From positions 310,001 through 374,000 of the forward strand of contig NZ_CP102930.1 of assembly GCF_025558485.1 (NCBI RefSeq): a DNA stretch of 64,000 nucleotides, read 5' to 3'. The position numbers were made by a program, and so were the translations under genes. The notes under the pieces were generated by a model, which was not told where the DNA came from, ran no database searches, and saw only the letters and a program-made list of their open reading frames with translations. This DNA is from Bdellovibrio bacteriovorus. Lineage in GTDB: Bacteria; Bdellovibrionota; Bdellovibrionia; Bdellovibrionales; Bdellovibrionaceae. Of the stretch, positions 1-64,000 are shown piece after piece (position 1 is the stretch's first letter; each line of letters begins with the position of its first letter).

Positions 1-532
1 CCTGGAAGACATCCGCCAAGCCTCCACACAAATCCTGACGACCACGGCCGCAGGAGTCTTTTTCTTCCCCCAGATTCACACGCTTTTCATCAGCATACAA
101 TGAGGCATAGGCCGGCGTGTATTTCATTGCACAAATATCCCCGGACTTCACCGGAGCTGCACAAACAGAAGAACCGCTTAGAATTGTTTTTAGCTCTGCC
201 AGATTTGCAGAACCCAGACAGCGTTCCTGCAAAACATTGTTGCCATCATCCACTAAATGGATTTTTCCGGATTCAGTCGCGATCACCAGACGATAAGGAC
301 TGACTTCCGATGCCTTGGCTAAAGCACTTCCGTCGTCAGAGATATTGGGAATTTCAACATAAGTGACCTTACTGGCTTCCGTGGATGACTGACCACCCGC
401 TGCCGGAGGCACGATCACAGAGACATCGTTCATGGATGCCATTTCAGATGTTTGAAGTGCACTTTGGCTGCAATTCTGAAATCCCACAATGAGACAGACT
501 GTACCAGCCAACACTGCCAAACGCTTAGTCAT
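1..532 (-). CDS. Lipoprotein with FQNC lipobox, partial (3' end outside window)
   Basis: The frame is open from an ATG at 532 to the left window edge, so the C-terminus is missing. A strong ribosome-binding stretch (AGAGGGGG) sits just upstream of the start. The N-terminus (MTKRLAVLAGTVCLIVGFQNC) is a type II signal peptide with the acylated Cys at residue 21, followed by a Ser/Thr-rich linker. Further on are several Cys residues and a stretch resembling a beta-propeller or lectin-like surface domain (SPYRLVIATESGKIHLVDDG). I recognise no family. Export and lipidation are well supported and function is unknown. The same FQNC lipobox recurs in the lipoprotein at 15257-16330. Confidence 0.7.
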   Translation of the reverse strand, partial: MTKRLAVLAGTVCLIVGFQNCSQSALQTSEMASMNDVSVIVPPAAGGQSSTEASKVTYVEIPNISDDGSALAKASEVSPYRLVIATESGKIHLVDDGNNVLQERCLGSANLAELKTILSGSSVCAAPVKSGDICAMKYTPAYASLYADEKRVNLGEEKDSCGRGRQDLCGGLADVFQ

Positions 533-668
533 GAATTCCCCCTCTTTACCCGTTTCATAATGAATAGAGGCAAGATCTATTCCGGGCTCAGACCTAAGTA
601 ATATCGGGAATACCTGTTAGGAACTTAACGCTGTCTTGTGAGTTTTCACTTTTGTGGATTCAAATATA

Positions 669-2972
669 TTAGACCTGAACAGTTTCGACGTTTTGGGAGC
701 AGTACTTCTGAACAACTTCCAGAACCGTTTGCTTGCGCACGGGCTTACCACAGTGTTCGTCCGCCCCGGCCATCAGGCTTTTTTCGATGTCTTCAGTAAA
801 GCTGTTGGCGGAAATCACCACCACCGGGGTTCGGCGCAACCCGCGCACACGCTCAATTTCGCGCAGCTTGCGGATGGTGTCCAATCCCGACATTTTCGGC
901 ATCTGCACATCCATAAAGATCAGATCATAGTGGGTCTTTTCCCACATCTCCAGACACTCAAAACCATTGTAAGCCGAATCCGTGGTCACAAAATCCAGAC
1001 GCTTGATATAAGCCTTTAGCAGCGTGTGATTTTCTTCCATGTCATCCACAATCAGAACTGTACGCCGTCCGCTATCCACTGCCGTCGTCAGGTCCGCTGG
1101 CACTGACTGTGGCACATTTAAATCCACCGACCAGCGTGTGCTCCACAGTTCTGCTTTACGCGAAACAAACTGCAAAGAAAAATGAAAGCGCGACCCCACA
1201 AACTGCCGGCTTTCGCAGTAAAGTTCTCCACCCATGGACTGCACCACACGTTGAGAAATACTAAGCCCCAGCCCCGTGCCACCAAAGCGGCGTGTGACGG
1301 AGGAATCCTCCTGCCCGAAATCATCAAAAACCTTTTTAAGATTTTCTTTGGCAATTCCAATGCCGGTGTCTTTGACCTCAAAGAAGATCATTTCCCGGCC
1401 CTCTTCCGCTGCCGGATAAGGCTGAATGCTCAATTCAATAATGCCCCGGTCTGTGAACTTCACGGCATTCCCCAGAAGATTCATCAGAACCTGCTTCAAA
1501 CGCAAGGAATCACCCACAATCCAGCGGTCATGTTCCGGAGGGTGAAATACAAACTGTAAGTTTTTACGCATCACGGAGGTGGCAATCAAAGCCTGCACCT
1601 CGCGCACCAGATCACTCAGCAGGAATTCGCGGCTTTCCATCTGCATCCGGCCGGATTCAAACTTGGAATAATCCAGAATATTATTGAGCATGCTCAACAA
1701 AGTATCCCCCGCACTTTGCAGGGAGCCAAGAAGCTCTTTCTGTTCATATCCCAAAGAGGTCTCATTCAACAGCTCTGCCGATCCCAGCATGGCATTCAGT
1801 GGAGTGCGGATTTCATGGCTCATGGTTGACAGGAACAACGACTTTGCCCGGGTGGCGGCCTCTGCCCGGTCCCGTGATTCCTGCAATTGGGCCAGAGCTT
1901 TTTTATCCTGTTTGATCACATAGTTTCCGGTCATCCACACCATCACAGTAAAGACACCGTATGTAACCAGCGCGACAAATCCAAAGAAGAACAAACGGAA
2001 GTACAGACCAGAATAAGCTTCCGATTTTTCCTGATAGATCACCAGATGCCAGGGTTTGCCTTTAATCGGATGGGAAAAAGTCAGATAGGTCTTTCCATCG
2101 GCGCCGGGGAATTCCTGAATTTGTTTTTGCGCCTGAATATTGAAAACCTTCTGCGACAACTTCGGCATGGACCTGAATTCATCCTGACTGAAGGCACGCA
2201 GATAGCGATATCCCAGTAATGGCAAATCCTTGGCGATCAACGGCAGAACAGGGCGCCCGTGTTCGTCCACGATCACAGCGCCTCCGGTTTCACCCAGCTT
2301 AAAACTTCCCAAACGATGTGCAATATCCCCGGCTAAAGTGTCAATTCCCACCACGGCTTCCATTTTTCCGGATTTATAAATACCGGTGGTCGTGCTGAAC
2401 ATGACCTTTTCCATGTAGCCTTTATCAAAGTAGAAATCCGAATAGTTGACGTTCTGATTTTTTTCGTTCAACCACCACCACTGTTGATCCGGGTCACGGT
2501 CATAACCGGCCTCGGAAAAAACCTCGGCGATAAAAGTGGATGGTTCATTGTATTGGGGACTGGCAAACAAGGAAAAATCCCGGTGCAGAACATAGACGTA
2601 AGCATCTTTGCCAAAATATTCCTGCGCCAGGCGTGGCCCCAAAGCCACGTAGGCATTGAACTGACTGCTGTAACTGCCGATGGTGGCAGAGGCAAACTGC
2701 CGGAACTTGTCGATCCGGGTCCCTTTGGGCATCACATCGAACAGTTCCACCATGCTTTTTAAGCGCAGGACATTGGCTTCCAAAGAGGCAAAATCATGAT
2801 TCATGCGCTCGACTTCACGGACCGAAGCGGGCTCCATACGCTCACGCAGAGCTCTTTGTTCCTGAATAAACAAGTGAGTTCCGTACACACCCAGCACCGT
2901 TAGCAGCACCAGAGTAGTCACAAGTTGGTTCAGTAAAAAGAGGTGAACAAAGGTGAGCTTCTTTTTCATCAA
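669..2972 (-). CDS. Hybrid sensor histidine kinase with extracytoplasmic Cache-like sensor
   Basis: A 767-residue membrane sensor. TM1 is about residues 8-33, followed by a large periplasmic domain (about 35-320) of dCache type that ends in a typical TFSHPIKGKPWHLVIY strand. TM2 is about 324-347 and a short coiled linker follows. The kinase core has HisKA with His386 in the MSHEIRTPLNAMLG motif, then HATPase with N box (LMNLLGNAVKFTD, about 496), DTGIGI (535) and GGTGLGLSI (564). A C-terminal receiver carries the acid pair Asp643/644, phospho-acceptor Asp688 and Lys743. All catalytic residues are present, so it should autophosphorylate and pass phosphate to its own receiver. No DNA-binding output partner is adjacent. 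It lies 8 bases downstream of 2981-4852 and is probably co-transcribed with it, which suggests it senses an envelope state or ligand linked to that protein. Confidence 0.9.
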   Translation of the reverse strand: MMKKKLTFVHLFLLNQLVTTLVLLTVLGVYGTHLFIQEQRALRERMEPASVREVERMNHDFASLEANVLRLKSMVELFDVMPKGTRIDKFRQFASATIGSYSSQFNAYVALGPRLAQEYFGKDAYVYVLHRDFSLFASPQYNEPSTFIAEVFSEAGYDRDPDQQWWWLNEKNQNVNYSDFYFDKGYMEKVMFSTTTGIYKSGKMEAVVGIDTLAGDIAHRLGSFKLGETGGAVIVDEHGRPVLPLIAKDLPLLGYRYLRAFSQDEFRSMPKLSQKVFNIQAQKQIQEFPGADGKTYLTFSHPIKGKPWHLVIYQEKSEAYSGLYFRLFFFGFVALVTYGVFTVMVWMTGNYVIKQDKKALAQLQESRDRAEAATRAKSLFLSTMSHEIRTPLNAMLGSAELLNETSLGYEQKELLGSLQSAGDTLLSMLNNILDYSKFESGRMQMESREFLLSDLVREVQALIATSVMRKNLQFVFHPPEHDRWIVGDSLRLKQVLMNLLGNAVKFTDRGIIELSIQPYPAAEEGREMIFFEVKDTGIGIAKENLKKVFDDFGQEDSSVTRRFGGTGLGLSISQRVVQSMGGELYCESRQFVGSRFHFSLQFVSRKAELWSTRWSVDLNVPQSVPADLTTAVDSGRRTVLIVDDMEENHTLLKAYIKRLDFVTTDSAYNGFECLEMWEKTHYDLIFMDVQMPKMSGLDTIRKLREIERVRGLRRTPVVVISANSFTEDIEKSLMAGADEHCGKPVRKQTVLEVVQKYCSQNVETVQV

Positions 2973-2980
2973 CCTTCAGC

Positions 2981-4852
2981 TTAAAAATTAAGCCCCAACC
3001 CCACCGTTCCATAGAATGTTGTCAGCTTCGCGCCCGAGCCATCGGATTTTTTCTCGAAGTAGTAGTTCTTCAAACCAAATCCGGCTTCACCGAAGAAGCT
3101 GGATGTCCATAAAACTTTCCCGTGGAAATTCAGAACATAGTCATCACCCAAAGTGATATCGCTGTCCATGGAGGACACGTACTTGATAAATTCCATATCC
3201 ACCCATTTTGGATAATTCATAAATGGCAGCTTTGAGAACCAGTAGTCAATCGCACGCGGCATGGAGCGCGCCCAGAATAATCCCACACCCATTTTAGGCA
3301 CATTGGTGTCCCCCAGGGTCATGGCCTCGTAAGCCAGAATCACACCCAAAGTTTCATCCTTTTCCCAAAGACCCGGATTCAGACGATAACGCAAATCCAC
3401 ATCTGCCACATTCAGGTTCACATCCTCAGAACTGCCACCCGCCGTGGATGCCGGAAGCTTTGTCAAAGAGGTGAAGTACTTCGCACTTACACCCCAACGC
3501 TGCCTGGACAAATAATAGTTCTGCCAGTCGAATAGATCATTGAACCACCAGGATACGTGGCCTTCACCCAGAACCACATAGTCACTGTCACTGGTCACCA
3601 CACCCGTCAGACGAAGACTCGCCTCTCCCGCCCCCGCACGATAAATTTCCATATAGGCTTTGTGATTTGATTTTTCACCTGGCACATCCAGATGAACGGT
3701 GTTCACCGCAAACTTCTGGGGCACATCAAAATGCCACGGGGTCACCTTGTCTTCAATATCACGGACCGGAAGCTGGTCTCTGGAGGAATATGTTCCTTTC
3801 GGCGCCCGATGGGAAATAAAACGACGATCCTTTTGTTTCGGCGGATCGTTAATCTCCAAACCGTACACAAACACCCCACCGGATTTTCCCGGGATTACAA
3901 GGCGTGTGTTTTTTTGTGGAAGATCCGCCTGCCAAAGATCGTTGGAAGCCCCAATCGTGCTTTCAAAACCCAGAATGCGTGTCACTGTGCCATACTGTTC
4001 ACCCTGAATGACTTTGGCTTCAACTTTCAGCGGGCGTGGCAATTCTGCCGTTAAAGTCACCTGACCAGCATTTTCAGACTCGATCATATCGCGCACAACC
4101 GGCGCGACAGGCTCTGACACAAATTCATAGGTCGCATCAGAGGTCAGTGTTGCCAGGAATTGCACCGGAGCCCCCACTGCCACTTCTTCACTTCCCTGCA
4201 ATTTCTTTTCTTCATTCTGGAAAATCACACGGGCCGTGGCTTCGGATTTGGTCACACCAATTTGTGACTGGCCATCTTTGATCTCCACTCCATACCACTG
4301 AGAGCAAATGCTTGCATAACCTTTGCCGGCTTCAGAACGCAGACAGAAACGGAATCTTTCCCCGTCTTTCCATTGAGGGGCCTTGGAACCATTCAGCTCT
4401 GCCGACTTCCACGAGCCCGCACCCTGCACCTTTTGTTTCCACAGCTCTTTACCCTGCTGACTGATAACAGAAAGATCCCCACCAGCCACCAGATCCTGAT
4501 TCCAGTTTACAATCAGGCTGGAGTTTTCCATTTTGGCCATCAAAGAGTCGCTGTTAAAAGTAACCCCGCCGATTTCCATCTGTTTGCCCTTGGAGGTCTT
4601 CAGATCATATTCGACCACAGGATTTTTTATTTTCAGCTCCTGATCCATCACCGAGAAAAACAACGGTTTGGAATATTCAGATTCCTCTTTGGAGGGTTCA
4701 GCTTTCTTTTCAGAATCCGCAGTGGCGGTATTGGCTGCAGGTGGCGGAGCCGAAGCTGTTTCAGGAGCTTTCTCCTGAGCAATTGAAAGAGAGCAGGCAA
4801 AGATGAGGATCAAAGATGAAAACATGGATTTCACGAGACGTTCCTTCTGCAA
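2981..4852 (-). CDS. Secreted envelope protein with possible C-terminal beta-barrel
   Basis: A 623-residue protein with a Sec signal peptide (about 1-25, ending CSLSIAQ) and then an Ala/Pro/Glu-rich low-complexity linker (26-60). The middle part is a set of predicted beta-rich domains. The last 200 residues alternate aromatic and polar strands and end in GLGLNF, the terminal-Phe pattern common in outer-membrane barrels. Anchoring to or insertion in the outer membrane is inferred from this pattern only. I recognise no family. It is the first gene of a two-gene unit with the hybrid kinase at 669-2972, so a role in envelope sensing or as the kinase's input is possible but unproven. Confidence 0.7.
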   Translation of the reverse strand: MQKERLVKSMFSSLILIFACSLSIAQEKAPETASAPPPAANTATADSEKKAEPSKEESEYSKPLFFSVMDQELKIKNPVVEYDLKTSKGKQMEIGGVTFNSDSLMAKMENSSLIVNWNQDLVAGGDLSVISQQGKELWKQKVQGAGSWKSAELNGSKAPQWKDGERFRFCLRSEAGKGYASICSQWYGVEIKDGQSQIGVTKSEATARVIFQNEEKKLQGSEEVAVGAPVQFLATLTSDATYEFVSEPVAPVVRDMIESENAGQVTLTAELPRPLKVEAKVIQGEQYGTVTRILGFESTIGASNDLWQADLPQKNTRLVIPGKSGGVFVYGLEINDPPKQKDRRFISHRAPKGTYSSRDQLPVRDIEDKVTPWHFDVPQKFAVNTVHLDVPGEKSNHKAYMEIYRAGAGEASLRLTGVVTSDSDYVVLGEGHVSWWFNDLFDWQNYYLSRQRWGVSAKYFTSLTKLPASTAGGSSEDVNLNVADVDLRYRLNPGLWEKDETLGVILAYEAMTLGDTNVPKMGVGLFWARSMPRAIDYWFSKLPFMNYPKWVDMEFIKYVSSMDSDITLGDDYVLNFHGKVLWTSSFFGEAGFGLKNYYFEKKSDGSGAKLTTFYGTVGLGLNF

Positions 4853-5052
4853 ATTTTCCTTAACACATAGGGTAATAAAGAAACGCGAGTCTGTCCCTTA
4901 AATCAGCGGGAACTCGGACCAAGTGCTAGGTAAGATGTGCGTCCAAGTGTGGGATTTTATTAATATCATCCTCCAATAGTGCGACGCATTTGGATTGCAA
5001 GGCTTCGCCCGCTGAAATAGCCTCCCCCCGTTCACCTTATAGGAGGTTTTTA

Positions 5053-5442
5053 ATGAAAAAGCTTATTATGGCTGCTTTGGTTCTTATGGGTTCTTCTGCA
5101 ATGGCAGACACAACAATCATGAAATGCGTTGTTCCTTCTGAAAACAACTCTGTGACTTTGACTGTTGATTTGGCTGACGATCAGTCCGTTGACTTCGTTG
5201 TCGTGAATCTGGTTGAGCGTGCAAAAACAGCTGTCTTCTTCTCTCAAATGGATAAAGGCACAGTTGCACAACAAATCCAAAATGGTTTCCTGAATCTTTT
5301 GGCTTTGACTGATAAATCCACACAAGTTGACGGTGTTATCACTAACACTGGTTTCTTGGGTCTGGGTCTTGAAAACGATGGTACTTTCGGTGGCTTCCTG
5401 GCTGCTAACGGGAACATCTATCCTTTGTCTTGCACAAAGTAG
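5053..5442 (+). CDS. Small secreted protein
   Basis: A 129-residue exported protein. The start is fixed by a perfect AGGAGG at 5041-5046, six bases before ATG 5053; an in-frame upstream ATG at 4990 has no such signal and would hide the signal peptide. The signal peptide is MKKLIMAALVLMGSSAMA with cleavage after AMA. The mature part is about 110 residues with two Cys (near the N-terminus and at the C-terminal SCTK), which could form a disulfide. No family is recognised. The gene stands alone between divergent and convergent neighbours and has its own terminator at 5456-5484. Confidence 0.75.
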   Translation: MKKLIMAALVLMGSSAMADTTIMKCVVPSENNSVTLTVDLADDQSVDFVVVNLVERAKTAVFFSQMDKGTVAQQIQNGFLNLLALTDKSTQVDGVITNTGFLGLGLENDGTFGGFLAANGNIYPLSCTK

Positions 5443-5455
5443 TTCCAAGAACTTC

Positions 5456-5484
5456 AAAGGCGCCTGATCAAGGCGCCTTTTTTT
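5456..5484 (+). terminator. Rho-independent terminator after 5053-5442
   Basis: A perfect 9-bp stem (AAAGGCGCC / GGCGCCTTT) with a 7-base loop is followed by a run of T. It overlaps the stop codon of the convergent gene at 5483-5728. Confidence 0.9.
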
Positions 5485-5728
5485 ATCTTCCGATCACCGC
5501 TCCTGCATTCGGCTTCAGGCACTTCACCTGACATTTTTCTCCAACAGCAACTTTAGTTCCCGGCACACATGTTAAATACAACGGACGAATCAGGACCAAT
5601 GCCTGCTCGTAGCTGACTTTCTTTTTACAGGTTTCCATCAGCAGCTCTTGCACGGACTCCACCTTTCCGGCTTGCGCCGGAAGAGCCCAAAGAGATACGA
5701 CGGATAAAAGTGCCAAACCAAATCTCAT
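5483..5728 (-). CDS. Small secreted cysteine-containing protein
   Basis: An 81-residue protein with a clear signal peptide (MRFGLALLSVVSLWALPAQA, cleavage after AQA) and a mature part of about 60 residues holding four Cys (MLMETCKKK, LTCVPGTK, KCQVKCLKP), which suggests two disulfides in the periplasm or outside the cell. It starts 7 bases after the stop of the porin-like gene 5736-7064 and is probably its operon partner. The function is unknown and I recognise no family. Confidence 0.65.
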   Translation of the reverse strand: MRFGLALLSVVSLWALPAQAGKVESVQELLMETCKKKVSYEQALVLIRPLYLTCVPGTKVAVGEKCQVKCLKPNAGAVIGR

Positions 5729-5735
5729 CGCCGCC

Positions 5736-7064
5736 TCAGAAGTCAGTTCTCAAGTTGAGGTAATAGGTTTTAACCTGTCGATCCGTGCTTGCCACCGGAC
5801 CAAACGTGATCGGATAATTTTGCAGGTCCTGCTGACGATAGCCCATTCTGGCAGTGACAAGATTGAATATCTTTTTGGTGACATACAGGTGTTCACCCGA
5901 ACCCGGTGTGGAATAAAAACGCGTCAGATCCTCTGGTGCCGCCGAAAAATAAAACGGGACATTGGAAGCCGACAACCATTCCAACCCCAAAGCCCACGTC
6001 GCCCAACGATAGCGAGTAGAAAGCAAAGTGATGCTTCCCTGATTACTGCCCGAGTTTTTATCCGTTCCAAATCCCAACCCCGGGGCAAACTGCCCGTCGC
6101 TGATGGCGTTGGTATAGGTGTGACTTAACGACACATCCAACCCGGTTTGCGCAATCCCCATCACTTCCAGCAACCCCGTAAGACCATTGACCTCAATATT
6201 CAAATCCGACGTTCCCGCCCCTGAAGAAAATGGCAAAGGCCCGCCCTGATAATATTGAACAATGGCCGTCAGATCTTCCCAGCGCTCCTGATCTTTCAAA
6301 GAATAGTCCGCCTGCAAAGCCCACATCTTAATCATTGTATCTGTGTCAGATCCGCTGGGAGTCCCGCCAGTGGTGTCTTCTTTCGGAGGCATCAGATACT
6401 TGTACATCCCATTCCAGGACACATCCATGAACGGGGTGTATAAAGCCCTTAGCGACAACTCATGATTCATCGGCAAATGAGAATCTGCACGATAGGTAAC
6501 GCCCACGCCGTCCAGCGGAGCATCAAACGTCAGCAACGGATAAGTCCCCTGACGAGGCAGCACATCCCAGAAGTGTTCAGGGCTGCCGTTCACGGTCGGC
6601 AAACGTCCCACTGACAAAGTCCAAAGGGATGCCGGACAGGAAAGATCCACGTACGCCTTTTCAAGATGAATTTCAGAACCTGATTGGGAATAAACACCTT
6701 CAATATCTTTTATATAATAAGGAGTGCCGCCCTGAGACCGCCAATTATTCATAAACTTGGTGGCCGTCAAACGCGTATAGACCTTAAGCTGTGGATTCAA
6801 TTCGGCATCAGCATTTAAGGAAAAACGCAATCGAGCGTACTGCAAATCATTGTGATCCAAAGCCCGGGGATAGGTTTCGCTGACTGCAATGTGATCATAA
6901 GAAGAGATCAAAAAACCAGACAAAGAAATGTAACGAAGATTTTGATTGGCTTCCAGCTCTGCCAGACGCTCTTCAACACTTTTAGGAGAACTTGTTTGCT
7001 GTTCTGTCTGTGCCCTTACCGACACACTTAATAACAGCAATACTGACAAAAAAATCAATCGCAC
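5736..7064 (-). CDS. Outer-membrane porin-like protein, DUF3373-like
   Basis: I place the start at a GTG (7064) preceded by GTAGGGGGC. This gives a 442-residue protein beginning with a normal signal peptide (VRLIFLSVLLLLSVSVRAQ). The longer frame to a TTG at 7112 would add a charged non-signal leader. After cleavage a short coiled stretch (KSVEERLAELEANQNLRY) precedes a long beta-barrel with repeated aromatic strands (RLRFSLNADAELNPQLKVYTRL, VGRLPTVNGSPEHFWDVLPRQ), ending in YYLNLRTDF with terminal Phe. This architecture is like DUF3373 porins. Family assignment is from memory of motifs and is moderate; outer-membrane location is more certain. The small Cys protein at 5483-5728 follows it. 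Confidence 0.7.
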   Translation of the reverse strand: MRLIFLSVLLLLSVSVRAQTEQQTSSPKSVEERLAELEANQNLRYISLSGFLISSYDHIAVSETYPRALDHNDLQYARLRFSLNADAELNPQLKVYTRLTATKFMNNWRSQGGTPYYIKDIEGVYSQSGSEIHLEKAYVDLSCPASLWTLSVGRLPTVNGSPEHFWDVLPRQGTYPLLTFDAPLDGVGVTYRADSHLPMNHELSLRALYTPFMDVSWNGMYKYLMPPKEDTTGGTPSGSDTDTMIKMWALQADYSLKDQERWEDLTAIVQYYQGGPLPFSSGAGTSDLNIEVNGLTGLLEVMGIAQTGLDVSLSHTYTNAISDGQFAPGLGFGTDKNSGSNQGSITLLSTRYRWATWALGLEWLSASNVPFYFSAAPEDLTRFYSTPGSGEHLYVTKKIFNLVTARMGYRQQDLQNYPITFGPVASTDRQVKTYYLNLRTDF

Positions 7065-7191
7065 AAGGCCCCCTACCCCAAACGGAGTAACATTGTGATG
7101 ACAGCCTTGCAATGAGAGTAAAATTACAATTAAAGGAGACTTATAAACTAAACTCTATGACGGAACAGAAGTAAGACGATCAGAAAAAACC

Positions 7192-7222
7192 AAAAAAAAA
7201 GGGAGCTCGAAAGCTCCCTTTT
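7192..7222 (-). terminator. Terminator of the rplM-rpsI transcript
   Basis: Read on the minus strand, a stem of GGGAGCT / AGCTCCC with a 4-base loop is extended by flanking A/T and followed by nine T. It lies 35 bases after the rpsI stop. Confidence 0.9.
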
Positions 7223-7256
7223 CTCTCCATTCTCCAGAGTCCGAAGACCCAGCGAA

Positions 7257-7655
7257 TTAACGCTTGGAGTATTGGAATCTACGGCGTGCACCAGCTTTAC
7301 CGTATTTTTTACGCTCAACCATACGAGGATCACGTGTAACGAAGCCAGCTTTCTTCAAGATCCCTTTGAATTCAGGATTGAAAGCGATCAACGCACGAGT
7401 GATACCCAAACGGATAGCACCAGCTTGTCCAGACTCACCACCACCGGAAACAGTGATTTTAGCGTCGAACTTGCCAAGTTGATTCAAAAGGTCCAAAGGC
7501 TGAACGATAACCATTTGAGACTGCATACGAGTCAAATAGTCGTCAGATTTTTTACCATTGATTGTGATTGTACCTTTACCAGGTTTCAAGAAAACACGCG
7601 CGGAGCTTGTTTTTCTTCTTCCAGTTGCATAGTAGAATTTATCTGCTGCTGCCAT
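7257..7655 (-). CDS. rpsI: 30S ribosomal protein S9
   Basis: A 132-residue uS9, the usual length. The N-terminal motif [19 protein letters not shown] and the C-terminal tail [17 protein letters not shown] are diagnostic. The final Lys-Arg reaches the ribosomal P site in known structures. It follows rplM by 13 bases in the conserved rplM-rpsI order and ends at its own terminator (7192-7222). Confidence 0.98.
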
Positions 7656-7668
7656 TATCTATCTCCGA

Positions 7669-8109
7669 TTATTTCTTAGAAGGGAGTGTGTAAAGAGCCG
7701 GCTTTTGAGCAGCATGAGGATGCTCAGCACCAGTGTAAGCCTTCATTTTCATGATAACATGACGGGATAGCTTGTTTGTTGGAAGCATACCACGTACAGC
7801 TTCGTGCATGATGAAAGTAGAATCTTTCTCTTTCGCCTGAGCTGCAGTCATCTCTTTCATAGAACCGAAGAAGCGAGTGTGAGAGTAGTACTTCTTATCC
7901 TGCCACTTAGTTCCAGAAAGCTCCATCTTGTCCGTGTTGATAACGATAACGAAATCGCCAGTATCAACGTTCGGAGTGTAGATAGCTTTGTTTTTACCAC
8001 GAAGGATGTTTGCCACTTGAGTCGCTACACGACCTACTTTTTGGTCAGCGGCATCAACGATCCACCATTTTCTTTCAACTTCATCTGCCTTAGCATTGAA
8101 AGTTTTCAT
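7669..8109 (-). CDS. rplM: 50S ribosomal protein L13
   Basis: A 146-residue uL13. The start at 8109 (MKTFNAKADEVERKWW) has GGAG eight bases upstream; a longer frame to 8127 only adds six residues and lacks support. Family motifs are WWIVDAADQKVGRVATQVANIL, the Lys-rich YTPNVDTGDFVIVIN segment and AVRGMLPTNKLSRHVIMKMK. It is the first gene of the rplM-rpsI pair. The 110 bases upstream, to the truA stop, presumably hold the promoter and any L13 autoregulatory leader, though I cannot point to exact boxes. Confidence 0.98.
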   Translation of the reverse strand: MKTFNAKADEVERKWWIVDAADQKVGRVATQVANILRGKNKAIYTPNVDTGDFVIVINTDKMELSGTKWQDKKYYSHTRFFGSMKEMTAAQAKEKDSTFIMHEAVRGMLPTNKLSRHVIMKMKAYTGAEHPHAAQKPALYTLPSKK

Positions 8110-8219
8110 TAGAATCTCCAGTTTCATTTTGAACAGCCGGTTTTACCGTCCGTCTGCTCAGCAAAAATATGTTTGAGTTTAACAACGGGCTCTTACACTA
8201 TTTTGCGGGAAGGGATGTT

Positions 8220-9008
8220 TTAAAGTTCTAGGCACCTATTGTCAAGGTCCTGAGGATAATAAACCTTCATCAGGTACAGGCCCTGCGCAGGTGCCGGAGG
8301 CCCGGCTTTCATGCGGTCCTGAGCCGCAATAATCTCCTGCATTTTAGAGGGGTCTAAGCCCTTTCTTTCCAATAATAGCGAGGTCCCCACAATATTGCGA
8401 ACCATCTGCTTCAAAAAGCCGCTGCCGGTGATCGTGAACTGCAAAACACCGGGCTTACGCCATTCCCAGTCGGCCTTATAAATCTCGCGAATCGTGTCCT
8501 GAACCGGGGTTCCCACCGACTGAAAGCTCTTAAAGTCTTGATTTCCCAAGAGATATTTAGAACTTTCCTGCAAGTGCTCAAGCTGGATCGGCAGGCGCAC
8601 CCAGTCCGCATAGCGATTCAGATGGGCGCTGGGACGGGGTTTATTCATTATCAGATAACGATATGTCTTATGCGTGGCTGACAAAGTGGCGTGAAAGTCA
8701 TCCGGAGCGATCCAGGCCTTCTTGGCCACGATGGACGGAGGCAGGTGCGAATTCAAAGCCCAACACAGGTCCCATTTCTTGGCCGGGTCCATCTTGCGAT
8801 GCGTAGAAAAGTGGCAAACCTGGTTCAGGGCATGGACCCCGGCATCGGTTCGGCCGGAAGCAAACAGGGTGATCTTTTCATTAAAAACCTTGGAAAGGGC
8901 TTCTTCAATAACCTGAGCCACGGAAATCTGATCTTCCGGTTTTTGCTTCTGCCATCCGCAGAATCCTGTTCCGTCATAAGCAACAGTAAAGCGCACTTTT
9001 GTCGTCAT
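8220..9008 (-). CDS. truA: tRNA pseudouridine(38-40) synthase
   Basis: 262 residues from ATG 9008, which has GGTAGG about nine bases upstream. The catalytic motif GRTDAGVHA holds Asp55, the nucleophile that forms the covalent intermediate with U38-U40 of the tRNA anticodon arm. Other TruA hallmarks are YDGTGFCGWQ at the N-terminus and FLKQMVRNIVGT near residue 205. The upstream in-frame extension to 9089 does not look conserved (MQCPMKIGQGP). The gene lies just upstream of rplM, an arrangement seen in several bacterial lineages. Confidence 0.95.
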   Translation of the reverse strand: MTTKVRFTVAYDGTGFCGWQKQKPEDQISVAQVIEEALSKVFNEKITLFASGRTDAGVHALNQVCHFSTHRKMDPAKKWDLCWALNSHLPPSIVAKKAWIAPDDFHATLSATHKTYRYLIMNKPRPSAHLNRYADWVRLPIQLEHLQESSKYLLGNQDFKSFQSVGTPVQDTIREIYKADWEWRKPGVLQFTITGSGFLKQMVRNIVGTSLLLERKGLDPSKMQEIIAAQDRMKAGPPAPAQGLYLMKVYYPQDLDNRCLEL

Positions 9009-9152
9009 GGCCGGGAACCTACCAGTTTCCCCCCATCCCCGCAACCCCGCCGGCAATGGACCCTGTCCAATTTTCATGGGGCATTGCAATCCCCCCGTGA
9101 AAAGCGTACTTCTCTGGACGCCTTAATTTTCAATATATATCAGGAGAATAAA

Positions 9153-9410
9153 ATGAAAGCTTTGATCGCTATTTTGTTATTGGCTTCCAGTTCGGCAATG
9201 GCTCAAACTTCCGACGTAATCCAGTCCCGTCCCGATGATTTCTATGTTGATTTCATCAGCTGGTGTGAAGAAAACAATGTTATGGGTTACGACTCTAACA
9301 ACCAGGTTTATGTTCGTGCGAACTGCAGCACGCAAGGTCAGGCATGCTATCAGGCGGTTACTCACCGTCACAACAGAACCATCTATTCTGCAGCTTGTGT
9401 TAACAAGTAA
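9153..9410 (+). CDS. Small secreted four-cysteine protein
   Basis: 85 residues starting at ATG 9153 with AGGAG seven bases upstream. The signal peptide MKALIAILLLASSSAMA is followed by a mature domain of about 67 residues with Cys in SWCEENN, RANCSTQ, ACYQAV and SAACVNK, which suggests two disulfides. A longer in-frame reading from 8691 runs antisense through truA and is not credible. No family is recognised. It resembles 5053-5442 in size, signal peptide style and stand-alone layout. Its own terminator is at 9416-9445. Confidence 0.75.
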   Translation: MKALIAILLLASSSAMAQTSDVIQSRPDDFYVDFISWCEENNVMGYDSNNQVYVRANCSTQGQACYQAVTHRHNRTIYSAACVNK

Positions 9411-9415
9411 GAAAT

Positions 9416-9445
9416 AAAAAAGGGGCCTCGGCCCCTTTTCTTTTT
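9416..9445 (+). terminator. Terminator between convergent genes
   Basis: A GC-rich hairpin (AAGGGGCC with GGCCCCTT) is flanked by A-runs and T-runs on both sides, so it can act in both directions between 9153-9410 and 9444-10538. Confidence 0.88.
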
Positions 9446-10538
9446 AGTAGTCCACTGTCACTCCGGCGCCGACAATTCCTGAAGAAAAGTCCACATCCTC
9501 CGTGAACGTCTGCAACTGCCGGTATTCCAAAGAAACCCAAAGATTCTTGATACCGTATTCTGAACTCAGGGTGAAAGCCGTGTCCCTGTTCATTGCGGAA
9601 ATATTGAATAACAAACCACCCGCGCCATACACACCCGGTGTTCCGACCAGTGAAGGCGACTTGCCATCATCGCGGATTTCAGCAATACCAATATAAGTTC
9701 CACCGGCCGCAACATACGGAGCCACCCACTGACGGTTGCCCCATTCCAGACGATAGATCCCACCCAGACTTAAAGGAATGGCCAGGAATGTGTATTCCTC
9801 TTTAGCCTGCTGATCGGGGAACTGGGGATCGGGAACAATAAAGCGTCCCTGCCCAGTGGAATACATCACGCCCACGCCAATCTGGACACCTAAGCTGCCA
9901 AAACCGTTAAACGGCTTCCATTCATAATCGAACATAAAGACCGGCTGGGAAGAACCGCCATACATGGAACTGTAATCCGTCACACCATCAGCCGACTGAA
10001 TTTTCGGAGGATCAATCATCCCCACCCGGAAGGTGCCGGATTCCTTGGAGGCAGATGGCGGCTTTACGCGATAGACATACGCACCGTCTTTAGTAATGGT
10101 CATCAAACCCTTGGCTGCCTGAGGATGCTGAATGTATTCCACCCCGCCGCTTTTTGAACGACGAACCACATCCACTTTGGGTGTCTGGCGCGCCGGAGCA
10201 ACTTCATACGCGGGCTCTTCCACCACTGGCGTATTTTCTTCCACGACAGGTGCGGCTTCCTCCTCAAACAGAAGATCCTCTTCCACCTTGGCATCACCGG
10301 GATTTTGTTCATTCAGATTAACGGTCTCTTTTTTGCCTTCTGGCGCTGCACTTTGAATTTCACTTTCAATAGCGTCCGCTTCGTTGCTGAACAGATCATC
10401 CGAAGGCGGAGGAACTTCAAACTCACTTTCCTCCTGAACAAAAGGAGGCTCCTGCGGAGCAGACTCTTCCTGAGCCCAGGCCGAGTGGAAAGCTAAGACT
10501 GCCAAAACCACCACAAAGTGCTTATGCCAGATTCTCAC
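9444..10538 (-). CDS. Secreted protein with acidic linker and beta-barrel-like C-terminus
   Basis: 364 residues from a GTG whose last bases overlap the TGA of the upstream gene (GTGA), so translation is coupled. The signal peptide ends at about HSAWAQ (23). Residues 24-125 are strongly Glu/Pro/Ala-rich and acidic (for example EEEAAPVVEENTPVVEEP), probably a disordered spacer. The region from about 150 to the end is beta-rich with short Gly/aromatic strands (GVQIGVGVMYSTGQGRF, AAGGTYIGIAEI) and ends GAGVTVDY, as in small OmpA/OmpW-type barrels. No family is recognised. Together with the CFI-box protein upstream it forms a two-gene envelope operon. Confidence 0.7.
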   Translation of the reverse strand: MRIWHKHFVVVLAVLAFHSAWAQEESAPQEPPFVQEESEFEVPPPSDDLFSNEADAIESEIQSAAPEGKKETVNLNEQNPGDAKVEEDLLFEEEAAPVVEENTPVVEEPAYEVAPARQTPKVDVVRRSKSGGVEYIQHPQAAKGLMTITKDGAYVYRVKPPSASKESGTFRVGMIDPPKIQSADGVTDYSSMYGGSSQPVFMFDYEWKPFNGFGSLGVQIGVGVMYSTGQGRFIVPDPQFPDQQAKEEYTFLAIPLSLGGIYRLEWGNRQWVAPYVAAGGTYIGIAEIRDDGKSPSLVGTPGVYGAGGLLFNISAMNRDTAFTLSSEYGIKNLWVSLEYRQLQTFTEDVDFSSGIVGAGVTVDY

Positions 10539-11899
10539 AATACACCTCTTACTTTACGAACGCGGAACCAGCGACGATACATTTCATAGGCTGAGGCACC
10601 AGCCAAAGTCACAATCAGCAAAGTCGTCCACAAACCAAAAGTCACACTTAAACGGGCAAAGAACAGCAGGGGCCACAAAGCCGCACGAACTGCGGATTTC
10701 GCATATTCATTGTGAGAGATCCATTCTGCATAGAATGGACTGTGTTTGTAGTAGAACTTTACAAATCTGGCGCCCACGGAATTGCTAAGAAGATATTTGT
10801 TGCGGAAATCTCGGAAACTTTGAACTTCCGGAGCCATATCACTGCCAAAGGCGGCCGTGGCAATGAAGCAATGCTTGTCATCCAAAAGCCCCACAACCTG
10901 TGACGGGGTCGCACACAGATCAGTTGCCGTCACACCGCCCGAAGTTCCTGGAAGTGGCGTGAAGAAGGAAATGATTCCTGTCTGATCCTGATTTGCCATC
11001 ACCATGCAATAGCGGATCTCGTTTTCCAATCCATCAATACGGTTGTCCTGTTCTGGAGAAATCAACTGCATATAATCTGAAGCATTGGTGATACCGGCGA
11101 TCGTCGTATTATCGTCCTCGCCCTGAAGCTGCTCTTTGAAGAAGAAAACCGGCCCGGTGTATTCTATCCCTGCCGCCGTTGTTGCCGGATATCCATCCGC
11201 CCGTCCCAGTTGGTCGGCGTAAACTTTAGAGTCCCCACGATATACAGAAAAGTGACAGTACCCCGAACCCGGAATCACCTGAGAGTCTGTGGTTGGACAG
11301 TCCTGATAAACCAGATCCTGACCGGCAGTGCTCACACGGCCATACACCTTGAAGGTCAAAAGGTCGTTTGTCGTTGTGGAATCTGTGGTTGTTTTAAATC
11401 CAAGAGCGAAATCGCCAGAAAAACTTTTTGTGCAACTGGCATTATCCGTTGCCATCGCCCCACAAAGCTCGCGCCACTCGATCTGAGCCGTCAGAATACC
11501 GTCAGCCATGGTTGGTGTAATACTTGGTGTAAAAGTATTGTCGTTCACCTTAAAGACCGCATCCGTGACCGCAACCGTGCTATTGGACTGGATACGAATG
11601 GTTAAACGCATTGTCGGATAAGCATTTCGCTTGTTGCACGGCCACAACTTGCTGCCGCCGACATCCTCACCCGTACAACTGTCACAGGTTTTGCTCGTAT
11701 CAGTGGATGTACAACTTCCGGCAAAACCTACAAAAAGTTTTGGTGTCGCCGCCACTGAAAAGTCAGTATTGGAAGCACCTTCGGCCGAAACCAGAGTGAT
11801 TGTTGCAAAGCTGGATGTGGAGAAAAGCAGACCGCCCACCAAGGTGGAAAGGGCCCAAGACTTATAATTGTGAATTCCCGTCCATGGAAAGCGTCTCAT
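10535..11899 (-). CDS. CFI-box C-terminal-domain membrane protein
   Basis: 454 residues. The N-terminus has a signal-like hydrophobic stretch (about 14-32). A large extracytoplasmic region with many Thr/Ser and paired Cys (GSCTSTDTSKTCDSCTGED) follows. Near residue 343 is CFIATAAFGSDMAPEVQSFRDFR, the signature of the CFI-box C-terminal domain found in many surface proteins. It is followed by a basic helix and a single transmembrane helix (about 405-440) with a cytoplasmic Arg-rich end (YRRWFRVRKVRG), like a C-terminal sorting tail. The role of the CFI-box is not established; processing or anchoring is the usual guess. It overlaps 9444-10538 by four bases. No good ribosome-binding site precedes the ATG. 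Confidence 0.75.
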   Translation of the reverse strand: MRRFPWTGIHNYKSWALSTLVGGLLFSTSSFATITLVSAEGASNTDFSVAATPKLFVGFAGSCTSTDTSKTCDSCTGEDVGGSKLWPCNKRNAYPTMRLTIRIQSNSTVAVTDAVFKVNDNTFTPSITPTMADGILTAQIEWRELCGAMATDNASCTKSFSGDFALGFKTTTDSTTTNDLLTFKVYGRVSTAGQDLVYQDCPTTDSQVIPGSGYCHFSVYRGDSKVYADQLGRADGYPATTAAGIEYTGPVFFFKEQLQGEDDNTTIAGITNASDYMQLISPEQDNRIDGLENEIRYCMVMANQDQTGIISFFTPLPGTSGGVTATDLCATPSQVVGLLDDKHCFIATAAFGSDMAPEVQSFRDFRNKYLLSNSVGARFVKFYYKHSPFYAEWISHNEYAKSAVRAALWPLLFFARLSVTFGLWTTLLIVTLAGASAYEMYRRWFRVRKVRGVL

Positions 11900-11955
11900 C
11901 CTTTAATCGAACCATGCTAAGGTCCGGAAGTCAAAAAATGGACCCCGCCCAGACC

Positions 11956-12963
11956 TTAGTCGCAGAAGATCTTTTCAGCGATCTGAATCCCGTTCAAAGC
12001 CGCCCCTTTGCGGATGTTGTCAGAAACCACCCACATCAGCCACATGTTGGGATTTTCAAGGTCCCGGTGAATACGACCCACATAGACCGGATCTTTACCT
12101 GAGACATCGCGAGCCAGCGGATAAACGCTTTTTTTCGGTTCATCCTGCACCACGATTCCATCCTGTCCCTGCAAAGCCGCCGTCACTTCATCCTGACCCA
12201 CGGACTTTTTCAAAGTCACCCACACAGACTCACTGTGGGCATTCAAAGCCGGAATACGAACTGTGAACGCCGACACCTTCAGATCATTCTGACCCAGAAT
12301 CTTACGGGTTTCCTTCATGATCTTTACTTCTTCACTGCAATACCCCTGATCATTGAACGAGCCAATTTGAGGAATGCAATTGAACAAAATTGTATGCGGG
12401 AAAGTTTTCGGCTCCGGGTTCTTGTGATGATTGGAGGTTTGCTCCATCAATTCGTCATGCCCGCCCTGACCTGCGCCACTGACCGCCTGATATGTGCTGA
12501 CGCGGACCTCTTCCAAACCGAATTTTTCCTGCAACGGCTTTAACGCCACCACCAACTGAATGGTCGAACAGTTCGGATTGGCAATAATCTGCGGTTTGGA
12601 ATCTTTATTCACCAGATGACCGTTCACTTCAGGAACGATCAAAACAGTATTCGGGTCCATACGGAAAGCCGCCGAGTTATCCACGGCAAATGCCCCGGCC
12701 GCAACGGCCTTGGGAGCCCACTCTGCGGAAATATCATCCCCGGAGGAAAAGAACACCAGATCCAAGCCGTCAAAGCAGCCGTCTTTTAAAATCTGCACCG
12801 GCCATTGCTGACCTTGCAGTTCAATTTTTTTACCCAGAGAGTTTTCAGAAGCAAAAGGGCGCAGCTCCGCAATGGGGAAGTCGCGCTCTGCCAGAATATT
12901 CATGAATGTCTGGCCGACCATACCGGTCGCCCCAACGACACCGACTTTAAGTTTTCTTTTCAT
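11956..12963 (-). CDS. asd: Aspartate-semialdehyde dehydrogenase
   Basis: 335 residues from ATG 12963. It makes aspartate semialdehyde from aspartyl phosphate with NADPH, feeding lysine/diaminopimelate, threonine and methionine synthesis. Visible are the nucleotide-binding VGVVGATGMVGQ (7-18), catalytic Cys132 in ANPNCSTIQ, the GAGQGG loop (163-168) and catalytic His243 in RIPALNAHSE. Length is normal. The first 17 bases overlap the 3' end of pssA, so the two genes are translationally coupled. A longer reading of the same frame to 13119 lies inside pssA and is not credible. Confidence 0.96.
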   Translation of the reverse strand: MKRKLKVGVVGATGMVGQTFMNILAERDFPIAELRPFASENSLGKKIELQGQQWPVQILKDGCFDGLDLVFFSSGDDISAEWAPKAVAAGAFAVDNSAAFRMDPNTVLIVPEVNGHLVNKDSKPQIIANPNCSTIQLVVALKPLQEKFGLEEVRVSTYQAVSGAGQGGHDELMEQTSNHHKNPEPKTFPHTILFNCIPQIGSFNDQGYCSEEVKIMKETRKILGQNDLKVSAFTVRIPALNAHSESVWVTLKKSVGQDEVTAALQGQDGIVVQDEPKKSVYPLARDVSGKDPVYVGRIHRDLENPNMWLMWVVSDNIRKGAALNGIQIAEKIFCD

Positions 12964-13804
12964 CTTTCGCTGCCTCTTCTTCCTCTTCTTCGAGGACCAG
13001 GTCGCTCTCATGCACAGAGGCCGGAGCGTACACACTTGGCTTGATCTTACGGATATTTTTTCCGAGCTTGAAGACACCAAAAACAGCACCCAAAGCAGCA
13101 TAAGCCATGAAGAGAACAAACAACATCACTTCAGGACGAAGTGCAACAACAACAAGGACACCCAAGCCCAGGATCAGGTAACGGAAAGGCAGACGCTCTT
13201 TCAGATCCAAATCCTTGAAGCTGCGGAAACGGAAGTTACTGACCATTACCAACGCCAGCAAAATCGTCATCACCAAAAGACCGTAGTTTCCAAGGGGTTC
13301 CAACTCCAAATCCTGGAATGCCAGAACAGAAGACGCCACAATACCCGCCGCCATTGGAATTGGCAGACCCTGGAAGTAATTCTTTTCAACCACGTTCGCC
13401 TGAACATTGAAACGCGCCAAACGAAGCGCTCCGCAAGCCACAAACAGGAAGCACGCCACCCAGCCCAAACGACCAAAGGGTTGCAAAGCCCACAAGAACA
13501 ACAATACACCCGGCGCCATGCCGAAGCTGACAAGGTCACACAGGGAATCGTATTCTGCACCGAACTTACTTGTGGAACGAGTCAAACGAGCCAGACGGCC
13601 ATCCAATTGGTCAAAGATCGCAGCCACAACGATAGCGTAAGCGGCATAAAGATAGTTGCCTTTGATGGATTGAATAACAGCGAAGAAGCCCGAGAACAGA
13701 TTTCCCGTCGTCATCAGGTTGGGAAGGATATAAATGTACATTGCCAAGCGCTGGGCTTTAGCGTCTTCAGAGTCAATTTTATCGATGTGAGTTTCCGTAG
13801 CCAT
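12947..13804 (-). CDS. pssA: CDP-diacylglycerol--serine O-phosphatidyltransferase
   Basis: 285 residues, an integral membrane enzyme making phosphatidylserine, the precursor of phosphatidylethanolamine. The CDP-alcohol phosphotransferase signature DG-x2-AR-x8-G-x3-D-x3-D is intact (DGRLARLTRSTSKFGAEYDSLCD, about residues 64-86). Several hydrophobic helices follow. The tail is Glu-rich (VLEEEEEEAAKDEKKT). It sits between a CTP-dependent lipid-kinase-like gene (25 bases upstream) and asd (17-base overlap), which suggests one membrane-lipid operon. Confidence 0.94.
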   Translation of the reverse strand: MATETHIDKIDSEDAKAQRLAMYIYILPNLMTTGNLFSGFFAVIQSIKGNYLYAAYAIVVAAIFDQLDGRLARLTRSTSKFGAEYDSLCDLVSFGMAPGVLLFLWALQPFGRLGWVACFLFVACGALRLARFNVQANVVEKNYFQGLPIPMAAGIVASSVLAFQDLELEPLGNYGLLVMTILLALVMVSNFRFRSFKDLDLKERLPFRYLILGLGVLVVVALRPEVMLFVLFMAYAALGAVFGVFKLGKNIRKIKPSVYAPASVHESDLVLEEEEEEAAKDEKKT

Positions 13805-13829
13805 ATATCCACCTTTTAATAGGCAGACA

Positions 13830-14519
13830 TTATCCTACAGCAGAGAAAAATCCAAAGAAATAAAACAGGATGGTCAACCCCACCGCACTCATCAGAGGAA
13901 GAGTCAAATTGTCATCAAGCTTGGCAACAGGAATCAGCTCTGCGAAAGCGCCAACCAAACCTGCGAACAAACTCACGACAATCAGGCGATCCATCAAATA
14001 ATTGTGATAGATTAAATAAATGAAAGTCACTGCGGCGCAAACAAAGAATGCCGCCATGAAGCCCTGGATGGATTTGTGGCCAAAGATTTTATCCTTGCCG
14101 TACAGAATTCCAAAATAACTTGCGATAGGGTCGGCAAACGCCAGGAACAACAAAGTCAAAGCCACGATCGGTCTTGGGAACAGCACATCAACGATCAGAA
14201 CACCGCTTAAAAGGAATGTTGTGCCCGCCAGTTTTTTCACTTCACTTTGACGCATGATTGGCTTGAAGGCATGCATCGCCCAATCATTCAAAGCCGGGTA
14301 TTTCAAACGTAGGAAATCAAAAGGAACAAACAGGGACCATGCGACCATAAGAATGATCATAGAGACTGCAGGTGGCAAATACACATAAGCCAGGAACATC
14401 GCAAAGACCCCGGACATATGCCAGATTTTACGAGCATAATGAATGTCCGAACGTTTTTTTAAGTCCACAGGTTGGGTGATTCCTTCAACTAGCATCAAAT
14501 AAGTCCACTCACTATCCAC
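13830..14519 (-). CDS. Diacylglycerol/polyprenol kinase family membrane protein
   Basis: 229 residues with about six hydrophobic segments. The fold resembles the SEC59/DGK1/VTE5 family, which phosphorylates lipid alcohols with CTP. Supporting motifs are ARKIWHMSGV near the N-terminus, FADPIASYFGILYGK (the conserved acidic DP motif), GHKSIQGFMAAFF (the basic K-S-x-x-G motif) and AELIPVAKLDDNLTLPL near the end. In bacteria such proteins are often next to phospholipid genes, as here with pssA. The exact substrate (diacylglycerol, polyprenol or other) cannot be told from sequence. It could recycle diacylglycerol to phosphatidate for the same pathway. Confidence 0.82.
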   Translation of the reverse strand: MDSEWTYLMLVEGITQPVDLKKRSDIHYARKIWHMSGVFAMFLAYVYLPPAVSMIILMVAWSLFVPFDFLRLKYPALNDWAMHAFKPIMRQSEVKKLAGTTFLLSGVLIVDVLFPRPIVALTLLFLAFADPIASYFGILYGKDKIFGHKSIQGFMAAFFVCAAVTFIYLIYHNYLMDRLIVVSLFAGLVGAFAELIPVAKLDDNLTLPLMSAVGLTILFYFFGFFSAVG

Positions 14520-14563
14520 GCGTTTATCGCGGGACGGTGGCTAACTTAAAGGCAGAGCGTGGC

Positions 14564-14584
14564 AAGATCAATTTAATTGATCTT
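14564..14584. repeat. Perfect inverted repeat in an A/T-rich intergenic gap
   Basis: AAGATCAAT - TTA - ATTGATCTT, 9-base arms with a 3-base loop, lies between 13830-14519 and 14623-15120. There is no T-run after it in either direction, so it is either a weak transcription end or a dimeric repressor site for the lipid operon starting at 14519. Confidence 0.5.
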
Positions 14585-14622
14585 ACTCTAGCCGATCGCA
14601 TCAAGTGACTGTATTTATTTAA

Positions 14623-15120
14623 TTAAATTTGATTGGAATGAACCTGAACAACCTCTTCCACAGCTTTTCCGGGGCCATCGTGATAACGAATCGTAATTTC
14701 GTTGTCGCCCTTCTGCAATTGGATCAGGTCGGTTTGATATTTGTCAGTGCCTTTTAAGAAAACAGAGGCCGTGTAGCCATTGCTCTTATTAACGATTTCC
14801 AGAGTCTTATCGCGAAGACAGTTTTTACCCTCAAACTGGACATAGCTGCCTTCAACACGCAGAGGGCTCTGTGCTTTTTTTGCACAACGCAAATCAAGCT
14901 GCGCCAAATGAGAGATGGCCGAAGAAATCCGGCTTCCCACCGCAGGAACACTGGCTGGAGTTCTTCCCGCCGCCAGGGCCGGCCCCTGCCCCGCCGCAAT
15001 GGCGTCCGGAACCACAGCATCATCCTCGGTCAAATTCATAAAGGTGGGCACCCCCAAAAAGAGCACCAAAACAAATGTCACAATGAGAAATTGTGTGTCC
15101 GAAGGCTGACGTTTAAACAT
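14623..15120 (-). CDS. Membrane-anchored periplasmic protein, unknown
   Basis: 165 residues with one N-terminal transmembrane helix (about 11-28) and no cleavage site, so it is likely anchored in the inner membrane with a periplasmic domain. Residues 30-65 are an Ala/Pro-rich linker. The C-terminal 100 residues look like a small beta-sandwich (VEGSYVQFEGKNC, GDNEITIRYHDG) with Cys in LRCAKKAQS and GKNCLRDK that could pair. No family is recognised. It lies 103 bases upstream of the lipid operon and is divergent from the lipoprotein at 15257. Confidence 0.6.
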   Translation of the reverse strand: MFKRQPSDTQFLIVTFVLVLFLGVPTFMNLTEDDAVVPDAIAAGQGPALAAGRTPASVPAVGSRISSAISHLAQLDLRCAKKAQSPLRVEGSYVQFEGKNCLRDKTLEIVNKSNGYTASVFLKGTDKYQTDLIQLQKGDNEITIRYHDGPGKAVEEVVQVHSNQI

Positions 15121-15256
15121 ACTTCTTTGATCGGAAATTCACCGCAGGACTTTAGCTGTGTCGTTTTGAGAAAATTCCCAAAAAATACCGGACTTTTGCT
15201 TTAGTTTTTCCACGATTCTTCCGTATTAAAGTCCAGGCACTGGGGGAAAGGTGACC

Positions 15257-16330
15257 ATGAACAGACGTATTTTGCGAAAAATTCGAAACTTTCGAGTTCT
15301 TTCAGCGATTGTTGTCGCTTCACTCACCATCGTGAGTTTTCAGAACTGTGCTCCACAGAACTCTCTCTGTAGCGGTTCGGACTGCGACAAAGACACCAGT
15401 GGAGGCTCTTCGGCCTCCGGCTCCAAAGGTTCCGGCAATTCTTCCATCTGGGGCTCTCGCCCTGGAAGCAGTGGTGGCATCAATATGGGCGGCGGCTCCA
15501 ATGGGGGCGGCTCAGGTTCCGGCAGTTCCTCTGGTGGCGCAGTCACCATTGGCGGAGGCGGCAGTTCCGGCGGCGGATCTTCTTCTGGCGGTGGGGCAGT
15601 CACTATTGGTGGTGGTGGCGGGTCTTCCGGCAGCGGTAGCAACGGCGGGGGCGATGGTCCTTTGAAAATTGTGAATCACCCGTCCAGCGTTAGTGTGCAG
15701 GAAAACGGCAACTTCCAGCTTGAGGTCACCTTCACCGGGGGCACCTCCCCTTACACAATTCAGTGGTACAAAAACAGCGCAGCGATTACCAATGGCATGG
15801 GCCATTACAGTTTCTACTCGGGTTCAGCGGACAGCTGGAGCAATGAAGGCACCTATTATGTGGTGATTAAAGATGCCAAAAGCCAGTCCGTGCAAAGTAA
15901 TCTGGCACGCGTGACTATTCTGGAACCGGCCGTCGGATGTCCTGCCGGTCGCTATTTCACCTATACAAATGCCACCTATGATCAGGCCTACAACTATTTC
16001 ACGGAATATTTCGATGGCCCACGCGGGAAGTTCCTGCTGCATCAAGGGTACGACCGCTACAATGTGCTCTTCCAGGCACCCAGCTATTCCAAGTTAAGCA
16101 GCTATGACGTTCCGGCGTTGAAATATTTGGATAAAACCTGGATGAACTGCCGCACGACTATTCCGCGAATTCATACTCCGACTGTAAATCCAAATTATGA
16201 TTATGAGTACGGGGACCGTTACGCTGATAACTATGCATATAAATACACCGGGGAAGTTCAGTTTGAGTGCCGCAACAACAAGCTGAAGCTCATTGCCAAC
16301 ACCTGTAAGTGGGTAAAACAACCCAACTAA
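15257..16330 (+). CDS. Lipoprotein with Gly/Ser-rich stalk and Ig-like domain
   Basis: 357 residues from ATG 15257, with AAAGG five bases upstream; a GTG at 15251 in the same frame overlaps that site. The signal peptide ends in SFQNC, so Cys31 is the lipidated residue. Residues about 47-130 are almost only Gly, Ser, Ala and Val with a repeated AVTIGGGG segment, likely a flexible stalk. An immunoglobulin-like domain follows at about 133-220 (PSSVSVQENGNFQLEVTFTGG, IQWYKNS, NEGTYYVVI). The last 130 residues are Tyr-rich with Cys in GCPAGRYF, WMNCRTT, FECRNN and NTCKW. A cell-surface or predator-prey contact role is plausible but not shown. Confidence 0.78.
   Translation: MNRRILRKIRNFRVLSAIVVASLTIVSFQNCAPQNSLCSGSDCDKDTSGGSSASGSKGSGNSSIWGSRPGSSGGINMGGGSNGGGSGSGSSSGGAVTIGGGGSSGGGSSSGGGAVTIGGGGGSSGSGSNGGGDGPLKIVNHPSSVSVQENGNFQLEVTFTGGTSPYTIQWYKNSAAITNGMGHYSFYSGSADSWSNEGTYYVVIKDAKSQSVQSNLARVTILEPAVGCPAGRYFTYTNATYDQAYNYFTEYFDGPRGKFLLHQGYDRYNVLFQAPSYSKLSSYDVPALKYLDKTWMNCRTTIPRIHTPTVNPNYDYEYGDRYADNYAYKYTGEVQFECRNNKLKLIANTCKWVKQPN
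15521..15625 (+). repeat. Imperfect 57-base tandem repeat in the lipoprotein stalk
   Basis: GCAGTCACCATTGG at 15539 recurs as GCAGTCACTATTGG at 15596, a 57-base (19-codon) period with similar flanking TCTGG-rich sequence. Copy number could vary between strains by slippage. Confidence 0.7.
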
Positions 16331-16331
16331 A

Positions 16332-16366
16332 AAAGGGCTCTTTCGAGCCCTTTCCTGTTTTTATTT
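16332..16366 (+). terminator. Terminator between convergent lipoprotein and exbD genes
   Basis: AAAGGGCTC / GAGCCCTTT, a 9-bp stem with loop TTTC, is followed by a T-rich run. It overlaps the last codons of exbD and is flanked by A-runs, so it may act in both directions. Confidence 0.88.
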
Positions 16367-16765
16367 TTTATCGATACTGATTGCGAACTTTTTAACCCCG
16401 GCACCTTTGACGATGTCCAGAAGTCCCACCACTTTTCCGTGGGGCACGTCTTTATCCGCAGAAATGATTGCCTGAACGTCGGCATTCTTTCCGACCTCAT
16501 CTGTCGCCTTCGCACGAACATCCTCTTCCGTCACGAAGCTTCCGTTCAGATTGATACGGCCGTCTGCCGTCAATGCGATATTCAATTTGCTTGGCGCCGT
16601 CTGATCACCGCTGGCCGCTTTCGGCAGATTCACGTTGATGGTGGGCTTCATAAACATGGGAGCTGTCACCATGAAGATGATCAACACCACAAGAATGATG
16701 TCCACCAGCGGAACGACGTTAATGTCCGCTATGGCTTCATTATTGTCGCTGTTATTCATTGCCAT
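16361..16765 (-). CDS. exbD: ExbD/TolR family proton-channel subunit
   Basis: 134 residues with one transmembrane helix (about 20-42) carrying the essential membrane Asp in NVVPLVDIILVVLIIFMV, then a periplasmic domain (about 50-134) of ExbD type. With the ExbB-like neighbour it forms a proton-driven motor that energises TonB- or Tol-type machines. It starts three bases after the exbB stop. No TonB, TolA or TolB is in the window, so the client is unknown. Confidence 0.93.
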   Translation of the reverse strand: MAMNNSDNNEAIADINVVPLVDIILVVLIIFMVTAPMFMKPTINVNLPKAASGDQTAPSKLNIALTADGRINLNGSFVTEEDVRAKATDEVGKNADVQAIISADKDVPHGKVVGLLDIVKGAGVKKFAISIDKK

Positions 16766-16768
16766 TTG

Positions 16769-17398
16769 TTACACACCTTTTTTCTTAGCGTAAGCCAGGC
16801 ACAACTCTTTCACGCTTTCCAGGTTCTGGAACACGCCGCGAACCTGCTTGCTGTAATAGTTGTAAGCCGCCACCGCCGGGATCGCCACAAACAGACCGGC
16901 TGCCGTTGCCACAAGGGCCATGGAAATACCCGCCATCACCGTCTGCTGACCCGCTTCTGGAGCTGTCGCCAAATCATTGAAGGCTTTCATGATACCCAAA
17001 ACCGTACCAAACAATCCGATATAAGGCGCATTGGAACCCACCGTCGCCAGGAAGCCCAGGAATTTTTCCAGTTCCGGACGCTCTGTCAAAGCAAAGGTGT
17101 TGAAGATTTCGGAAAGACCTTTGCTGCCCGCGTCTCTCATGTGTTTCAATGCGTAGCCTGCTGCGCGACCTTCAATGGAGTTTGGATCTTTCGCCAGATC
17201 CTCGACATCTTCAAGGCTGTTGCTTTGCAAAGCCAGCTTGATGCGTGCGCGCACTCGTTGAGACTCTGCGGAAACTTTTTTCAGAGCAAAGTAGCGTTCC
17301 AAAATCATGCCGATGCTCAGGACGCTGAGAACAAGCAAGATCCACAAAACGACTTGATCCGCCAAGTGGGCAACTGTAAATATTTTTTCCGTGAGCAT
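16769..17398 (-). CDS. exbB: ExbB/TolQ/MotA family proton-channel protein
   Basis: 209 residues with three transmembrane segments (about 10-30, 115-140 and 150-180). The conserved C-terminal MotA/TolQ/ExbB signature is clear: APYIGLFGTVLGIMKAF and ISMALVATAAGLFVAIPAVAAYNYY, where Thr and small residues line the proton path. It is the first gene of an exbB-exbD pair and is divergent from the sulfatase-like lipoprotein at 17476, with 77 bases between. Whether it serves TonB uptake, Tol-Pal or gliding cannot be said. Confidence 0.93.
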   Translation of the reverse strand: MLTEKIFTVAHLADQVVLWILLVLSVLSIGMILERYFALKKVSAESQRVRARIKLALQSNSLEDVEDLAKDPNSIEGRAAGYALKHMRDAGSKGLSEIFNTFALTERPELEKFLGFLATVGSNAPYIGLFGTVLGIMKAFNDLATAPEAGQQTVMAGISMALVATAAGLFVAIPAVAAYNYYSKQVRGVFQNLESVKELCLAYAKKKGV

Positions 17399-17475
17399 GG
17401 GTGATTTCCTCCAAATCTTTGACTGCGCAATCTAATTGATCCATTATCACTAAAACCATTACATACGGTCAAGGT

Positions 17476-19287
17476 ATGCGGAAAATCATTTTAACTCTCA
17501 CACTACTCCTTCTGAGTTTGGTCCAGCTCTCCTGCCAGACACACGACAGGAAATCCATTTTGATCATTGCAGTTGATGAATTGACCATCAGCGACGTCAA
17601 TTGCAATCAAGAAGCCCCCGAGAGGTCTGGTTTTCAATTGCTTTGCAAAGAGTCGGTGCGCTTCACCCACGCTTTTTCCCCCTCCCCCTTGGCTGTCCCG
17701 GCCCTGACTTCGCTGCTGACTGGACTTTACCCCTACCAACACAAGATTCGTCACAATGGGGGCCCGGGTCTGGCCGCCGAGTTTGAACTGGCGTCCGAGG
17801 TGGCTTCGGATCAGGACTATCGCACCAGCTTCTTTTCCGGTGGTGCCCCTGTCTTTCGCCGCACAGGTTTAAATCAGGGCTTTGAGCTTTTTGATGACAA
17901 TATCGTTCCGACCTTCCGCAGTTTGATTCGTCCGTTTAAACAAAATGCCGATGCCTTTCGACAATGGGTTCATCAGGATGCGGCGGGCATGGCCTTTTTC
18001 AGCGTGATCTATGTTCCTGACCTGTTATTCACCACAACCGAAACCGTGACGGATCTTGGTGAAACACGCAATTTAAGTTTTGAAAGCCAGCTGGATGAAT
18101 TGGATGAAAGCCTTTACGAGCTTTTTGAAGACCTGAAAAACAGCGGTCGCTGGGATAAAACCACGATCTTTTTGGTGGGCTTGAATGGTCATACGGGCAA
18201 CGACCGCCCGAAAGAGCTCAGCACCATGAACTTGCATGGCGAAAACACACAAGTGGCCCTTTTCATCAAACCCTCACAAAAACAGAAACGCGATGAAGCC
18301 ATCCATTGGAAGATTGATCAGAACGTCAGCCTGGTCGATGTCGGCCGCACCGTTTTCCATCTGCTCGGGGAAAGCATTGTGGATCAGGCTCCTCCGTCGT
18401 TTCCCGCGCATTCTTTGGCAGAAGTTCTGAAAAGCCCCAATGCCAACTGGGCTGAAGATCGTCCTTTACTACTGGAATCTGGCTGGGCCCTGTGGCGCAA
18501 GGCGGGTCCGTTAAAAACAGCCGCCATTTCCAACCACGTTCTGCTGATCAATGATGAAAAGCCGCGCCTTTACAACACGCTGGTGGACCGCTTTGAAACC
18601 AATCCACTTCCCATGTTGCAGGAAAGCATCCTGCCCACCACCCAGCGCCTGCAATCCCTGCTGTATCGAAACCAGTTTCCGGCCTTTGCACCGCTGGCTT
18701 CTGAATGGACGACCAAACTCAGTCTGCCTTTTTCCCGCTGGATGCGTCTGGATCAGGAGGCTTTGCTGTTAAAGGATTTAAAAAGACTGTTGCAGTCCCA
18801 GCCCGGCAGTCTGGATCTTTTAAACTGGACTGCGCAAATCGCCCTGAATCAAAAAGACTGGGAAACCCTGAAGCAACTGGGCACCAAAAACAAAGTGTCC
18901 ACATGGCAGTTCATTGCAGAAAAAAATCTGGGCATGAAGAATGCCAGGGTTTCTGATGCCTGCTTTGATTTGATCTCGGCAAAAAGCATCAACACGGACA
19001 ATCTGAAAAACTGCGGAGACCCGCTGTTCCTGGAATGGATTGACTGGATTCGCGCGGATGCCCGCGGACTGGTGCGCGACACGCAGAAAAAACGTTTTGA
19101 GCGTTCATTTAAAAACTACATGCTGGATCAACAGATCCAAAGAACCAACATTGCCGCAGGTCTTATCTGGGATACATCGCGGGACAATGTCTTTGCCCCT
19201 TCAAGGGTGGAACTGGCTTTAAGCCTTCCGGAATTCAGCAAGCTGCGCAATCAGGTTTATAAAAATCTGACTGTCGAAGACCTTTAA
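17476..19287 (+). CDS. Sulfatase-fold lipoprotein lacking the catalytic nucleophile
   Basis: 603 residues. The signal peptide ends at about Cys20 (LVQLSC), probably lipidated. Residues 25-330 follow the alkaline phosphatase/sulfatase fold: ILIIAVDELTISD (metal strand), the SPSPLAVPALTSLLTGLYP helix at 68-86, and a TTIFLVGLNGHTGND metal motif at about 235. In active relatives the helix starts with Cys, Ser or Thr in C/T-x-P-S/A-R/H; here that position is Ala73 and the basic residue is Leu77. The second acidic residue of the usual VDD is Glu. So the fold is kept but catalysis is probably lost. The C-terminal half (about 400-600) is helical and unassigned. It overlaps 19284-19967 by four bases, tail to tail. 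Confidence 0.75.
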   Translation: MRKIILTLTLLLLSLVQLSCQTHDRKSILIIAVDELTISDVNCNQEAPERSGFQLLCKESVRFTHAFSPSPLAVPALTSLLTGLYPYQHKIRHNGGPGLAAEFELASEVASDQDYRTSFFSGGAPVFRRTGLNQGFELFDDNIVPTFRSLIRPFKQNADAFRQWVHQDAAGMAFFSVIYVPDLLFTTTETVTDLGETRNLSFESQLDELDESLYELFEDLKNSGRWDKTTIFLVGLNGHTGNDRPKELSTMNLHGENTQVALFIKPSQKQKRDEAIHWKIDQNVSLVDVGRTVFHLLGESIVDQAPPSFPAHSLAEVLKSPNANWAEDRPLLLESGWALWRKAGPLKTAAISNHVLLINDEKPRLYNTLVDRFETNPLPMLQESILPTTQRLQSLLYRNQFPAFAPLASEWTTKLSLPFSRWMRLDQEALLLKDLKRLLQSQPGSLDLLNWTAQIALNQKDWETLKQLGTKNKVSTWQFIAEKNLGMKNARVSDACFDLISAKSINTDNLKNCGDPLFLEWIDWIRADARGLVRDTQKKRFERSFKNYMLDQQIQRTNIAAGLIWDTSRDNVFAPSRVELALSLPEFSKLRNQVYKNLTVEDL

Positions 19288-19967
19288 TCCGCATCGACAT
19301 CAACCAGTCCCAGCCAGAACGGAGATTCCGGGTTTTCCTGAATCATACTGGTTGTGACCGCAGACAGATCCAAAGAATTACCTTCACGCGTCCACAGCGT
19401 TGTCGCCACGCGACTGCTGGCCAAAAGAACCAGACGATCCCCTTCACTTACAGAAGTGTGTCCGCAGTGAATATAACAAGTGGGGTCCAATCCCAGCAAT
19501 TGCGCCGGAAGAGGCGGCAACTGACTGACCTCGGATTCACTGGATAAATCCAGCCCCACCGACAGCGGTTGTAATTTCTGATTTTTTCTTTGAATGAATA
19601 AACTTGGACAACCCACATGGGCCCACGCCAATTGCGAGCCGCGCCTGAAGATGGCCATCAGCTCCACTCCGGAAGAATATTCCGCGCGGTTTTCACCCCG
19701 GTATAACAGGTCATTGGCAATTAAGATCCCGGTGCGCACATAGTTCACTTCGTCAGTCAGACAGGTCAGGAACTCAAACGGCGAGGTCACTTCCACGTCT
19801 GCTTTGGCAGAGCTGACATACTTCACAACCTCATCCAGCGCACGCTGCGCGTGTTCAGGTTGTCCCCACGAGGTCGCCACGACAATCAAACTGCCGTCGT
19901 CCTCACGGTGGATCAGAGGTTTTGGGCGCAGAATCTTGGTGCTATAGGATCGCTCTTGCATTTTCAC
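19284..19967 (-). CDS. PP2C-like protein, probably catalytically dead
   Basis: 227 residues. The alternation GVELMAIFRRGSQLAWAHVGCPSLFIQRKNQKLQPLS and later GDRLVLLASSRVATTLW matches the beta-sandwich of PP2C/SpoIIE phosphatases, where the latter strand normally reads like LLxSDG. The metal-binding Asp residues of active PP2C are not seen: the first motif lacks DGMGG-like residues and the SDG is SSR. It is the last gene of the operon starting at 26084, two bases after an FHA protein. A pseudophosphatase or binding partner for the FHA proteins is a reasonable guess. Family assignment is by pattern only. Confidence 0.5.
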   Translation of the reverse strand: MKMQERSYSTKILRPKPLIHREDDGSLIVVATSWGQPEHAQRALDEVVKYVSSAKADVEVTSPFEFLTCLTDEVNYVRTGILIANDLLYRGENRAEYSSGVELMAIFRRGSQLAWAHVGCPSLFIQRKNQKLQPLSVGLDLSSESEVSQLPPLPAQLLGLDPTCYIHCGHTSVSEGDRLVLLASSRVATTLWTREGNSLDLSAVTTSMIQENPESPFWLGLVDVDAD

Positions 19968-19969
19968 GA

Positions 19970-22003
19970 CTACAGGGCTCCGTATTTCTTCAGTTTAATA
20001 TAAGCCTTTTTGTAGTATTCCCCGTCCGGAATATCCAGCTCCAGAATCTTCTTCCACTTATCCTTGGCACCGGCCTTGGCCTCACCACCATCGACATTGC
20101 CGAAGCTTTCCTCCAGAATTCCCTCTTGATAAAGAGTCATCATCTGCTTGCGCAGCTCCACCACATAGCGCTCGATACGCTCTGGCAGTTCTTCATTGGT
20201 CGGGTCCAAAGAGCGTGCTTTTCGCAAGGACTGAATGGCCCCCTTCAAATTCTGTGACTGATAGTATTTTTCCGCCTCGGCCTGAAGATGTGCCGTTTTG
20301 GAATTCATCATCTGACGGATCGAGGCAATCGTGCGCTTGGACTGCCCTTTGTACCCGTTCGGGTCCGGCAGTTGCGCATCAATCACTTTTTCATAAGCCG
20401 CAATGGCATCCAGTGGCTTGCCTTTTTTATGCACGGCCTGAGCCCGGTCATAAAGGCCTTTCATTTTGGACACCAATGACTGATAAACGGCCCTTTCCGC
20501 GGCCTTGGCTTCACGCTGAGCATTCAGAGCATCCACCTGGGCTTTCAAATCCAGAATGCGTGGATGCTCGGGGTTGAATTGCAGCACCGGGCTTAGACAG
20601 TCCTCAATTTCCTGCGCAGTAATCATCGGATTGATTTTCTTCTGACATTCGGCGACCTGTTTCTGGATCTTTTCTTCCGCCTCTATTTTGGATTTTTCAA
20701 TCTCGGCCTGACGACGTTGTTGTTCCTGAATGAAAATAGCCTCTTTGGACAAACGTTCAATTTCACGGATGTCCTCATAGTCCGGCACCAGTTCCTGAAT
20801 CTTGATGATTTCATCCTGTGCCAGTTGATATTTACCCTGCATGTAAAGGTTCTTGGCATCCTTATAACGCTGACGAACCAGTGCCTGCTGTTCCGGTTTT
20901 AGTTTTGCAAAAATATCCGCTGGCGAGCCCGGCACCACCAGCCCCTGCCCCGGTTGCGCCGGAGGAGCCTTGCCGTCATTGCCACTGAACAGGTAAGCCA
21001 CGGCCACCAGCACCACGGCACCAATAATCATTTTTGGACGATGCTTCTGGAAATCAAATTTCCCGCTGGCTGCCTGAGGGTAATGTTGCGGAGCCGGAGC
21101 TCCCATACCCGGATACTGCATCGGCTGCTGATAAGGCATCGGCGGCATCGCCCCCTGATAGGGGGCCATCTCGTAAGACTGCTGCTGATATTCCATTGGC
21201 AGACTTTCTTGAGAAGTCGGCACCAAAGGATTTGGCGGGGCCACACTGACCAGCTCCATACGACTTTGGAAGCTCGCATCGTGCAATTCAAAATAAAGAT
21301 AATTTTCCAGCACACTGATCGCATCACCGCTCTTGATCGGTGTCATGTCCGTGGAGGAAATGGGGTTTCCATTTAACAGCGTGCCATTCACGCTGCCCAG
21401 ATCCAGAATCACGTACTGCGAACCGGCTCTGCGAATTTCAAACTGGCGACGACTGACCCGCTGATCACGAATCTGAATATGACAGGATGGATCGCGTCCG
21501 GCCACCCACGAATCCCCGGCATCCAGACGGATCATCTCTTTGGCTTCGTTGTGACTGTCCACAATCTTGATGAAGGCCGCCGTTGGCGCCACACCGATCA
21601 TGGTTTTTTCATCGCTGCCTTCAAAGGATTCCGCATGAACCCCGGTCAAAGCCGGCAGATTTTCACCCGTTGAAGCCGCAGGCTGTTCTTCATACGCTGG
21701 CACTTCCGCCACAGTGTTCAGGAAATCAAATTCATAAGGCGGTACAGAGAACTGACTGCCATGTTCAAGCGAAAACTGCTGAACCTGATCACCGTTATAG
21801 ATCACTTCCCCGTAGCGGGACACTACTTCCACAGTCCATGAGCCATTAACAAAGGACACCTTGAAGTGTTCCCGGGAAATGCCTTTTTCCGGCTGCAAAA
21901 CGATATCGCAGTCCTCTTTACGACCAGCCACATAAGAGCGGTCTTCGCTTAAGTTCACTTCACAAACTGTTTTGCCACGAAGGCGAACCCGAAGCAGCGC
22001 CAT
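19970..22003 (-). CDS. Membrane protein with two FHA domains and a TPR-like C-terminus
   Basis: 677 residues from an ATG that overlaps the upstream stop (TAATG), with GGAGGG about ten bases before it. FHA1 is about 20-90 (AGRKEDCDIVL, GISREHF) and FHA2 about 150-240 (AGRDPSCHIQI, RVSRRQFEI, GSVNGTLLNG). Both keep the Gly-Arg and Ser-Arg loops that bind phosphothreonine, although FHA2 has Gln where His is usual. A Pro/Gln/Met-rich linker (260-315) leads to one transmembrane helix (about 324-340). The C-terminal 330 residues are Lys/Glu/Gln-rich helical hairpins of TPR type with coiled-coil parts (IEKSKIEAEEKIQKQVAE), probably periplasmic. It is the fifth gene of the tadC-FHA operon. Confidence 0.85.
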   Translation of the reverse strand: MALLRVRLRGKTVCEVNLSEDRSYVAGRKEDCDIVLQPEKGISREHFKVSFVNGSWTVEVVSRYGEVIYNGDQVQQFSLEHGSQFSVPPYEFDFLNTVAEVPAYEEQPAASTGENLPALTGVHAESFEGSDEKTMIGVAPTAAFIKIVDSHNEAKEMIRLDAGDSWVAGRDPSCHIQIRDQRVSRRQFEIRRAGSQYVILDLGSVNGTLLNGNPISSTDMTPIKSGDAISVLENYLYFELHDASFQSRMELVSVAPPNPLVPTSQESLPMEYQQQSYEMAPYQGAMPPMPYQQPMQYPGMGAPAPQHYPQAASGKFDFQKHRPKMIIGAVVLVAVAYLFSGNDGKAPPAQPGQGLVVPGSPADIFAKLKPEQQALVRQRYKDAKNLYMQGKYQLAQDEIIKIQELVPDYEDIREIERLSKEAIFIQEQQRRQAEIEKSKIEAEEKIQKQVAECQKKINPMITAQEIEDCLSPVLQFNPEHPRILDLKAQVDALNAQREAKAAERAVYQSLVSKMKGLYDRAQAVHKKGKPLDAIAAYEKVIDAQLPDPNGYKGQSKRTIASIRQMMNSKTAHLQAEAEKYYQSQNLKGAIQSLRKARSLDPTNEELPERIERYVVELRKQMMTLYQEGILEESFGNVDGGEAKAGAKDKWKKILELDIPDGEYYKKAYIKLKKYGAL

Positions 22004-23166
22004 TAGTATCTGCCCTCCAGGTTCAAAGTACACTCTTCATAATACTGCTTGGCTTCCTTATAGGACGGATCATCCTTCCTATGCTGAAGCATTGTCATCA
22101 CGTTGGAATAATTGGACTGACACATTCGCCAGTTCTTTTTCTCTCTGTAGCGGTTGCCCTGAATCATGTTGAATTTCACCAGTTCATCAAACTTAATCTT
22201 CGACAAATGGAAGTATCGCTTCGCCAGTTCGTTATCCGGGTCCAGATTCAACACCACCTGGAAGGCTTCACGTGCACGGGCATACTGACCCTGCTGGAAA
22301 TCCCGGAAACCCTTGATAAAGTTTTCCTGTGCACGACGATACTGGATGGAATCGTATTTTTCTTTTTTAACAGTCAACAGTTCCTGCGAGCGTTTTTCCG
22401 CCTCGGCCACATCGGCCATCGACAACGCGGACGTTCGGAATGTGTTGGCATCTTTTTTCGGTTTGGAATTGCCAGAGAACAGGAAGAACCAAACTGCCAA
22501 ACCAATGGCCGCCACAATTCCATAGAAACGAACTTTCGGATTCGCCAGCACCCCACCCGACGGTGGCGAAGCCATCGTTCCCATCGCCGGACCAGCCCCC
22601 CCACCGGAAGGTGGAGGATTGTATCCGCCATAACCCATCGGCTGAGCCGGAGGCATGGACGGATTGGGCATGGATGGCATCGGACGCGGCTGTTGATACG
22701 CCGGCATCTGCTGCGGACGAGGTGTTGCGACCGGCGTCGGGAATGGATTCCCCTGCTGAATTGGCGGACCCGGATTCGGTGTCAGGAAAGACACCGGATT
22801 TGGTGTTGGGGCCGCGGGGGCTGGAGCCGCCTGCACTTCGGGGACTTCCGCACGGAAAATAATTTCTGTCTCACCAATCTGAATCACCGAATCGTTTGTC
22901 AACGGCTCGGATTGAACGTTCTGGCCATTGACCATCACGAAGTTTTTCTGACTCAGATTGACGAGCACAAATTCATTTCCACGCTGTTTGATTTCTGCAT
23001 GCTGACGACTGACGCGCGGATCACTGGAAAGGACAATGTCATTTTCCGGACCACGCCCCAGCGACACCGACGCTTTTGCAAATGAAAGCTTCAATCCGCT
23101 GTGAGGCCCTTTGATGACCTCAATATCAAATTTCAAAGTATCCTTCATGGAAGGGGCTGCACTCAT
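22003..23166 (-). CDS. Membrane protein with one FHA domain and a TPR-like C-terminus
   Basis: 387 residues from ATG 23166, in TGATG with the upstream stop and eight bases after GGAGG; a TTG one codon earlier is less likely. The FHA domain is about 35-105 (LGRGPENDIVLSS, RVSRQHAEI, VMVNGQNV), with the phosphothreonine-binding Arg, Ser and Asn present. A long Pro/Met/Gln-rich linker (110-205) precedes one transmembrane helix (about 213-231). The remaining 150 residues are TPR-like helices (AQENFIKGFRDFQQGQYARAREAFQVVLNLDPDNELA). The layout copies 19970-22003, suggesting duplication within the operon. Topology with FHA in the cytoplasm and TPR outside is inferred from the single helix. Confidence 0.85.
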   Translation of the reverse strand: MSAAPSMKDTLKFDIEVIKGPHSGLKLSFAKASVSLGRGPENDIVLSSDPRVSRQHAEIKQRGNEFVLVNLSQKNFVMVNGQNVQSEPLTNDSVIQIGETEIIFRAEVPEVQAAPAPAAPTPNPVSFLTPNPGPPIQQGNPFPTPVATPRPQQMPAYQQPRPMPSMPNPSMPPAQPMGYGGYNPPPSGGGAGPAMGTMASPPSGGVLANPKVRFYGIVAAIGLAVWFFLFSGNSKPKKDANTFRTSALSMADVAEAEKRSQELLTVKKEKYDSIQYRRAQENFIKGFRDFQQGQYARAREAFQVVLNLDPDNELAKRYFHLSKIKFDELVKFNMIQGNRYREKKNWRMCQSNYSNVMTMLQHRKDDPSYKEAKQYYEECTLNLEGRY

Positions 23167-24839
23167 CAAGAGCCTCCTTCAGTTGGGGATACTGTGATCA
23201 CAAAATAATCCACTTCCTGCCCTGTGCACATGGCCTGACAACTTAAAATACAAAGATGTCCGCTGAATTCCAGCTGGTCCGTATGAATGCCGCGTGTATT
23301 TTCACGCGAACGCAGCATCAGGCCTTCGATGTTCTGTTGCAGAGCCGCATCTGGAATGGCCTTATAAGGCTGCCCTTGCAACTGCGCCATTTCAGCACGC
23401 GCCACTTGCAGGAAGGACGGATTGCAGGCCACAATGCGGCCTTCTTTGGAAATCGTCACACAAGGGAAGCCGACGATCTGCACCAGATTTTCTGCTTCCC
23501 CGTCTTTATTCACAAAGCCGGCACCACCGGAACCACCATCACTGTCACCGTGAATATAGCGAGTCAGCAAACTGTTGATATTGCCAATCAGCGCCTGCAA
23601 TGGCGGGAACTGGAAATCCACAGCGGTATTGTCCGTTTTTTCACGCATGGCCGTATCCAACTGGGCATTTAAGGCCACCAACGGATATTCAATCAGCTTG
23701 TACATGAAGTAATAAATCAAAAGACCCAACAGAGAGGCGATCACCAGCGTTTGCATGAACAAACTGATGGCACGGCCGTCATCAAATGCCAGGCTGCCCA
23801 CATCGTAAAGCACGATGGCATGGGCTTTCACAGACTGTTCACCGGTATTCGGGTCAAACAAACCAATTGGGAAGCTCGCACCGATAGTGGAGGAATCCAC
23901 TTCCACAGCCTGCGGTCGCATTTCACGACGGGCCGAATGGACAAATGGCAGATCCGGCGTGGTCCCCGCACGGGAAGCCGGAGCCAGAATCATTCCGTCG
24001 GACTGCTGCACGATCAGAACCTGTTTCACACCGTCTTCAGCCTCTGCGGCGTTGGTCGTCAGTGTGGAATAGCTGTTCTGAATCAGCGCTGTTTGATTCA
24101 AAGTTGCCACCGTACGAGCAATAGAGGACGCACGACGTTTACTTTCATTAATAATGCTGGCGCGGGTGATCTGCACCATCGGAATCATCGACAACAAGGT
24201 CGTGGAGAAAATAAACAGAACAACAAAGCCCAGAAGGACCATTTTCATTTCCACGAACTGTGGCAAACGATAGACCCCGGGCAAAGCCACACGGTCCATG
24301 TAGTCATTCAGCTTATCCATAAATCCACGGAAGCCACCCTGCTGGAAAGCAGGGGCCGGAGCCACGCCGCCCGGAGCTGCCATACCTGGCATCCCCGCCA
24401 TAGGCTGCGGCATTCCCTGAGGCATCCCCATTGGTTGCTGTTCTGGCATTCCCATTGGCATGGCTGGTGGCATCTGCGGAGCCGCCCCACCGCCATAATA
24501 AGGCATTGGTGCCGGAGCATTACTTTGCGCAGGACGCTGCTGACGGGCTTCCGGTGATGGAATCACATCCGCAATCACATCATGAATTCCCAGCTTGTCG
24601 CCCAAACGCATCACACCACTTTGCATACGGACACCGTTTAAATAGGTGCCGTTGCTGGAGCGCAAATCCGTAATCACGATCTTATCTTTATAAACCGCAA
24701 CCTCGGTGTGTTCCTTGGAAACACCCGGACTTAAAAGCTTAATATCACACTGCGGAGCCCGACCGATGAGGTTTTTCCCCATCTTCAACTCCACAACGGA
24801 CCCGGCCTGCGGGCCGGTCAAGATTCTAAGCGCCCACAT
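23166..24839 (-). CDS. FHA-domain membrane sensor with two transmembrane helices and a PAS-like C-terminus
   Basis: 557 residues. The FHA domain is about 22-92 (IGRAPQCDIKLL, GVSKEHTEV, SSNGTYLNGVR). A Met/Pro/Gly/Gln-rich linker (about 95-170) follows, then TM1 (199-219), an extracytoplasmic domain of about 140 residues, and TM2 (359-380). A HAMP-like or helical part and a C-terminal PAS-like fold (about 450-552, FPCVTISKEGRIVACNPSFLQVA) come last. There is no kinase, cyclase or receiver domain, so it would signal by binding. It is co-translated with neighbours (14-base overlap upstream, 1-base downstream). It is likely the sensory member of the operon. Confidence 0.82.
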   Translation of the reverse strand: MWALRILTGPQAGSVVELKMGKNLIGRAPQCDIKLLSPGVSKEHTEVAVYKDKIVITDLRSSNGTYLNGVRMQSGVMRLGDKLGIHDVIADVIPSPEARQQRPAQSNAPAPMPYYGGGAAPQMPPAMPMGMPEQQPMGMPQGMPQPMAGMPGMAAPGGVAPAPAFQQGGFRGFMDKLNDYMDRVALPGVYRLPQFVEMKMVLLGFVVLFIFSTTLLSMIPMVQITRASIINESKRRASSIARTVATLNQTALIQNSYSTLTTNAAEAEDGVKQVLIVQQSDGMILAPASRAGTTPDLPFVHSARREMRPQAVEVDSSTIGASFPIGLFDPNTGEQSVKAHAIVLYDVGSLAFDDGRAISLFMQTLVIASLLGLLIYYFMYKLIEYPLVALNAQLDTAMREKTDNTAVDFQFPPLQALIGNINSLLTRYIHGDSDGGSGGAGFVNKDGEAENLVQIVGFPCVTISKEGRIVACNPSFLQVARAEMAQLQGQPYKAIPDAALQQNIEGLMLRSRENTRGIHTDQLEFSGHLCILSCQAMCTGQEVDYFVITVSPTEGGS

Positions 24840-25176
24840 AAAGTTGATCTCCCACGCTGACGTTCACTTTGCTGACGGTCCCCGCTGCCATTTCAATAAC
24901 GGAAGCGGCACCCCACACTGGCAGAATCAATCTCCAGGGCTGCACATCCTTACGAATGGCACGCACCTTCAGATTCTTATCCACAAACACACAATCAATC
25001 GCAAACTTCATAAAGAAAGTATGAATGCTGTTGCAATGATGAATCCACAACGCCTGATGGGATGGAAGATTCTCCCGCCCCAAAAGTCCTTTGCCACGGC
25101 TAAGGAAAGTGGAGGCCACTTCCAGGTCCGCAATCAAAGTCTGATTCGTTGTGGTGTTCATCAGCTTAGCCATCAT
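24826..25176 (-). CDS. DUF192 family protein
   Basis: 116 residues, a full-length DUF192 domain: FLSRGKGLLGRENLPSHQALWIHHCNSIHTFFMKFAIDCVFVDK and a Gly-rich VIEMAAGTVSKVNVSVGD end. The biochemical role of DUF192 is not established. It has no signal peptide here, whereas many relatives are exported. It starts inside the tadC stop (TAATGATG) and overlaps the downstream FHA gene by 14 bases, so it is translated as part of the operon. DUF192 genes next to Tad/Flp components are known in several bacteria, but I cannot verify frequency here. Confidence 0.88.
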   Translation of the reverse strand: MMAKLMNTTTNQTLIADLEVASTFLSRGKGLLGRENLPSHQALWIHHCNSIHTFFMKFAIDCVFVDKNLKVRAIRKDVQPWRLILPVWGAASVIEMAAGTVSKVNVSVGDQLYVGA

Positions 25177-26084
25177 TACTTGCCACCATACATAAACGAC
25201 ACTGCCACCGGTCCAAAGACGACAATGAAAACCGCTGGCAAAATAAACAACATCAAAGGAAGCAGGATCAACTGTGACGCCTGCGCCCCGGCCTTTTCCG
25301 CACGAACGAATCTTTCCAGACGCATTTGCACTGACTGGTCTTTCAAAACCTGGGAAATACTGGCCCCGGTCGCCTCAGCATCCACCAGGACTGCCACGAA
25401 GCTTGTGATTTCATTCATGTCCAGTCGTTCCGCCATCTCTTTCAAAGCCTGGGATTTGGACGAACCGATTTTAATATCCTTCAACACTATTGAAAACTCG
25501 TCAGCCAGCACACTGTCCGTGCCACGCGCCTTGTCCACGATCTTCTGAATCGCAGAGAAAAAGTCTAGACCCGCCTCCACTGACAAAGCCAGAAGGTCGA
25601 TAAAGAACGGCAGGTCCGCACGCACGGAAAGTTCACGACGCTTCTTTTCACCTTTGGCGTGAATCTGCGGCAGATAGAAACCAATCAGCCCCATGCCGAT
25701 AACCACCGGAATGGAAAGTCCCAACTGCAACGAGAAGTTCATGATCATCAGGAAGATCGGGAATATGATCCCCCAAAGCAATTGCAAACCGATGAACTCA
25801 TCCTCGTTCAGCTCTGAAGACAGGCCCGAGGTTTTAATGTATCTGCTGACCTTCTTGCGATAGGATTCACTGCGAATTTTCATCGCGTGCTGCAAGGTGA
25901 ACTGATGCACCAGCGGACGCGAGAAATTGATCACCGGATTTTTGGATTTCACCGGTTCATCATTGTTGGCCCACGACAGCTGTTGCTTGTCGGAGTTGCT
26001 TGCAAATATCGAACTGACAAATAGGAAGACCGCCACTCCTGCGAGCAGCAATCCCAGAATCAGCATTAACTCTGCACTTCCCAT
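25176..26084 (-). CDS. tadC: Type II secretion F-domain protein, TadC-like
   Basis: 302 residues from ATG 26084, with GAGG eight bases upstream. An N-terminal transmembrane helix (about 5-25), a pair around 115-150 and a C-terminal one (about 275-298) flank a GspF domain (about 165-295) with DLLALSVEAGLDFFSAIQKI and RAEKAGAQASQLILLPLMLFILPAVFIVVFGP, typical of TadC. TadC is an inner-membrane platform protein of Flp/type IVb pilus assembly, usually next to tadA and tadB. Here neither is present: a divergent maf begins 28 bases upstream, and FHA genes follow. An unrelated frame extends the reading to 26336 through maf and is rejected. Confidence 0.85.
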   Translation of the reverse strand: MGSAELMLILGLLLAGVAVFLFVSSIFASNSDKQQLSWANNDEPVKSKNPVINFSRPLVHQFTLQHAMKIRSESYRKKVSRYIKTSGLSSELNEDEFIGLQLLWGIIFPIFLMIMNFSLQLGLSIPVVIGMGLIGFYLPQIHAKGEKKRRELSVRADLPFFIDLLALSVEAGLDFFSAIQKIVDKARGTDSVLADEFSIVLKDIKIGSSKSQALKEMAERLDMNEITSFVAVLVDAEATGASISQVLKDQSVQMRLERFVRAEKAGAQASQLILLPLMLFILPAVFIVVFGPVAVSFMYGGK

Positions 26085-26112
26085 TTTCGCCTCTTCGTGT
26101 TCAAGTATTCCT

Positions 26113-26688
26113 ATGAAGCCTCTTATCCTTGCCTCAGAGTCCCCGCGCCGAAAACAGCTGCTTAGTGAAGCCGGTTTTTCATTCGACGTGGTGCCAGTTA
26201 AAATATCGGAAATTCCCAATAAAAACCTGAATGTAAACGAGCAGATTTTAGATATTGCCCGTCGTAAGGCGAGGGCCGCTTTGCCTCTGCTAAAGGCCAG
26301 CCGTACAGAGCCGTTTATTGTGCTTACAGCCGACACGGAGGTGATTTTTGGGGGTGGCCCCCTGGGAAAACCCCAGGATCGCGAGGATGCCTTCCGAATT
26401 CTCAGGCTTTTGTCGGGAAAATATCATGAAGTACTGACGGCCGTGTGCCTGGTCGAGTCCAGCTCGGGGAAAGAGCTGTCTCATGTTGAGACGACAAAAG
26501 TTTATTTCAAAAATTTGAGTGATGCTGAAATCTGGACCTACATTGACACCGGGGAGCCGATGGACAAAGCCGGGGCCTACGGAATTCAGGGCCAGGGTCG
26601 AGCCTTCGTCGAGAAAATCGACGGCCCCTTCGACAACGTCGTGGGCCTTCCCGTTGAAGCGGTGAAAAATCTACTGTCCAAAATTTAA
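26113..26688 (+). CDS. maf: Maf/YhdE family nucleotide pyrophosphatase
   Basis: 191 residues from ATG 26113 (PLILASESPRRKQLL), the standard Maf N-terminus. The nucleotide-binding SESPRR loop, the catalytic Asp in LTADTEV (about residue 72) and GKPQDREDAFRIL are present. These enzymes hydrolyse dTTP/UTP or modified nucleotides and affect septation when overproduced in some species. Only 28 bases separate its start from that of tadC, and I see no good ribosome-binding site. Its promoter must lie within tadC and vice versa. Confidence 0.92.
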   Translation: MKPLILASESPRRKQLLSEAGFSFDVVPVKISEIPNKNLNVNEQILDIARRKARAALPLLKASRTEPFIVLTADTEVIFGGGPLGKPQDREDAFRILRLLSGKYHEVLTAVCLVESSSGKELSHVETTKVYFKNLSDAEIWTYIDTGEPMDKAGAYGIQGQGRAFVEKIDGPFDNVVGLPVEAVKNLLSKI

Positions 26689-26764
26689 ACGCTGAAAGTT
26701 CTCTGGGGTGAAAGCACCAACCTCTGGTATGGTGGCCCATCTTTTTCCATCGGAGGTCGTTCAC

Positions 26765-27625
26765 ATGAAGAAACGTTCCGTTTCTCTTACTCTGGCTGCT
26801 TTGACTTTGGCAGCTGCAACCACACACGCACAGGAAGTTTTGCCACAAGCCCCTTCCGTCCAGGAACTTATCGAACGTCAGGCTGAAGAAGGCCTGAAGC
26901 GCATGCAGGACTACGACGACACCTGGGGTATCTGGGATGTGCTAAAGCCCCGCAACAAGTGTAAGTATGCGATTCAAATTCCTGATCCTGTCACGCGTGG
27001 AACCATTGCACTGACATTTGATGACGGACCAAACCCTGCCAGCACCCCTTTGGTTCTGGAGGTGCTCAAAGCTCATAATGCCAAGGCCACCTTCTTTATG
27101 TTGGGAAGTGCCATCAAAGGCAATGAAGCTCTGGTTCAGCGCGTGGTAAATGAAGGCCATCATATTGCCAACCACTCTTACAGCCACCCGAACTTCCACG
27201 AGCTAAGTTCCTCAAAAGCACAGTCAGAGGTTTCAGCCACGGACCGCATGCTGCGTTCCTTTTCTCAGCCGACTTACTTCCGTTACCCTTATGGCAATTC
27301 CACTTGTTCTGCCAATGAGATGATTGAATCTTTGGGCTATCACATCACAGGCTGGGACATTGACACTTGTGACTGGGCCTATGCAGACGGCTACGTGACT
27401 GACAAAGAAAATGCAACCTGCCAGACACCCGACAGTCTGCGCCGGGATTATGCCGGTCACGTGATGCGTGAAGTGGCAAAAACACAGGGCGGCGTTTTGC
27501 TTATGCATGACGTACACATGAACACCGCAAAAAGTCTGGATCGCCTGCTGACCATGCTGGAACAAAAAGGCTATCGCTTTGTGACTTTGGATGATCGCAA
27601 TATCTTCCCTAAACTAAATCGTTAA
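26765..27625 (+). CDS. Secreted polysaccharide deacetylase, NodB family
   Basis: 286 residues from ATG 26765, with GGAGG nine bases upstream. The signal peptide ends at about AQ23. The NodB homology domain starts at about 80: TFDDGPN gives Asp86/Asp87, HSYSH gives His137 and His141 of the metal site, and RYPYG (about 178) and the C-terminal LMHDVH (about 242) complete the active site. The likely substrate is an N-acetylated polymer such as peptidoglycan or chitin. In predatory Bdellovibrio, deacetylation of prey peptidoglycan is a known step, so a role in marking the prey wall is possible but not shown here. Confidence 0.88.
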   Translation: MKKRSVSLTLAALTLAAATTHAQEVLPQAPSVQELIERQAEEGLKRMQDYDDTWGIWDVLKPRNKCKYAIQIPDPVTRGTIALTFDDGPNPASTPLVLEVLKAHNAKATFFMLGSAIKGNEALVQRVVNEGHHIANHSYSHPNFHELSSSKAQSEVSATDRMLRSFSQPTYFRYPYGNSTCSANEMIESLGYHITGWDIDTCDWAYADGYVTDKENATCQTPDSLRRDYAGHVMREVAKTQGGVLLMHDVHMNTAKSLDRLLTMLEQKGYRFVTLDDRNIFPKLNR

Positions 27626-28186
27626 TTACGAAGATTCAAGAATGCTGGGTCTTCCCAATGGGCCCGGCAGTATCTTGATATACCGCAGATGATTTAAAAG
27701 ACCTGCCTCGCTGACGACAGAGATTTTCACAGTCAGATCCACAAGTCGTGTCCAGGGCCGAAAATCCCAGAATTTCTTTTTCAAAGCCCGCGTCTTTCCA
27801 GAGCCCGTAATCATCAACGCCAGCATCCCACTGATCGCACGAATAAACGGTGCGAACGAAGACCGGCTTTTTAATTTAATCAACAGATGTAAATCCTGAC
27901 CATGGGTTAAAATCTCCCGGATGGAGATTCCATATTTCCCTGCCTGAGCACGGACAATTTCCTGAATAAGACGCCTGTTCCGGGCTGTCTTCAATGACCA
28001 TTCACCCTGCGCCTGTTCTGAATGAAGTGCCACATGCACTCCCCGCTTCAAAGAAAGCGGCCTTGCGGTTTTTGCATGGCTTTTCTTTAAAAGCGTACCC
28101 CCGAACTGCCTCATAGGATGCAGCCGGGGGTCATCTGTGCGGATTGCGGCTATTCGCGCCGTGGCTCTTCGGGAGGAGCGTCTCAT
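27626..28186 (-). pseudogene. IS200/REP-associated transposase-like protein with altered catalytic motif
   Basis: 186 residues resembling the short Y1 transposase-like proteins. Supporting patterns are RPLSLKRGVHVALHSEQAQG and LLIKLKSRSSFAPFIRAISGMLALMITGSGKTRAL, plus KKKFWDFRPWTRLVDL. The HUH motif normally reads N-H-x-H; here it is HGQDLHLLI, so one His is Asp. I also see no clear catalytic Tyr in the usual place. It may be a dead or domesticated copy. No terminal inverted repeats or target duplication are visible. It meets the deacetylase gene tail to tail with no spacer. Confidence 0.6.
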
Positions 28187-28281
28187 AAACCATGTTCTAC
28201 CACCATTTCACACATCGTCAACAAAAAAGTAGCGATGGTATTTCTATGGACAAAAAGGATTTACATCTGCTATGAAAAGGC

Positions 28282-28941
28282 ATGGATTTAAAAGAGATTC
28301 TTCAGAAAGCCCATCCGGCCAAAGTGCTTGCAGTTTCCAAACTTCAGCCCGCCGACAAGATTCGCGACCTGTACAGCAAAGGACAGCGCCGCTTCGGCGA
28401 AAACTATGTTCAGGAAGCACTGGAAAAACAAAAGCTTCTGGCCGATTTGCCGGACATTGAATGGCATCTCATCGGACATCTGCAAAAAAATAAGGCCCGG
28501 ATGGTCGTCGGAGCCTTTCATCTGATTCACTCGGTGGATTCTTTGGAACTGGCCCAAACGCTCAACCGCCAGTGCGAAACCAAAGGCCTGCAACAAAAAA
28601 TTCTTATTCAAGTCAATCTGGCGCAGGAGGAATCCAAGGATGGTTTTTCAAAAGAAAAACTTTTGGAATGCTGGAAGTCCCTGACAGCACTGGTGCATTT
28701 AAATATTTTTGGTTTTATGACCATGCCACCATTAACCGAAACCGGGGCAGAAGTGCGTCCTTACTTTGTGGAGCTGCGTGAATTGCGCGATCAACTGAAA
28801 ACGATGACGGATCTTCAAGTTCATCCACTGACAGAGCTGTCAATGGGCACGAGCCATGATTACCCTGTCGCAGTTGAGGAAGGTGCAACAATCGTACGGC
28901 TTGGGACTATTTTATTTGGCGAACGCCCCGCCAAAGGGTAG
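28282..28941 (+). CDS. YggS/PLPBP family pyridoxal-phosphate homeostasis protein
   Basis: 219 residues with the PLP-binding Lys20 in LAVSKLQP, then GENYVQEALEK, the IEWHLIGHLQKNKAR motif and the phosphate-binding LSMGTSHDYPVAVEEGATIVRLGTILFG end. The N-terminus is short compared with typical relatives, since a stop codon lies directly upstream in frame. It buffers PLP and is not a catalytic racemase. It begins the yggS-proC-divIVA-yggU cluster. Confidence 0.93.
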   Translation: MDLKEILQKAHPAKVLAVSKLQPADKIRDLYSKGQRRFGENYVQEALEKQKLLADLPDIEWHLIGHLQKNKARMVVGAFHLIHSVDSLELAQTLNRQCETKGLQQKILIQVNLAQEESKDGFSKEKLLECWKSLTALVHLNIFGFMTMPPLTETGAEVRPYFVELRELRDQLKTMTDLQVHPLTELSMGTSHDYPVAVEEGATIVRLGTILFGERPAKG

Positions 28942-28950
28942 GATCACTAT

Positions 28951-29778
28951 ATGAATCCCTTGTTGAAATCGCAAAAAGTCGGCTTTCTTGGGGCAGGAAA
29001 TATGGCGCAAGCCATGATTAAAGGTCTCATCGAAGGAGGCCTCCCTGCCAAAAATATTTACGCTTCCAATCGCTCCGAAGGAAAACTTCACAAACTCGCA
29101 GAAACTTACCATATCAATCCGGTGTCAAGTAACGATGAACTGGTGGATAAGTGCGATATCATTATCCTTGCAATTAAACCGCAGGATCTTCTGAATGCTC
29201 TGGAGCCCGTCACACGCAGCTTTGATGAACATAAAATTGTCATCAGCGTGGCTGCGGGAATCCGCATGGAAAGCCTGGAACGCTATGTTCAGGGCGCCCG
29301 CCTTGCACGCGTGATGCCGAACACCCCGTCCCTGATCGGCCGTGGTGTGATTGGGTATCTGCTGAATGATGACGACGACGGAGGCCTTGAGGCCACCGTG
29401 GAAGATTTGTTCACACCACTGGGCCGGGTGATTCATGTCGGCGACGAGGATCAATTTGAAGCCCTGATGGTTTCCTGCTCCAGCGGAACCGGCTTCGTCT
29501 TTGAAATGATGATGTACTGGCAGGACTGGATTGAAGAACACGGCTTCTCTGTCGAAGAGGCCCGCCTGATGACCATCGAAACCTTTGTGGGAGCGTCCCT
29601 TCTGGCCGCACAAGCCCGTGAAGGCGTCGAAGACCTTCAGGCCCGCGTCACTTCCAAAAAAGGTGTCACGGCAGCTGGACTTCAGTCCATGAGAGAGCTT
29701 GAGATCGAACGCGCTCTTCGCATCAGCTTTGAAAAGGCGGCGATGAGAAACAAAGAAATGGCCCGGGAAATCAAATAG
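28951..29778 (+). CDS. proC: Pyrroline-5-carboxylate reductase
   Basis: 275 residues. The Rossmann motif VGFLGAGNMAQAMIKGLI (about 11-28) binds NADPH, MPNTPSLIGRGV is at about 121-132, and the C-terminal RVTSKKGVTAAGL (about 231) is the substrate site. It performs the last step of proline synthesis. It starts nine bases after yggS ends. The proC-yggS pairing is widespread, and here it connects to divIVA. Confidence 0.96.
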   Translation: MNPLLKSQKVGFLGAGNMAQAMIKGLIEGGLPAKNIYASNRSEGKLHKLAETYHINPVSSNDELVDKCDIIILAIKPQDLLNALEPVTRSFDEHKIVISVAAGIRMESLERYVQGARLARVMPNTPSLIGRGVIGYLLNDDDDGGLEATVEDLFTPLGRVIHVGDEDQFEALMVSCSSGTGFVFEMMMYWQDWIEEHGFSVEEARLMTIETFVGASLLAAQAREGVEDLQARVTSKKGVTAAGLQSMRELEIERALRISFEKAAMRNKEMAREIK

Positions 29779-29838
29779 TCTTGCCCGCAGACAGACTCGG
29801 CCTTTATCCTTAATTCATATTGTTCAAGGAGGAACAAG

Positions 29839-30378
29839 ATGAGAATTACTCCTATCGATATCGCACACAAGTCTTTTGGTAAAAAGATGATGGGACTTGA
29901 TGCTGACGAGGTTATGGATTTCCTTCAGCAGATCGCGGCACAAATGGAAGCTCTGATTCAAGAGCGTAACACTCTAAAAGAAGCCATCCGCGAAAAAGAA
30001 CTTTCCTTGATGGAATACAAAGAGCGTGATCAGGTTTTGAAAGAAACTATCGCCACAGCCACCCAGATGGCAGATCGTCTGCGTCAGGATGCAGACCGCG
30101 AAGCGAAGCTGATTATTGCGGATGCTCAGCAGAAGGCTGAAATTATCACTCGTGACTCTCGTGATTCATTGAAAAAAATGTATCAGGAAGTAACCGAGCT
30201 AAAACGTGCACGCATGCAGTTTGAAGCCAATTTAAAAGCTCTGGCTCAGGCACACTTGTCACTGTTGGAACAAGGCGAGAAATACATGCCTCAGGCTCAG
30301 CTTCCAAATCACAACATTGTGAACGGAAATGGCAATGCAGGCCGCTCTCCAAACGTGTCTCCGCTGTCAGCAGAATAA
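29839..30378 (+). CDS. divIVA: DivIVA family cell-pole protein
   Basis: 179 residues with the N-terminal membrane-binding DivIVA segment (MRITPIDIAHKSFGKKMMGLDADEVMDFL), where Phe13 and the basic residues mark the curvature-binding tip. A long coiled coil (about 30-130) follows, and then a Gln/Asn-rich disordered tail. AAGGAGG is close upstream of the start. DivIVA is usual in Gram-positives but has been studied in Bdellovibrio, where it affects progeny morphology. The neighbouring yggS and proC match the ylm-like neighbourhood of Gram-positive divIVA. Confidence 0.93.
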   Translation: MRITPIDIAHKSFGKKMMGLDADEVMDFLQQIAAQMEALIQERNTLKEAIREKELSLMEYKERDQVLKETIATATQMADRLRQDADREAKLIIADAQQKAEIITRDSRDSLKKMYQEVTELKRARMQFEANLKALAQAHLSLLEQGEKYMPQAQLPNHNIVNGNGNAGRSPNVSPLSAE

Positions 30379-30392
30379 TTCCGGTTTTCTTC

Positions 30393-30683
30393 ATGATTGA
30401 AACAACAAAAGGTGGAGTTCGGCTCCACCTTTTCATTCAGCCTAAAGCCTCCAAAAACGAAGTTGTGGGTCCTCACAACGGCGAACTTAAAGTTAAAATC
30501 ACAGCTCCGCCCATTGACGGCCGCGCCAACGAAGGCCTGATCGAATTCATGTCCGATCTTTTTGATATTCCGAAAAGAGATGTTGTGCTGGTCAAAGGCG
30601 ACACCGGCCGGCATAAGGTTGTTGAACTCTGCGGCCTGAGCGAAGAAACGGTCCGGGGCATTTTAAAAGTACCCCGGGAATAA
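30393..30683 (+). CDS. YggU/DUF167 family protein
   Basis: 96 residues with the conserved core KPKASKNEVVGPHNGELKVKITAPPIDGRANEGLIEF (here LFIQPKASKNEVVG at about 14), typical of the small YggU fold of unknown function. It lies 14 bases after divIVA and ends the cluster. Its stop abuts the convergent gene at 30684. Confidence 0.9.
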   Translation: MIETTKGGVRLHLFIQPKASKNEVVGPHNGELKVKITAPPIDGRANEGLIEFMSDLFDIPKRDVVLVKGDTGRHKVVELCGLSEETVRGILKVPRE

Positions 30684-31844
30684 TTAACGGCCTCTTTGCT
30701 TCTTGTTGGATTTCAGTTCGATCTGGAATTCCGTATTATCCAGTTCCTGTTGCAACTGATCCTGATTCACGCGCTTGCGCTTCTTAGCCTTGGTGGGACG
30801 TGGTTTAAACAGGTTCTGATCCACGCCATCATCAAGCTGCTCCTGAAAGCGTTGAACCTTTTTCTGCGAACTCATTTCGCTTTCTTCATACATATTGGAA
30901 CGGTAGTTCGGAACCGGATTTGCAACTGGCGCCACGTACTCCTGCTCTGAATACCCCTCGCTCATATCAAAACTATAGCGCAGGAAGCCTCCCACATGAA
31001 AACCCGCAGCAGCATTGGAACCTGTCAAAGTGGTTCCCCCGTTAACCTGCAAAGTCCATTTGGGCGTCATCAGCCAGGTTGCATAAATCTGGGAATCCAT
31101 CAGGTTGGGCTTCACCCCGTAAAACTTCATCGAACCCGCATTAACCCCGCTGATATAAGAAGTCCGCAAGGCCTCTGTCACATCCGTCGTGTCATCAGAA
31201 ACACTCTGATAACCGAACAGTTCTCCACCCAAACGGAAGCGGTTCATTTTAAACTGCGCCCCCACACCCCACGGCATCAGGAACGAACGTCCACCGCTGC
31301 GGAAGTTAAACCCCAACCATCCATAGCCGCGCAAAGTTCCAAAGTCTTTTTGGGCAATCAAACGGGAGCGAACCTCAAAAACACCCTCAGAATTCAGTAC
31401 GGTATCCGAAGCAGGGTCCACCTCTTCAAACGGCATGACGGCAATGATTTCAGGAATCAGCTGGAACGCATCTGAATACATCAGAAAATCAAAGCCCACA
31501 GCCGCTTCACTGAAGGAGCTATTGCCACGAGTTGCAACAGAATCCTTGCTTTCAGCATTGGAAACCGTTCCCCAACCAAAAACAGACCAGTTTCTTTTTG
31601 GGGTGTAACGAGTCCCAAAGGACGAATCCAACAGGGAATAGGTATTTCCACTGGGAAGATTCTGACTTCCCCCGCCAGAAGACGGATAGTTGGCTTCAGA
31701 ATAGAAGTAGTTAACAGACGCCTCAAAATCCCAGCGATCCCGCCGGAACTCTTTGTAATTATCCACAGCCAGAGCTGGCAATGAAATCGAAAAAATACTT
31801 AAGAAGGCAATTGCCCAACGCTGAAGATTATTTGCCATTTTCAT
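30684..31844 (-). CDS. Secreted outer-membrane-like protein with basic tail
   Basis: 386 residues with a Sec signal peptide (about 1-26, ending SLPALA). Residues 35-290 alternate aromatic and polar strands like a beta-barrel (SVFGWGTVSNAES, RGYGWLGFNFRSGG, WTLQVNGGTTLTGSNAA). The C-terminal 70 residues are charged and strongly basic (RPTKAKKRKRVNQ, KSNKKQRGR), unusual for a porin and perhaps a periplasmic or peptidoglycan-binding tail. AGGA lies just before the start. Only 23 bases separate it from the divergent MFS gene, so the promoters must overlap. No family is recognised. Confidence 0.68.
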   Translation of the reverse strand: MKMANNLQRWAIAFLSIFSISLPALAVDNYKEFRRDRWDFEASVNYFYSEANYPSSGGGSQNLPSGNTYSLLDSSFGTRYTPKRNWSVFGWGTVSNAESKDSVATRGNSSFSEAAVGFDFLMYSDAFQLIPEIIAVMPFEEVDPASDTVLNSEGVFEVRSRLIAQKDFGTLRGYGWLGFNFRSGGRSFLMPWGVGAQFKMNRFRLGGELFGYQSVSDDTTDVTEALRTSYISGVNAGSMKFYGVKPNLMDSQIYATWLMTPKWTLQVNGGTTLTGSNAAAGFHVGGFLRYSFDMSEGYSEQEYVAPVANPVPNYRSNMYEESEMSSQKKVQRFQEQLDDGVDQNLFKPRPTKAKKRKRVNQDQLQQELDNTEFQIELKSNKKQRGR

Positions 31845-31867
31845 AACTTCCTAATATTAACAAGCCT

Positions 31868-33085
31868 ATGACGGCGACATCAAACAAATCACAGCTAGCG
31901 ATCATCTTTTTCACTGTTTTCCTGTATTTAGTGGGCTTTGGTGTGGTTATTCCAATTCTCCCCATCCTAAGTCGCAACTTCGGTGCTTCGGCACTCGAAA
32001 CAGGTTTGCTGCTGTCTGTGTATTCTTTGATGCAGTTTTTGTTCTCGCCATTCTGGGGTCGCCTGAGTGACCGCTATGGCCGTCGTCCGATCTTACTATT
32101 TTGTCTGGTTGGCGAAACTTTTTCTTACATCATGTTCGCATGGGCACGTTCTTTGGAATGGCTGTTTGTCGCTCGTCTGCTGGCGGGCTTCTTCGGAGCC
32201 AGTCTTTCCACAGCCTCAGCATATATTTCTGACATCACCCCTAAACACGAACGCTCCAAAGGCATGGCTTTGATTGGGGCTGCGTTCGGTCTGGGCTTTG
32301 TTGTCGGCCCGGCTCTGGGAGGCGGTCTGGCCGTATGGGGTCAGCATATTTCCGCAGCGGCGCACTTTGACACATCTTTTGCCTCTTACTGGGTTGCGGG
32401 ACTTTGTTTTGCCAACTTCCTGTTCGGTATGAAGTTCTTGAAAGAATCCTTAAGTGAAAAAAGTGAATCTGCAGCCAAGAAAAAACGTTTTTCAATCATG
32501 TGGCAGTATCTGAACAAAAAAACTGTCGGCCCGTTGATGGTCATTTTCCTGCTAAGCTCTTTAGCGATGTCTTCCATGGAAGCCACACTGATTTTATTCA
32601 TGGGCGAAAAGTATCAATGGGACGTTAAACAGGTCAGCTTCGGTTTTGCTTATATTGGTTTAATCATCATCTTTACTCAAGGCTTCCTGGTGCGCCGTCT
32701 GCTGCCGAAATGGGGCGAACGCAAAGTTCTGCGCTTGGGCATATTGCTTCTGGCTCTGGGATTAACTGGTATCGCGGTGGTGGACACCATCGCCGGCATG
32801 GCCGTAACCATGACATTACTGTCGCTGGGCAACGGTCTGGCGAATCCATCCACACTGGGAAGCATCAGCTTACTTTCTGATTCCTCAGAACAAGGGGCCG
32901 CGATGGGGGTCACTCAAAGCATGGCCTCTTTGGGGCGCATTTTAGGCCCCGCTTTGGGCGGATTCCTTTACGGATCTGTTGCCATCACTTCACCCTTCTG
33001 GGCTTCAGGTGTCATGGCATTTGCCGGACTTATGATCGTTGTTGCTATTTATAAACTTATTCCAGACCACGGCCGCGTAGGATAA
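31868..33085 (+). CDS. MFS drug/proton antiporter, TetA-like
   Basis: 405 residues with twelve hydrophobic segments. The conserved motif A is GRLSDRYGRRPILL (about 63-76, loop 2-3), and the motif C-like GFVVGPALGGGL (about 142-153) in helix 5 marks an antiporter. The family pattern is like TetA/Bcr-type drug exporters. The true substrate is unknown. It ends five bases before 33090-33425, which is probably co-transcribed. Confidence 0.9.
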   Translation: MTATSNKSQLAIIFFTVFLYLVGFGVVIPILPILSRNFGASALETGLLLSVYSLMQFLFSPFWGRLSDRYGRRPILLFCLVGETFSYIMFAWARSLEWLFVARLLAGFFGASLSTASAYISDITPKHERSKGMALIGAAFGLGFVVGPALGGGLAVWGQHISAAAHFDTSFASYWVAGLCFANFLFGMKFLKESLSEKSESAAKKKRFSIMWQYLNKKTVGPLMVIFLLSSLAMSSMEATLILFMGEKYQWDVKQVSFGFAYIGLIIIFTQGFLVRRLLPKWGERKVLRLGILLLALGLTGIAVVDTIAGMAVTMTLLSLGNGLANPSTLGSISLLSDSSEQGAAMGVTQSMASLGRILGPALGGFLYGSVAITSPFWASGVMAFAGLMIVVAIYKLIPDHGRVG

Positions 33086-33089
33086 CAAT

Positions 33090-33425
33090 ATGGAATTCAA
33101 CTCTATCGGTTACTTTCAATTCGACAATCTGATCCAAACACGCACGCCATTTCTGCTGGTCATCCTGGATCAGGTGGATCTTTCGGACTGGTACAAAAGT
33201 GTCACAAAAATGCACTTGGACAACATCAGTCTGCACTGCCAAATGGAAAATGTACTGGAATCGGTGAAATCCAAAAGCCTTCCGCCGCACTTTGCCGTCG
33301 TCGTTTTGGACAAAGATGAAAAATCCAGCCCCCAGGTGGTCACACAGCTTGAAGGTGCCGGATTCATTAATAGTTTCTTTGTCAAAGGTGGTTTGCAAGG
33401 GTTGCTAACCGAGCGCCAACAATAA
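33090..33425 (+). CDS. Small cytoplasmic protein, weakly rhodanese-like
   Basis: 111 residues. It begins just downstream of the exporter gene. The middle (PHFAVVVLDKDEKSS) and the end (LEGAGFINSFFVKGGLQGLL) resemble the last strands of a rhodanese fold, but the active-site Cys is absent (LDKDEKSS instead of a CxxG loop). I do not claim that family with confidence. It has no signal peptide. A regulatory or accessory role next to the exporter is possible. Confidence 0.5.
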   Translation: MEFNSIGYFQFDNLIQTRTPFLLVILDQVDLSDWYKSVTKMHLDNISLHCQMENVLESVKSKSLPPHFAVVVLDKDEKSSPQVVTQLEGAGFINSFFVKGGLQGLLTERQQ

Positions 33426-33528
33426 TTTGACACAGAAGCCGCCGCTTTTGTTAAAGCCTTGTTGTTGATTCATACGGTTTGTAACATACTGGGTACATCA
33501 AAACTGAAACTTTAAACAAGGATGTACC

Positions 33529-33579
33529 ATGAAAAAGTTTTTGATCGCAGCTATTGCAACGACAGGTGCTGAAATATGA
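33529..33579 (+). pseudogene. Orphaned start and signal-peptide remnant of the fibre gene
   Basis: ATG 33529 has AAGG eight bases upstream and codes MKKFLIAAIATTGAEI then stop, a truncated signal peptide. The following fibre frame (33554 onward) is shifted by one base relative to it. The joint runs through the bases CAGGTGCTG, which fit both a signal-peptide codon series and a fibre codon series, as expected from a short-homology deletion. Confidence 0.6.
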
Positions 33580-36049
33580 CGGTGGCAAGTGGGTGCCGGC
33601 TGATGATATGGGAACCTCAGGAGCATTGACCGGCCTGACCGGCGATGTTTCCTCCAGCGGGGCCCCCTCAGCAACAGTCACTCTTAACGACAACGTAGTG
33701 ACCTCTGCAAAAATCGTCGATGGCACTATTGTGAATGCCGATATTGCGGCAGGTGCGGCCATCACCGACAGTAAGCTGGCAACGCTCACGACTGCGGGCA
33801 AAGTTTCAGGCAATGCCATCATTTCGGGAACCATCGGGGGTAGCACAGCTATTAATACAAGCGGCCTGATTCAGACCTCCACAGGACTGCGCGTGTATTC
33901 AGGCTCCAATTATGTGGAGTTGAAAGCGCCGACTTTATCACAAAATACCAGTTATGAACTGCCCTTTTCCGACGGCAGTACAGGCCAGCTTTTGACGACG
34001 GACGGTGGCGGTAAACTTTCGTGGACCACGATCACCACCAGTGGTGGCACAGTGACGGGCGTCACGGCTTCGGCGCCTTTGGTCAGTTCCGGAGGCACAG
34101 CTCCGGTGATTTCACTGAATAATTCCGGCGTCGCAGCAGGAACCTATGACCGGGTGACCGTGACGGCCAAAGGTTTGGTCACCGGAGGCTCTAATGTCAC
34201 AGCGACGGATCTTCCAAACTTAGCGGGTGATGTAACATCCACTGCGGGATTAAGTAATTCCAAAGTTGAAAAAATCCAAGGCATCCCGGTGGCCAGCACC
34301 ACTCCGTCCCTGGGGCAAATACTGATGTTTGATTCCAGCAAATGGAATGTTCAATACTTTGGCTTTGGTGAATTGCGTTCCACGGTCACAGGAAATACAC
34401 AAATGCCCGCCTCTTGCGCGACGGCGAATAAAACTCTTAACTGGAGTGCTATCACCGACACATTCACTTGTGCGAATATTGCCATCGCCAATACACAGGT
34501 ATCGGGGCTAGGCACCGCTTCCACGAAGGATTTCGGAGACTCCGCCGGAAATCTGGTCGAACTGGATGGCTCCGGGAAAATTCCAGCGGCATTGCTTCCA
34601 GCATCAGGTGATAACCTGGGGAATCATACCGCCACTACAAATCTGAACATGGGAACTTACAATATCACCAACGCAGGTAAAATCTATCTGGCCGATGGTG
34701 CCTGGAATACTCCGTCTTTGAGTTTTGCCAGCAGTCCATCCACGGGGATTTCCAACAGTGGCGGGATTATGAAATTCACTTCCGGCGGAAATCTGGCCAT
34801 GGATTTAAGTGCGACATCGCTGATCCTGAATGGTTCCTTCGGACCTTTGATGCGACTTGGAGGAGGCTCCTTCACCGCAGCCAATCCAACGTATTCCTTC
34901 GGTGGATACAGCTCTTCGGGAATGTTTCCGGGCACAGGAATGCTTGGCTTTAGCGTCAACGGAACAGAACGTCTGCGTATGGACAGCAACGGCATGATAG
35001 GCGTGGGCACGACTTCTCCGACCCGCCGCCTGCATATCGTGGGTGACGGCACTGACTATGGCGATGACATCTTTATGGAAGGTGTGAATTCCGAAACAGC
35101 CGTGCCTCAAATCAGTTTGGTCCGCTCCCGCGGTACAGCTTCGACTCGCAATCCAATTTTAGCCAATGACACCATTGGCACTTTGGCATTCCGCGGATAC
35201 GACAACTCTACTCATGCCTACAGTGCGCGTATTTCCTCGAATGCGGAAACAGACTTTGCAACAGCCGTGAATGGAAATCTGCGGTTTTATACCGCAGCCG
35301 CAGGAACTGATGCCGAACGTATGAGAATCACCGGTTCAGGCAATGTCGGTATCGGCACGACCAGCCCCCTGTCCACCCTGCACATTAAATCCAACGAGGC
35401 CGATGTTGTCATGGACGGAACCAATCCATTCGTGGTGCAGCGAAGCACCGCTTATCCGACTGCCAGCATGGAAGTGGCGGGAATTGGCTATCGCTCTGAA
35501 TCCCCCACACCTTCTACGAACTTGTGGCCGCCGCAGGCCAATGTCAGCTTCCGCGCCACGGAAAATCACACGGCCTCGGCTCAAGGAACCGGGCTCAGTA
35601 TTTCCACCACGGCAAATGGTTCCACGACTCGCCAGGAACGCGTGAAAATTGATGGCGCTGGTGACGTGACAGTCATGGGTAAACTTATCGGTGCAGTGAA
35701 GGACACTTCCGGAAATTCTTTAAGAGCCTGTGTCGGATCGAGCAGTCCCGGAGGATGGACATATTATGCCGTCAATACAACTGGCGGCACCTGGTGCTCG
35801 GCTTATAAAGACATCTCGACAAGTTCCTGCAACTTTAGCACGGTCTTTAACTACTTCCCAACCCTGGATGCCAGCGTGGGAAGCCACTGGGTCACCTTCG
35901 GAGCGACATCAGTTTATAATATCACCCCGACCAGCTTCCGTATTTACATCGGGATTTTGGGGTCTTATGACTCAACCAACTGCAATGCTTCCGCAGTTCC
36001 GCACAATAGCTATGGATACTATATCCGCTGGATGGGCGTCGGCCTTTAA
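33554..36049 (+). CDS. Phage-tail-fibre-like surface protein, 5' end damaged
   Basis: 831 codons from a TTG, but the true start is probably 33529 in another frame, so the product as read would lack a signal peptide. The protein is Thr/Ser/Gly/Asn-rich and beta-structured. The N-terminal stretch VLKYDGGKWVPADDMGTSG and later SYELPFSDGSTGQLLTTDGGGKLSW match repeated head motifs of long fibres. Two GxGTTSP motifs (GVGTTSPTRRLHIVGDG and GIGTTSPLSTLHIKSN, at about 480 and 600) are typical of trimeric fibres. The C-terminal 120 residues have paired Cys (RACVGSS, WCSAY, SSCNF) and no S74 intramolecular chaperone. A surface adhesin role is likely in principle; here expression is doubtful. Confidence 0.7.
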   Translation: MQRQVLKYDGGKWVPADDMGTSGALTGLTGDVSSSGAPSATVTLNDNVVTSAKIVDGTIVNADIAAGAAITDSKLATLTTAGKVSGNAIISGTIGGSTAINTSGLIQTSTGLRVYSGSNYVELKAPTLSQNTSYELPFSDGSTGQLLTTDGGGKLSWTTITTSGGTVTGVTASAPLVSSGGTAPVISLNNSGVAAGTYDRVTVTAKGLVTGGSNVTATDLPNLAGDVTSTAGLSNSKVEKIQGIPVASTTPSLGQILMFDSSKWNVQYFGFGELRSTVTGNTQMPASCATANKTLNWSAITDTFTCANIAIANTQVSGLGTASTKDFGDSAGNLVELDGSGKIPAALLPASGDNLGNHTATTNLNMGTYNITNAGKIYLADGAWNTPSLSFASSPSTGISNSGGIMKFTSGGNLAMDLSATSLILNGSFGPLMRLGGGSFTAANPTYSFGGYSSSGMFPGTGMLGFSVNGTERLRMDSNGMIGVGTTSPTRRLHIVGDGTDYGDDIFMEGVNSETAVPQISLVRSRGTASTRNPILANDTIGTLAFRGYDNSTHAYSARISSNAETDFATAVNGNLRFYTAAAGTDAERMRITGSGNVGIGTTSPLSTLHIKSNEADVVMDGTNPFVVQRSTAYPTASMEVAGIGYRSESPTPSTNLWPPQANVSFRATENHTASAQGTGLSISTTANGSTTRQERVKIDGAGDVTVMGKLIGAVKDTSGNSLRACVGSSSPGGWTYYAVNTTGGTWCSAYKDISTSSCNFSTVFNYFPTLDASVGSHWVTFGATSVYNITPTSFRIYIGILGSYDSTNCNASAVPHNSYGYYIRWMGVGL

Positions 36050-36060
36050 TTGCAAAAACA

Positions 36061-36909
36061 CTAACGCAGATGAATCCACCCAAACAGGTGTATCACCAAA
36101 AAGAGCACAGCGGGCAGAAGACTCCAAAGGGCCCTTTTCTTGAACTGCGCACTGGAAATCACCGCAATCAGGAAGAACTTGGAAACAAAACTTGCCAACA
36201 GGGACAGCTCTACAAGTTTTTCATATTGCTCCAGCCCCACTTTATCAGCCGCCAGCAACTGTGCCGTGGAAATTAGCGCCCCATGCACTTCAAAAAGCGA
36301 CACCACAAACGTCAAAGCCATCAGGCCTTCCGTCCCCAGCCACTGTTGGGCCCCGCGACTGGCTGCTAAAATAAGAACAATAAAGATCGTAAGCTTTAAA
36401 GACTCTGTCACATCCAGAATCTTTTCCGGCCCTCTGGCTATCGCCCGGGGACGACTTTGCCTGCGCCATAAAATAACAATCATCACTGCGGTGATCGCAA
36501 ATAGAATCAGAAAGTGCAGGCGCACGACCTGTAAAGCTTCCAAACTGCCCGCGCCCACCAAGACCACCGCCTGCAAAAGCATCGCTAGAATTGCCGCATG
36601 CATGGCCGCCATACGCACACTTTGTGAACCTTCCGTTTCATGACTGTCTTTGGAAAGGCTGACCGTGGTGGCCGTACTTGATAACAGACCACCTAAAAAG
36701 CCCGTCATCAGCACCCCGGCACGGTGTCCGATAATTCGGGAAAACACGCTTCCCATCACTTGCAATGCCGAAAGCGCAAAGAACATAAAAAGAATCTTTT
36801 GCGGACGGAACAGCCCCCAGGGATCTATCGACCCGGCCGGAACCAAACGGGATGCCACAAAAAGAAAGAGCAGGAATAATCCTGCCCTTACCCATTGATT
36901 TTTCATCAA
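36061..36909 (-). CDS. DUF4010 family membrane protein
   Basis: 282 residues with about eight transmembrane helices. The motif GFLGGLLSSTATTVSLSKDS (about 72-91) is the DUF4010 hallmark found at the C-terminus of larger MgtC/SapB-type proteins. Here the domain stands alone without the MgtC domain. Function is not established. It lies three bases downstream of ettA and shares its transcript. Confidence 0.8.
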   Translation of the reverse strand: MMKNQWVRAGLFLLFLFVASRLVPAGSIDPWGLFRPQKILFMFFALSALQVMGSVFSRIIGHRAGVLMTGFLGGLLSSTATTVSLSKDSHETEGSQSVRMAAMHAAILAMLLQAVVLVGAGSLEALQVVRLHFLILFAITAVMIVILWRRQSRPRAIARGPEKILDVTESLKLTIFIVLILAASRGAQQWLGTEGLMALTFVVSLFEVHGALISTAQLLAADKVGLEQYEKLVELSLLASFVSKFFLIAVISSAQFKKRALWSLLPAVLFLVIHLFGWIHLR

Positions 36910-36912
36910 GTG

Positions 36913-38583
36913 CTACACCATTTTGAAACGAACACGCTTTGGACCGGCATTTTCACCCAGACGGCGTTTGCGGTCTTCTTCGTACTCTGTGAAGTTTCCA
37001 GGGTAGAATTCAATTTTAGAATCACCCTCGAACGCCATGATGTGTGTGCACACACGATCCAGGAACCAACGATCATGCGAAATCACCACAGCAGATCCAC
37101 CGAACTCAAGCAGCGCTTCTTCCAGCGCACGCATGGTGTTTACATCCAGATCATTCGTTGGCTCATCCAGCAGCAACAGATTCGCGCCTTCTTTAAGGAT
37201 CTTGGCCATGTTCACACGGTTTCTTTCACCACCGGACAATTGACCGACTTTCTTTTGTTGGTCAGAACCAGAGAAATTGAACCAGGAAACATACTGACGG
37301 GCATTGATTTCACGCGTGCCCAACTGGATCACGTCCGCGCCGCCAGACAGCTCTTCATAGATGGACTTGTTCGGATCCAAGGTTTCACGTGTTTGATCCA
37401 CGTAAGCAATCTTGACTGTTTCGCCCACTTTGAAAGTGCCAGAATCCGGAGTTTCCTTGCCCGTGATCATACGGAACAACGTGGATTTACCCACACCATT
37501 CGGCCCGATCACACCCACGATAGCCCCTTTAGGAATCGTGAAGCTGACATCATCCAGAAGAACCTTGTGATTATAGGCCTTGGTAATTCCATGAGCTTCC
37601 ACCACAATATCGCCCAAACGAGGTCCCGGCGGAATGTAGATGGACATCTCCTGAATCTTCTCTGGGGACGCCTCTTTCAACAAGTTTTCATAATTGGAAA
37701 TACGTGCCTTGGATTTAGCCTGACGAGCTTTCGCCCCCTGACGAATCCAGTCCAACTCGCGCTCCAAAGTGCGCGCTTTACGAGCCTGATCTTTGGCTTC
37801 ATTGGCCTGACGCTTGTCTTTTTGCTCCAACCAGCTGGTGTAGTTCCCTTTCCAAGGAATACCTTCGCCGCGATCCAGTTCAAGAATCCAACCCGCCACA
37901 TTGTCCAGGAAATAACGATCGTGCGTAACAGCAATAACAGTTCCCGGGAACTTGGACAGATATTGTTCCAACCATGCCACGGATTCCGCATCCAGATGAT
38001 TCGTCGGCTCGTCCAAAAGAAGAATGTCAGGTTCAGACATGATCAGACGGGCCAAAGCCACACGGCGTTTTTCACCTCCGGAAAGGTTCGTCACCGGGGA
38101 ATCCCCATCTGGACAGCGAAGAGCATCCATCACGATTTCGATCTTCTGATCGACGTCCCAAGCACCCAAAGCCTCCAGCTTTTCCTGAAGCACACCTTGT
38201 TTTTCGATCAATTTATTCATCTCATCCGGATCCAAATCCGGGTCAGAGAACTTGTCGTTGATGGCGTTGTATTCTTTCATCACTTTTGGAAGCTCGCCCA
38301 TGCCTGCGAAGATGTTTTCTTTCACAGTCAGTGTTTCGTCCAATTGCGGTTCCTGCTCGAAGTAACCAACTTTCATTGTTTTGGAAGGGAAAGCCTCACC
38401 CAGGAAGTCCTTATCCACGCCTGCCATAATTCTAAGCAAAGTGGATTTACCAGAACCGTTCAGACCCAAAACACCGATCTTGGCGCCATAGAAGTAAGAA
38501 AGATAAATATCCTTCAGCACATATCTTTGTGGAGGATATACTTTACTTACGCCCTTCATTGTGTAGATAATCTCTTGAGACAT
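36913..38583 (-). CDS. ettA: Energy-dependent translational throttle protein (ABC-F)
   Basis: 556 residues, the normal EttA length. There are two ABC domains: Walker A GLNGSGKST (about 39) and GPNGVGKST (about 350), signatures LSGGEKRR and LSGGERNR, and Walker B LLLDEPTNHLD and LLLDEPTNDLD. A long linker of Lys/Arg-rich helices (about 235-305) contacts the ribosomal E site. The enzyme slows the first elongation step when ATP is low. It is the first gene of an operon with DUF4010 downstream. The 204-base gap upstream (38584-38787) is shared with the divergent gene 38788. Confidence 0.96.
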   Translation of the reverse strand: MSQEIIYTMKGVSKVYPPQRYVLKDIYLSYFYGAKIGVLGLNGSGKSTLLRIMAGVDKDFLGEAFPSKTMKVGYFEQEPQLDETLTVKENIFAGMGELPKVMKEYNAINDKFSDPDLDPDEMNKLIEKQGVLQEKLEALGAWDVDQKIEIVMDALRCPDGDSPVTNLSGGEKRRVALARLIMSEPDILLLDEPTNHLDAESVAWLEQYLSKFPGTVIAVTHDRYFLDNVAGWILELDRGEGIPWKGNYTSWLEQKDKRQANEAKDQARKARTLERELDWIRQGAKARQAKSKARISNYENLLKEASPEKIQEMSIYIPPGPRLGDIVVEAHGITKAYNHKVLLDDVSFTIPKGAIVGVIGPNGVGKSTLFRMITGKETPDSGTFKVGETVKIAYVDQTRETLDPNKSIYEELSGGADVIQLGTREINARQYVSWFNFSGSDQQKKVGQLSGGERNRVNMAKILKEGANLLLLDEPTNDLDVNTMRALEEALLEFGGSAVVISHDRWFLDRVCTHIMAFEGDSKIEFYPGNFTEYEEDRKRRLGENAGPKRVRFKMV

Positions 38584-38664
38584 GATGTCACACTCCTAAA
38601 AAGACCGTTTTCGGCAATGGAATTGATATACGCGAAGTAATCTACCAGCCCAAAAACGCTTGTC

Positions 38665-38680
38665 AAATGGAGTTCCATTT
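38665..38680. repeat. Short palindrome in the divergent promoter region
   Basis: AAATGGA-GT-TCCATTT, 7-base arms with a 2-base centre, lies in the gap between ettA and 38788-39048. It may be a binding site for a dimeric regulator. There is no T-run, so it is not a terminator. The rest of this gap shows nothing else I can support. Confidence 0.4.
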
Positions 38681-38787
38681 ATCACACTATCGGCCCCTGC
38701 GCAGGACGCGCTTTCAGATAGAAAACCGGATTTCCGGCATAAAAAGTAAGCAAAAAGCTGAAAACAACGGACAGAAACTAACATTTA

Positions 38788-39048
38788 ATGAGTGGCAACA
38801 ACTTAGAGCGGCAGCAAAATACCAATTTAGACGCGCAGAATTCCCCGGAAAAACCGGAGAAGCGTGAGCCCGCATCTAAAAAGTCCCTCTTTGGAAATCT
38901 GAATACTGATCTGAAAAACGCCCTCGACACCTGGGAAACCCTGACCGAAGAGATGACCAACAAGATTTCTCCGGAAGAAGAACAGCTGCAGGAAGTCAAA
39001 CGCCTGTTAGGCGAACTGAAATCCAAACTGAATCAATTCGACGAGTAA
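38788..39048 (+). CDS. Small charged cytoplasmic protein
   Basis: 86 residues, no signal peptide. The first 30 residues are Asn/Gln/Lys/Glu-rich (QQNTNLDAQNSPEKPEKREP), likely disordered. The rest is an amphipathic helical pair (DLKNALDTWETLTEEM, EEQLQEVKRLLGELKSKL) that may form a coiled coil. No family is recognised. It faces the small gene at 39060-39329 tail to tail with 11 bases between. Confidence 0.55.
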   Translation: MSGNNLERQQNTNLDAQNSPEKPEKREPASKKSLFGNLNTDLKNALDTWETLTEEMTNKISPEEEQLQEVKRLLGELKSKLNQFDE

Positions 39049-39059
39049 GGGCCAAGCCC

Positions 39060-39329
39060 CTACTCCAGCTCCCACAGCCAACGATCCAACGCCGCTTCAA
39101 AATCAGAAAACCGCGCATTTTCCCTTAAAGAAATCCGCCGTAAACTGTTGCTTTGAAACTGACCTGGGACAAATTCCACCTGAACCTTCGCTGTCGCCAA
39201 CGGCTGAAAGGATGCCGTCACGACATCCCCCCATCCGCTGGCGGCAAGCCAGTTCTGAACCTCGCCAACGATTTGCTGTGCCCATCGTCCATCCTGTCCC
39301 TGCACCCGGATCACACCAACCTTTGACAT
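39060..39329 (-). CDS. Small protein, unknown
   Basis: 89 residues from ATG 39329, which has AAAGG eight bases upstream; an upstream ATG at 39353 overlaps the preceding lipoprotein gene and lacks a site. The sequence (MSKVGVIRVQGQDGRWAQQ, then FQPLATAKVQVEFVPGQF) looks like a compact alpha-beta fold. No signal peptide, no family recognised. It lies 11 bases after the Spy/CpxP-like gene and is probably co-transcribed with it. Confidence 0.5.
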   Translation of the reverse strand: MSKVGVIRVQGQDGRWAQQIVGEVQNWLAASGWGDVVTASFQPLATAKVQVEFVPGQFQSNSLRRISLRENARFSDFEAALDRWLWELE

Positions 39330-39340
39330 GACAGCCGCCT

Positions 39341-39775
39341 TTACTGATGCCATTTCTGAAGTTTTTCCAGCTTTTCAATCAGCTCGGCCTTTTGCTCTGG
39401 AGTCAGCGTCTTATGCAAAGCCGCGACGCGATCCAGATATTTATCGACCTTGGTATCCATGCGTTCCTGGCGAGCTTTGATCAGCTCTTTCACTTTGGCC
39501 TTATCAAGATCTTCAGACAAAATCATGCTCTTGATGTCGCCTGCCATGGAGGCGCGCTGAGCTTTGTGTTCAGCAAAGTCCTTTTTCATTTCACCCACGA
39601 TATCTGCCAGCAAGGCTTTCTGCTGTTCATTGAAGTCCAGCTTATTGGCGATCTTTTCACTGATCGCGGTCATCTTTTCTTCCGGCGAGCGATGACATCC
39701 TGACGCTAGAAAACCCAGACTGCCCACGGCCACCACCATTGCAAAAGCCCGGGACCATTTTCTATTTTTTCTCAT
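39341..39775 (-). CDS. Spy/CpxP-like periplasmic lipoprotein
   Basis: 144 residues with a lipobox (LGFLASGC, Cys27). The mature domain is all-helical with two LTxxQ-like motifs, LDFNEQQKALL (about 47) and LTPEQKAEL (about 130), the mark of CpxP/Spy envelope-stress chaperones and sensors. The lipidation and the motif positions suggest it is held at a membrane. It is divergent from a CpxR-like regulator gene across 159 bases that contain a CpxR-type box, the classic cpxP-cpxRA layout. The regulator pair itself looks damaged. Confidence 0.8.
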   Translation of the reverse strand: MRKNRKWSRAFAMVVAVGSLGFLASGCHRSPEEKMTAISEKIANKLDFNEQQKALLADIVGEMKKDFAEHKAQRASMAGDIKSMILSEDLDKAKVKELIKARQERMDTKVDKYLDRVAALHKTLTPEQKAELIEKLEKLQKWHQ

Positions 39776-39859
39776 AAGTGACTCCTTAATAAGGGGGTTG
39801 TTTCTGAAGTCAGTTTAAGATGCCCGAGGAAGGAATTGGTTGCTGGCCTGTTAATGATT

Positions 39860-39874
39860 GTAACAAATTGTAAC
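39860..39874 (+). promoter_or_regulatory. CpxR-type direct-repeat box
   Basis: GTAAC-AAATT-GTAAC, two GTAAC repeats with a 5-base spacer, has the spacing of the CpxR consensus GTAAA-N5-GTAAA. It lies between the Spy/CpxP-like gene and the CpxR-like gene and could control both. Confidence 0.55.
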
Positions 39875-39900
39875 TGCTTGATTATGCTGGGTATTTATCT

Positions 39901-39928
39901 TTGGATTTAAACGCTTTTCGACTAGAAT
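39901..39928 (+). promoter_or_regulatory. Candidate promoter for the response-regulator gene
   Basis: A -10-like TAGAAT at 39923-39928 has a weak -35 (TTGGAT) 16 bases upstream. The ATG at 39935 is only six bases after the -10, and I see no ribosome-binding site, so the transcript may be leaderless. Confidence 0.35.
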
Positions 39929-39934
39929 AAAACC

Positions 39935-40549
39935 ATGAATCGCATACTTCTGATCGATGACGATCAAAAACTTGGAGAGCTTTTACGTCAGTACTTTCAA
40001 CAGTTCGATCTGTTGATTGAGCAATCCACGACACCTTCGCAAGCGCTGCAAAGTCTGCGCAGGGACCGCTTTGATGCGATCATTCTGGATGTCATGCTGC
40101 CAGAAATGGACGGCTTTGAAGTCTGCAAAAGAATCCGCAGCTTCAGTGACATTCCCATCCTGATGCTGACCGCCCGGGGTGAAACCTCGGACAAGGTGCT
40201 GGGACTGGAACTGGGAGTGGACGACTATCTGCCCAAGCCTTTTGAATCCCGTGAACTGGTGGCACGAATCAAAAGCTTGATTCGCCGTTCGAAAAAAACG
40301 GCCTCAGGAAGCCGCCTGAAATCCGGAGACTTGATTTTGGATGTGCAACAACGCGCGGCCTTTTTGCAGGAACAAAATCTGAACTTAAGCACTCATGAAT
40401 TCGAATTGCTAAAACTACTGATGTCCCATTCAGGCCAAAGCCTTTCCCGGGACCGCATCATGGATGAACGTATTAACCGAACAACAAGGTCCTCGATGCC
40501 ACCAAGGCCCGTCTGCGCAGCGAAACCGTCAATCTGCAACAGCGTCTGA
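39935..40549 (+). pseudogene. CpxR-like response regulator truncated in its DNA-binding domain
   Basis: The receiver is intact: acid pair Asp8/Asp9, phospho-acceptor Asp52 in LDVMLPEMDG, Thr79 and Lys101. The OmpR-type winged-helix domain begins normally (LNLSTHEFELLKLLMSHSGQSLSRDRIMDE) but breaks off at about residue 180, before the recognition helix and wing. The last 25 residues (RINRTTRSSMPPRPVCAAK) are read from the next gene in the wrong frame. Bases from about 40485 onward code in another frame for NNKVLDATKARLRSE, a kinase sensor domain. So a deletion has fused regulator and kinase. DNA binding is probably lost. Confidence 0.72.
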
Positions 40550-40557
40550 ATAATTCT

Positions 40558-41673
40558 TTGAGTGAAAATGGCATCCGTCAGATTTATGACGATCTTCATC
40601 TGCGCGCCCGCGTGGCGGGTTTTGAAGATCTTGCCAACAACCAAGGGCTGCCGTCCTTTGCCGAGATCACGAAAAAGGACGATGGGCTGACTGCGAAGAT
40701 CGCCCTGGGAAAATACGACGGATATTATTTTGCGGAACTCAAAGGGGCGGAACCCCGCACGGCCTGGTTTATTGCCACCTCCGACATCCCTCGTTTTCTG
40801 GCATTCCCCTTTATCGGGATTGCCGGATTTATTCTGCTGATTCTGATTCTAAGCTTTTTGACGATTCGTTGGATGATGTCCCCGATGAAGGTCATCATTC
40901 AGGGCGTGAACAAGATTTCCACCGGAGACCTGAAGTACCGCATTCAAACCCGCCACCATGACGAATTCCAACTGATCGCAGAAGCCTTCAACAACATGGC
41001 CGATGGCCTGGAAAAAATGATCGTTTCCAAAGAACGCCTGCTCCGCGATGTCAGTCACGAACTGCGCAGTCCCCTGACCCGCGTGGGCGTGGCGGTGGAT
41101 CTGATGAAGGACGATTCCCTGAAAGAGTCCGTGAAAGATGACTTGCGCAAAATGGAAACACTGGTATCAGAAATTCTGGAATCCTACCGTCTGAAAGAAG
41201 GCGCCACCTCATTGCGTAAATCCGCAGTCCCTTTGCATGACCTGATCGAGGGCGTGGTTGCTGACTATGAAAACACCAGTCCCGGCGTCAAAATCACGTC
41301 ATTACCGCAAGTGATCTTGGATCTGGACGGTATGCAAATCGAAAGGGTTCTAAGAAACCTGATCGAAAACGCAATCAAGTATTCCCGCCCCGATTCCAAA
41401 CCAATCATCGTCAGCCTGAACAAAAACTGCAATGACTGGATGATCTCTGTAAAAGACGACGGCGTGGGCATCACCACCAAAGATCTGCCCCACATCTTCG
41501 AACCCTTCTATCGCGCCGACACCGCCAGATCCCCCGGAACCTCGGGTTTCGGCCTGGGCCTTTCCATCGCCCACTCAATCATGCAAGCCCACAACGGCGA
41601 CATCACCGTCACCAGCCAAGACGGCAAAGGCGCAGAGTTCACTCTCAAGATCCCATCCCCAACAAAGTGCTAA
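40558..41673 (+). pseudogene. CpxA-like sensor histidine kinase, N-terminus missing
   Basis: 371 codons from a TTG at 40558. The same frame continues upstream to about 40482, inside the regulator remnant, with no ATG, GTG or ribosome-binding site. The first transmembrane helix and much of the periplasmic domain are missing. What remains is the end of the sensor domain, TM2 (about 82-106), HAMP, HisKA with His167 (VSHELRSPLTRVG), the N box LRNLIENAIKYSRP, DDGVGIT and GFGLGLSIA. The kinase core is intact. It could be made only from an unusual start. The partner of the regulator remnant just upstream. Confidence 0.68.
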
Positions 41674-41712
41674 CAAACTACCTGTTCAATTATTCAAGAA
41701 AGTTCGAAGCCA

Positions 41713-41851
41713 TTTTTGCGAGAGCTTCGGGATGACTGCCACGGCAGGGGCCTTTGCCGGCGCCCGGAAGGCGCGAACCGCCAAAGGCGGCGGCAACTGA
41801 GCCCGGATGGCGTGCCCCAGAGTGGCAGACAGCCCGAAGCTCTCGCAAAAA
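41713..41851. repeat. 139-base palindromic element with nested stems
   Basis: Perfect 19-base arms: TTTTTGCGAGAGCTTCGGG at 41713-41731 and its reverse complement at 41833-41851. The next 11 bases on each side pair with two mismatches, giving about 30 bp. Inside, GGGGC (41747) pairs with GCCCC (41814), and GCCTTTG pairs with CAAAGGC. The element fills the gap between the kinase remnant and the bolA-like gene. No T-run follows in either direction, so it is not a normal terminator. Confidence 0.85.
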
Positions 41852-41859
41852 CTGCGTGC

Positions 41860-42192
41860 TTAGGACTTACGGTCGTGCTTGCTTCCACCCAAACATTCAG
41901 GACTAACAAAATTCAGAGTATCTTTCTGCACATCCCATTCAGAAGGCGTCAAAGCCTTCTGGGTTAAAGCGTGCAGACCACTTTGTAATTCGGACTTCAA
42001 CAGGTCGTTGACGATTCTTTGGCGGTCGATGCGGGATTTGCCTTCGAAGGCGTCAGACACCACCAGCACCTTGAAATGCGTCTCGCTGTTGGGCGGGACA
42101 GAGTGCATATGGCTTTCGTTTTCCACCCCTAGCTCCAGCGGAGCCAGGGACTGGTTTAAGATGTCACGGATTCTTTGTTCGCGCGAAGACAT
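41860..42192 (-). CDS. BolA family protein
   Basis: 110 residues. The BolA core is seen in ILNQSLAPLELGVENESHMHSVPPNSETHFKVLVVSDAFEGKSRIDRQRIVNDLL, with the conserved His in SHMH and the FEGKSRIDRQR motif, and then LHALTQKALTPSEW. BolA proteins bind monothiol glutaredoxins and iron-sulfur clusters, or act in stress morphology; no glutaredoxin is adjacent here. The C-terminal 18 residues (SPECLGGSKHDRKS) are an extension. It is three bases after 42196-42750 and likely co-transcribed with it and parA. Confidence 0.88.
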   Translation of the reverse strand: MSSREQRIRDILNQSLAPLELGVENESHMHSVPPNSETHFKVLVVSDAFEGKSRIDRQRIVNDLLKSELQSGLHALTQKALTPSEWDVQKDTLNFVSPECLGGSKHDRKS

Positions 42193-42195
42193 TAC

Positions 42196-42750
42196 TTAGT
42201 GATTTCTTTTGTCGATTTTGGACTTGATCAGATCAATTCCCATTTTCGCCATGGCAAAGACGCCTTTTTCTTCCAGCTTCTTTTCCACGTCTTTGGCTTT
42301 GCGCAAAGCTTTTGCCGCTGCCACTTGCGCCAAAGGATTCCCCACGGGAAGACCTTCAAACTGACCGTCCTTCACCCATTCGTCGGCCACGGAATCCGCC
42401 AGTTCCATTACTTTCGGAGCTTTCTGACGAATCATTTCACTGCCGTAGAAATCCAGATGAACTTTTTGGGGCTCGTCTTCCGATCTTGAGAAGTTTTGAG
42501 TGTCTTCATCAAAAATCGGTGCGCCTTCAGAAACCATTTTTTTAGCTTCCAAAACAGTCTCATCGATTGTCACACCTTCGTTTTGCGCTTCGGTGTTGAT
42601 CTCTTGCGCCTCATCCATGGTCACCGCAGCTTCGGCTTGAATTTCCTCAGCTTCAGCCATGATCTCTTCGGTCTGCGCCTCGTGGTGAGGGCGACGTTTT
42701 TTAGAGTGGTGGTGCTTCTTTTTTCCGTCGTAATCTTTGATCTCTGGCAT
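42196..42750 (-). CDS. Acidic, Glu/Ala-rich protein following parA
   Basis: 184 residues. The start is basic and His-rich (KKKHHHSKKRRPHH), then an acidic stretch with many EAEEIQAEA and TEAQ repeats (30-80), and then a helical, more ordinary C-terminal part (QVAAAKALRKAKDVEKKLEEKG). No signal peptide. It lies 11 bases downstream of parA and three upstream of the bolA-like gene. No family is recognised. A ParA partner or polar scaffold is a guess based only on position. Confidence 0.6.
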   Translation of the reverse strand: MPEIKDYDGKKKHHHSKKRRPHHEAQTEEIMAEAEEIQAEAAVTMDEAQEINTEAQNEGVTIDETVLEAKKMVSEGAPIFDEDTQNFSRSEDEPQKVHLDFYGSEMIRQKAPKVMELADSVADEWVKDGQFEGLPVGNPLAQVAAAKALRKAKDVEKKLEEKGVFAMAKMGIDLIKSKIDKRNH

Positions 42751-42761
42751 GACACTTCCTT

Positions 42762-43691
42762 TTAAGCAAATCCCAGCATTTCGCGGGTCACAAAATCATA
42801 ATCGGATTTCACCGGGGATTTCCCGACAAAAAGGCTTTTTCCGGACCGCACAGTATTTTTCACCTCGGAAGAAGTTCGAATATACCCCTTCATCAGTGAA
42901 TCTTCAAAAGACTCAATACACTTTTGTAAAAGCTCATGACTGAAGTTCTCACGACCATCAAACTTGGTAAAGAGAACTTTCTTCTTAAAGCCCAGACCGA
43001 AGTCCGCCCTGATATCTTCCAGTTCACTCAAATTCTTTTGCAGTCCCAGAAACGCAAACTTGTCCGGGTTCACTGGCAGAATCACCTCATCGGAAGCCAC
43101 AGTGACAGCCGTATTGGTCGCACTCAAAGCCGGAGCCGTATCGATCAGAATCAGATCATAGCGATGTTTGATTTTTTCTAAAGGTGCTTTGACAGCCTGG
43201 GCCCAATTGCGATTGGAATTTAACAGCACCCGATCCAGAACCGAGTTGTTCAAGCTGGATGGAATCAGATCCACATGAGGTTCGACAAAGCGCACACATT
43301 CCTCGATGCTCTTTTTCTTTTCCACCACATCCACCCAGACCGGAAGACTTTCGTCCTCCACGCCCAAGGCAAAACTTAAATTGGCTTGCTGATCCAAATC
43401 GATGAACAACACTCGCGCGCCGTACATCGCCGCTCGCAGTCCCATGTTCAAAACAGAAGTGGTCTTTGCCACGCCCCCTTTGAGCATCTGAACAGAAATA
43501 ACTTTTTGCGGGTATTTGTAACCTTCAGCCAACAGAAGAGCTCGCACTTCCTCGGGAAGCAGCCACGGGGATTTCAATTTCTTTTGCAGAACGACCTCAG
43601 CTTTGGCCTTCACCTGATTCGGAGCCAGCTCCATGAAGGAGGCTAAATCGCTGAGAGTGATGCAAAACTCTTGTTGCGCCAAAGTGGACAT
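42762..43691 (-). CDS. parA: Orphan ParA family ATPase with N-terminal extension
   Basis: 309 residues. An N-terminal region of about 60 residues (helix-turn-helix-like, LSDLASFMELAPNQVKAKAEVVLQKKL) precedes the deviant Walker A KGGVAKTTS (about 71-79, Lys71 and Lys76). Walker A' is IDLDQQANLS (about 97-106), and Walker B is LILIDTAPALS (about 180). ParA proteins position DNA or protein clusters by ATP-driven cycling. No parB or parS site is visible nearby, so it may position another cargo. Several ParA homologues affect division or gliding in Bdellovibrio; which one this is cannot be told. Confidence 0.88.
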   Translation of the reverse strand: MSTLAQQEFCITLSDLASFMELAPNQVKAKAEVVLQKKLKSPWLLPEEVRALLLAEGYKYPQKVISVQMLKGGVAKTTSVLNMGLRAAMYGARVLFIDLDQQANLSFALGVEDESLPVWVDVVEKKKSIEECVRFVEPHVDLIPSSLNNSVLDRVLLNSNRNWAQAVKAPLEKIKHRYDLILIDTAPALSATNTAVTVASDEVILPVNPDKFAFLGLQKNLSELEDIRADFGLGFKKKVLFTKFDGRENFSHELLQKCIESFEDSLMKGYIRTSSEVKNTVRSGKSLFVGKSPVKSDYDFVTREMLGFA

Positions 43692-43770
43692 GAAGTACCT
43701 CCGTCAGTCCCTCAAGCCTACAAGCGAGTTTTTGCCTTGGAAACACGCAGCGCACCAACTTTTCCGTTCA

Positions 43771-44025
43771 TTACAGCTCGGGCGCGCCTTCCAGATGCTG
43801 GACTTCATAGCGCAGCAGTGACCGCATTTCTTCAATGTCGAACTTATAGGACCAGAGTAATTGTTCTCGCATGCGTTGAATTTGCAAGCGTTGCTCGACA
43901 CTTAGAGGCCGCAGGGCCTCGGCCATGTGAACCAAATGAAGATCCACCTCGCGCTTAAAATCACCATAGTCCGTGTCATCTTCCTTGTCTAAAAACTCTA
44001 GAAATTCGTGAACGCTGGGATTCAT
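43771..44025 (-). CDS. Small acidic helical protein, unknown
   Basis: 84 residues: acidic start (FLEFLDKEDDTDYGDFKREVD), then amphipathic helices (LSVEQRLQIQRMREQLLWSYKFDIEEMRSLLRYEVQHLE). No signal peptide, no Cys, no family recognised. It lies 79 bases upstream of parA on the same strand and could belong to the same transcript. Confidence 0.5.
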   Translation of the reverse strand: MNPSVHEFLEFLDKEDDTDYGDFKREVDLHLVHMAEALRPLSVEQRLQIQRMREQLLWSYKFDIEEMRSLLRYEVQHLEGAPEL

Positions 44026-44150
44026 GGGTCACCTCACGACACTATTTTGCCAAAGCCCCCGGTTCCTGCACCACTTTGCTGCCCCTGTATTGCCAATAAT
44101 CATACCCCCCGCTAGACTGACCCCCAGAGAAAAGAAAGAGGAACCTCCCC

Positions 44151-44561
44151 ATGGCACCGGAACTTGCTGCGGCTTATGTAATTGGCTGGATACCTTCGGC
44201 CGGCATCACGGGACTGCACCTGTGGCTGCATCGAAAGAAAATCAAATCCCCTGCCTATCGACAGCTGCAAAACAATCTGAAAAAAATCAACCTGACCTGG
44301 CGGGAGTCCCGTTCTGATATCGAGCCGCTTTACGAAGGCAAAGAAGAAGCCGACCTCAAGGCCTATGAAAAAAATATTTTCCTGATGGGGGCGTTTTTTC
44401 TGTTTCTTAGTTGGGGCGGCTTCATTTTTAATCTGATAGTGCTTGTCTCGGTCCATGCCCTGGCGGTATCCCGTAAAGAACGCTGGATCATGGACAGTGA
44501 TCTGACACGAAAAGATGTTTCACCCGAAGACGTGCAAGCCATCCTGAAGGAGCTCCCGTGA
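44151..44561 (+). CDS. Small membrane protein, unknown
   Basis: 136 residues with AGAGGA eight bases before the start. Transmembrane segments are about 6-26 and 78-105, with a charged helical loop between them and a C-terminal cytoplasmic tail (LTRKDVSPEDVQAILKELP). No family is recognised. Its last four bases overlap the pseudouridine synthase gene (GTGA), so the two are translationally coupled. Confidence 0.65.
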   Translation: MAPELAAAYVIGWIPSAGITGLHLWLHRKKIKSPAYRQLQNNLKKINLTWRESRSDIEPLYEGKEEADLKAYEKNIFLMGAFFLFLSWGGFIFNLIVLVSVHALAVSRKERWIMDSDLTRKDVSPEDVQAILKELP

Positions 44562-45220
44562 ATCTGCCTGTTTTGGCGCAAAGTCCGAAATGGATCGCTA
44601 TTGATAAACCCGCTGGCGTTTCCGTTCATAATGAAGCCAACGATGTGTTGCATCTTCTGCATCGCCAGTTAAGCCTTCCTCTGGAAAATCTGCATCTGGT
44701 TCACCGGCTGGACAAAGAAACCAGCGGAGTTCTGCTGGTCGCCAAAGACGCCACTACCGCCGCAAAACTGGCCGAGCAATTTCAAAATCATCAGACGGAA
44801 AAAACTTACTACGCCGTTTTGCGTGGCAGTCTGCCCGTCAGTCCCGACTGGCTGGAGTGGAATCAACCTTTAAGTGACAAAGCCGAAGGACGCAAGAATC
44901 CCCAAGGTATGAGCAAGGACCGCGTTCCCGCGCAAACCCGGTATCGCATCACCGAAGCTAACAAGTATTTTTCTTTGGCGGAGGTGCGCCTGCTGACAGG
45001 ACGCCAGCATCAGATTCGCAAGCACACAGCCCTGGCCAAGCACGCTATTTTAGGGGATTCCCGTTACGGTGATCCCAAGTACAATGAGCGCATGGCCGGA
45101 ATCTATCAGACCTCGCGCATGTTCCTGCATGCGGCAAAGCTGGTCATTTCTTTTGAAGGTGCCTCTTTAACGTTTGAAGCACCTTTGCCGGAAGAGTTTT
45201 TAAAATTAGTCCACCAGTGA
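44558..45220 (+). CDS. RluA-family RNA pseudouridine synthase
   Basis: 220 residues from a GTG. The catalytic motif LVHRLDKETSGVLLVAKD (about 47-64) contains Asp52, the nucleophile, preceded by AIDKPAGVSVH (about 14). RTGRQHQIRKH-like LLTGRQHQIRKH (about 148) and LHAAKL at about 192 complete the family. The protein lacks an S4 domain, as in RluA and TruC-type enzymes; the target uridine (rRNA or tRNA) cannot be deduced. It overlaps the convergent gene 45206-46642 by 15 bases. Confidence 0.92.
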   Translation: MNLPVLAQSPKWIAIDKPAGVSVHNEANDVLHLLHRQLSLPLENLHLVHRLDKETSGVLLVAKDATTAAKLAEQFQNHQTEKTYYAVLRGSLPVSPDWLEWNQPLSDKAEGRKNPQGMSKDRVPAQTRYRITEANKYFSLAEVRLLTGRQHQIRKHTALAKHAILGDSRYGDPKYNERMAGIYQTSRMFLHAAKLVISFEGASLTFEAPLPEEFLKLVHQ

Positions 45221-46642
45221 TACTGGCAAAGCCCGGAAGATCGCGCTGAGCATTTCGGCTCCGGCTTCTGGCACCACCTTATCCACCGTATCGCGATGGG
45301 CGTTGGGTGCCACTTTCAAATTCGCAGTGTAATAACCCAGGGCCATGGCGTGAGGCCCATAGATCGGCACAATCAGTTCTTGCAAGCCCGTGTCCGGTGG
45401 CAGCACGGAAGCGGCAGATTCAACCAAACCATCCATCGGAGAGGCTTCCTCTGCATATCTGTAACTTGGAGTCTTCAAAAAGCCTTCCCACAAACTTCGA
45501 TGAGTCACGCCATCCAGACCTTCAGGTACTGCCGGCATGCTGAGCCATTTCATGTTGGGGAAAAGGTTTTTAATCCCTTTCGGATCATGCCCTTCCCACG
45601 GGTTTTCAGCCAAAGAGGAAATCCCCTTTTTGGTTTCCGTCCGTCCCGTCACCGTTAAAGTGGTCTTCACAAATTTGGGAATCACGCCTTTGCTTTCCAT
45701 CACGTAGTTCGCCACAAAGGAAGGACGGATCACTCCGGCCAGCGATACCATCAATTTTACTTTTTCCCGTTCCCGCAAAGACAGGGATTCACCGTGATTC
45801 AGGAAGAAAGTAATAAAGTCGGCAACACCTTTACTGGCGGCCACCAACACCACCTTTTTCAGTCGCGGCAAGCGTTGCGCCAGCATCTCTTTTAACATCA
45901 CGGCGTTGTAATCACTGCCCAGTTCGGCATCAACCATCAGCATTTCTGAAGTAAACCCCATCCGTCTTAGTTCTTCTGCGGCTCGTTGAATCAAAGCGGC
46001 ATTCTTGCTTTTTTCTCCGCCAATGCCCAACACCAGATAGACGCCGATGTCTTTGCGCTGATCTTTGCGGATGGTGGCTAAAGAATTCGGATAGGTCTTG
46101 TTAGTATTGCGAGTGGTTTCAATAATGCGCTTACGCATTTCGCCCTTGGAAGCATCTTTGTCACGAATAAGGTTTACAAAGACATCACGGGAAACTGCCA
46201 GACCGTTATAATAGGCCACGTGACGCGCATATTTTAAAAGATCCAGCTCCCCTTCCGGGGAATAGTGAGTTGGCAGTGGCGACACAATCGCCTTGCCACA
46301 AGAGCCCCCGCTGACGAAGATGCCCCAGCACTGTCTGATTTCCAAGGGCGCATCTTTTCTGACAGAGATTTTATTCCACTCGATATTTACGACGTGACTG
46401 TCACGGCTGAGCAGGCGGTTCACGCGGAACTGACGCAGGAATTTGGATTCCGCATTGTATTCCAAATGCGATGCCTTGCTGGTCAGGTACGGCTGAAAGA
46501 CTTGCGGAATTTCATGCCAGCCGGTTTCCGGCAGATCTAACTGAGGCATCGCCGCACTGACAGTTTGACTTACCAACATCGCTGTCATCAAAGCTTTCAT
46601 GTTCCAAATCTTCATACCGTTCTGTCTGGAAGAAAGTCTCAT
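45206..46642 (-). CDS. Secreted alpha/beta-hydrolase-like protein
   Basis: 478 residues from ATG 46642, which has GAGG about eight bases upstream; this gives a signal peptide (MRLSSRQNGMKIWNMKALMTAMLVSQTVSAA). An earlier in-frame start at 46723 adds a Cys-rich leader and is unlikely. The central part (DIGVYLVLGIGGEKSKNAA, then KKVVLVAASKGVADFITFFLN) resembles an alpha/beta-hydrolase core with a nucleophile elbow A-S-K-G. Later there are HKGD-like loops and a final His-containing segment (NAHRDTVDK), so a Ser-Asp-His triad is possible. Substrate and family are unknown. Confidence 0.65.
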   Translation of the reverse strand: MRLSSRQNGMKIWNMKALMTAMLVSQTVSAAMPQLDLPETGWHEIPQVFQPYLTSKASHLEYNAESKFLRQFRVNRLLSRDSHVVNIEWNKISVRKDAPLEIRQCWGIFVSGGSCGKAIVSPLPTHYSPEGELDLLKYARHVAYYNGLAVSRDVFVNLIRDKDASKGEMRKRIIETTRNTNKTYPNSLATIRKDQRKDIGVYLVLGIGGEKSKNAALIQRAAEELRRMGFTSEMLMVDAELGSDYNAVMLKEMLAQRLPRLKKVVLVAASKGVADFITFFLNHGESLSLREREKVKLMVSLAGVIRPSFVANYVMESKGVIPKFVKTTLTVTGRTETKKGISSLAENPWEGHDPKGIKNLFPNMKWLSMPAVPEGLDGVTHRSLWEGFLKTPSYRYAEEASPMDGLVESAASVLPPDTGLQELIVPIYGPHAMALGYYTANLKVAPNAHRDTVDKVVPEAGAEMLSAIFRALPVSLVD

Positions 46643-46817
46643 AATGAGACATCCTCGGCAGCAGCCTCCACAGACTTGGGAAGCTGCGAAGACGGTGCCA
46701 GATGAAATCCCGGCGGCAATCAAATGAAAGTGGTTTTATCAGTTAAGATTTGTTGAACGCGTTGACAGCAGGACGTTTCAAGCGCCTGTTGTTTCCACGG
46801 CGTTTGCGAACACGGAC

Positions 46818-48839
46818 CTATTTTTTGACGTTACTGCCAAGCTTGCTATCAAGCTTGGAAAGGAAACTTGCCACCAGATCTTCACGTTCCTGCCCCACGA
46901 CCGGACGGGCGCCCAGTGGAAACTCGGTGTAAAGCTCTTTGGGAAGTTCCAAAAGGAATCGCGAAGGTGCCACGGGTTTTACCACGCCGTTGCGTTTGCG
47001 TTGCTGACAGCGCGACATCACCAGGCGTTTCTTGGCTCGGGTCACACCGACATAGAACAAGCGGCGTTCTTCATCGATGTCAGAACCCAGGTTTTTATGC
47101 GGCAGAAGATCTTCTTCCAACCCCGCCAGAATCACCACCGGGAACTCCAGCCCCTTGGAGGCATGCAAGGTCATCAGTTGAACTTTGTTTTCCAGTTCTT
47201 CTTCGGACATATCATCCCGCAAAAGCATCGAATCCACGAAGGACTTGATGTTTTCCACGTCATAAGAACGACGTCCCAGATAAGCATCCAAAATGCGCCC
47301 CAGAATCTCGACCACCATCCATTTTTTTTCGGCACTGGTGGGGTCTGCGGCGGTACCATAGACATATTCACGATACCCGATGTCCTGGAAGATCTGAACC
47401 ATCTTGGCCCCTGGGGTCGAACCCACCTGGAAATCCAAAATGTTCTTCGGAAGATTCTCGATAAATAGCATCAGGTTGTCGATGGATTCCCCGGCTTTAT
47501 CCTGGACTCCGGCTTCCTGCCAGAAGCGGCAGGCATCGACAAAGTTGATTCTTTTTTTCAGCGCAAATTCACTGAGTTTTTCAATCGTCGTGTCACCAAT
47601 TCCGCGAGACGGGACGTTGATAATACGACGCAAAGACACTTCATTCGGAGCCAGGGCTTGCTTCAGGTAAGCCATCAGATCCTTGATCTCTCGACGATCG
47701 AAAATCGAAGTGCCGCCGGAAATATGATAGGGCACATTCGCACGACGCAAAGAGGACTCAATCAAGCCCCCTTGGGTGTTTGAACGATACAGCACGGCCA
47801 TATCCTTGTAGCTGTAACCCTGTCTTTGGAAATTCAGAATTTCACTGACGACGAATTCACATTCGTCCTCTTCTCGATCCAGAATAAACAATTCCGGAAG
47901 CTGCCCGGTGTCTTCAGCAATCTGCGGGCGCAGAATCTTGCCGTGACGGTTTTTGTTTTTGGAAATAGCGGCATTGGCCACGGCCAGAATTTCAGCCGAA
48001 GAACGATAGTTGCGTTCCAGCTTGATCACTTCACACGGAGTGAATTCCTGTGGGAAATTCAGAATATTTTTTACTTCCGCCCCACGCCAGCCATAGATGG
48101 ACTGATCATCGTCGCCCACCACAGAAATATTGTTATGACTTTGCACGATCTGGGCGATCAGATCCATCTGCAGACGATTGGTGTCCTGGAACTCATCGAC
48201 CATCACTTGCGTGAACATGCCCTGCACTTTTTCCAGGATTTCCGGATTTTCCTTAAGCAACGTCAGCGGCTTGATTAAAAGCCCCTCAAAGTCCACAACA
48301 CCCAGATGTTCCAGACGCTTGGTGAATTTCGGGGTCAGAACCTCGACCATCTCGTGATATTCATCAAACGCTTCGGTCTGCGGCGCCATCCCCGTGCGAC
48401 GGTCATTGATCATGTTCAGGATTTTATCCGTGTCGAACTTGTCCTTGCTGGAGTTCTTAATATCTTTCACCAGATCTTTGACAATGGCATTGCAGTCACT
48501 TTGATCGACAATCCCAAAATACGGAGAAAGCCCCGCATGCTTGTGGAACCGGCGCAGGATCTGCAATCCGAAAGAGTGGAAAGTCCCCGCCCACATGCCC
48601 GTCCCGGCACTGCCCAGCTTGGCACTGACGCGATGTTTGAGTTCGCGCGCGGCTTTGTTGGTGAAAGTAAGAACGCAGATTTCCTGAGCCTGTGCCACAC
48701 GCTCGGAAATCAAACGCCCGGTTCTGGAAACCAGAACTGTTGTCTTGCCTGAACCGGCCCCCGCCAAAATCAACAAAGGCCCGAAGTTGTGCTTCACGGC
48801 CTTTTGTTGTTCGGGGTTGAGCCCCTTGAACCAATCCAT
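46818..48839 (-). CDS. uvrD: UvrD/Rep/PcrA-type DNA helicase
   Basis: 673 residues, superfamily 1A. Motif I is LAGAGSGKTTVLVSRTG (about 25), Ia TFTNKAARELKHR, II VMVDEFQDTN (about 220), III GDDDQSIYGWRGA (about 245), IV LERNYRSSAEIL, V LMTLHASKGLEFPVVILAGLEE (about 555) and VI RRLFYVGVTRAKKRLV (about 590). It unwinds 3'-5' in repair and replication restart. It ends soon after the helicase core and lacks the usual C-terminal Tudor-like RNA-polymerase-binding tail; a tail-like segment occurs instead in the adjacent gene 48861-49301. After the TAG stop the same frame stays open for 24 strongly basic codons. Confidence 0.95.
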   Translation of the reverse strand: MDWFKGLNPEQQKAVKHNFGPLLILAGAGSGKTTVLVSRTGRLISERVAQAQEICVLTFTNKAARELKHRVSAKLGSAGTGMWAGTFHSFGLQILRRFHKHAGLSPYFGIVDQSDCNAIVKDLVKDIKNSSKDKFDTDKILNMINDRRTGMAPQTEAFDEYHEMVEVLTPKFTKRLEHLGVVDFEGLLIKPLTLLKENPEILEKVQGMFTQVMVDEFQDTNRLQMDLIAQIVQSHNNISVVGDDDQSIYGWRGAEVKNILNFPQEFTPCEVIKLERNYRSSAEILAVANAAISKNKNRHGKILRPQIAEDTGQLPELFILDREEDECEFVVSEILNFQRQGYSYKDMAVLYRSNTQGGLIESSLRRANVPYHISGGTSIFDRREIKDLMAYLKQALAPNEVSLRRIINVPSRGIGDTTIEKLSEFALKKRINFVDACRFWQEAGVQDKAGESIDNLMLFIENLPKNILDFQVGSTPGAKMVQIFQDIGYREYVYGTAADPTSAEKKWMVVEILGRILDAYLGRRSYDVENIKSFVDSMLLRDDMSEEELENKVQLMTLHASKGLEFPVVILAGLEEDLLPHKNLGSDIDEERRLFYVGVTRAKKRLVMSRCQQRKRNGVVKPVAPSRFLLELPKELYTEFPLGARPVVGQEREDLVASFLSKLDSKLGSNVKK

Positions 48840-48860
48840 TAATTTTTATTCTTTCAAAAA

Positions 48861-49301
48861 CTACTGACGATTGTGGATCAAAGTACGAACTTCGTCTTCA
48901 AACACAACTTCAATTTTATCATTCAACGCATCCTTGATGAAACCCATGCCGAACTTAGGATGTTGAAGCTTGGTGTTTTTTTCAAACTTGCCCTTCATGT
49001 TGTAAGTCGCAGTGGCTGCGCTTTCATTCGCCATCAGCATTTCATATTCGTTGCGGTGGCTGGATTTGCGGGAGTTCATTGTTTGCTCACGTTTTTTCGC
49101 AGCCGCCCCCGTCAAAGGCTTGCCGGTTTTAGTTTGAGCTTTAGGAAGAGAATACGTCTTTTGAGAACCACAGATTTCGCATTTAATCTTTGCGGATGTT
49201 GCCGAAGTGTGAGCCAGAACAACGTGGTATCTATCAGCATCACATTTCTTACAAAACGCAAAAAAGGATTTCGCGACGGGTGGCAGAGTATTCATCGACA
49301 T
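48861..49301 (-). CDS. Zinc-ribbon protein with a PcrA-tail-like C-terminus
   Basis: 146 residues, no signal peptide. The N-terminus has two Cys pairs (FCKKCDADRYHV and KCEICGSQK), a zinc ribbon. The middle is basic and flexible (KAQTKTGKPLTGAAAKKREQ). The C-terminal 40 residues (LQHPKFGMGFIKDALNDKIEVVFEDEVRTLIHN) match the K-F-G-x-G-x-V segment that ends PcrA/UvrD helicases and binds RNA polymerase. It lies 21 bases upstream of the helicase on the same transcript. It may supply in trans the module the helicase lacks, linking it to transcription. That is inference. Confidence 0.7.
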   Translation of the reverse strand: MSMNTLPPVAKSFFAFCKKCDADRYHVVLAHTSATSAKIKCEICGSQKTYSLPKAQTKTGKPLTGAAAKKREQTMNSRKSSHRNEYEMLMANESAATATYNMKGKFEKNTKLQHPKFGMGFIKDALNDKIEVVFEDEVRTLIHNRQ

Positions 49302-49314
49302 GGTTTCTTCCTAT

Positions 49315-50247
49315 CTAGTATTGTTGTTTCAAACTGTAAATCATCAACTGTTCATCAAGCTTCTTCTGGGCGATCTCTCCGGCGCTGAGATAGAACGGCC
49401 CTTCATTGCGCTCAATGCGCTGTTGGAAGCCCAACATGCTCTCTTCTTTCTTCGGATCGATGAACGTGCCGGTCGGTCCGTAGTTTTCCAAGAACGCCAG
49501 GTCCGGCTCCTTATTGAAGAACTTTTCCCAGCATTGAGTATTTACCTGTACACGGTAAGTAATAGTTTTAGCATGAGAATGCACCGGAGCGTAAGCCCCA
49601 ATTACCTCTAAATGACCATAATGCGAGTGCAGCTTCAAAGCCGGACTTCCCCACTGAGTCATTCCGGAGCATTGCTCCACGTTTGCGTACCAAAGCCCGA
49701 AAGCCTTGGACAGGAAACCTAGACCATAAAACTGCTCTTCCTTCGGCAAAAGAGAGTTTACCGAACACAGGTTGTGGGCCACCCACTCGCCCTTATGCAT
49801 CGTCGGAATGATGATAAATAGCGACAAAGGAATCCAATCCATGTCGTCCAAAGCTTCGACTTCCTTCAAAACACCGGAAGTTTTAATCGGAGACTGGGAC
49901 GCCGGGAACTTCTTAGGGTCCAGCGCCTCGCGCGCCGCCTTGGACAAAGCTGATGGACGAGCTGCAAAGCCCGCCACAAACCCTGGCATCACCGCACAGT
50001 CGTAAAAAACCCAACGCGGCATGGCCATATTAGAAGGCCCAAAGGCACGTTCTTCCAGAGAATAAATTCTGTCAGCAAAGGCCAGCTCTTTGACATCCAG
50101 AGGATTTTTGATGATTGGAGACTGGGTAAACCAGTTCAGGCGATGCACCGACCCCGGCTGAGCAATCTGGTTTTCGGGACGCACAAAGACGTAGGGTCTG
50201 ATGTCATCCTGATTCATCCAGTCCGCTTTAGCCAATAGTGGGTTCAT
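49315..50247 (-). CDS. Conserved-looking protein of unknown function
   Basis: 310 residues, no signal peptide, no transmembrane helix. The sequence has ordinary soluble composition with several Trp/Tyr-rich stretches (RLNWFTQSPII, FGLWYANVEQCSGMTQWG, LKLHSHYGHLEVIGAYAPVHSH) including His clusters that could bind metal. The end is Gln-rich (LDEQLMIYSLKQQY). It lies 13 bases upstream of the zinc-ribbon gene and downstream of fumC. I do not recognise the family and make no functional claim. Confidence 0.65.
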   Translation of the reverse strand: MNPLLAKADWMNQDDIRPYVFVRPENQIAQPGSVHRLNWFTQSPIIKNPLDVKELAFADRIYSLEERAFGPSNMAMPRWVFYDCAVMPGFVAGFAARPSALSKAAREALDPKKFPASQSPIKTSGVLKEVEALDDMDWIPLSLFIIIPTMHKGEWVAHNLCSVNSLLPKEEQFYGLGFLSKAFGLWYANVEQCSGMTQWGSPALKLHSHYGHLEVIGAYAPVHSHAKTITYRVQVNTQCWEKFFNKEPDLAFLENYGPTGTFIDPKKEESMLGFQQRIERNEGPFYLSAGEIAQKKLDEQLMIYSLKQQY

Positions 50248-50295
50248 ACTTCTCCAGTTCTTAAGTTGCTCCAGCTTGCGCGCCTGCCGGCGCTC

Positions 50296-50347
50296 CAGCT
50301 CTGCCGGCTGCCGCCGAGCTTCAGCTCTGCCGGCTAGCGCCGATCAT
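50296..50347. repeat. Imperfect 26-base tandem repeat at the fumC 3' end
   Basis: CAGCTCTGCCGGCT occurs at 50296-50309 and at 50322-50335, period 26, with 22 of 26 bases matching. The second copy contains the fumC stop codon. A weaker third copy may lie just upstream (about 50271). It is GC-rich with CCGGC cores. Confidence 0.65.
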
Positions 50348-51724
50348 GTCCTGTGGTTTTACTACTTTATCAAACTCTTCGCCAGTGAGGAGTCCAAGAT
50401 TGATGGCTTCTTCGCGCAGTGTTGTGCCGTTTTTATGGGCAGTTTTGGCAATCTTGGCTGCATTGTCATAGCCAATATGAGGATTCAGCGCCGTTACCAG
50501 CATTAAAGAGTGCTCCAGGTGCTTCTGAATTTGTTTATGGTTGGCTTCAATTCCCGAAACGCAGTGGTCGGTGAAGGACTCGCACGCATCCGCCAGCAGA
50601 CGAATCGAGTTCAGCACGTTAAACACAATCAACGGCTTAAACACGTTCAACTCGAAATGCCCGGTTGCTCCGCCAATGCTGACAGCGACGTGATTTCCCA
50701 TCACCTGTGCACAGACCATTGTCATGGCCTCGCTTTGGGTGGGATTGACCTTGCCCGGCATGATGGAGCTGCCAGGTTCATTTTCCGGTAAATGCAGTTC
50801 GCCAATACCGCAGCGGGGACCTGATCCCAAAAGACGGATGTCGTTGGCAACTTTCATCAAAGACACAGCAGCAGAATTTAATGACCCGCTGACTTCCACC
50901 AAAGCATCATGTGCGGCCAAGGCCTCGAACTTATTTTCGGCAGAAACAAACGGCAGTCCTGTTTCTTTCGCGATCTCTGCCGCCGCCTCCACGGCAAACT
51001 TCGGATGGGTGTTCAACCCTGTTCCAACAGCGGTGCCCCCCAAGGCCAGTTCGTAAAGATGTGGCAGGGTGTTTTTCACTCGCTGAATGGTGTGTTTTAA
51101 TTGCGTGGCATAGCCTGAAAACTCTTGCCCTAAAGTCAGCGGCGTTGCATCCATCAAATGCGTGCGGCCGATCTTCACGATGCTTTGGAATTCTTTTTGT
51201 TTGTGTTCCAGCGCCTTGTGCAGTTTTTCCAGCATCGGCAGCAGGCGGTGATGGATCTGCTCTCCCACAGCAATGTGCATCGCCGTTGGGAAGGTGTCGT
51301 TGGACGACTGCCCCTTGTTCACGTCATCATTGGGATGAATGTCCTTACTGGGAAGCTTGGTGCCGGTCATATCCATCGCTCGATTGGCGATGACTTCGTT
51401 GGCATTCATGTTGGTCTGAGTGCCCGAACCCGTCTGCCACACCACCAAAGGAAAATGTGCATCCAGTTTACCTTGAATCACTTCATCAGCAGCCTTGATA
51501 ATCAGGTCGGCTTTTTTTGTATCCAAAATTCCCAGCTTTTGGTTTGTCACAGCAGCAGATTTTTTTAAGATCCCCAGCGCGCGAATCATTTCGCGTGGAA
51601 AGCGGTCCCCGCCGATGCGGAAGTTCTGCGTGGACCTTTGCGTTTGGGCACCCCAAAATTTATCTGCGGGAACCTGCACATCACCCATGGTGTCTTTTTC
51701 AATTCTAAATCCGCTGCCTGACAT
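50321..51724 (-). CDS. fumC: Class II fumarate hydratase
   Basis: 467 residues. It interconverts fumarate and malate in the TCA cycle. Family marks are [13 protein letters not shown] (about 140), the signature [13 protein letters not shown] (about 322, catalytic Ser in the flexible loop), [15 protein letters not shown] (about 97) and [23 protein letters not shown] near the end. It starts two bases after the SDR gene ends. Full length. Its last codons fall in a tandem repeat (50296-50347). Confidence 0.97.
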
Positions 51725-51726
51725 AC

Positions 51727-52491
51727 TTAAACTCCTTTACGAGCGACCTGACCGACATGGGCCTGATCGGTGGGATAAATCACAAGTTCCTGAATATTTA
51801 CATGAGCCGGACGAGCCGCACACCACGCGATGGTTTCTGCAATATCCTTGGCCATCAACGGGGTCATGCCCTCATAGACCTTGTCGGCTTTAGCCTGGTC
51901 CTTCAATCGCACCACTGAGAACTCAGTATTCACCATGCCAGGTTCAATGTTTGTGACGCGAATCCTGGTGCCCAGTAAATCCATACGCAGTCCTTCGGAC
52001 AGGGCGCGCACCGCAAACTTCGTTGCGCAGTACACTCCCCCACCCGGATAAGTCCAACGCCCGGCCACCGAACCTAAATTTATAATATGTCCGGAGTTCT
52101 TTTTCACCATGTGTTCCACCACTCCGCGGGTCATAAAAAGCAAACCCTTGATGTTGGTGTCGATCATGGTTTCCCAATCGTCCAAAGAGGCTTCCTGCAT
52201 TTTTTCCACACCGCAGGCCAGCCCCGCATTGTTCACCAGAACTTCGATATAAGCCAAATCCGCTGCGTGAGCCTTCATAAACTCGCTGACTTCAAAGCGA
52301 TCGGAGACATCAAAACTTGCCAGCTTCACCTGCACTTGCGGGAACTTGGCCTTCAGCTCATTTTGCAGTTCTTGCAGCTTTTCATAACGGCGCCCAGTCG
52401 CCAGAATGCAAAATCCCTGTTCTGCCAATGAATGAGCCGTCGCCCGGCCAATGCCCGAGGTCGCCCCGGTAATAAGTGCCCATTTCGTCAT
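51727..52491 (-). CDS. SDR family oxidoreductase, YdfG-like
   Basis: 254 residues. The cofactor motif [12 protein letters not shown] (about 8-19), the NNAGLACG loop (about 88), catalytic Ser in NLGSVAGRW and the Y-x3-K pair in [11 protein letters not shown] (about 155-159) are all present. The pattern [23 protein letters not shown] is like YdfG/serine dehydrogenase-type enzymes, but the substrate cannot be assigned. It starts the fumC operon on this strand and is divergent from YchJ with 141 bases between. Confidence 0.92.
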
Positions 52492-52632
52492 AATTCACCT
52501 CACCTCTAAGACGATAGCAGGCCGTCAAGAGCTTGGGTATGGCACATGGTTTTCAAAAACCAGCCCGACGCGGCGCACTCCAAAAAGGTACGGCGTACCT
52601 CTGATGGGGAAATTCTGATAGCTTCGCGGGCT

Positions 52633-53028
52633 ATGAAATGTCCTTGTGGTTCTGACAAAAATTACTCTGTGTGCTGTGGTGTTTATCATTCAGGTGAAGC
52701 GCTGGCTCCGACAGCTGAAGCTTTGATGCGTTCACGCTATGCTGCCTTTGCGAAAAATCAAATGCAGTACCTGCGCGATACGACCGATCCACAGACCCTG
52801 GATTTGATCGACGATGAAGCGAATAAAGAATGGGCCGAACGCGCGAAATTCCTAAAGCTGGAAATCTTGAACGCCGAAGAAAAAGGCACCAAAGGCCTTG
52901 TGGAGTTTAAAGCCTTTTACAGTATTGATGACGAGGACTACGTTCATCACGAAGTCAGCACCTTCCGCAAGCAAGCTGGCGAGTGGTTCTTTAAATCCGG
53001 CAAGATCAAAGGGGAAAAAACCAAATGA
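52633..53028 (+). CDS. ychJ: YchJ family SEC-C-motif protein
   Basis: 131 residues from ATG 52633. The N-terminal SEC-C zinc motif CPCGSDKNYSVCCGVYHSG holds three Cys and a His, then APTAEALMRSRYAAFAKNQMQYLRDT, the typical YchJ central helix, and a cone-like NTF2 fold. Function is unproven. The longer frame to 52546 lies in non-coding DNA. Its stop overlaps the next gene by four bases (ATGA), so the two are coupled. Confidence 0.88.
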   Translation: MKCPCGSDKNYSVCCGVYHSGEALAPTAEALMRSRYAAFAKNQMQYLRDTTDPQTLDLIDDEANKEWAERAKFLKLEILNAEEKGTKGLVEFKAFYSIDDEDYVHHEVSTFRKQAGEWFFKSGKIKGEKTK

Positions 53029-53489
53029 AGTACTGGTTGATGAAATCCGAGCCTGATGTTTTTTCTTTGGATCAGCTAAAAAAAGACAAAACCACCTGGT
53101 GGAATGGCGTGCGCAACTATCAGGCCCGCAATTTCATGATGAAGGACATGCAGGTTGGCGATGCAGTTCTATTCTATCATTCCAATGCGACACCTCCGGG
53201 AGTTGCCGGGCTGGCTCGCGTATCCAAGGTTGCTGAACCGGATCAGGAACAGTTCGATAAAAAGTCTGAATACTTTGATCCGAAAGCCACCAAGGAAAAA
53301 CCAATCTGGTATTGCGTTCAGGTGGAATACGTGGGGCATTTTAAGAATTTTGTGAGCCTTCAGGACCTGCGCGACAATGAAAAGCTTTCCGAAATGCTGG
53401 TTCTGCAAAAAGGTTCTCGCCTTTCCATTCAGCCTGTTGATAAAAAGCACTTCGATATCGTCAAAAAAATGGGCGGAAGCACACCGTAA
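53025..53489 (+). CDS. EVE domain protein
   Basis: 154 residues covering the whole EVE fold: YWLMKSEPDVFSLDQLKKD at the N-terminus, WNGVRNYQARNFMMKDMQVGDAVLFYHSNATPPGVAGLARV, and VEYVGHFKNFVSLQDLRDN. The domain is related to YTH and PUA folds that bind modified bases in RNA or DNA. Its ligand here is unknown. Co-translated with ychJ. A palindromic element (53486-53571) begins at its stop codon. Confidence 0.92.
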   Translation: MKYWLMKSEPDVFSLDQLKKDKTTWWNGVRNYQARNFMMKDMQVGDAVLFYHSNATPPGVAGLARVSKVAEPDQEQFDKKSEYFDPKATKEKPIWYCVQVEYVGHFKNFVSLQDLRDNEKLSEMLVLQKGSRLSIQPVDKKHFDIVKKMGGSTP

Positions 53490-53571
53490 CATTCATTTCT
53501 TCTTTGTCGCTGCGTCGGCGCCGTACAACCAGTACGGCTTCCTCCTCGCTTCGCGAATAAATGAATGTTAC
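53486..53571. repeat. 86-base palindromic element with nested hairpin
   Basis: Perfect 13-base outer arms (GTAACATTCATTT at 53486-53498 and AAATGAATGTTAC at 53559-53571) enclose a 7-base hairpin GCCGTAC-AACCA-GTACGGC (53520-53538). It fills the gap between the EVE gene and the dus fragment and has the nested design of the element at 41713-41851 but no sequence in common with it. Confidence 0.8.
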
Positions 53572-53593
53572 AGCGTACTAAAAGGTATAGAAG

Positions 53594-54025
53594 ATGAAGT
53601 TGTTTTTGGCTCCAATGGAAGGTGTGGTGGACTGGGTAATGCGTGATACGCTGACCCGGATTGGTGGCATTGATCAATGTGTCACCGAATTCCTGCGCGT
53701 GACCGACCGTTTGCATCCCGAAAGTGTCTTCTATAAAAACTGCCCTGAACTGAAAACCGGATCTCGCACCCGCTGGGGCACCCCGGTCTTTGTCCAACTT
53801 CTTGGCGGTCAGGCCGAACCTTTGGCACTCAACGCCCAGCGCGCAGTTAAACTGGGGGCCTTGGGCGTGGATCTGAACTTCGGCTGCCCGGCTAAAACCG
53901 TCAATCGCCACGACGGGGGCGCCAGTCTTTTGAAATCCTGTGATCGGGTTTTTGACATCGTCAAAACAGTCCGTCAGGCCGTCCCCGCTCTTTGGTGCTT
54001 CCCACCGCGCGCAACTTCACACTGA
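53594..54025 (+). pseudogene. tRNA-dihydrouridine synthase, N-terminal half only
   Basis: 143 codons with AAAGG nine bases upstream. The start [27 protein letters not shown] and [22 protein letters not shown] mark a DusA/DusC-type FMN enzyme with the catalytic Cys in GCPAK. Dus proteins are about 310-330 residues; this one stops after the catalytic strand. The last residues ([12 protein letters not shown]) are antisense to the opposite dus fragment, as after a deletion. The product would lack the rest of the barrel and the RNA-binding domain. Confidence 0.75.
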
Positions 54026-54461
54026 CTGGCACTGTGGAGTTTTTGACGGTCATGCGTACGACTTCGGCGGCATAGGTCGGATCCCCCATCAAAGCCACAC
54101 CGTAATTGTGCTTCAGGGCTTTTTGCACGGGGCAACCCATATTGATGTCGATGGCTTCAGCTCCCCATTCGATCAGGCGCTTAACACTTTCTGCGATGGG
54201 GCCTTCTTCATTACCAAGAATCTGCGGCACCAGCCCGTTTTCGTCAGGACTGCGCATGGTTTCAGGAGTTGTTTCAAGATTTTCGCCAGGTACTCGGCGA
54301 GAGTTCAGCATTTCGGTGGGCCAGATCGTGTAGGCGTCAGAAGGAAGATATTCCCGCATGACCTCACGCAAAGCCACGTGAGTCAGCCCCACCATCGGGG
54401 CCAGACACAATGGGAAATTTACTTTTCCACCCAGAACAGGGCGATGCAGACCCAGCTTCAT
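53961..54461 (-). pseudogene. Second tRNA-dihydrouridine synthase, N-terminal half only
   Basis: 166 codons. The start (LCLAPMVGLTHVALREVMREYL), VPQILGNEE, AIDINMGCPVQKALKHNYGVALMGD (catalytic Cys in GCPVQ) and VPVSVKLRA mark a DusB-type enzyme. It ends with [14 protein letters not shown], read from the opposite gene. The two fragments meet near 54000, each cut at about half length. One deletion removing both 3' halves and the spacer explains both. Confidence 0.75.
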
Positions 54462-54483
54462 GGCCCCTTCAAGAATTCAAAAA

Positions 54484-55005
54484 TTATTTAGCGGCCGCTT
54501 GGCCAAGAAAATCCGGAGCCCACTTTTTAACAGCCTCAAAGGAACCAAACAGCAAACCAGAGAAGAACAAATCACCATAGATTTGGTTATCAAAGAATGG
54601 CAGACCTGCCAGCAAACACTGGAACAAACCCGCAGGCGTCGGAGCATACATTGTGCCCATCACCCAAACACCGAAGTTGGAAATCAGGAAAAACAAAGAG
54701 CTGGTCAACAAAGACAGGCCTGCGATTTTTGCAGCCCCTTTTTGTTCACGCAGATTCCAACCCAAAACCACAACCATCGCAAAGGCCATATACACAAAGA
54801 TCATCGTGCTATGGAAACCCAAAACCAGATCACTTAGCAACAACGCCGCCAAAGGAATCAACAAGGATTGCTTTTTGGATGGGAAATACGCCCCGCCAAA
54901 CAAAGCCATTGCGCCAATGGCAGTGAAATTCCAAGGGTGAGGAATCAAACGGCTGAAAGCCGCGCCAAGAACCATCAAGATCAAAGTCATTAATCGTGTA
55001 TTCAT
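54484..55005 (-). CDS. DUF6580-like membrane protein
   Basis: 173 residues from ATG 55005. A TTG three codons upstream is the alternative start. Five hydrophobic segments. The motif RLIPHPWNFTAIGAMALFGGAYF (about 20-42) is the hallmark of the DUF6580 family, sometimes called a putative transporter. Function is not known. It starts 14 bases after acs ends and is probably its operon partner, which could hint at a link with acetate or small-molecule uptake. Confidence 0.75.
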   Translation of the reverse strand: MNTRLMTLILMVLGAAFSRLIPHPWNFTAIGAMALFGGAYFPSKKQSLLIPLAALLLSDLVLGFHSTMIFVYMAFAMVVVLGWNLREQKGAAKIAGLSLLTSSLFFLISNFGVWVMGTMYAPTPAGLFQCLLAGLPFFDNQIYGDLFFSGLLFGSFEAVKKWAPDFLGQAAAK

Positions 55006-55018
55006 GACGCGCAAGCTA

Positions 55019-56962
55019 TCACCGATTCATACGATTGTCCACCAGTTCTTGAACCACCCCTGGCTCAGAAAGCGTTGTGATATCACCTAGTTGATCCGGA
55101 TGATTTTCTGCAATCTTACGCAAAATACGACGCATGATCTTGCCTGAACGGGTTTTTGGCAGACGTGGCGCCCACTGAATCAAATCAGGCGTGGCAATCG
55201 GACCGATCTCCTTACGAACAGTCTGCACCAGATCCTTACGCAAATCCTCGCTTGGGGTTTCCCCCGAACGCAACGTCACAAACGCATAGATCCCCTGCCC
55301 TTTGATATCGTGAGGATACCCCACAACCGCAGCCTCTGCCACTTTCGGGTGGGCGACCAAAGCCGACTCAATTTCTGCTGTCCCCAAACGGTGACCGGAA
55401 ACATTGATCACGTCATCCACACGACCCGTGATCCAGTAGTAGCCGTCCTCGTCGCGGCGACAACCATCTCCAGAGAAATAATATCCCGGATAATTTGAGA
55501 AGTACGTGTCCTCGAAACGTTCATGGTTGCGATACACTGTGCGCATTTGACCCGGCCAGGAATCCGCAATCACCAGAACACCTTCTCCGGCCCCCTTGAT
55601 TTCCTGCCCTTCATTCGTCAGCAACTTGGGTTGAATCCCAAAGAATGGCAAGGTGGCAGAGCCCGGCTTTTGCGCGATGGCGCCCGGTAAAGGTGTAATT
55701 AAAATCCCGCCCGTTTCCGTCTGCCACCACGTATCCACCACAGGACAGCGGCCGTCACCCACCACATCGTGATACCAAGCCCAGGCTTCAGGATTGATGG
55801 GTTCACCGACAGACCCCAGTATGCGCAACGTTTTGCGAGACGTTGATTGCACGTAAGAACTTCCTTCACGCATCAAAGAACGAATTGCCGTTGGCGAAGT
55901 ATAGAAGATTGTGACCTTGTGTTTATCCACCACTTCCCAGAAACGCGATGGTGTCGGATAGTTGGGAACACCTTCAAAGAACAGCGTCGTTGCTCCGTTG
56001 GCCAGCGGCCCGTACACGATATAACTGTGCCCGGTCACCCAGCCGACATCGGCAGAACACCAGTAGATGTCATCCTCATGATAATCAAAAACATACTTGT
56101 GAGTCACTGCGGAATAAACCAGATAACCACCCGTTGTATGCATCACACCTTTGGGTTTTCCGGTAGAACCGGAGGTATATAGAATAAATAGCGGGTCTTC
56201 GGCATCCATCGCTTCGGGTTCACACTGATCGCTTACGGACTGAACCTCTTCATGATACCAGAGATCACGGCCCGGCTTCATTTCCACATCATTGCCGGCA
56301 TACTTAACCACCAGAACATTTTTTACGTCCGGGGTTTTTAATAGTGCCTTGTCGATATTTTCCTTTAGCGCAATCACCTTGCTGCCGCGATAGCCCGCAT
56401 CACCAGTGATAACATATTTGCATTCCCCATCCAGAATACGATCCGAGATAGAATCCGGAGAAAAACCGGCAAAGACCACAGAGTGAACCGCACCGATGCG
56501 TGTGCAGGCCAGCATCGCAATCGCGGTTTCAGGAACCATCGGCATGTAGATTGTAACCACATCACCTTTTTTAACGCCCATTTTTTTCAGTACATTGGCG
56601 AAACGGCAGACTTCCCTGTGCAGTTCCTTGTATGTGATAGAACGAGCCGGTGTTGAAGGATTGTCCGGCTCCCAAAGCAATGCCACCTTGTCGCCGCGAG
56701 TTTTCAAGTGACGGTCGATGCAATTCGCGGACACATTCAACTTGCCGCCTTGATACCACTTGATGCTGACTGGCTTTTTAAAGCTGACTTCTTTGACCTT
56801 GTCCCATTTTTTGATCCAGTCCAGGCTTTCTGCCTGCTCTGCCCAGAAGGCTTCATTGTCCTTGATCGAACGTTCGTACATCTCTTTGTACTTGGCCTCA
56901 TTGATCCAGGCTTTTTTTGCCACCTCAGCGTTCACGGGATAAAGATCTTTGTGCATACTCAC
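55019..56962 (-). CDS. acs: Acetyl-CoA synthetase
   Basis: 647 residues, normal length. The adenylation P-loop is [14 protein letters not shown] (about 263), the acetyl-CoA synthetase core [21 protein letters not shown] follows, WWQTETGG lies at about 412, and the C-terminal [13 protein letters not shown] (about 605) contains the catalytic Lys that protein acetylation can inactivate. It makes acetyl-CoA from acetate, ATP and CoA. DUF6580 follows downstream. Confidence 0.97.
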
Positions 56963-57034
56963 CTCATATGACTTAATCGTAAATCAACTGAGAAAGACGT
57001 CAAATGTTAACGCCCATGAAAGTATTTAAAAGTG

Positions 57035-57811
57035 TTAATTAAATGCCTGCTGGAAAATAATGGCGCACCCTAGAACCAGTACAAAAACCCCAAAAGCGGG
57101 TTTCAATTTTGCCTCCGGTGTGTGCTGCCCCCAATAAGAACCCAGAAAAATTCCCGCCACGGCAAGAACAGAAGTTTTCAACAACAGCAGATAATCCAGG
57201 GCTGCTCCGGAAGCAACATCGCCGAAAAACCCCAGCAACGAATTGGCCGCAATGACACCTAAGGATGTTCCCACGGCCACTCTCATACCAAGCCCGGACA
57301 TCTTCACCAAAGCAGGAACAATTAAAAAACCACCGCCTGCCCCAACAAATCCCGTCACAGCCCCAACACCCAGCGCTTTTGCTGCGAAAGTCATAGCTCC
57401 GGAAGAAGCTTCCGCTTTTTTCGCAGGAATCAGCATTGCCAGGGCCGCCAACAACATCACCACCGCAAATGCAGTCAGAATCACCACTTCTTTGTCGAAA
57501 GCAACATCCCCCCACATCAACTGCACCGGAATATGCGGCAGAATCCAACGCCGCACCCCCAACACGCCAACAAACGACGGAATCGCAAAAAGAATCCCGG
57601 CTTTAAGATCCACATTTCCCTGACGGAAACTTTTCACGAAACCAATCAGGCTGGAAAGCCCTACCACAAACAGTGAATAGCTGGTGGCCTGCGATGGAGG
57701 CAATGCAAAGAAATACACAAACAAAGGAACCGCCAGAATAGAGCCTCCACCCCCCAACAACCCCAGCGAAATACCAATCACAGCGGCGCCGAAATATCCC
57801 AACAGTTCCAT
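57035..57811 (-). CDS. TauE/SafE family sulfite/sulfonate exporter-like protein
   Basis: 258 residues with about eight transmembrane helices. The N-terminal GLLGGGGSILAVPLFVYFF motif and the internal repeat GFVGAGGGFLIVPALVKM mark the two halves of the TSUP family. Transport of sulfur oxyanions is the usual role. It is the last gene of the operon reading from 59006, ten bases after the YeeE/YedE half. Confidence 0.88.
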   Translation of the reverse strand: MELLGYFGAAVIGISLGLLGGGGSILAVPLFVYFFALPPSQATSYSLFVVGLSSLIGFVKSFRQGNVDLKAGILFAIPSFVGVLGVRRWILPHIPVQLMWGDVAFDKEVVILTAFAVVMLLAALAMLIPAKKAEASSGAMTFAAKALGVGAVTGFVGAGGGFLIVPALVKMSGLGMRVAVGTSLGVIAANSLLGFFGDVASGAALDYLLLLKTSVLAVAGIFLGSYWGQHTPEAKLKPAFGVFVLVLGCAIIFQQAFN

Positions 57812-57821
57812 TTTTCACCTC

Positions 57822-58262
57822 TTATTTCTTTGCGATCTTTTGGGAATAAAGACGATACAGTCCCATCCCCACCAGCATTGCCGGAACAAAATAAACGGCC
57901 GACATCTGGCCGGCCCCCAAGGAGGTGAGTCCCGGTCCCGGACAAAAACCTCCCAATCCCCAGCCTAATCCAAACAACCCCGCTCCTATCAGCAGTGGCT
58001 TTGTGATATCTTTGGATTGCGGCACATGCCATTGAGTATCAAACAACGGGCTTGGGCGCCCGCGCATCCAACGATAACTGATCATGTGTACGGGGATCGC
58101 TCCGATCATCACAAACATTAGTGAAGGGTCCCAACCTTCCCCCAGTTGTAGAAAACCAATTACTTTTTGAGGCTGGGTCATTCCTGAAACCGCCAACCCC
58201 ACGGCAAAAACAAGTCCCGCCATAAATGCCAGCACGGCCTGCTGTATCTGTCGCTTTTCCAT
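57822..58262 (-). CDS. YeeE/YedE half-transporter, second subunit
   Basis: 146 residues with four transmembrane helices. The conserved Cys-containing GLGWGLGGFCPGPGLTSLGAG (about 103-123) has the shape of the YeeE/YedE sulfur-transport core, and QPQKVIGFLQLGEGWDPSLMFVM near the start fits the DUF6691 half. With 58264-58686 it forms a two-part transporter like PmpA/PmpB. One base separates the two genes. Confidence 0.85.
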   Translation of the reverse strand: MEKRQIQQAVLAFMAGLVFAVGLAVSGMTQPQKVIGFLQLGEGWDPSLMFVMIGAIPVHMISYRWMRGRPSPLFDTQWHVPQSKDITKPLLIGAGLFGLGWGLGGFCPGPGLTSLGAGQMSAVYFVPAMLVGMGLYRLYSQKIAKK

Positions 58263-58263
58263 T

Positions 58264-58686
58264 TTAAACTCCCAGCCAATACTTCAAAACTGTTGCTGTC
58301 AAAATTCCAATAATCATAAAAGTTGCTGTCGCCAGTAGTGATCGCACAGAGAAGCGGGCGATCCCGCAGACGCCATGACCGCTGGTGCATCCACTGCCCA
58401 TCACTGTGCCAAAGCCAACGATCAAACCTGCCAGCGTCACCAGGACCACCGAGCGCCCGCTGGTGTTTACGAACAACTCCGGATGGGACATTCCCAACAA
58501 AGCGCCCCCCACCAACAACCCCAGAATAAACGTCAGTCGCCACAGACCGTCTTTGAACAACCCACCCAGCAAACCATTTACAATCCCGCTGATTCCCGTT
58601 ACCCGTCCGTTGAAAACCAACATCAGGGATGCAGCAAAGCCAATCAAAGCTCCTCCACTCAAGGCCATCAAAATACTGTTCATCAT
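58264..58686 (-). CDS. YeeE/YedE half-transporter, first subunit
   Basis: 140 residues with four transmembrane helices. GFAASLMLVFNGRVTGISGIVNGLL and the Cys core GLIVGFGTVMGSGCTSGHGVCGIARFS (about 88-114), with the Cys that relays the sulfur atom in thiosulfate transporters, define the family. It is the first half of the split pair. Its start overlaps the rhodanese stop (TGATGATG), so it is co-translated. Confidence 0.88.
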   Translation of the reverse strand: MMNSILMALSGGALIGFAASLMLVFNGRVTGISGIVNGLLGGLFKDGLWRLTFILGLLVGGALLGMSHPELFVNTSGRSVVLVTLAGLIVGFGTVMGSGCTSGHGVCGIARFSVRSLLATATFMIIGILTATVLKYWLGV

Positions 58687-59006
58687 TTGCTGTCTCCTTT
58701 TTTAGTTTCATAGCCCAGTTGATTCCAACGAAGCATGCCACCGACCATGTTGTAGCTTTGAGTAAAGCCCATCTCTTCGGAAAGCAGAGTGGTCTGCCCT
58801 GATCTTGCGCCACTTCGGCAGACAAAGACAATCTCCTCTTCCGGATTCAGGGTTTTTAAAAACTCCATAAAGTCCGGCCCCAAAGGCCGTAGTTCTGTGC
58901 CGGGAATATGTCCCAGTTCGCCGATGTACTCTTCAGGTGTCCGCACGTCGATCAAGCGAAATTGGTTCTTCTTCTGTTTTAGCTCTTCGCAGGTGATTTC
59001 ACGCAT
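58683..59006 (-). CDS. Rhodanese-like sulfurtransferase
   Basis: 107 residues from ATG 59006, seven bases after GAGG; a GTG four codons earlier is part of that site. The catalytic loop is CRSGARSGQT with the active Cys at about residue 64, and GELGHIPGTELRPLG and GGMLRWNQLGY complete the fold. It moves sulfane sulfur between thiol carriers. It is first in the operon with the YeeE/YedE halves and the TSUP exporter, and faces the persulfide dioxygenase across a shared promoter region. Confidence 0.92.
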   Translation of the reverse strand: MREITCEELKQKKNQFRLIDVRTPEEYIGELGHIPGTELRPLGPDFMEFLKTLNPEEEIVFVCRSGARSGQTTLLSEEMGFTQSYNMVGGMLRWNQLGYETKKGDSK

Positions 59007-59067
59007 AGCAGTCCTCACTTATTTGACTTCACATGCTGTCAGCCTAAAGCTATTCTCCAACTGGGTG

Positions 59068-59085
59068 TTATGTCCGGGAACATAA
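59068..59085. promoter_or_regulatory. Palindromic operator 1 of the sulfur module
   Basis: TTATGTCCGGGAACATAA, TTATGT / ACATAA half-sites with a six-base centre. It lies in the divergent gap between the rhodanese and dioxygenase genes. Fifteen of 18 bases match operator 2. Confidence 0.65.
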
Positions 59086-59100
59086 AAGAAATGATCTTTC

Positions 59101-59118
59101 TTATGTCCACGGGCATAA
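59101..59118. promoter_or_regulatory. Palindromic operator 2 of the sulfur module
   Basis: TTATGTCCACGGGCATAA, centred 33 bases from operator 1 (about three helical turns, same face). The Crp-type regulator at 60024-60620 is the obvious candidate to bind both. Confidence 0.65.
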
Positions 59119-59180
59119 CCGGATCCGAGGGCTTGTTCTAAAATGAAACTAACTTCAGATCTCAGACCAGGAGGATTTCC

Positions 59181-60041
59181 ATGAACCTACAAATCCAGCA
59201 TTTCTTTGATCCGGCGACTTCGACGCTGACTTATATTGTGTTCGACAAGGACACCCTTGATGCTGTAGTGATTGATCCGGTCTGGGACTATGATCCGGCA
59301 GCCTCCAAGCTGTCCACGCAGTCCATGGACCCCGTCGTGGCTTATTTAAAAGAAAACCATCTGCGCCCTCATTATGTGATGGAAACCCATGCACATGCAG
59401 ATCATCTGTCCAGTTCGCAATTATTTAAAAACTTCTTTCCAGATATTAAGATTGCCATCGGTGAGCGAATCACGGAGGTGCAAAAGATATTCAAAACTGT
59501 TTTCAACATGCAGAATCTGAACACTGCGGGGCAGGATTTTGACATTCTTCTGAAGGACGGTCAGGAATTGCAGGCCGGTTCATTGAAAATTAAAACATTG
59601 TTCACTCCGGGGCATACTCCGGCGTGCTCTTCCTATCTGATTGAAGATGCTTTGTTTACCGGAGATGCGATCTTTATGCCGGATTCAGGAACAGGTCGCT
59701 GTGACTTCCCTGCGGGAAGCGCCGCAAGTCTGTACGATTCGGTGATGAATCGCATTTATGCCTTGCCGGAAAAAGTGCGTATTTTTGTTGGCCACGACTA
59801 CCAACCGCAGGGACGTCCTTTGCAATTCCAAACGACGGTGGCAGAACAAAAAATGCAAAATATTCAGCTAAAAGCTCACACCAGCAAAGAGGACTTTATC
59901 AAGTTCCGTACCGAGCGGGATAAAACCCTGTCAGCACCCAAGTTGCTGCTGCCTAGTATTCAGGTCAATATTCGCGCAGGACACTTGCCAGAGCCCGACA
60001 ACAACGGCACTCGGTACCTGAAGTTACCCCTGCGACAGTAG
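59181..60041 (+). CDS. Persulfide dioxygenase-like metallo-beta-lactamase protein
   Basis: 286 residues, start preceded by AGGAGG. The metal motif ETHAHADHL (about 68-76), a second His in LFTPGHTPACSSYLI, FTGDAIFMPDSGTGRCDF with the bridging Asp, and VGHDY (about 204) define the ETHE1/Blh group. It oxidises glutathione persulfide or coenzyme A persulfide to sulfite. Divergent from the rhodanese operon under the shared operators. It overlaps the Crp-type gene by 18 bases, tail to tail. Confidence 0.9.
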   Translation: MNLQIQHFFDPATSTLTYIVFDKDTLDAVVIDPVWDYDPAASKLSTQSMDPVVAYLKENHLRPHYVMETHAHADHLSSSQLFKNFFPDIKIAIGERITEVQKIFKTVFNMQNLNTAGQDFDILLKDGQELQAGSLKIKTLFTPGHTPACSSYLIEDALFTGDAIFMPDSGTGRCDFPAGSAASLYDSVMNRIYALPEKVRIFVGHDYQPQGRPLQFQTTVAEQKMQNIQLKAHTSKEDFIKFRTERDKTLSAPKLLLPSIQVNIRAGHLPEPDNNGTRYLKLPLRQ

Positions 60042-60620
60042 GGCTGATTTATTCAGAATAACGATTTCTCGTCCTTTTTGTTCGACAAGGCCTTCCTCTA
60101 CAAATCGTGCCAAGGTGCGGATCACCGTTGGCGTCGTGGTCCCGCAAAATTCAGCAATCTCCTGACGGGTCCATGAATATTCCGGGTGAAGCTCTTTTAA
60201 ATAAACCACTGCTTCGGCAATGCGTGCCGGAGCATCTTTTTCACTTAGAACCAGCTGACGGGCCTCGGCCTGACGAAGCTCTTTAGCCAGAGTTTCCAGA
60301 AGTTTTTCAGCAAGGTCGCAGTTCCCCTTCATCTGTTCGCGCATTTCCGCCTTGTTAAGAATCCGGACCTGAGCTTCATCAATCACGGTGGCGGTGGCGT
60401 GATAAACCTCGTTGGCAAACAGACTGCGATGCCCGAAGATCTGACCTTCCCGAAATAAACGCACCAGATGATCCTTGCCGGATTCCCCCCACAAGCCCAA
60501 TCCCACCAGACCGGATTCCACAAAATAGATATTCTTTGGCGTGTCACCTGATCGGTAAATAACATCACCACGCTTGAATGTTTTAAGAGGAGCTTGAGAA
60601 AAGAGCGCTTTAAATTCCAT
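60024..60620 (-). CDS. Crp/Fnr family transcription regulator
   Basis: 198 residues from ATG 60620; a TTG six codons earlier gives a longer reading. The cyclic-nucleotide-binding-type beta-roll is about 10-120, a long dimerisation helix about 100-130, and the helix-turn-helix WTRQEIAEFCGTTTPTVIRTLARFVEEGLV is about 150-180. There are no N-terminal FNR Cys, so oxygen sensing by an iron-sulfur cluster is unlikely. There are Cys in GNCDLAE and EFCGTT that could react with sulfane sulfur. It lies beside the sulfur operon and is likely its regulator. Confidence 0.9.
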   Translation of the reverse strand: MEFKALFSQAPLKTFKRGDVIYRSGDTPKNIYFVESGLVGLGLWGESGKDHLVRLFREGQIFGHRSLFANEVYHATATVIDEAQVRILNKAEMREQMKGNCDLAEKLLETLAKELRQAEARQLVLSEKDAPARIAEAVVYLKELHPEYSWTRQEIAEFCGTTTPTVIRTLARFVEEGLVEQKGREIVILNKSALLSQG

Positions 60621-60652
60621 GGCTTTATTAAAGCACAAAATACAATGGAAGA

Positions 60653-60687
60653 AATAAAAAAGCCGGGCTGTGATTCAGCCCGGCTTT
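60653..60687 (-). terminator. Terminator of the dnaK transcript
   Basis: An 11-bp GC-rich stem (AAGCCGGGCTG / CAGCCCGGCTT, loop of five) is followed on the minus strand by six T. It separates dnaK from the Crp-type gene. Confidence 0.9.
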
Positions 60688-60712
60688 AGGAATTCAAAAA
60701 TTGAATCTTGAA

Positions 60713-62626
60713 TTAGTTGACGTCTTTGTAGTCAGCGTCGATCACATCGTCGCCGCCTTTGTTTGCGGAAGTGTCACCTTCAGCAGCCTGATCCGCCTGC
60801 TGCCCCTCAGCCCCTGGTTGAGCACCCTGCTTCTTATAAAGATCAGAAGTCAGTTTGTGCGTCAGGTTTTGAAGTCTTTCAAAGGCCCCTTTCAACTCGT
60901 CGCCGGAAGCGGCTTTGTTTTCCAGGATCTTTTTCGCGTCAGCCACAGCTTCGTTTGCAGATTTGACTTCAGACTCTGGCAACTGAGCACCGGAATCCTT
61001 GATCAATTTTTCTGTCTGGTAAACCAAGTTATCCAGATTGTTTCTTTGCGTTGCAGCTTCCGCTTTACGTTTATCTTCTTCAGCATGACCTTCAGCATCG
61101 TTCACGGCACGTTTGATTTCGTCCTCAGACATACCAGACTGCGCTGTGATCTTGATCTGCTGAGACTTGCCGGAAGACATGTCTTTCGCAGAGACGTGCA
61201 AGATACCGTTGGCGTCGATATCGAATGTCACCTCTACCTGAGGCACACCACGTGGAGCTGGCGGAATACCTACCAACTCGAAGCGACCCAAAGTCTTGTT
61301 GTCGCCAGCCATCTTACGTTCACCTTGAAGAACGTGGATATCAACCGCTGGCTGATTGTCGGCTGCTGTCGAGAACACCTGGGATTTCTTGGAAGGAATC
61401 GCCGTGTTTCTTTCGATCAGAGTCGTCATCACGCCACCCAAAGTCTCGATACCAAGGCTTAGTGGAGTCACGTCCAACAGAAGAACGTCTTTCACGTCAC
61501 CAGCAAGTACGCCCCCTTGAACCGCAGCACCCACTGCCACAACTTCATCCGGATTCACAGAACGGTTAGGCTCTTTACCGAAGAAGTCTTTAACAGCTTT
61601 TTGGATCGCCGGGATACGAGTGGAACCACCGACCAAGACAACTTCGTCGATTTCAGAAGCTTTCAGACCAGAGTCTGCCAAAGCTTTCTTACAAGGCTCC
61701 ATAGAACGTCTTACAAGGTCCTCTGTCATCTGATCAAACTTCGCGCGAGACAGTTTTGTCTGCAAGTGTTTAGGACCGGACTGGTCCGCTGTGATGAACG
61801 GAAGATTGATCTCTGTTTCCTGAGCGGAAGAAAGCTCGATCTTCGCTTTTTCTGCAGCTTCTTTCAGACGTTGCAAAGCCATTTTGTCATTTTTAAGATC
61901 AATGCCCTGGTCTTTTTTGAACTCAGAGATCAACCATTCCAGGATCACTGTATCGAAGTTGTCACCACCAAGGTGAGTGTCACCGTTGGTTGCGCGAACT
62001 TCAACAACACCGTCCCCTACTTCAAGGATGGAAACGTCGAACGTACCACCACCGAAGTCATAGATAACGATTTTTTCATCTTTTTTCTTATCCAAACCGT
62101 ACGCCAATGCCGCCGCTGTCGGCTCATTGATGATACGTTTGATTTCCAAACCAGCGATACGACCGGCATCTTTTGTCGCCTGTCTTTGCGCATCGTTGAA
62201 ATATGCAGGAACGGTTACAACCGCTTCTGTTACCGGCTCACCCAAATAGTCTTCTGCGACTTTTTTAAGTTTAGCCAAAACTGCCGCACCAATTTCTTCC
62301 GGAGAAACGTTTTTACCCTGAACCTTGAAAGCACAGTCATTGCCCTTGGCAACCACAGTGTAAGGAACAAGTTTGATTTCTTCCTGAACCTCTTCAAATC
62401 TGCGACCGATGAAACGTTTCGCAGAATAGATTGTGTTCTCGGGATTCGTCACAGCCTGACGTTTGGCAATTTGCCCCACCAAACGGTCACCATCTTTAGT
62501 GTATGCGACGACGGAAGGAGTGGTACGAGCGCCCTCTTCATTCACGAGAACTTTAGGCTCACCGCCCTCCATAATCGCGACGCAAGAGTTCGTCGTTCCT
62601 AAGTCGATACCAATAATTTTACCCAT
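60713..62626 (-). CDS. dnaK: Hsp70 chaperone DnaK
   Basis: 637 residues, full length. The nucleotide-binding domain begins [13 protein letters not shown], with [14 protein letters not shown] (about 192) and [13 protein letters not shown] (about 333). The linker is [18 protein letters not shown], the substrate domain follows, and the C-terminal lid ends [10 protein letters not shown], close to the EEVD-like acidic tail. No grpE or dnaJ is adjacent. The region just upstream is abnormal: a fibre-chaperone fragment begins 11 bases before the ATG, and the only purine-rich stretch (AGGCAG) is weak and distant. The gene's promoter may be lost or replaced. Confidence 0.97.
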
Positions 62627-62636
62627 ACCATTTTCT

Positions 62637-62714
62637 GCCTGGCAGGTTGTTTCGGATCAGCGACTGAAAAATATTGATGGTAATTATGAGTACGGGCTGA
62701 ATGAAATTCTTAAA
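62637..62714 (+). pseudogene. Fragment of an S74 intramolecular chaperone of a tail-fibre protein
   Basis: 26 codons reading [20 protein letters not shown] and on to LNEILK. The Ser-Asp-x-Arg-Leu-Lys motif is the self-cleavage and folding start of the S74 chaperone at the end of phage and Bdellovibrio fibres. It has no start codon and no body; it breaks into the toxin fragment near TTAAAG (about 62710). Confidence 0.65.
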
Positions 62715-62838
62715 GGGCAAACGACTTGGTCAACGCTCGATCCGCCTGAACAAAGCTTATCGAGCTATTTACAGAATCGATAATGACGGGAACATCGAAT
62801 TTATTGAAGTTTTAGAGGTCAACAAGCATGCGTACTAA
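62701..62838 (+). pseudogene. HigB-like toxin, C-terminal fragment
   Basis: 45 codons, GQRSIRLNKAYRAIYRI and IEFIEVLEVNKHAY, the end of a RelE/HigB-type mRNA-cleaving toxin; full proteins are about 90-110 residues. The first codons are at the joint with the S74 fragment. It overlaps the antitoxin start by 11 bases, the normal higBA order. The catalytic C-terminal part may remain, but an N-terminal half is missing. Confidence 0.65.
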
Positions 62839-63139
62839 AAAAAGTGATTCCATGAATTTCTTGGACAAGCTATTGGGAACACCCGCCACATTTGGAGACA
62901 CGTTACTTGCAATTCGCATGGCGGAAGAAGTTACTCAGATGGATATGGCCAAAAAGCTGGGCATTACCAGCGCTCACTTGTCACAAATCGAACGGGGTCA
63001 CAAATTTGTTTCCCCGGAGCGCGCCGCCGCCTTTGCGAAAAAGCTGGGATACCCTTCCAAGATTTTCGTCAGCCTTTCGCTGCAAGACCAGCTAAGCAAA
63101 GCTGGATTGAAATTCAAAGTCAGCTTGGAGGCTGCGTAA
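62828..63139 (+). CDS. HigA-like XRE family antitoxin
   Basis: 103 residues with a helix-turn-helix (TQMDMAKKLGITSAHLSQIERGHKFVSPERAAAFAKKLG, about 36-70) of XRE type. It likely represses its own promoter and neutralises the toxin. Start is ATG 62828 inside the toxin's last codons; an internal ATG at 62852 is possible. With the toxin truncated, it is probably an orphan antitoxin. Confidence 0.8.
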   Translation: MRTKKSDSMNFLDKLLGTPATFGDTLLAIRMAEEVTQMDMAKKLGITSAHLSQIERGHKFVSPERAAAFAKKLGYPSKIFVSLSLQDQLSKAGLKFKVSLEAA

Positions 63140-63142
63140 ATT

Positions 63143-63274
63143 TCAAACAGCCCCTTCACTCGATTCACTACTTGGGATTTGCAAACAAATAGCCTCGTTC
63201 ATCATGCCGACGGTATAGATATAATTTCTATCGATAAAAGGCATCGAACTAAATACTCCATCGATCATCTGCAT
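63143..63274 (-). CDS. Possible 43-residue protein or gene remnant
   Basis: MQMIDGVFSSMPFIDRNYIY and on, ending in GAV. The sequence looks protein-like (amphipathic, no low complexity), but no ribosome-binding site is clear and a stop lies 15 bases before the ATG in frame. It lies in the 183-base gap between the antitoxin and the TPR gene. It may be the end of a lost gene. Confidence 0.25.
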   Translation of the reverse strand: MQMIDGVFSSMPFIDRNYIYTVGMMNEAICLQIPSSESSEGAV

Positions 63275-63322
63275 ATCTATCTTTGTTCAACTGCAAGAGG
63301 AATTTATAGACAACCGTATAGT

Positions 63323-64000
63323 TTATTTCATTGATTGGATTTTTTGCTGAAGACGCTTAATCAAACCAGGATCTTGCTCTGTTGCGATCATATCCTGCAA
63401 TACAGCTTCAGCAAGTTCCATATTACCGGAATCAGAATACAGACGCCCCGCCAATGCAAATAGCCAAGGCGGCGCACCATTGTTTGCTGCCTGAATCAGC
63501 AGCTCTGCCGCTCGCTTATTATCTTTAACTTCGTACATGTAGTGATAGGCGGCTCTATACAGAATCGGCCAGTCATTGGGAAACTCTTTAACGCCTTTGT
63601 CGAAAATTTTGGTGGCGCCGTCCACGTCGGTAATAATGATTGTTAGGGCCAATGCCCCTGCCGCATAAGCCATACGAAACTTTGGAGACAGGTTGGTCAC
63701 AGAGTCCAGCATCTTATAAAGCCAAGAGTTATTGCGGCAAATACCTTTGGCGACTTCCGAATCGCAATAATCAAAATCCTGAAGCGCACGAATCCACATA
63801 AGATCAGCCATAGTCTCAGCGTAACCGAAGGACATTCTTTCCACCATTGGAGGAGGATCAATCAAGGCCTTCACCGCAGGCTGCTTTACAGAAAGTATGG
63901 TTTGCGTACTGACCAGCAGAAAAAAAGAAAGAGTTCCAAGTACAATACCTGGAACTCTTAATGAAATAGCTCTAAATAGAAAAATACTATTGGGTACCGT
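63323..64000 (-). CDS. TPR-like membrane-anchored protein, partial (5' end outside window)
   Basis: The frame is open from the right window edge to 63323, and no ATG, GTG or TTG that looks like a start occurs before residue 43, so the true start is outside. A transmembrane helix (IVLGTLSFFLLVSTQTIL) near the edge anchors it. The visible soluble part has TPR-like helices (AELLIQAANNGAPPWLFALAGRLYSDSGNMELAEAVL) and Cys pairs (DFDYCDSEVAKGICRN). No specific family is recognised. It is probably a periplasmic or cytoplasmic scaffold. Confidence 0.7.
   Translation of the reverse strand, partial: TVPNSIFLFRAISLRVPGIVLGTLSFFLLVSTQTILSVKQPAVKALIDPPPMVERMSFGYAETMADLMWIRALQDFDYCDSEVAKGICRNNSWLYKMLDSVTNLSPKFRMAYAAGALALTIIITDVDGATKIFDKGVKEFPNDWPILYRAAYHYMYEVKDNKRAAELLIQAANNGAPPWLFALAGRLYSDSGNMELAEAVLQDMIATEQDPGLIKRLQQKIQSMK

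Follow-up and report, generated by a model that had tools for sequence, protein, structure and literature searches.

A conserved tadC-FHA gene block with a PP2C-fold protein and its link to the Tad pilus in Bdellovibrionota

We analyzed a 64,000-nucleotide stretch of the Bdellovibrio bacteriovorus genome (the window; contig NZ_CP102930.1, positions 310,001 to 374,000), in which six minus-strand genes form a tight operon: tadC, a DUF192 gene, genes for three FHA membrane proteins, and a gene for a PP2C-fold protein (Table 1). The operon is the orthologue of Bd0470-Bd0475 in B. bacteriovorus HD100 (Duncan 2019; Abulude 2025), with the same six genes and the same neighbours (the Bd0464 DivIVA and the Bd0468 deacetylase). 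Overlaps measure 1 base for tadC/DUF192, 14 for DUF192/FHA-PAS, and 4 for FHA-PAS/FHA1, and a 2-base gap separates FHAx2 from the PP2C-like gene. FHAx2 likely starts at a conserved Met at 22003, overlapping FHA1 by 1 base; its longest open reading frame starts at 22033, which gives an overlap of 31 bases. Pfam matches for four FHA domains, T2SSF, and DUF192 are all above cut-off, and that of the PP2C-like gene falls below it (PP2C_2, 11.8 bits versus 24). The coordinates, overlaps, and domain matches agree with a sequence-only reading of this DNA, which had described a tight six-gene operon on one strand with four FHA domains.

Table 1. Genes of the operon, with positions in the window.
Gene product	Position	Strand	Evidence
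tadC, Tad pilus inner-membrane platform protein, T2SSF domain (Bd0470 orthologue)	25176..26084	-	PF00482, 58 bits
DUF192 protein (Bd0471 orthologue)	24826..25176	-	PF02643, 76.5 bits; position kept across the phylum
FHA/PAS, predicted FHA-linker-TM-sensor (CitA/DcuS-like sCACHE)-TM-PAS receptor without kinase output (Bd0472 orthologue)	23166..24839	-	FHA, 54 bits; PAS_4, E 0.008
FHA1, FHA-TM-TPR protein (Bd0473 orthologue)	22003..23169	-	FHA, 60.6 bits
FHAx2, FHA-FHA-TM-TPR protein (Bd0474 orthologue)	19970..22033	-	FHA, 98.8 bits in two stretches; TPR_2
Putative PP2C-fold pseudophosphatase (Bd0475 orthologue)	19284..19967	-	Predicted structure; four Asp ligands absent

The separation of tadC from tadA/tadB, proposed from the sequence, amounts to 687 kb. 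A TadZ-TadA fusion, TadB, CpaB, a secretin, and pseudopilins are encoded at C1:1016-1024 kb. The sole other Tad-type T2SSF gene is found there beside tadA (C1:1022757), and together with the window tadC it makes the only TadB/TadC pair in the genome. The genome thus encodes a T2SSF-domain TadC, its cognate TadB, and a TadA ATPase, as expected for a Tad (type IVc) inner-membrane platform. The window TadC is 94% identical to the product of a gene at 440 kb of a related genome.

A search of related genomes for the same gene order, suggested in the sequence-only reading, revealed that nearly the whole phylum Bdellovibrionota shares the order tadC-DUF192-FHA/PAS-FHA-FHAx2-PP2C. All 40 of the 40 order-level loci repeat it up to the point where their contigs end. 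Of 162 loci from the entire phylum, about 125 have the whole block, and most of the remainder are interrupted by contig ends; the operon is therefore not a chance arrangement. The DUF192 gene nearly always sits between tadC and the FHA/PAS gene. Most of the phylum members that carry the block are draft MAGs, which we count against the explanation favored below, and the named block loci come from a query built on Bacteriovoracia only, an alignment of the whole phylum being too divergent. An apparent absence of the block in one family (f19) and others was rejected when direct reading found it there. Two Bdellovibrionales genomes (G040 and G283) keep the Tad core, and in these tadC and the block are absent or fall in an assembly gap, which also counts against that explanation.

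Outside the Bdellovibrio class, pseudopilin, CpaB, secretin, and TadZ-TadA genes directly follow the block on the same strand in about 27 loci. This indicates that the block is the Tad system's own and was split off in Bdellovibrio, and we regard the link between the FHA block and the Tad system as strong. The sequence-only reading would have been contradicted by relatives with tadC next to tadA/tadB and the FHA genes in unrelated positions, or by a PP2C gene encoding an active enzyme of another family. Neither was found; where the block lies beside Tad genes, it includes the FHA genes.

The FHA/PAS protein is, according to its model (pLDDT 81), a receptor with the layout FHA-TM-CitA/DcuS-like sensor-TM-PAS. 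Residues 222-352 match CitA (Z 14.2), two transmembrane helices flank this sensor domain, and the PAS domain is C-terminal. A linker followed by a transmembrane helix had been proposed for each FHA protein, with TPR-like ends in two. This stands for FHA1 and FHAx2, whereas FHA/PAS is more than an FHA domain with a simple helix. The Pro/Gln/Met composition of the linkers is not conserved outside the genus. We considered the GYF domain of Bd0075 as a reader of the Pro-rich linkers and set this idea aside, since these have no conserved motif outside the genus.

The modeled FHA domain of FHA/PAS fits the FHA domains of GarA, OdhI, and DgcB (Z 17-19), and its R27, S41, and N63 are near-invariant (162 loci). 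The second FHA domain of FHAx2 is canonical, with R180, S194, and N216 conserved across the phylum. By fold and by the Arg, Ser, and Asn of the phosphothreonine contact, these two of the four pockets are probable phosphothreonine readers. The other two differ: in FHA1, the second loop (positions D71, S74, and G77) is degenerate in Bdellovibrionales and kept elsewhere, with the NG loop present in 61 of 61 Bacteriovoracia, and the first FHA domain of FHAx2 is noncanonical, its Asn loop absent in all groups examined.

These differences bear on whether the FHA proteins could form a purely structural inner-membrane ring, similar to the FHA-like YscD/SctD domain in type III secretion, in which no phospho-signalling takes place and the PP2C fold is one more adaptor. 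Every FHA region in the operon also matches Yop-YscD_cpl, the FHA-TM-periplasmic layout resembles SctD, and the missing Asn loop in the first domain of FHAx2 fits such a role, as does a PP2C that is dead in the class. We nevertheless consider a ring of this kind unlikely. Two FHA domains show almost no variation in their phosphothreonine contacts over about 150-160 loci, and the intact-site PP2C encoded in the Bacteriovoracia operon is hard to explain without ancestral phosphorylation. For the SctD/YscD equivalog model TIGR02500, the best score is 32.7 bits, with the cut-off at 86.

The AlphaFold model of the PP2C-like protein (pLDDT 93.7) has a PP2C fold, matching tPphA (5iti) with Z 20.6 and an rmsd of 3.6 over 211 residues. 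The Asp ligands of the binuclear metal site (motifs NED, DGxGG, [ST]DG, and DN) are absent from the window protein, from 41 of 41 Bdellovibrionales, and from 2 of 2 members of the sister order, in line with the sequence-only reading. In contrast, 55 of 56 Bacteriovoracia have all four Asp in a protein encoded at the same gene position. The Halobacteriovorax marinus orthologue is encoded at L174:14380-15123. The last gene of the operon is therefore assigned, on its residues, as a probable pseudophosphatase of active ancestry and not as an enzyme. Because the site is intact in other classes of the phylum, the absence of ligands is derived and does not define the gene set. Counts of ligand state on the tree labels do not by themselves tell gain from loss; loss is preferred since regaining four metal ligands is unlikely. 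An active phosphatase working through other residues, which would complete a kinase-FHA-phosphatase loop in Bdellovibrio, could draw on the fully kept fold and a few invariant residues (W34, N93, E102, and G119). Given the uniform loss of the Asp set and a separate PP2C that keeps its canonical motifs, we judge this very improbable.

That textbook PP2C is encoded elsewhere in the same genome. The operon has no kinase gene, as had been noted, but this does not extend to the genome, which has a single clear Ser/Thr kinase at C1:3175388. Ser/Thr kinases score above cut-off in 59 of 60 order-level genomes.

The gene set had been taken as undescribed, which is incorrect. The Bd0470-0475 operon has been named, with predation phenotypes and a proposed Tad-pilus role (PMC6561027, PMC12034629), and signalling has been proposed for FHA proteins of the Tad-like Kil system (PMC8460266). 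Transposon mutants in BD0470 (tadC) and BD0474 (FHAx2) neither kill nor round prey, and killing was complemented (PMC6561027). A two-hybrid assay showed binding between Bd0474 and Bd0075, a TPR/GYF protein, and Bd0473-Bd0475 are predicted to form a complex (model ipTM 0.60) (PMC12034629). This published work on the operon includes no PP2C fold for Bd0475, sensor/PAS receptor, phylum-wide order, Tad adjacency, or intact phosphatase in Bacteriovoracia. New here are the near phylum-wide order and the adjacency to Tad genes in other classes, the two nearly invariant FHA pockets, the receptor architecture, the PP2C fold assignment, the contrast between intact (Bacteriovoracia) and dead (Bdellovibrio class) sites, and the finding of a conserved Ser/Thr kinase and a canonical PP2C outside the operon.

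The BD0474 mutant attaches to prey and the BD0470 mutant does not (PMC6561027), so the genes are not equivalent. This difference and the binding of Bd0474 to a GYF-domain protein would suit a general signalling hub for prey contact, with tadC no more than an operon companion and most of the hub's action on other targets, for example via Bd0075 and Bd3743 or c-di-GMP. The block's strict genetic linkage to tadC, which in other classes extends to the entire Tad core, makes such a hub quite improbable, as does the apparent joint absence of the block and tadC in the two Bdellovibrionales genomes noted above.

The block was compared with known systems. The Kil system of Myxococcus xanthus (Seef 2021; PMC12075869) is likewise a Tad-like killing pilus encoded at two loci, with several FHA proteins and a proposed signalling cascade, and Kil-like genes have been reported in Bdellovibrionales (same sources). 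The KilF ATPase, however, has an N-terminal FHA domain. Here, the TadA gene has no FHA match and begins with a MinD-like P-loop domain (a MinD/TadZ-type fusion), and FHA domains occur in separate membrane proteins encoded with tadC. A phosphatase is also absent from the main text of the Kil paper. The PpkA-PppA-Fha pathway of T6SS similarly encodes an FHA reader and a PP2C eraser with a contact-fired envelope machine, and PppA is a fold match of the PP2C-like model (Z 18.3). It differs in that the block here has no Ser/Thr kinase in the cluster, its PP2C is without ligands in this class, and the machine is a Tad pilus. The FHA domain of B. bacteriovorus DgcB binds its own phosphorylated tail peptide, and DgcB is needed for invasion (PMC6733907); it is a diguanylate cyclase encoded outside the Tad block.

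On balance, we think it probable that an FHA-based scaffold senses contact and gates the inner-membrane platform of the Tad system when prey is attacked. A signalling scaffold for a pilus platform had been suggested before; gene order and adjacency uphold the tie to Tad, and a phospho-switch in Tad control is what we infer in addition. Gene order, Tad adjacency in relatives, predicted folds, residue conservation, and published mutant phenotypes are the demonstrated parts of this mechanism, and the identity of the kinase, phospho-dependence, and direction of control are its conjectural ones. The six genes would supply the second half of the inner-membrane assembly of a Tad (type IVc) pilus and the scaffold that controls it. 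TadC would pair with TadB of the main Tad locus to form a platform driven by the TadZ-TadA ATPase. The periplasmic CitA/DcuS-like domain and cytoplasmic PAS domain of the FHA/PAS receptor may sense envelope state or prey contact while its FHA domain reads phosphothreonine, and the two FHA-TM-TPR proteins may link cytoplasmic phospho-reading with periplasmic partners. A conserved Ser/Thr kinase encoded elsewhere, probably Bd3148, would phosphorylate the threonine, a step that the separate canonical PP2C might undo, and this phosphorylation would license pilus extension or retraction upon prey contact. The PP2C-fold protein was presumably an eraser originally and, judging by its residues, may still be one in Bacteriovoracia. 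In the Bdellovibrio class, the dead fold most likely persists as a subunit with a structural or phospho-binding role, probably on FHA1. With a dead eraser and two of four FHA pockets without the Asn/Gly loop in this class, phosphorylation may have ceased to be necessary for control.

A tentative and rather doubtful extension is that a nearly phylum-wide, obligatory receptor-FHA-PP2C block fires the pilus through a threonine-phosphorylation relay. The pseudoenzyme, in several lineages and most completely in the Bdellovibrio class, would hold or shield the phosphorylated FHA assembly, giving a one-shot invasion trigger that is no longer a reversible switch.

The block bears on how a kinase signal leads to invasion in Bdellovibrio and on how prey contact triggers Tad/Kil killing pili. 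It joins a pilus platform, a sensor, conserved putative phosphothreonine readers, and a phosphatase fold across the phylum, and the natural contrast between intact and dead sites in Bacteriovoracia and Bdellovibrio makes its role directly testable.

The six genes described by the sequence-only reading (tadC, DUF192, FHA/PAS, FHA1, FHAx2 and a PP2C-like gene) were all found in the window, on the minus strand and almost end to end. Pfam searches confirmed T2SSF (TadC), DUF192, TPR repeats and all four FHA domains. PP2C_2 matched the last gene at 11.8 bits, short of the cut-off of 24. The window spans C1:310001-374000 of a 3.34 Mb genome of Bdellovibrio type, which has a main Tad locus with pseudopilins, CpaB, a secretin, a 741-residue TadZ-TadA fusion and TadB. 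No tadC was present in this locus, so the window copy is the only one in the genome, and the proposed separation of tadC from tadA/tadB was borne out. The domain fused to the N-terminus of the TadA ATPase is MinD/TadZ-like, and open frames as large as this fusion gene were seen repeatedly across the phylum.

In a genome that we take to be B. bacteriovorus HD100, the block genes lie at 440 kb, next to the same neighbors as in the window. These neighbors are known in the literature as Bd0464 (divIVA) and Bd0468 (deacetylase), so the block is the already known operon Bd0470-Bd0475. A BD0470::tn (tadC) mutant showed no prey attachment, killing, or rounding, and a BD0474::tn mutant kept attachment and lost prey killing and rounding (Duncan et al., PMC6561027). 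Abulude et al. (PMC12034629) named the operon, reported a Bd0474-Bd0075 interaction by two-hybrid, modelled a Bd0473-Bd0475 complex, and labelled Bd0475 hypothetical. Regulation of tadC parallels that of other pilus genes (PMC3818213). The Kil system of Myxococcus is similar in having many FHA proteins with a proposed signalling role (Seef et al., PMC8460266). Given these publications, the statement that no such set had been described was incorrect.

Searches with the FHA/PAS protein gave a match in 60/60 relatives, although the match in genome G040 was weak and covered the FHA domain alone. The six-gene order is kept in 40/40 order-level loci as far as contigs extend; in one (L080) the last gene is unrecognisable as PP2C. 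A phylum-level model built without the FHA domain matched 274 of 291 genomes (152 of 163 genera), and several apparent negatives in families f14, f19, and f22 hold the block on direct reading. Full block order was found in ~125 of 162 loci. Neither the block nor tadC was found in G040 and G283, draft assemblies in which a gap is possible and which retain the Tad core. Their Tad loci (L241 and L242, both Bdellovibrionales) contain pseudopilin, CpaB, secretin, TadZA, and TadB. In ~27 loci of families f17, f21, f23, f25, f26, and f29, Tad genes (pseudopilin, CpaB, secretin, TadZ-TadA) directly follow the block on the same strand, a much stronger link to the Tad machine than the operon shared with tadC provides by itself. 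In Bdellovibrionia and Bacteriovoracia the block is separate from the Tad genes.

The product of the last gene is predicted to have a PP2C fold. An AlphaFold model using 38 orthologues as input (pLDDT 93.7) resembled tPphA (Z 20.6, rmsd 3.6 over 211 residues) and T6SS PppA (Z 18.3), and tPphA was also found by profile search alone (E 2e-4). As the sequence-only reading proposed, all four metal-site Asp are absent from the window protein; they were likewise not found in 41/41 Bdellovibrionales or in 2/2 from the sister order. All four are present at the same gene position in 55/56 Bacteriovoracia, including Halobacteriovorax marinus and Bacteriovorax BSW11_IV and DB6_IX, in 2/2 of f27, and in 11/22 of f17, where another four carry Glu at the final position. 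In six f21 proteins and others, only the first two ligands are retained. A separate PP2C of the window genome, used as a control, retains textbook motifs. On a tree built from FHA/PAS plus TadC, the intact-site label needs nine changes. Because regaining four ligands is implausible, we read the residue patterns as repeated loss of an ancestrally active eraser, with the most complete loss in Bdellovibrionia.

The FHA/PAS phosphothreonine contacts R27, S41, and N63 are near-invariant throughout the phylum, and the second FHA domain of FHAx2 is conserved to the same degree. In no group does the first FHA domain of FHAx2 have the Asn loop; in FHA1 this loop is kept in Bacteriovoracia and others and gone in Bdellovibrionales. 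The Pro/Gln/Met low-complexity linkers show no sequence conservation outside the genus. The FHA/PAS model has a disordered linker, two TM helices flanking a domain similar to the sensors of CitA (Z 14.2) and DcuS (Z 13.2), and a C-terminal PAS domain. This modelled architecture is receptor-like and lacks a kinase output domain.

No Ser/Thr kinase was found in the operon. The earlier claim of a missing kinase thus holds for the operon but not for the genome, which encodes one clear Hanks-type kinase elsewhere. This kinase carries a PEGA domain as well as a TM-like segment and is a candidate writer for the FHA proteins. A kinase exceeded the cut-off in 59/60 order-level genomes, and kinases of similar size recur across the order. 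The counterpart of the PEGA-domain kinase is the top-scoring kinase of the presumed HD100 genome and, judging by position and number, is probably Bd3148, a predation-linked kinase named in the DgcB paper (PMC6733907).

Across most of the order, the block is bordered by the ExbB/ExbD pair and the sulfatase-like gene; in other classes these two are mostly absent from its flanks. Bd0468 acts in peptidoglycan deacetylation during predation.

Coordinates of the block, its flanking genes, and related loci (C1, contig of the window; L007 and L097, loci)
Feature	Position	Strand	Remark
Six-gene block	window 19284-26084	-	
FHA/PAS	window 23166-24839	-	
FHA1	window 22003-23169	-	
FHAx2	window 19970-22033	-	two FHA domains
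PP2C-like	window 19284-19967	-	
Polysaccharide deacetylase	window 26708-27625		beside block, orthologue position of Bd0468
Sulfatase-like gene	window 17476-19287		flanks block
ExbB/ExbD pair	window 16361-17398		flanks block
Probably secreted protein	window 15251-16330		long Gly/Ser low-complexity stretch
Main Tad locus	C1:1016-1024 kb		
TadZ-TadA fusion	L007:7157-9382		
Separate PP2C	C1:746783-747352		
Hanks-type kinase with PEGA domain	C1:3175388-3176194 (L097:8237-10294)	-	adjoins coaE

Composition, gene order, Tad linkage, predicted folds, residue states, and published phenotypes are established. A mechanism built on them would have the FHA/PAS receptor sense prey contact and a Ser/Thr kinase mark threonines of Tad or block proteins; the FHA proteins would then fix the TadC platform in either a firing or a non-firing state, with the dead PP2C now acting as a subunit. 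A phospho-independent structural ring is the chief alternative explanation. We regard the block as a built-in FHA/PP2C control block of a Tad pilus with the published operon at its center, and the new element is the clear evolutionary contrast between intact and dead PP2C.
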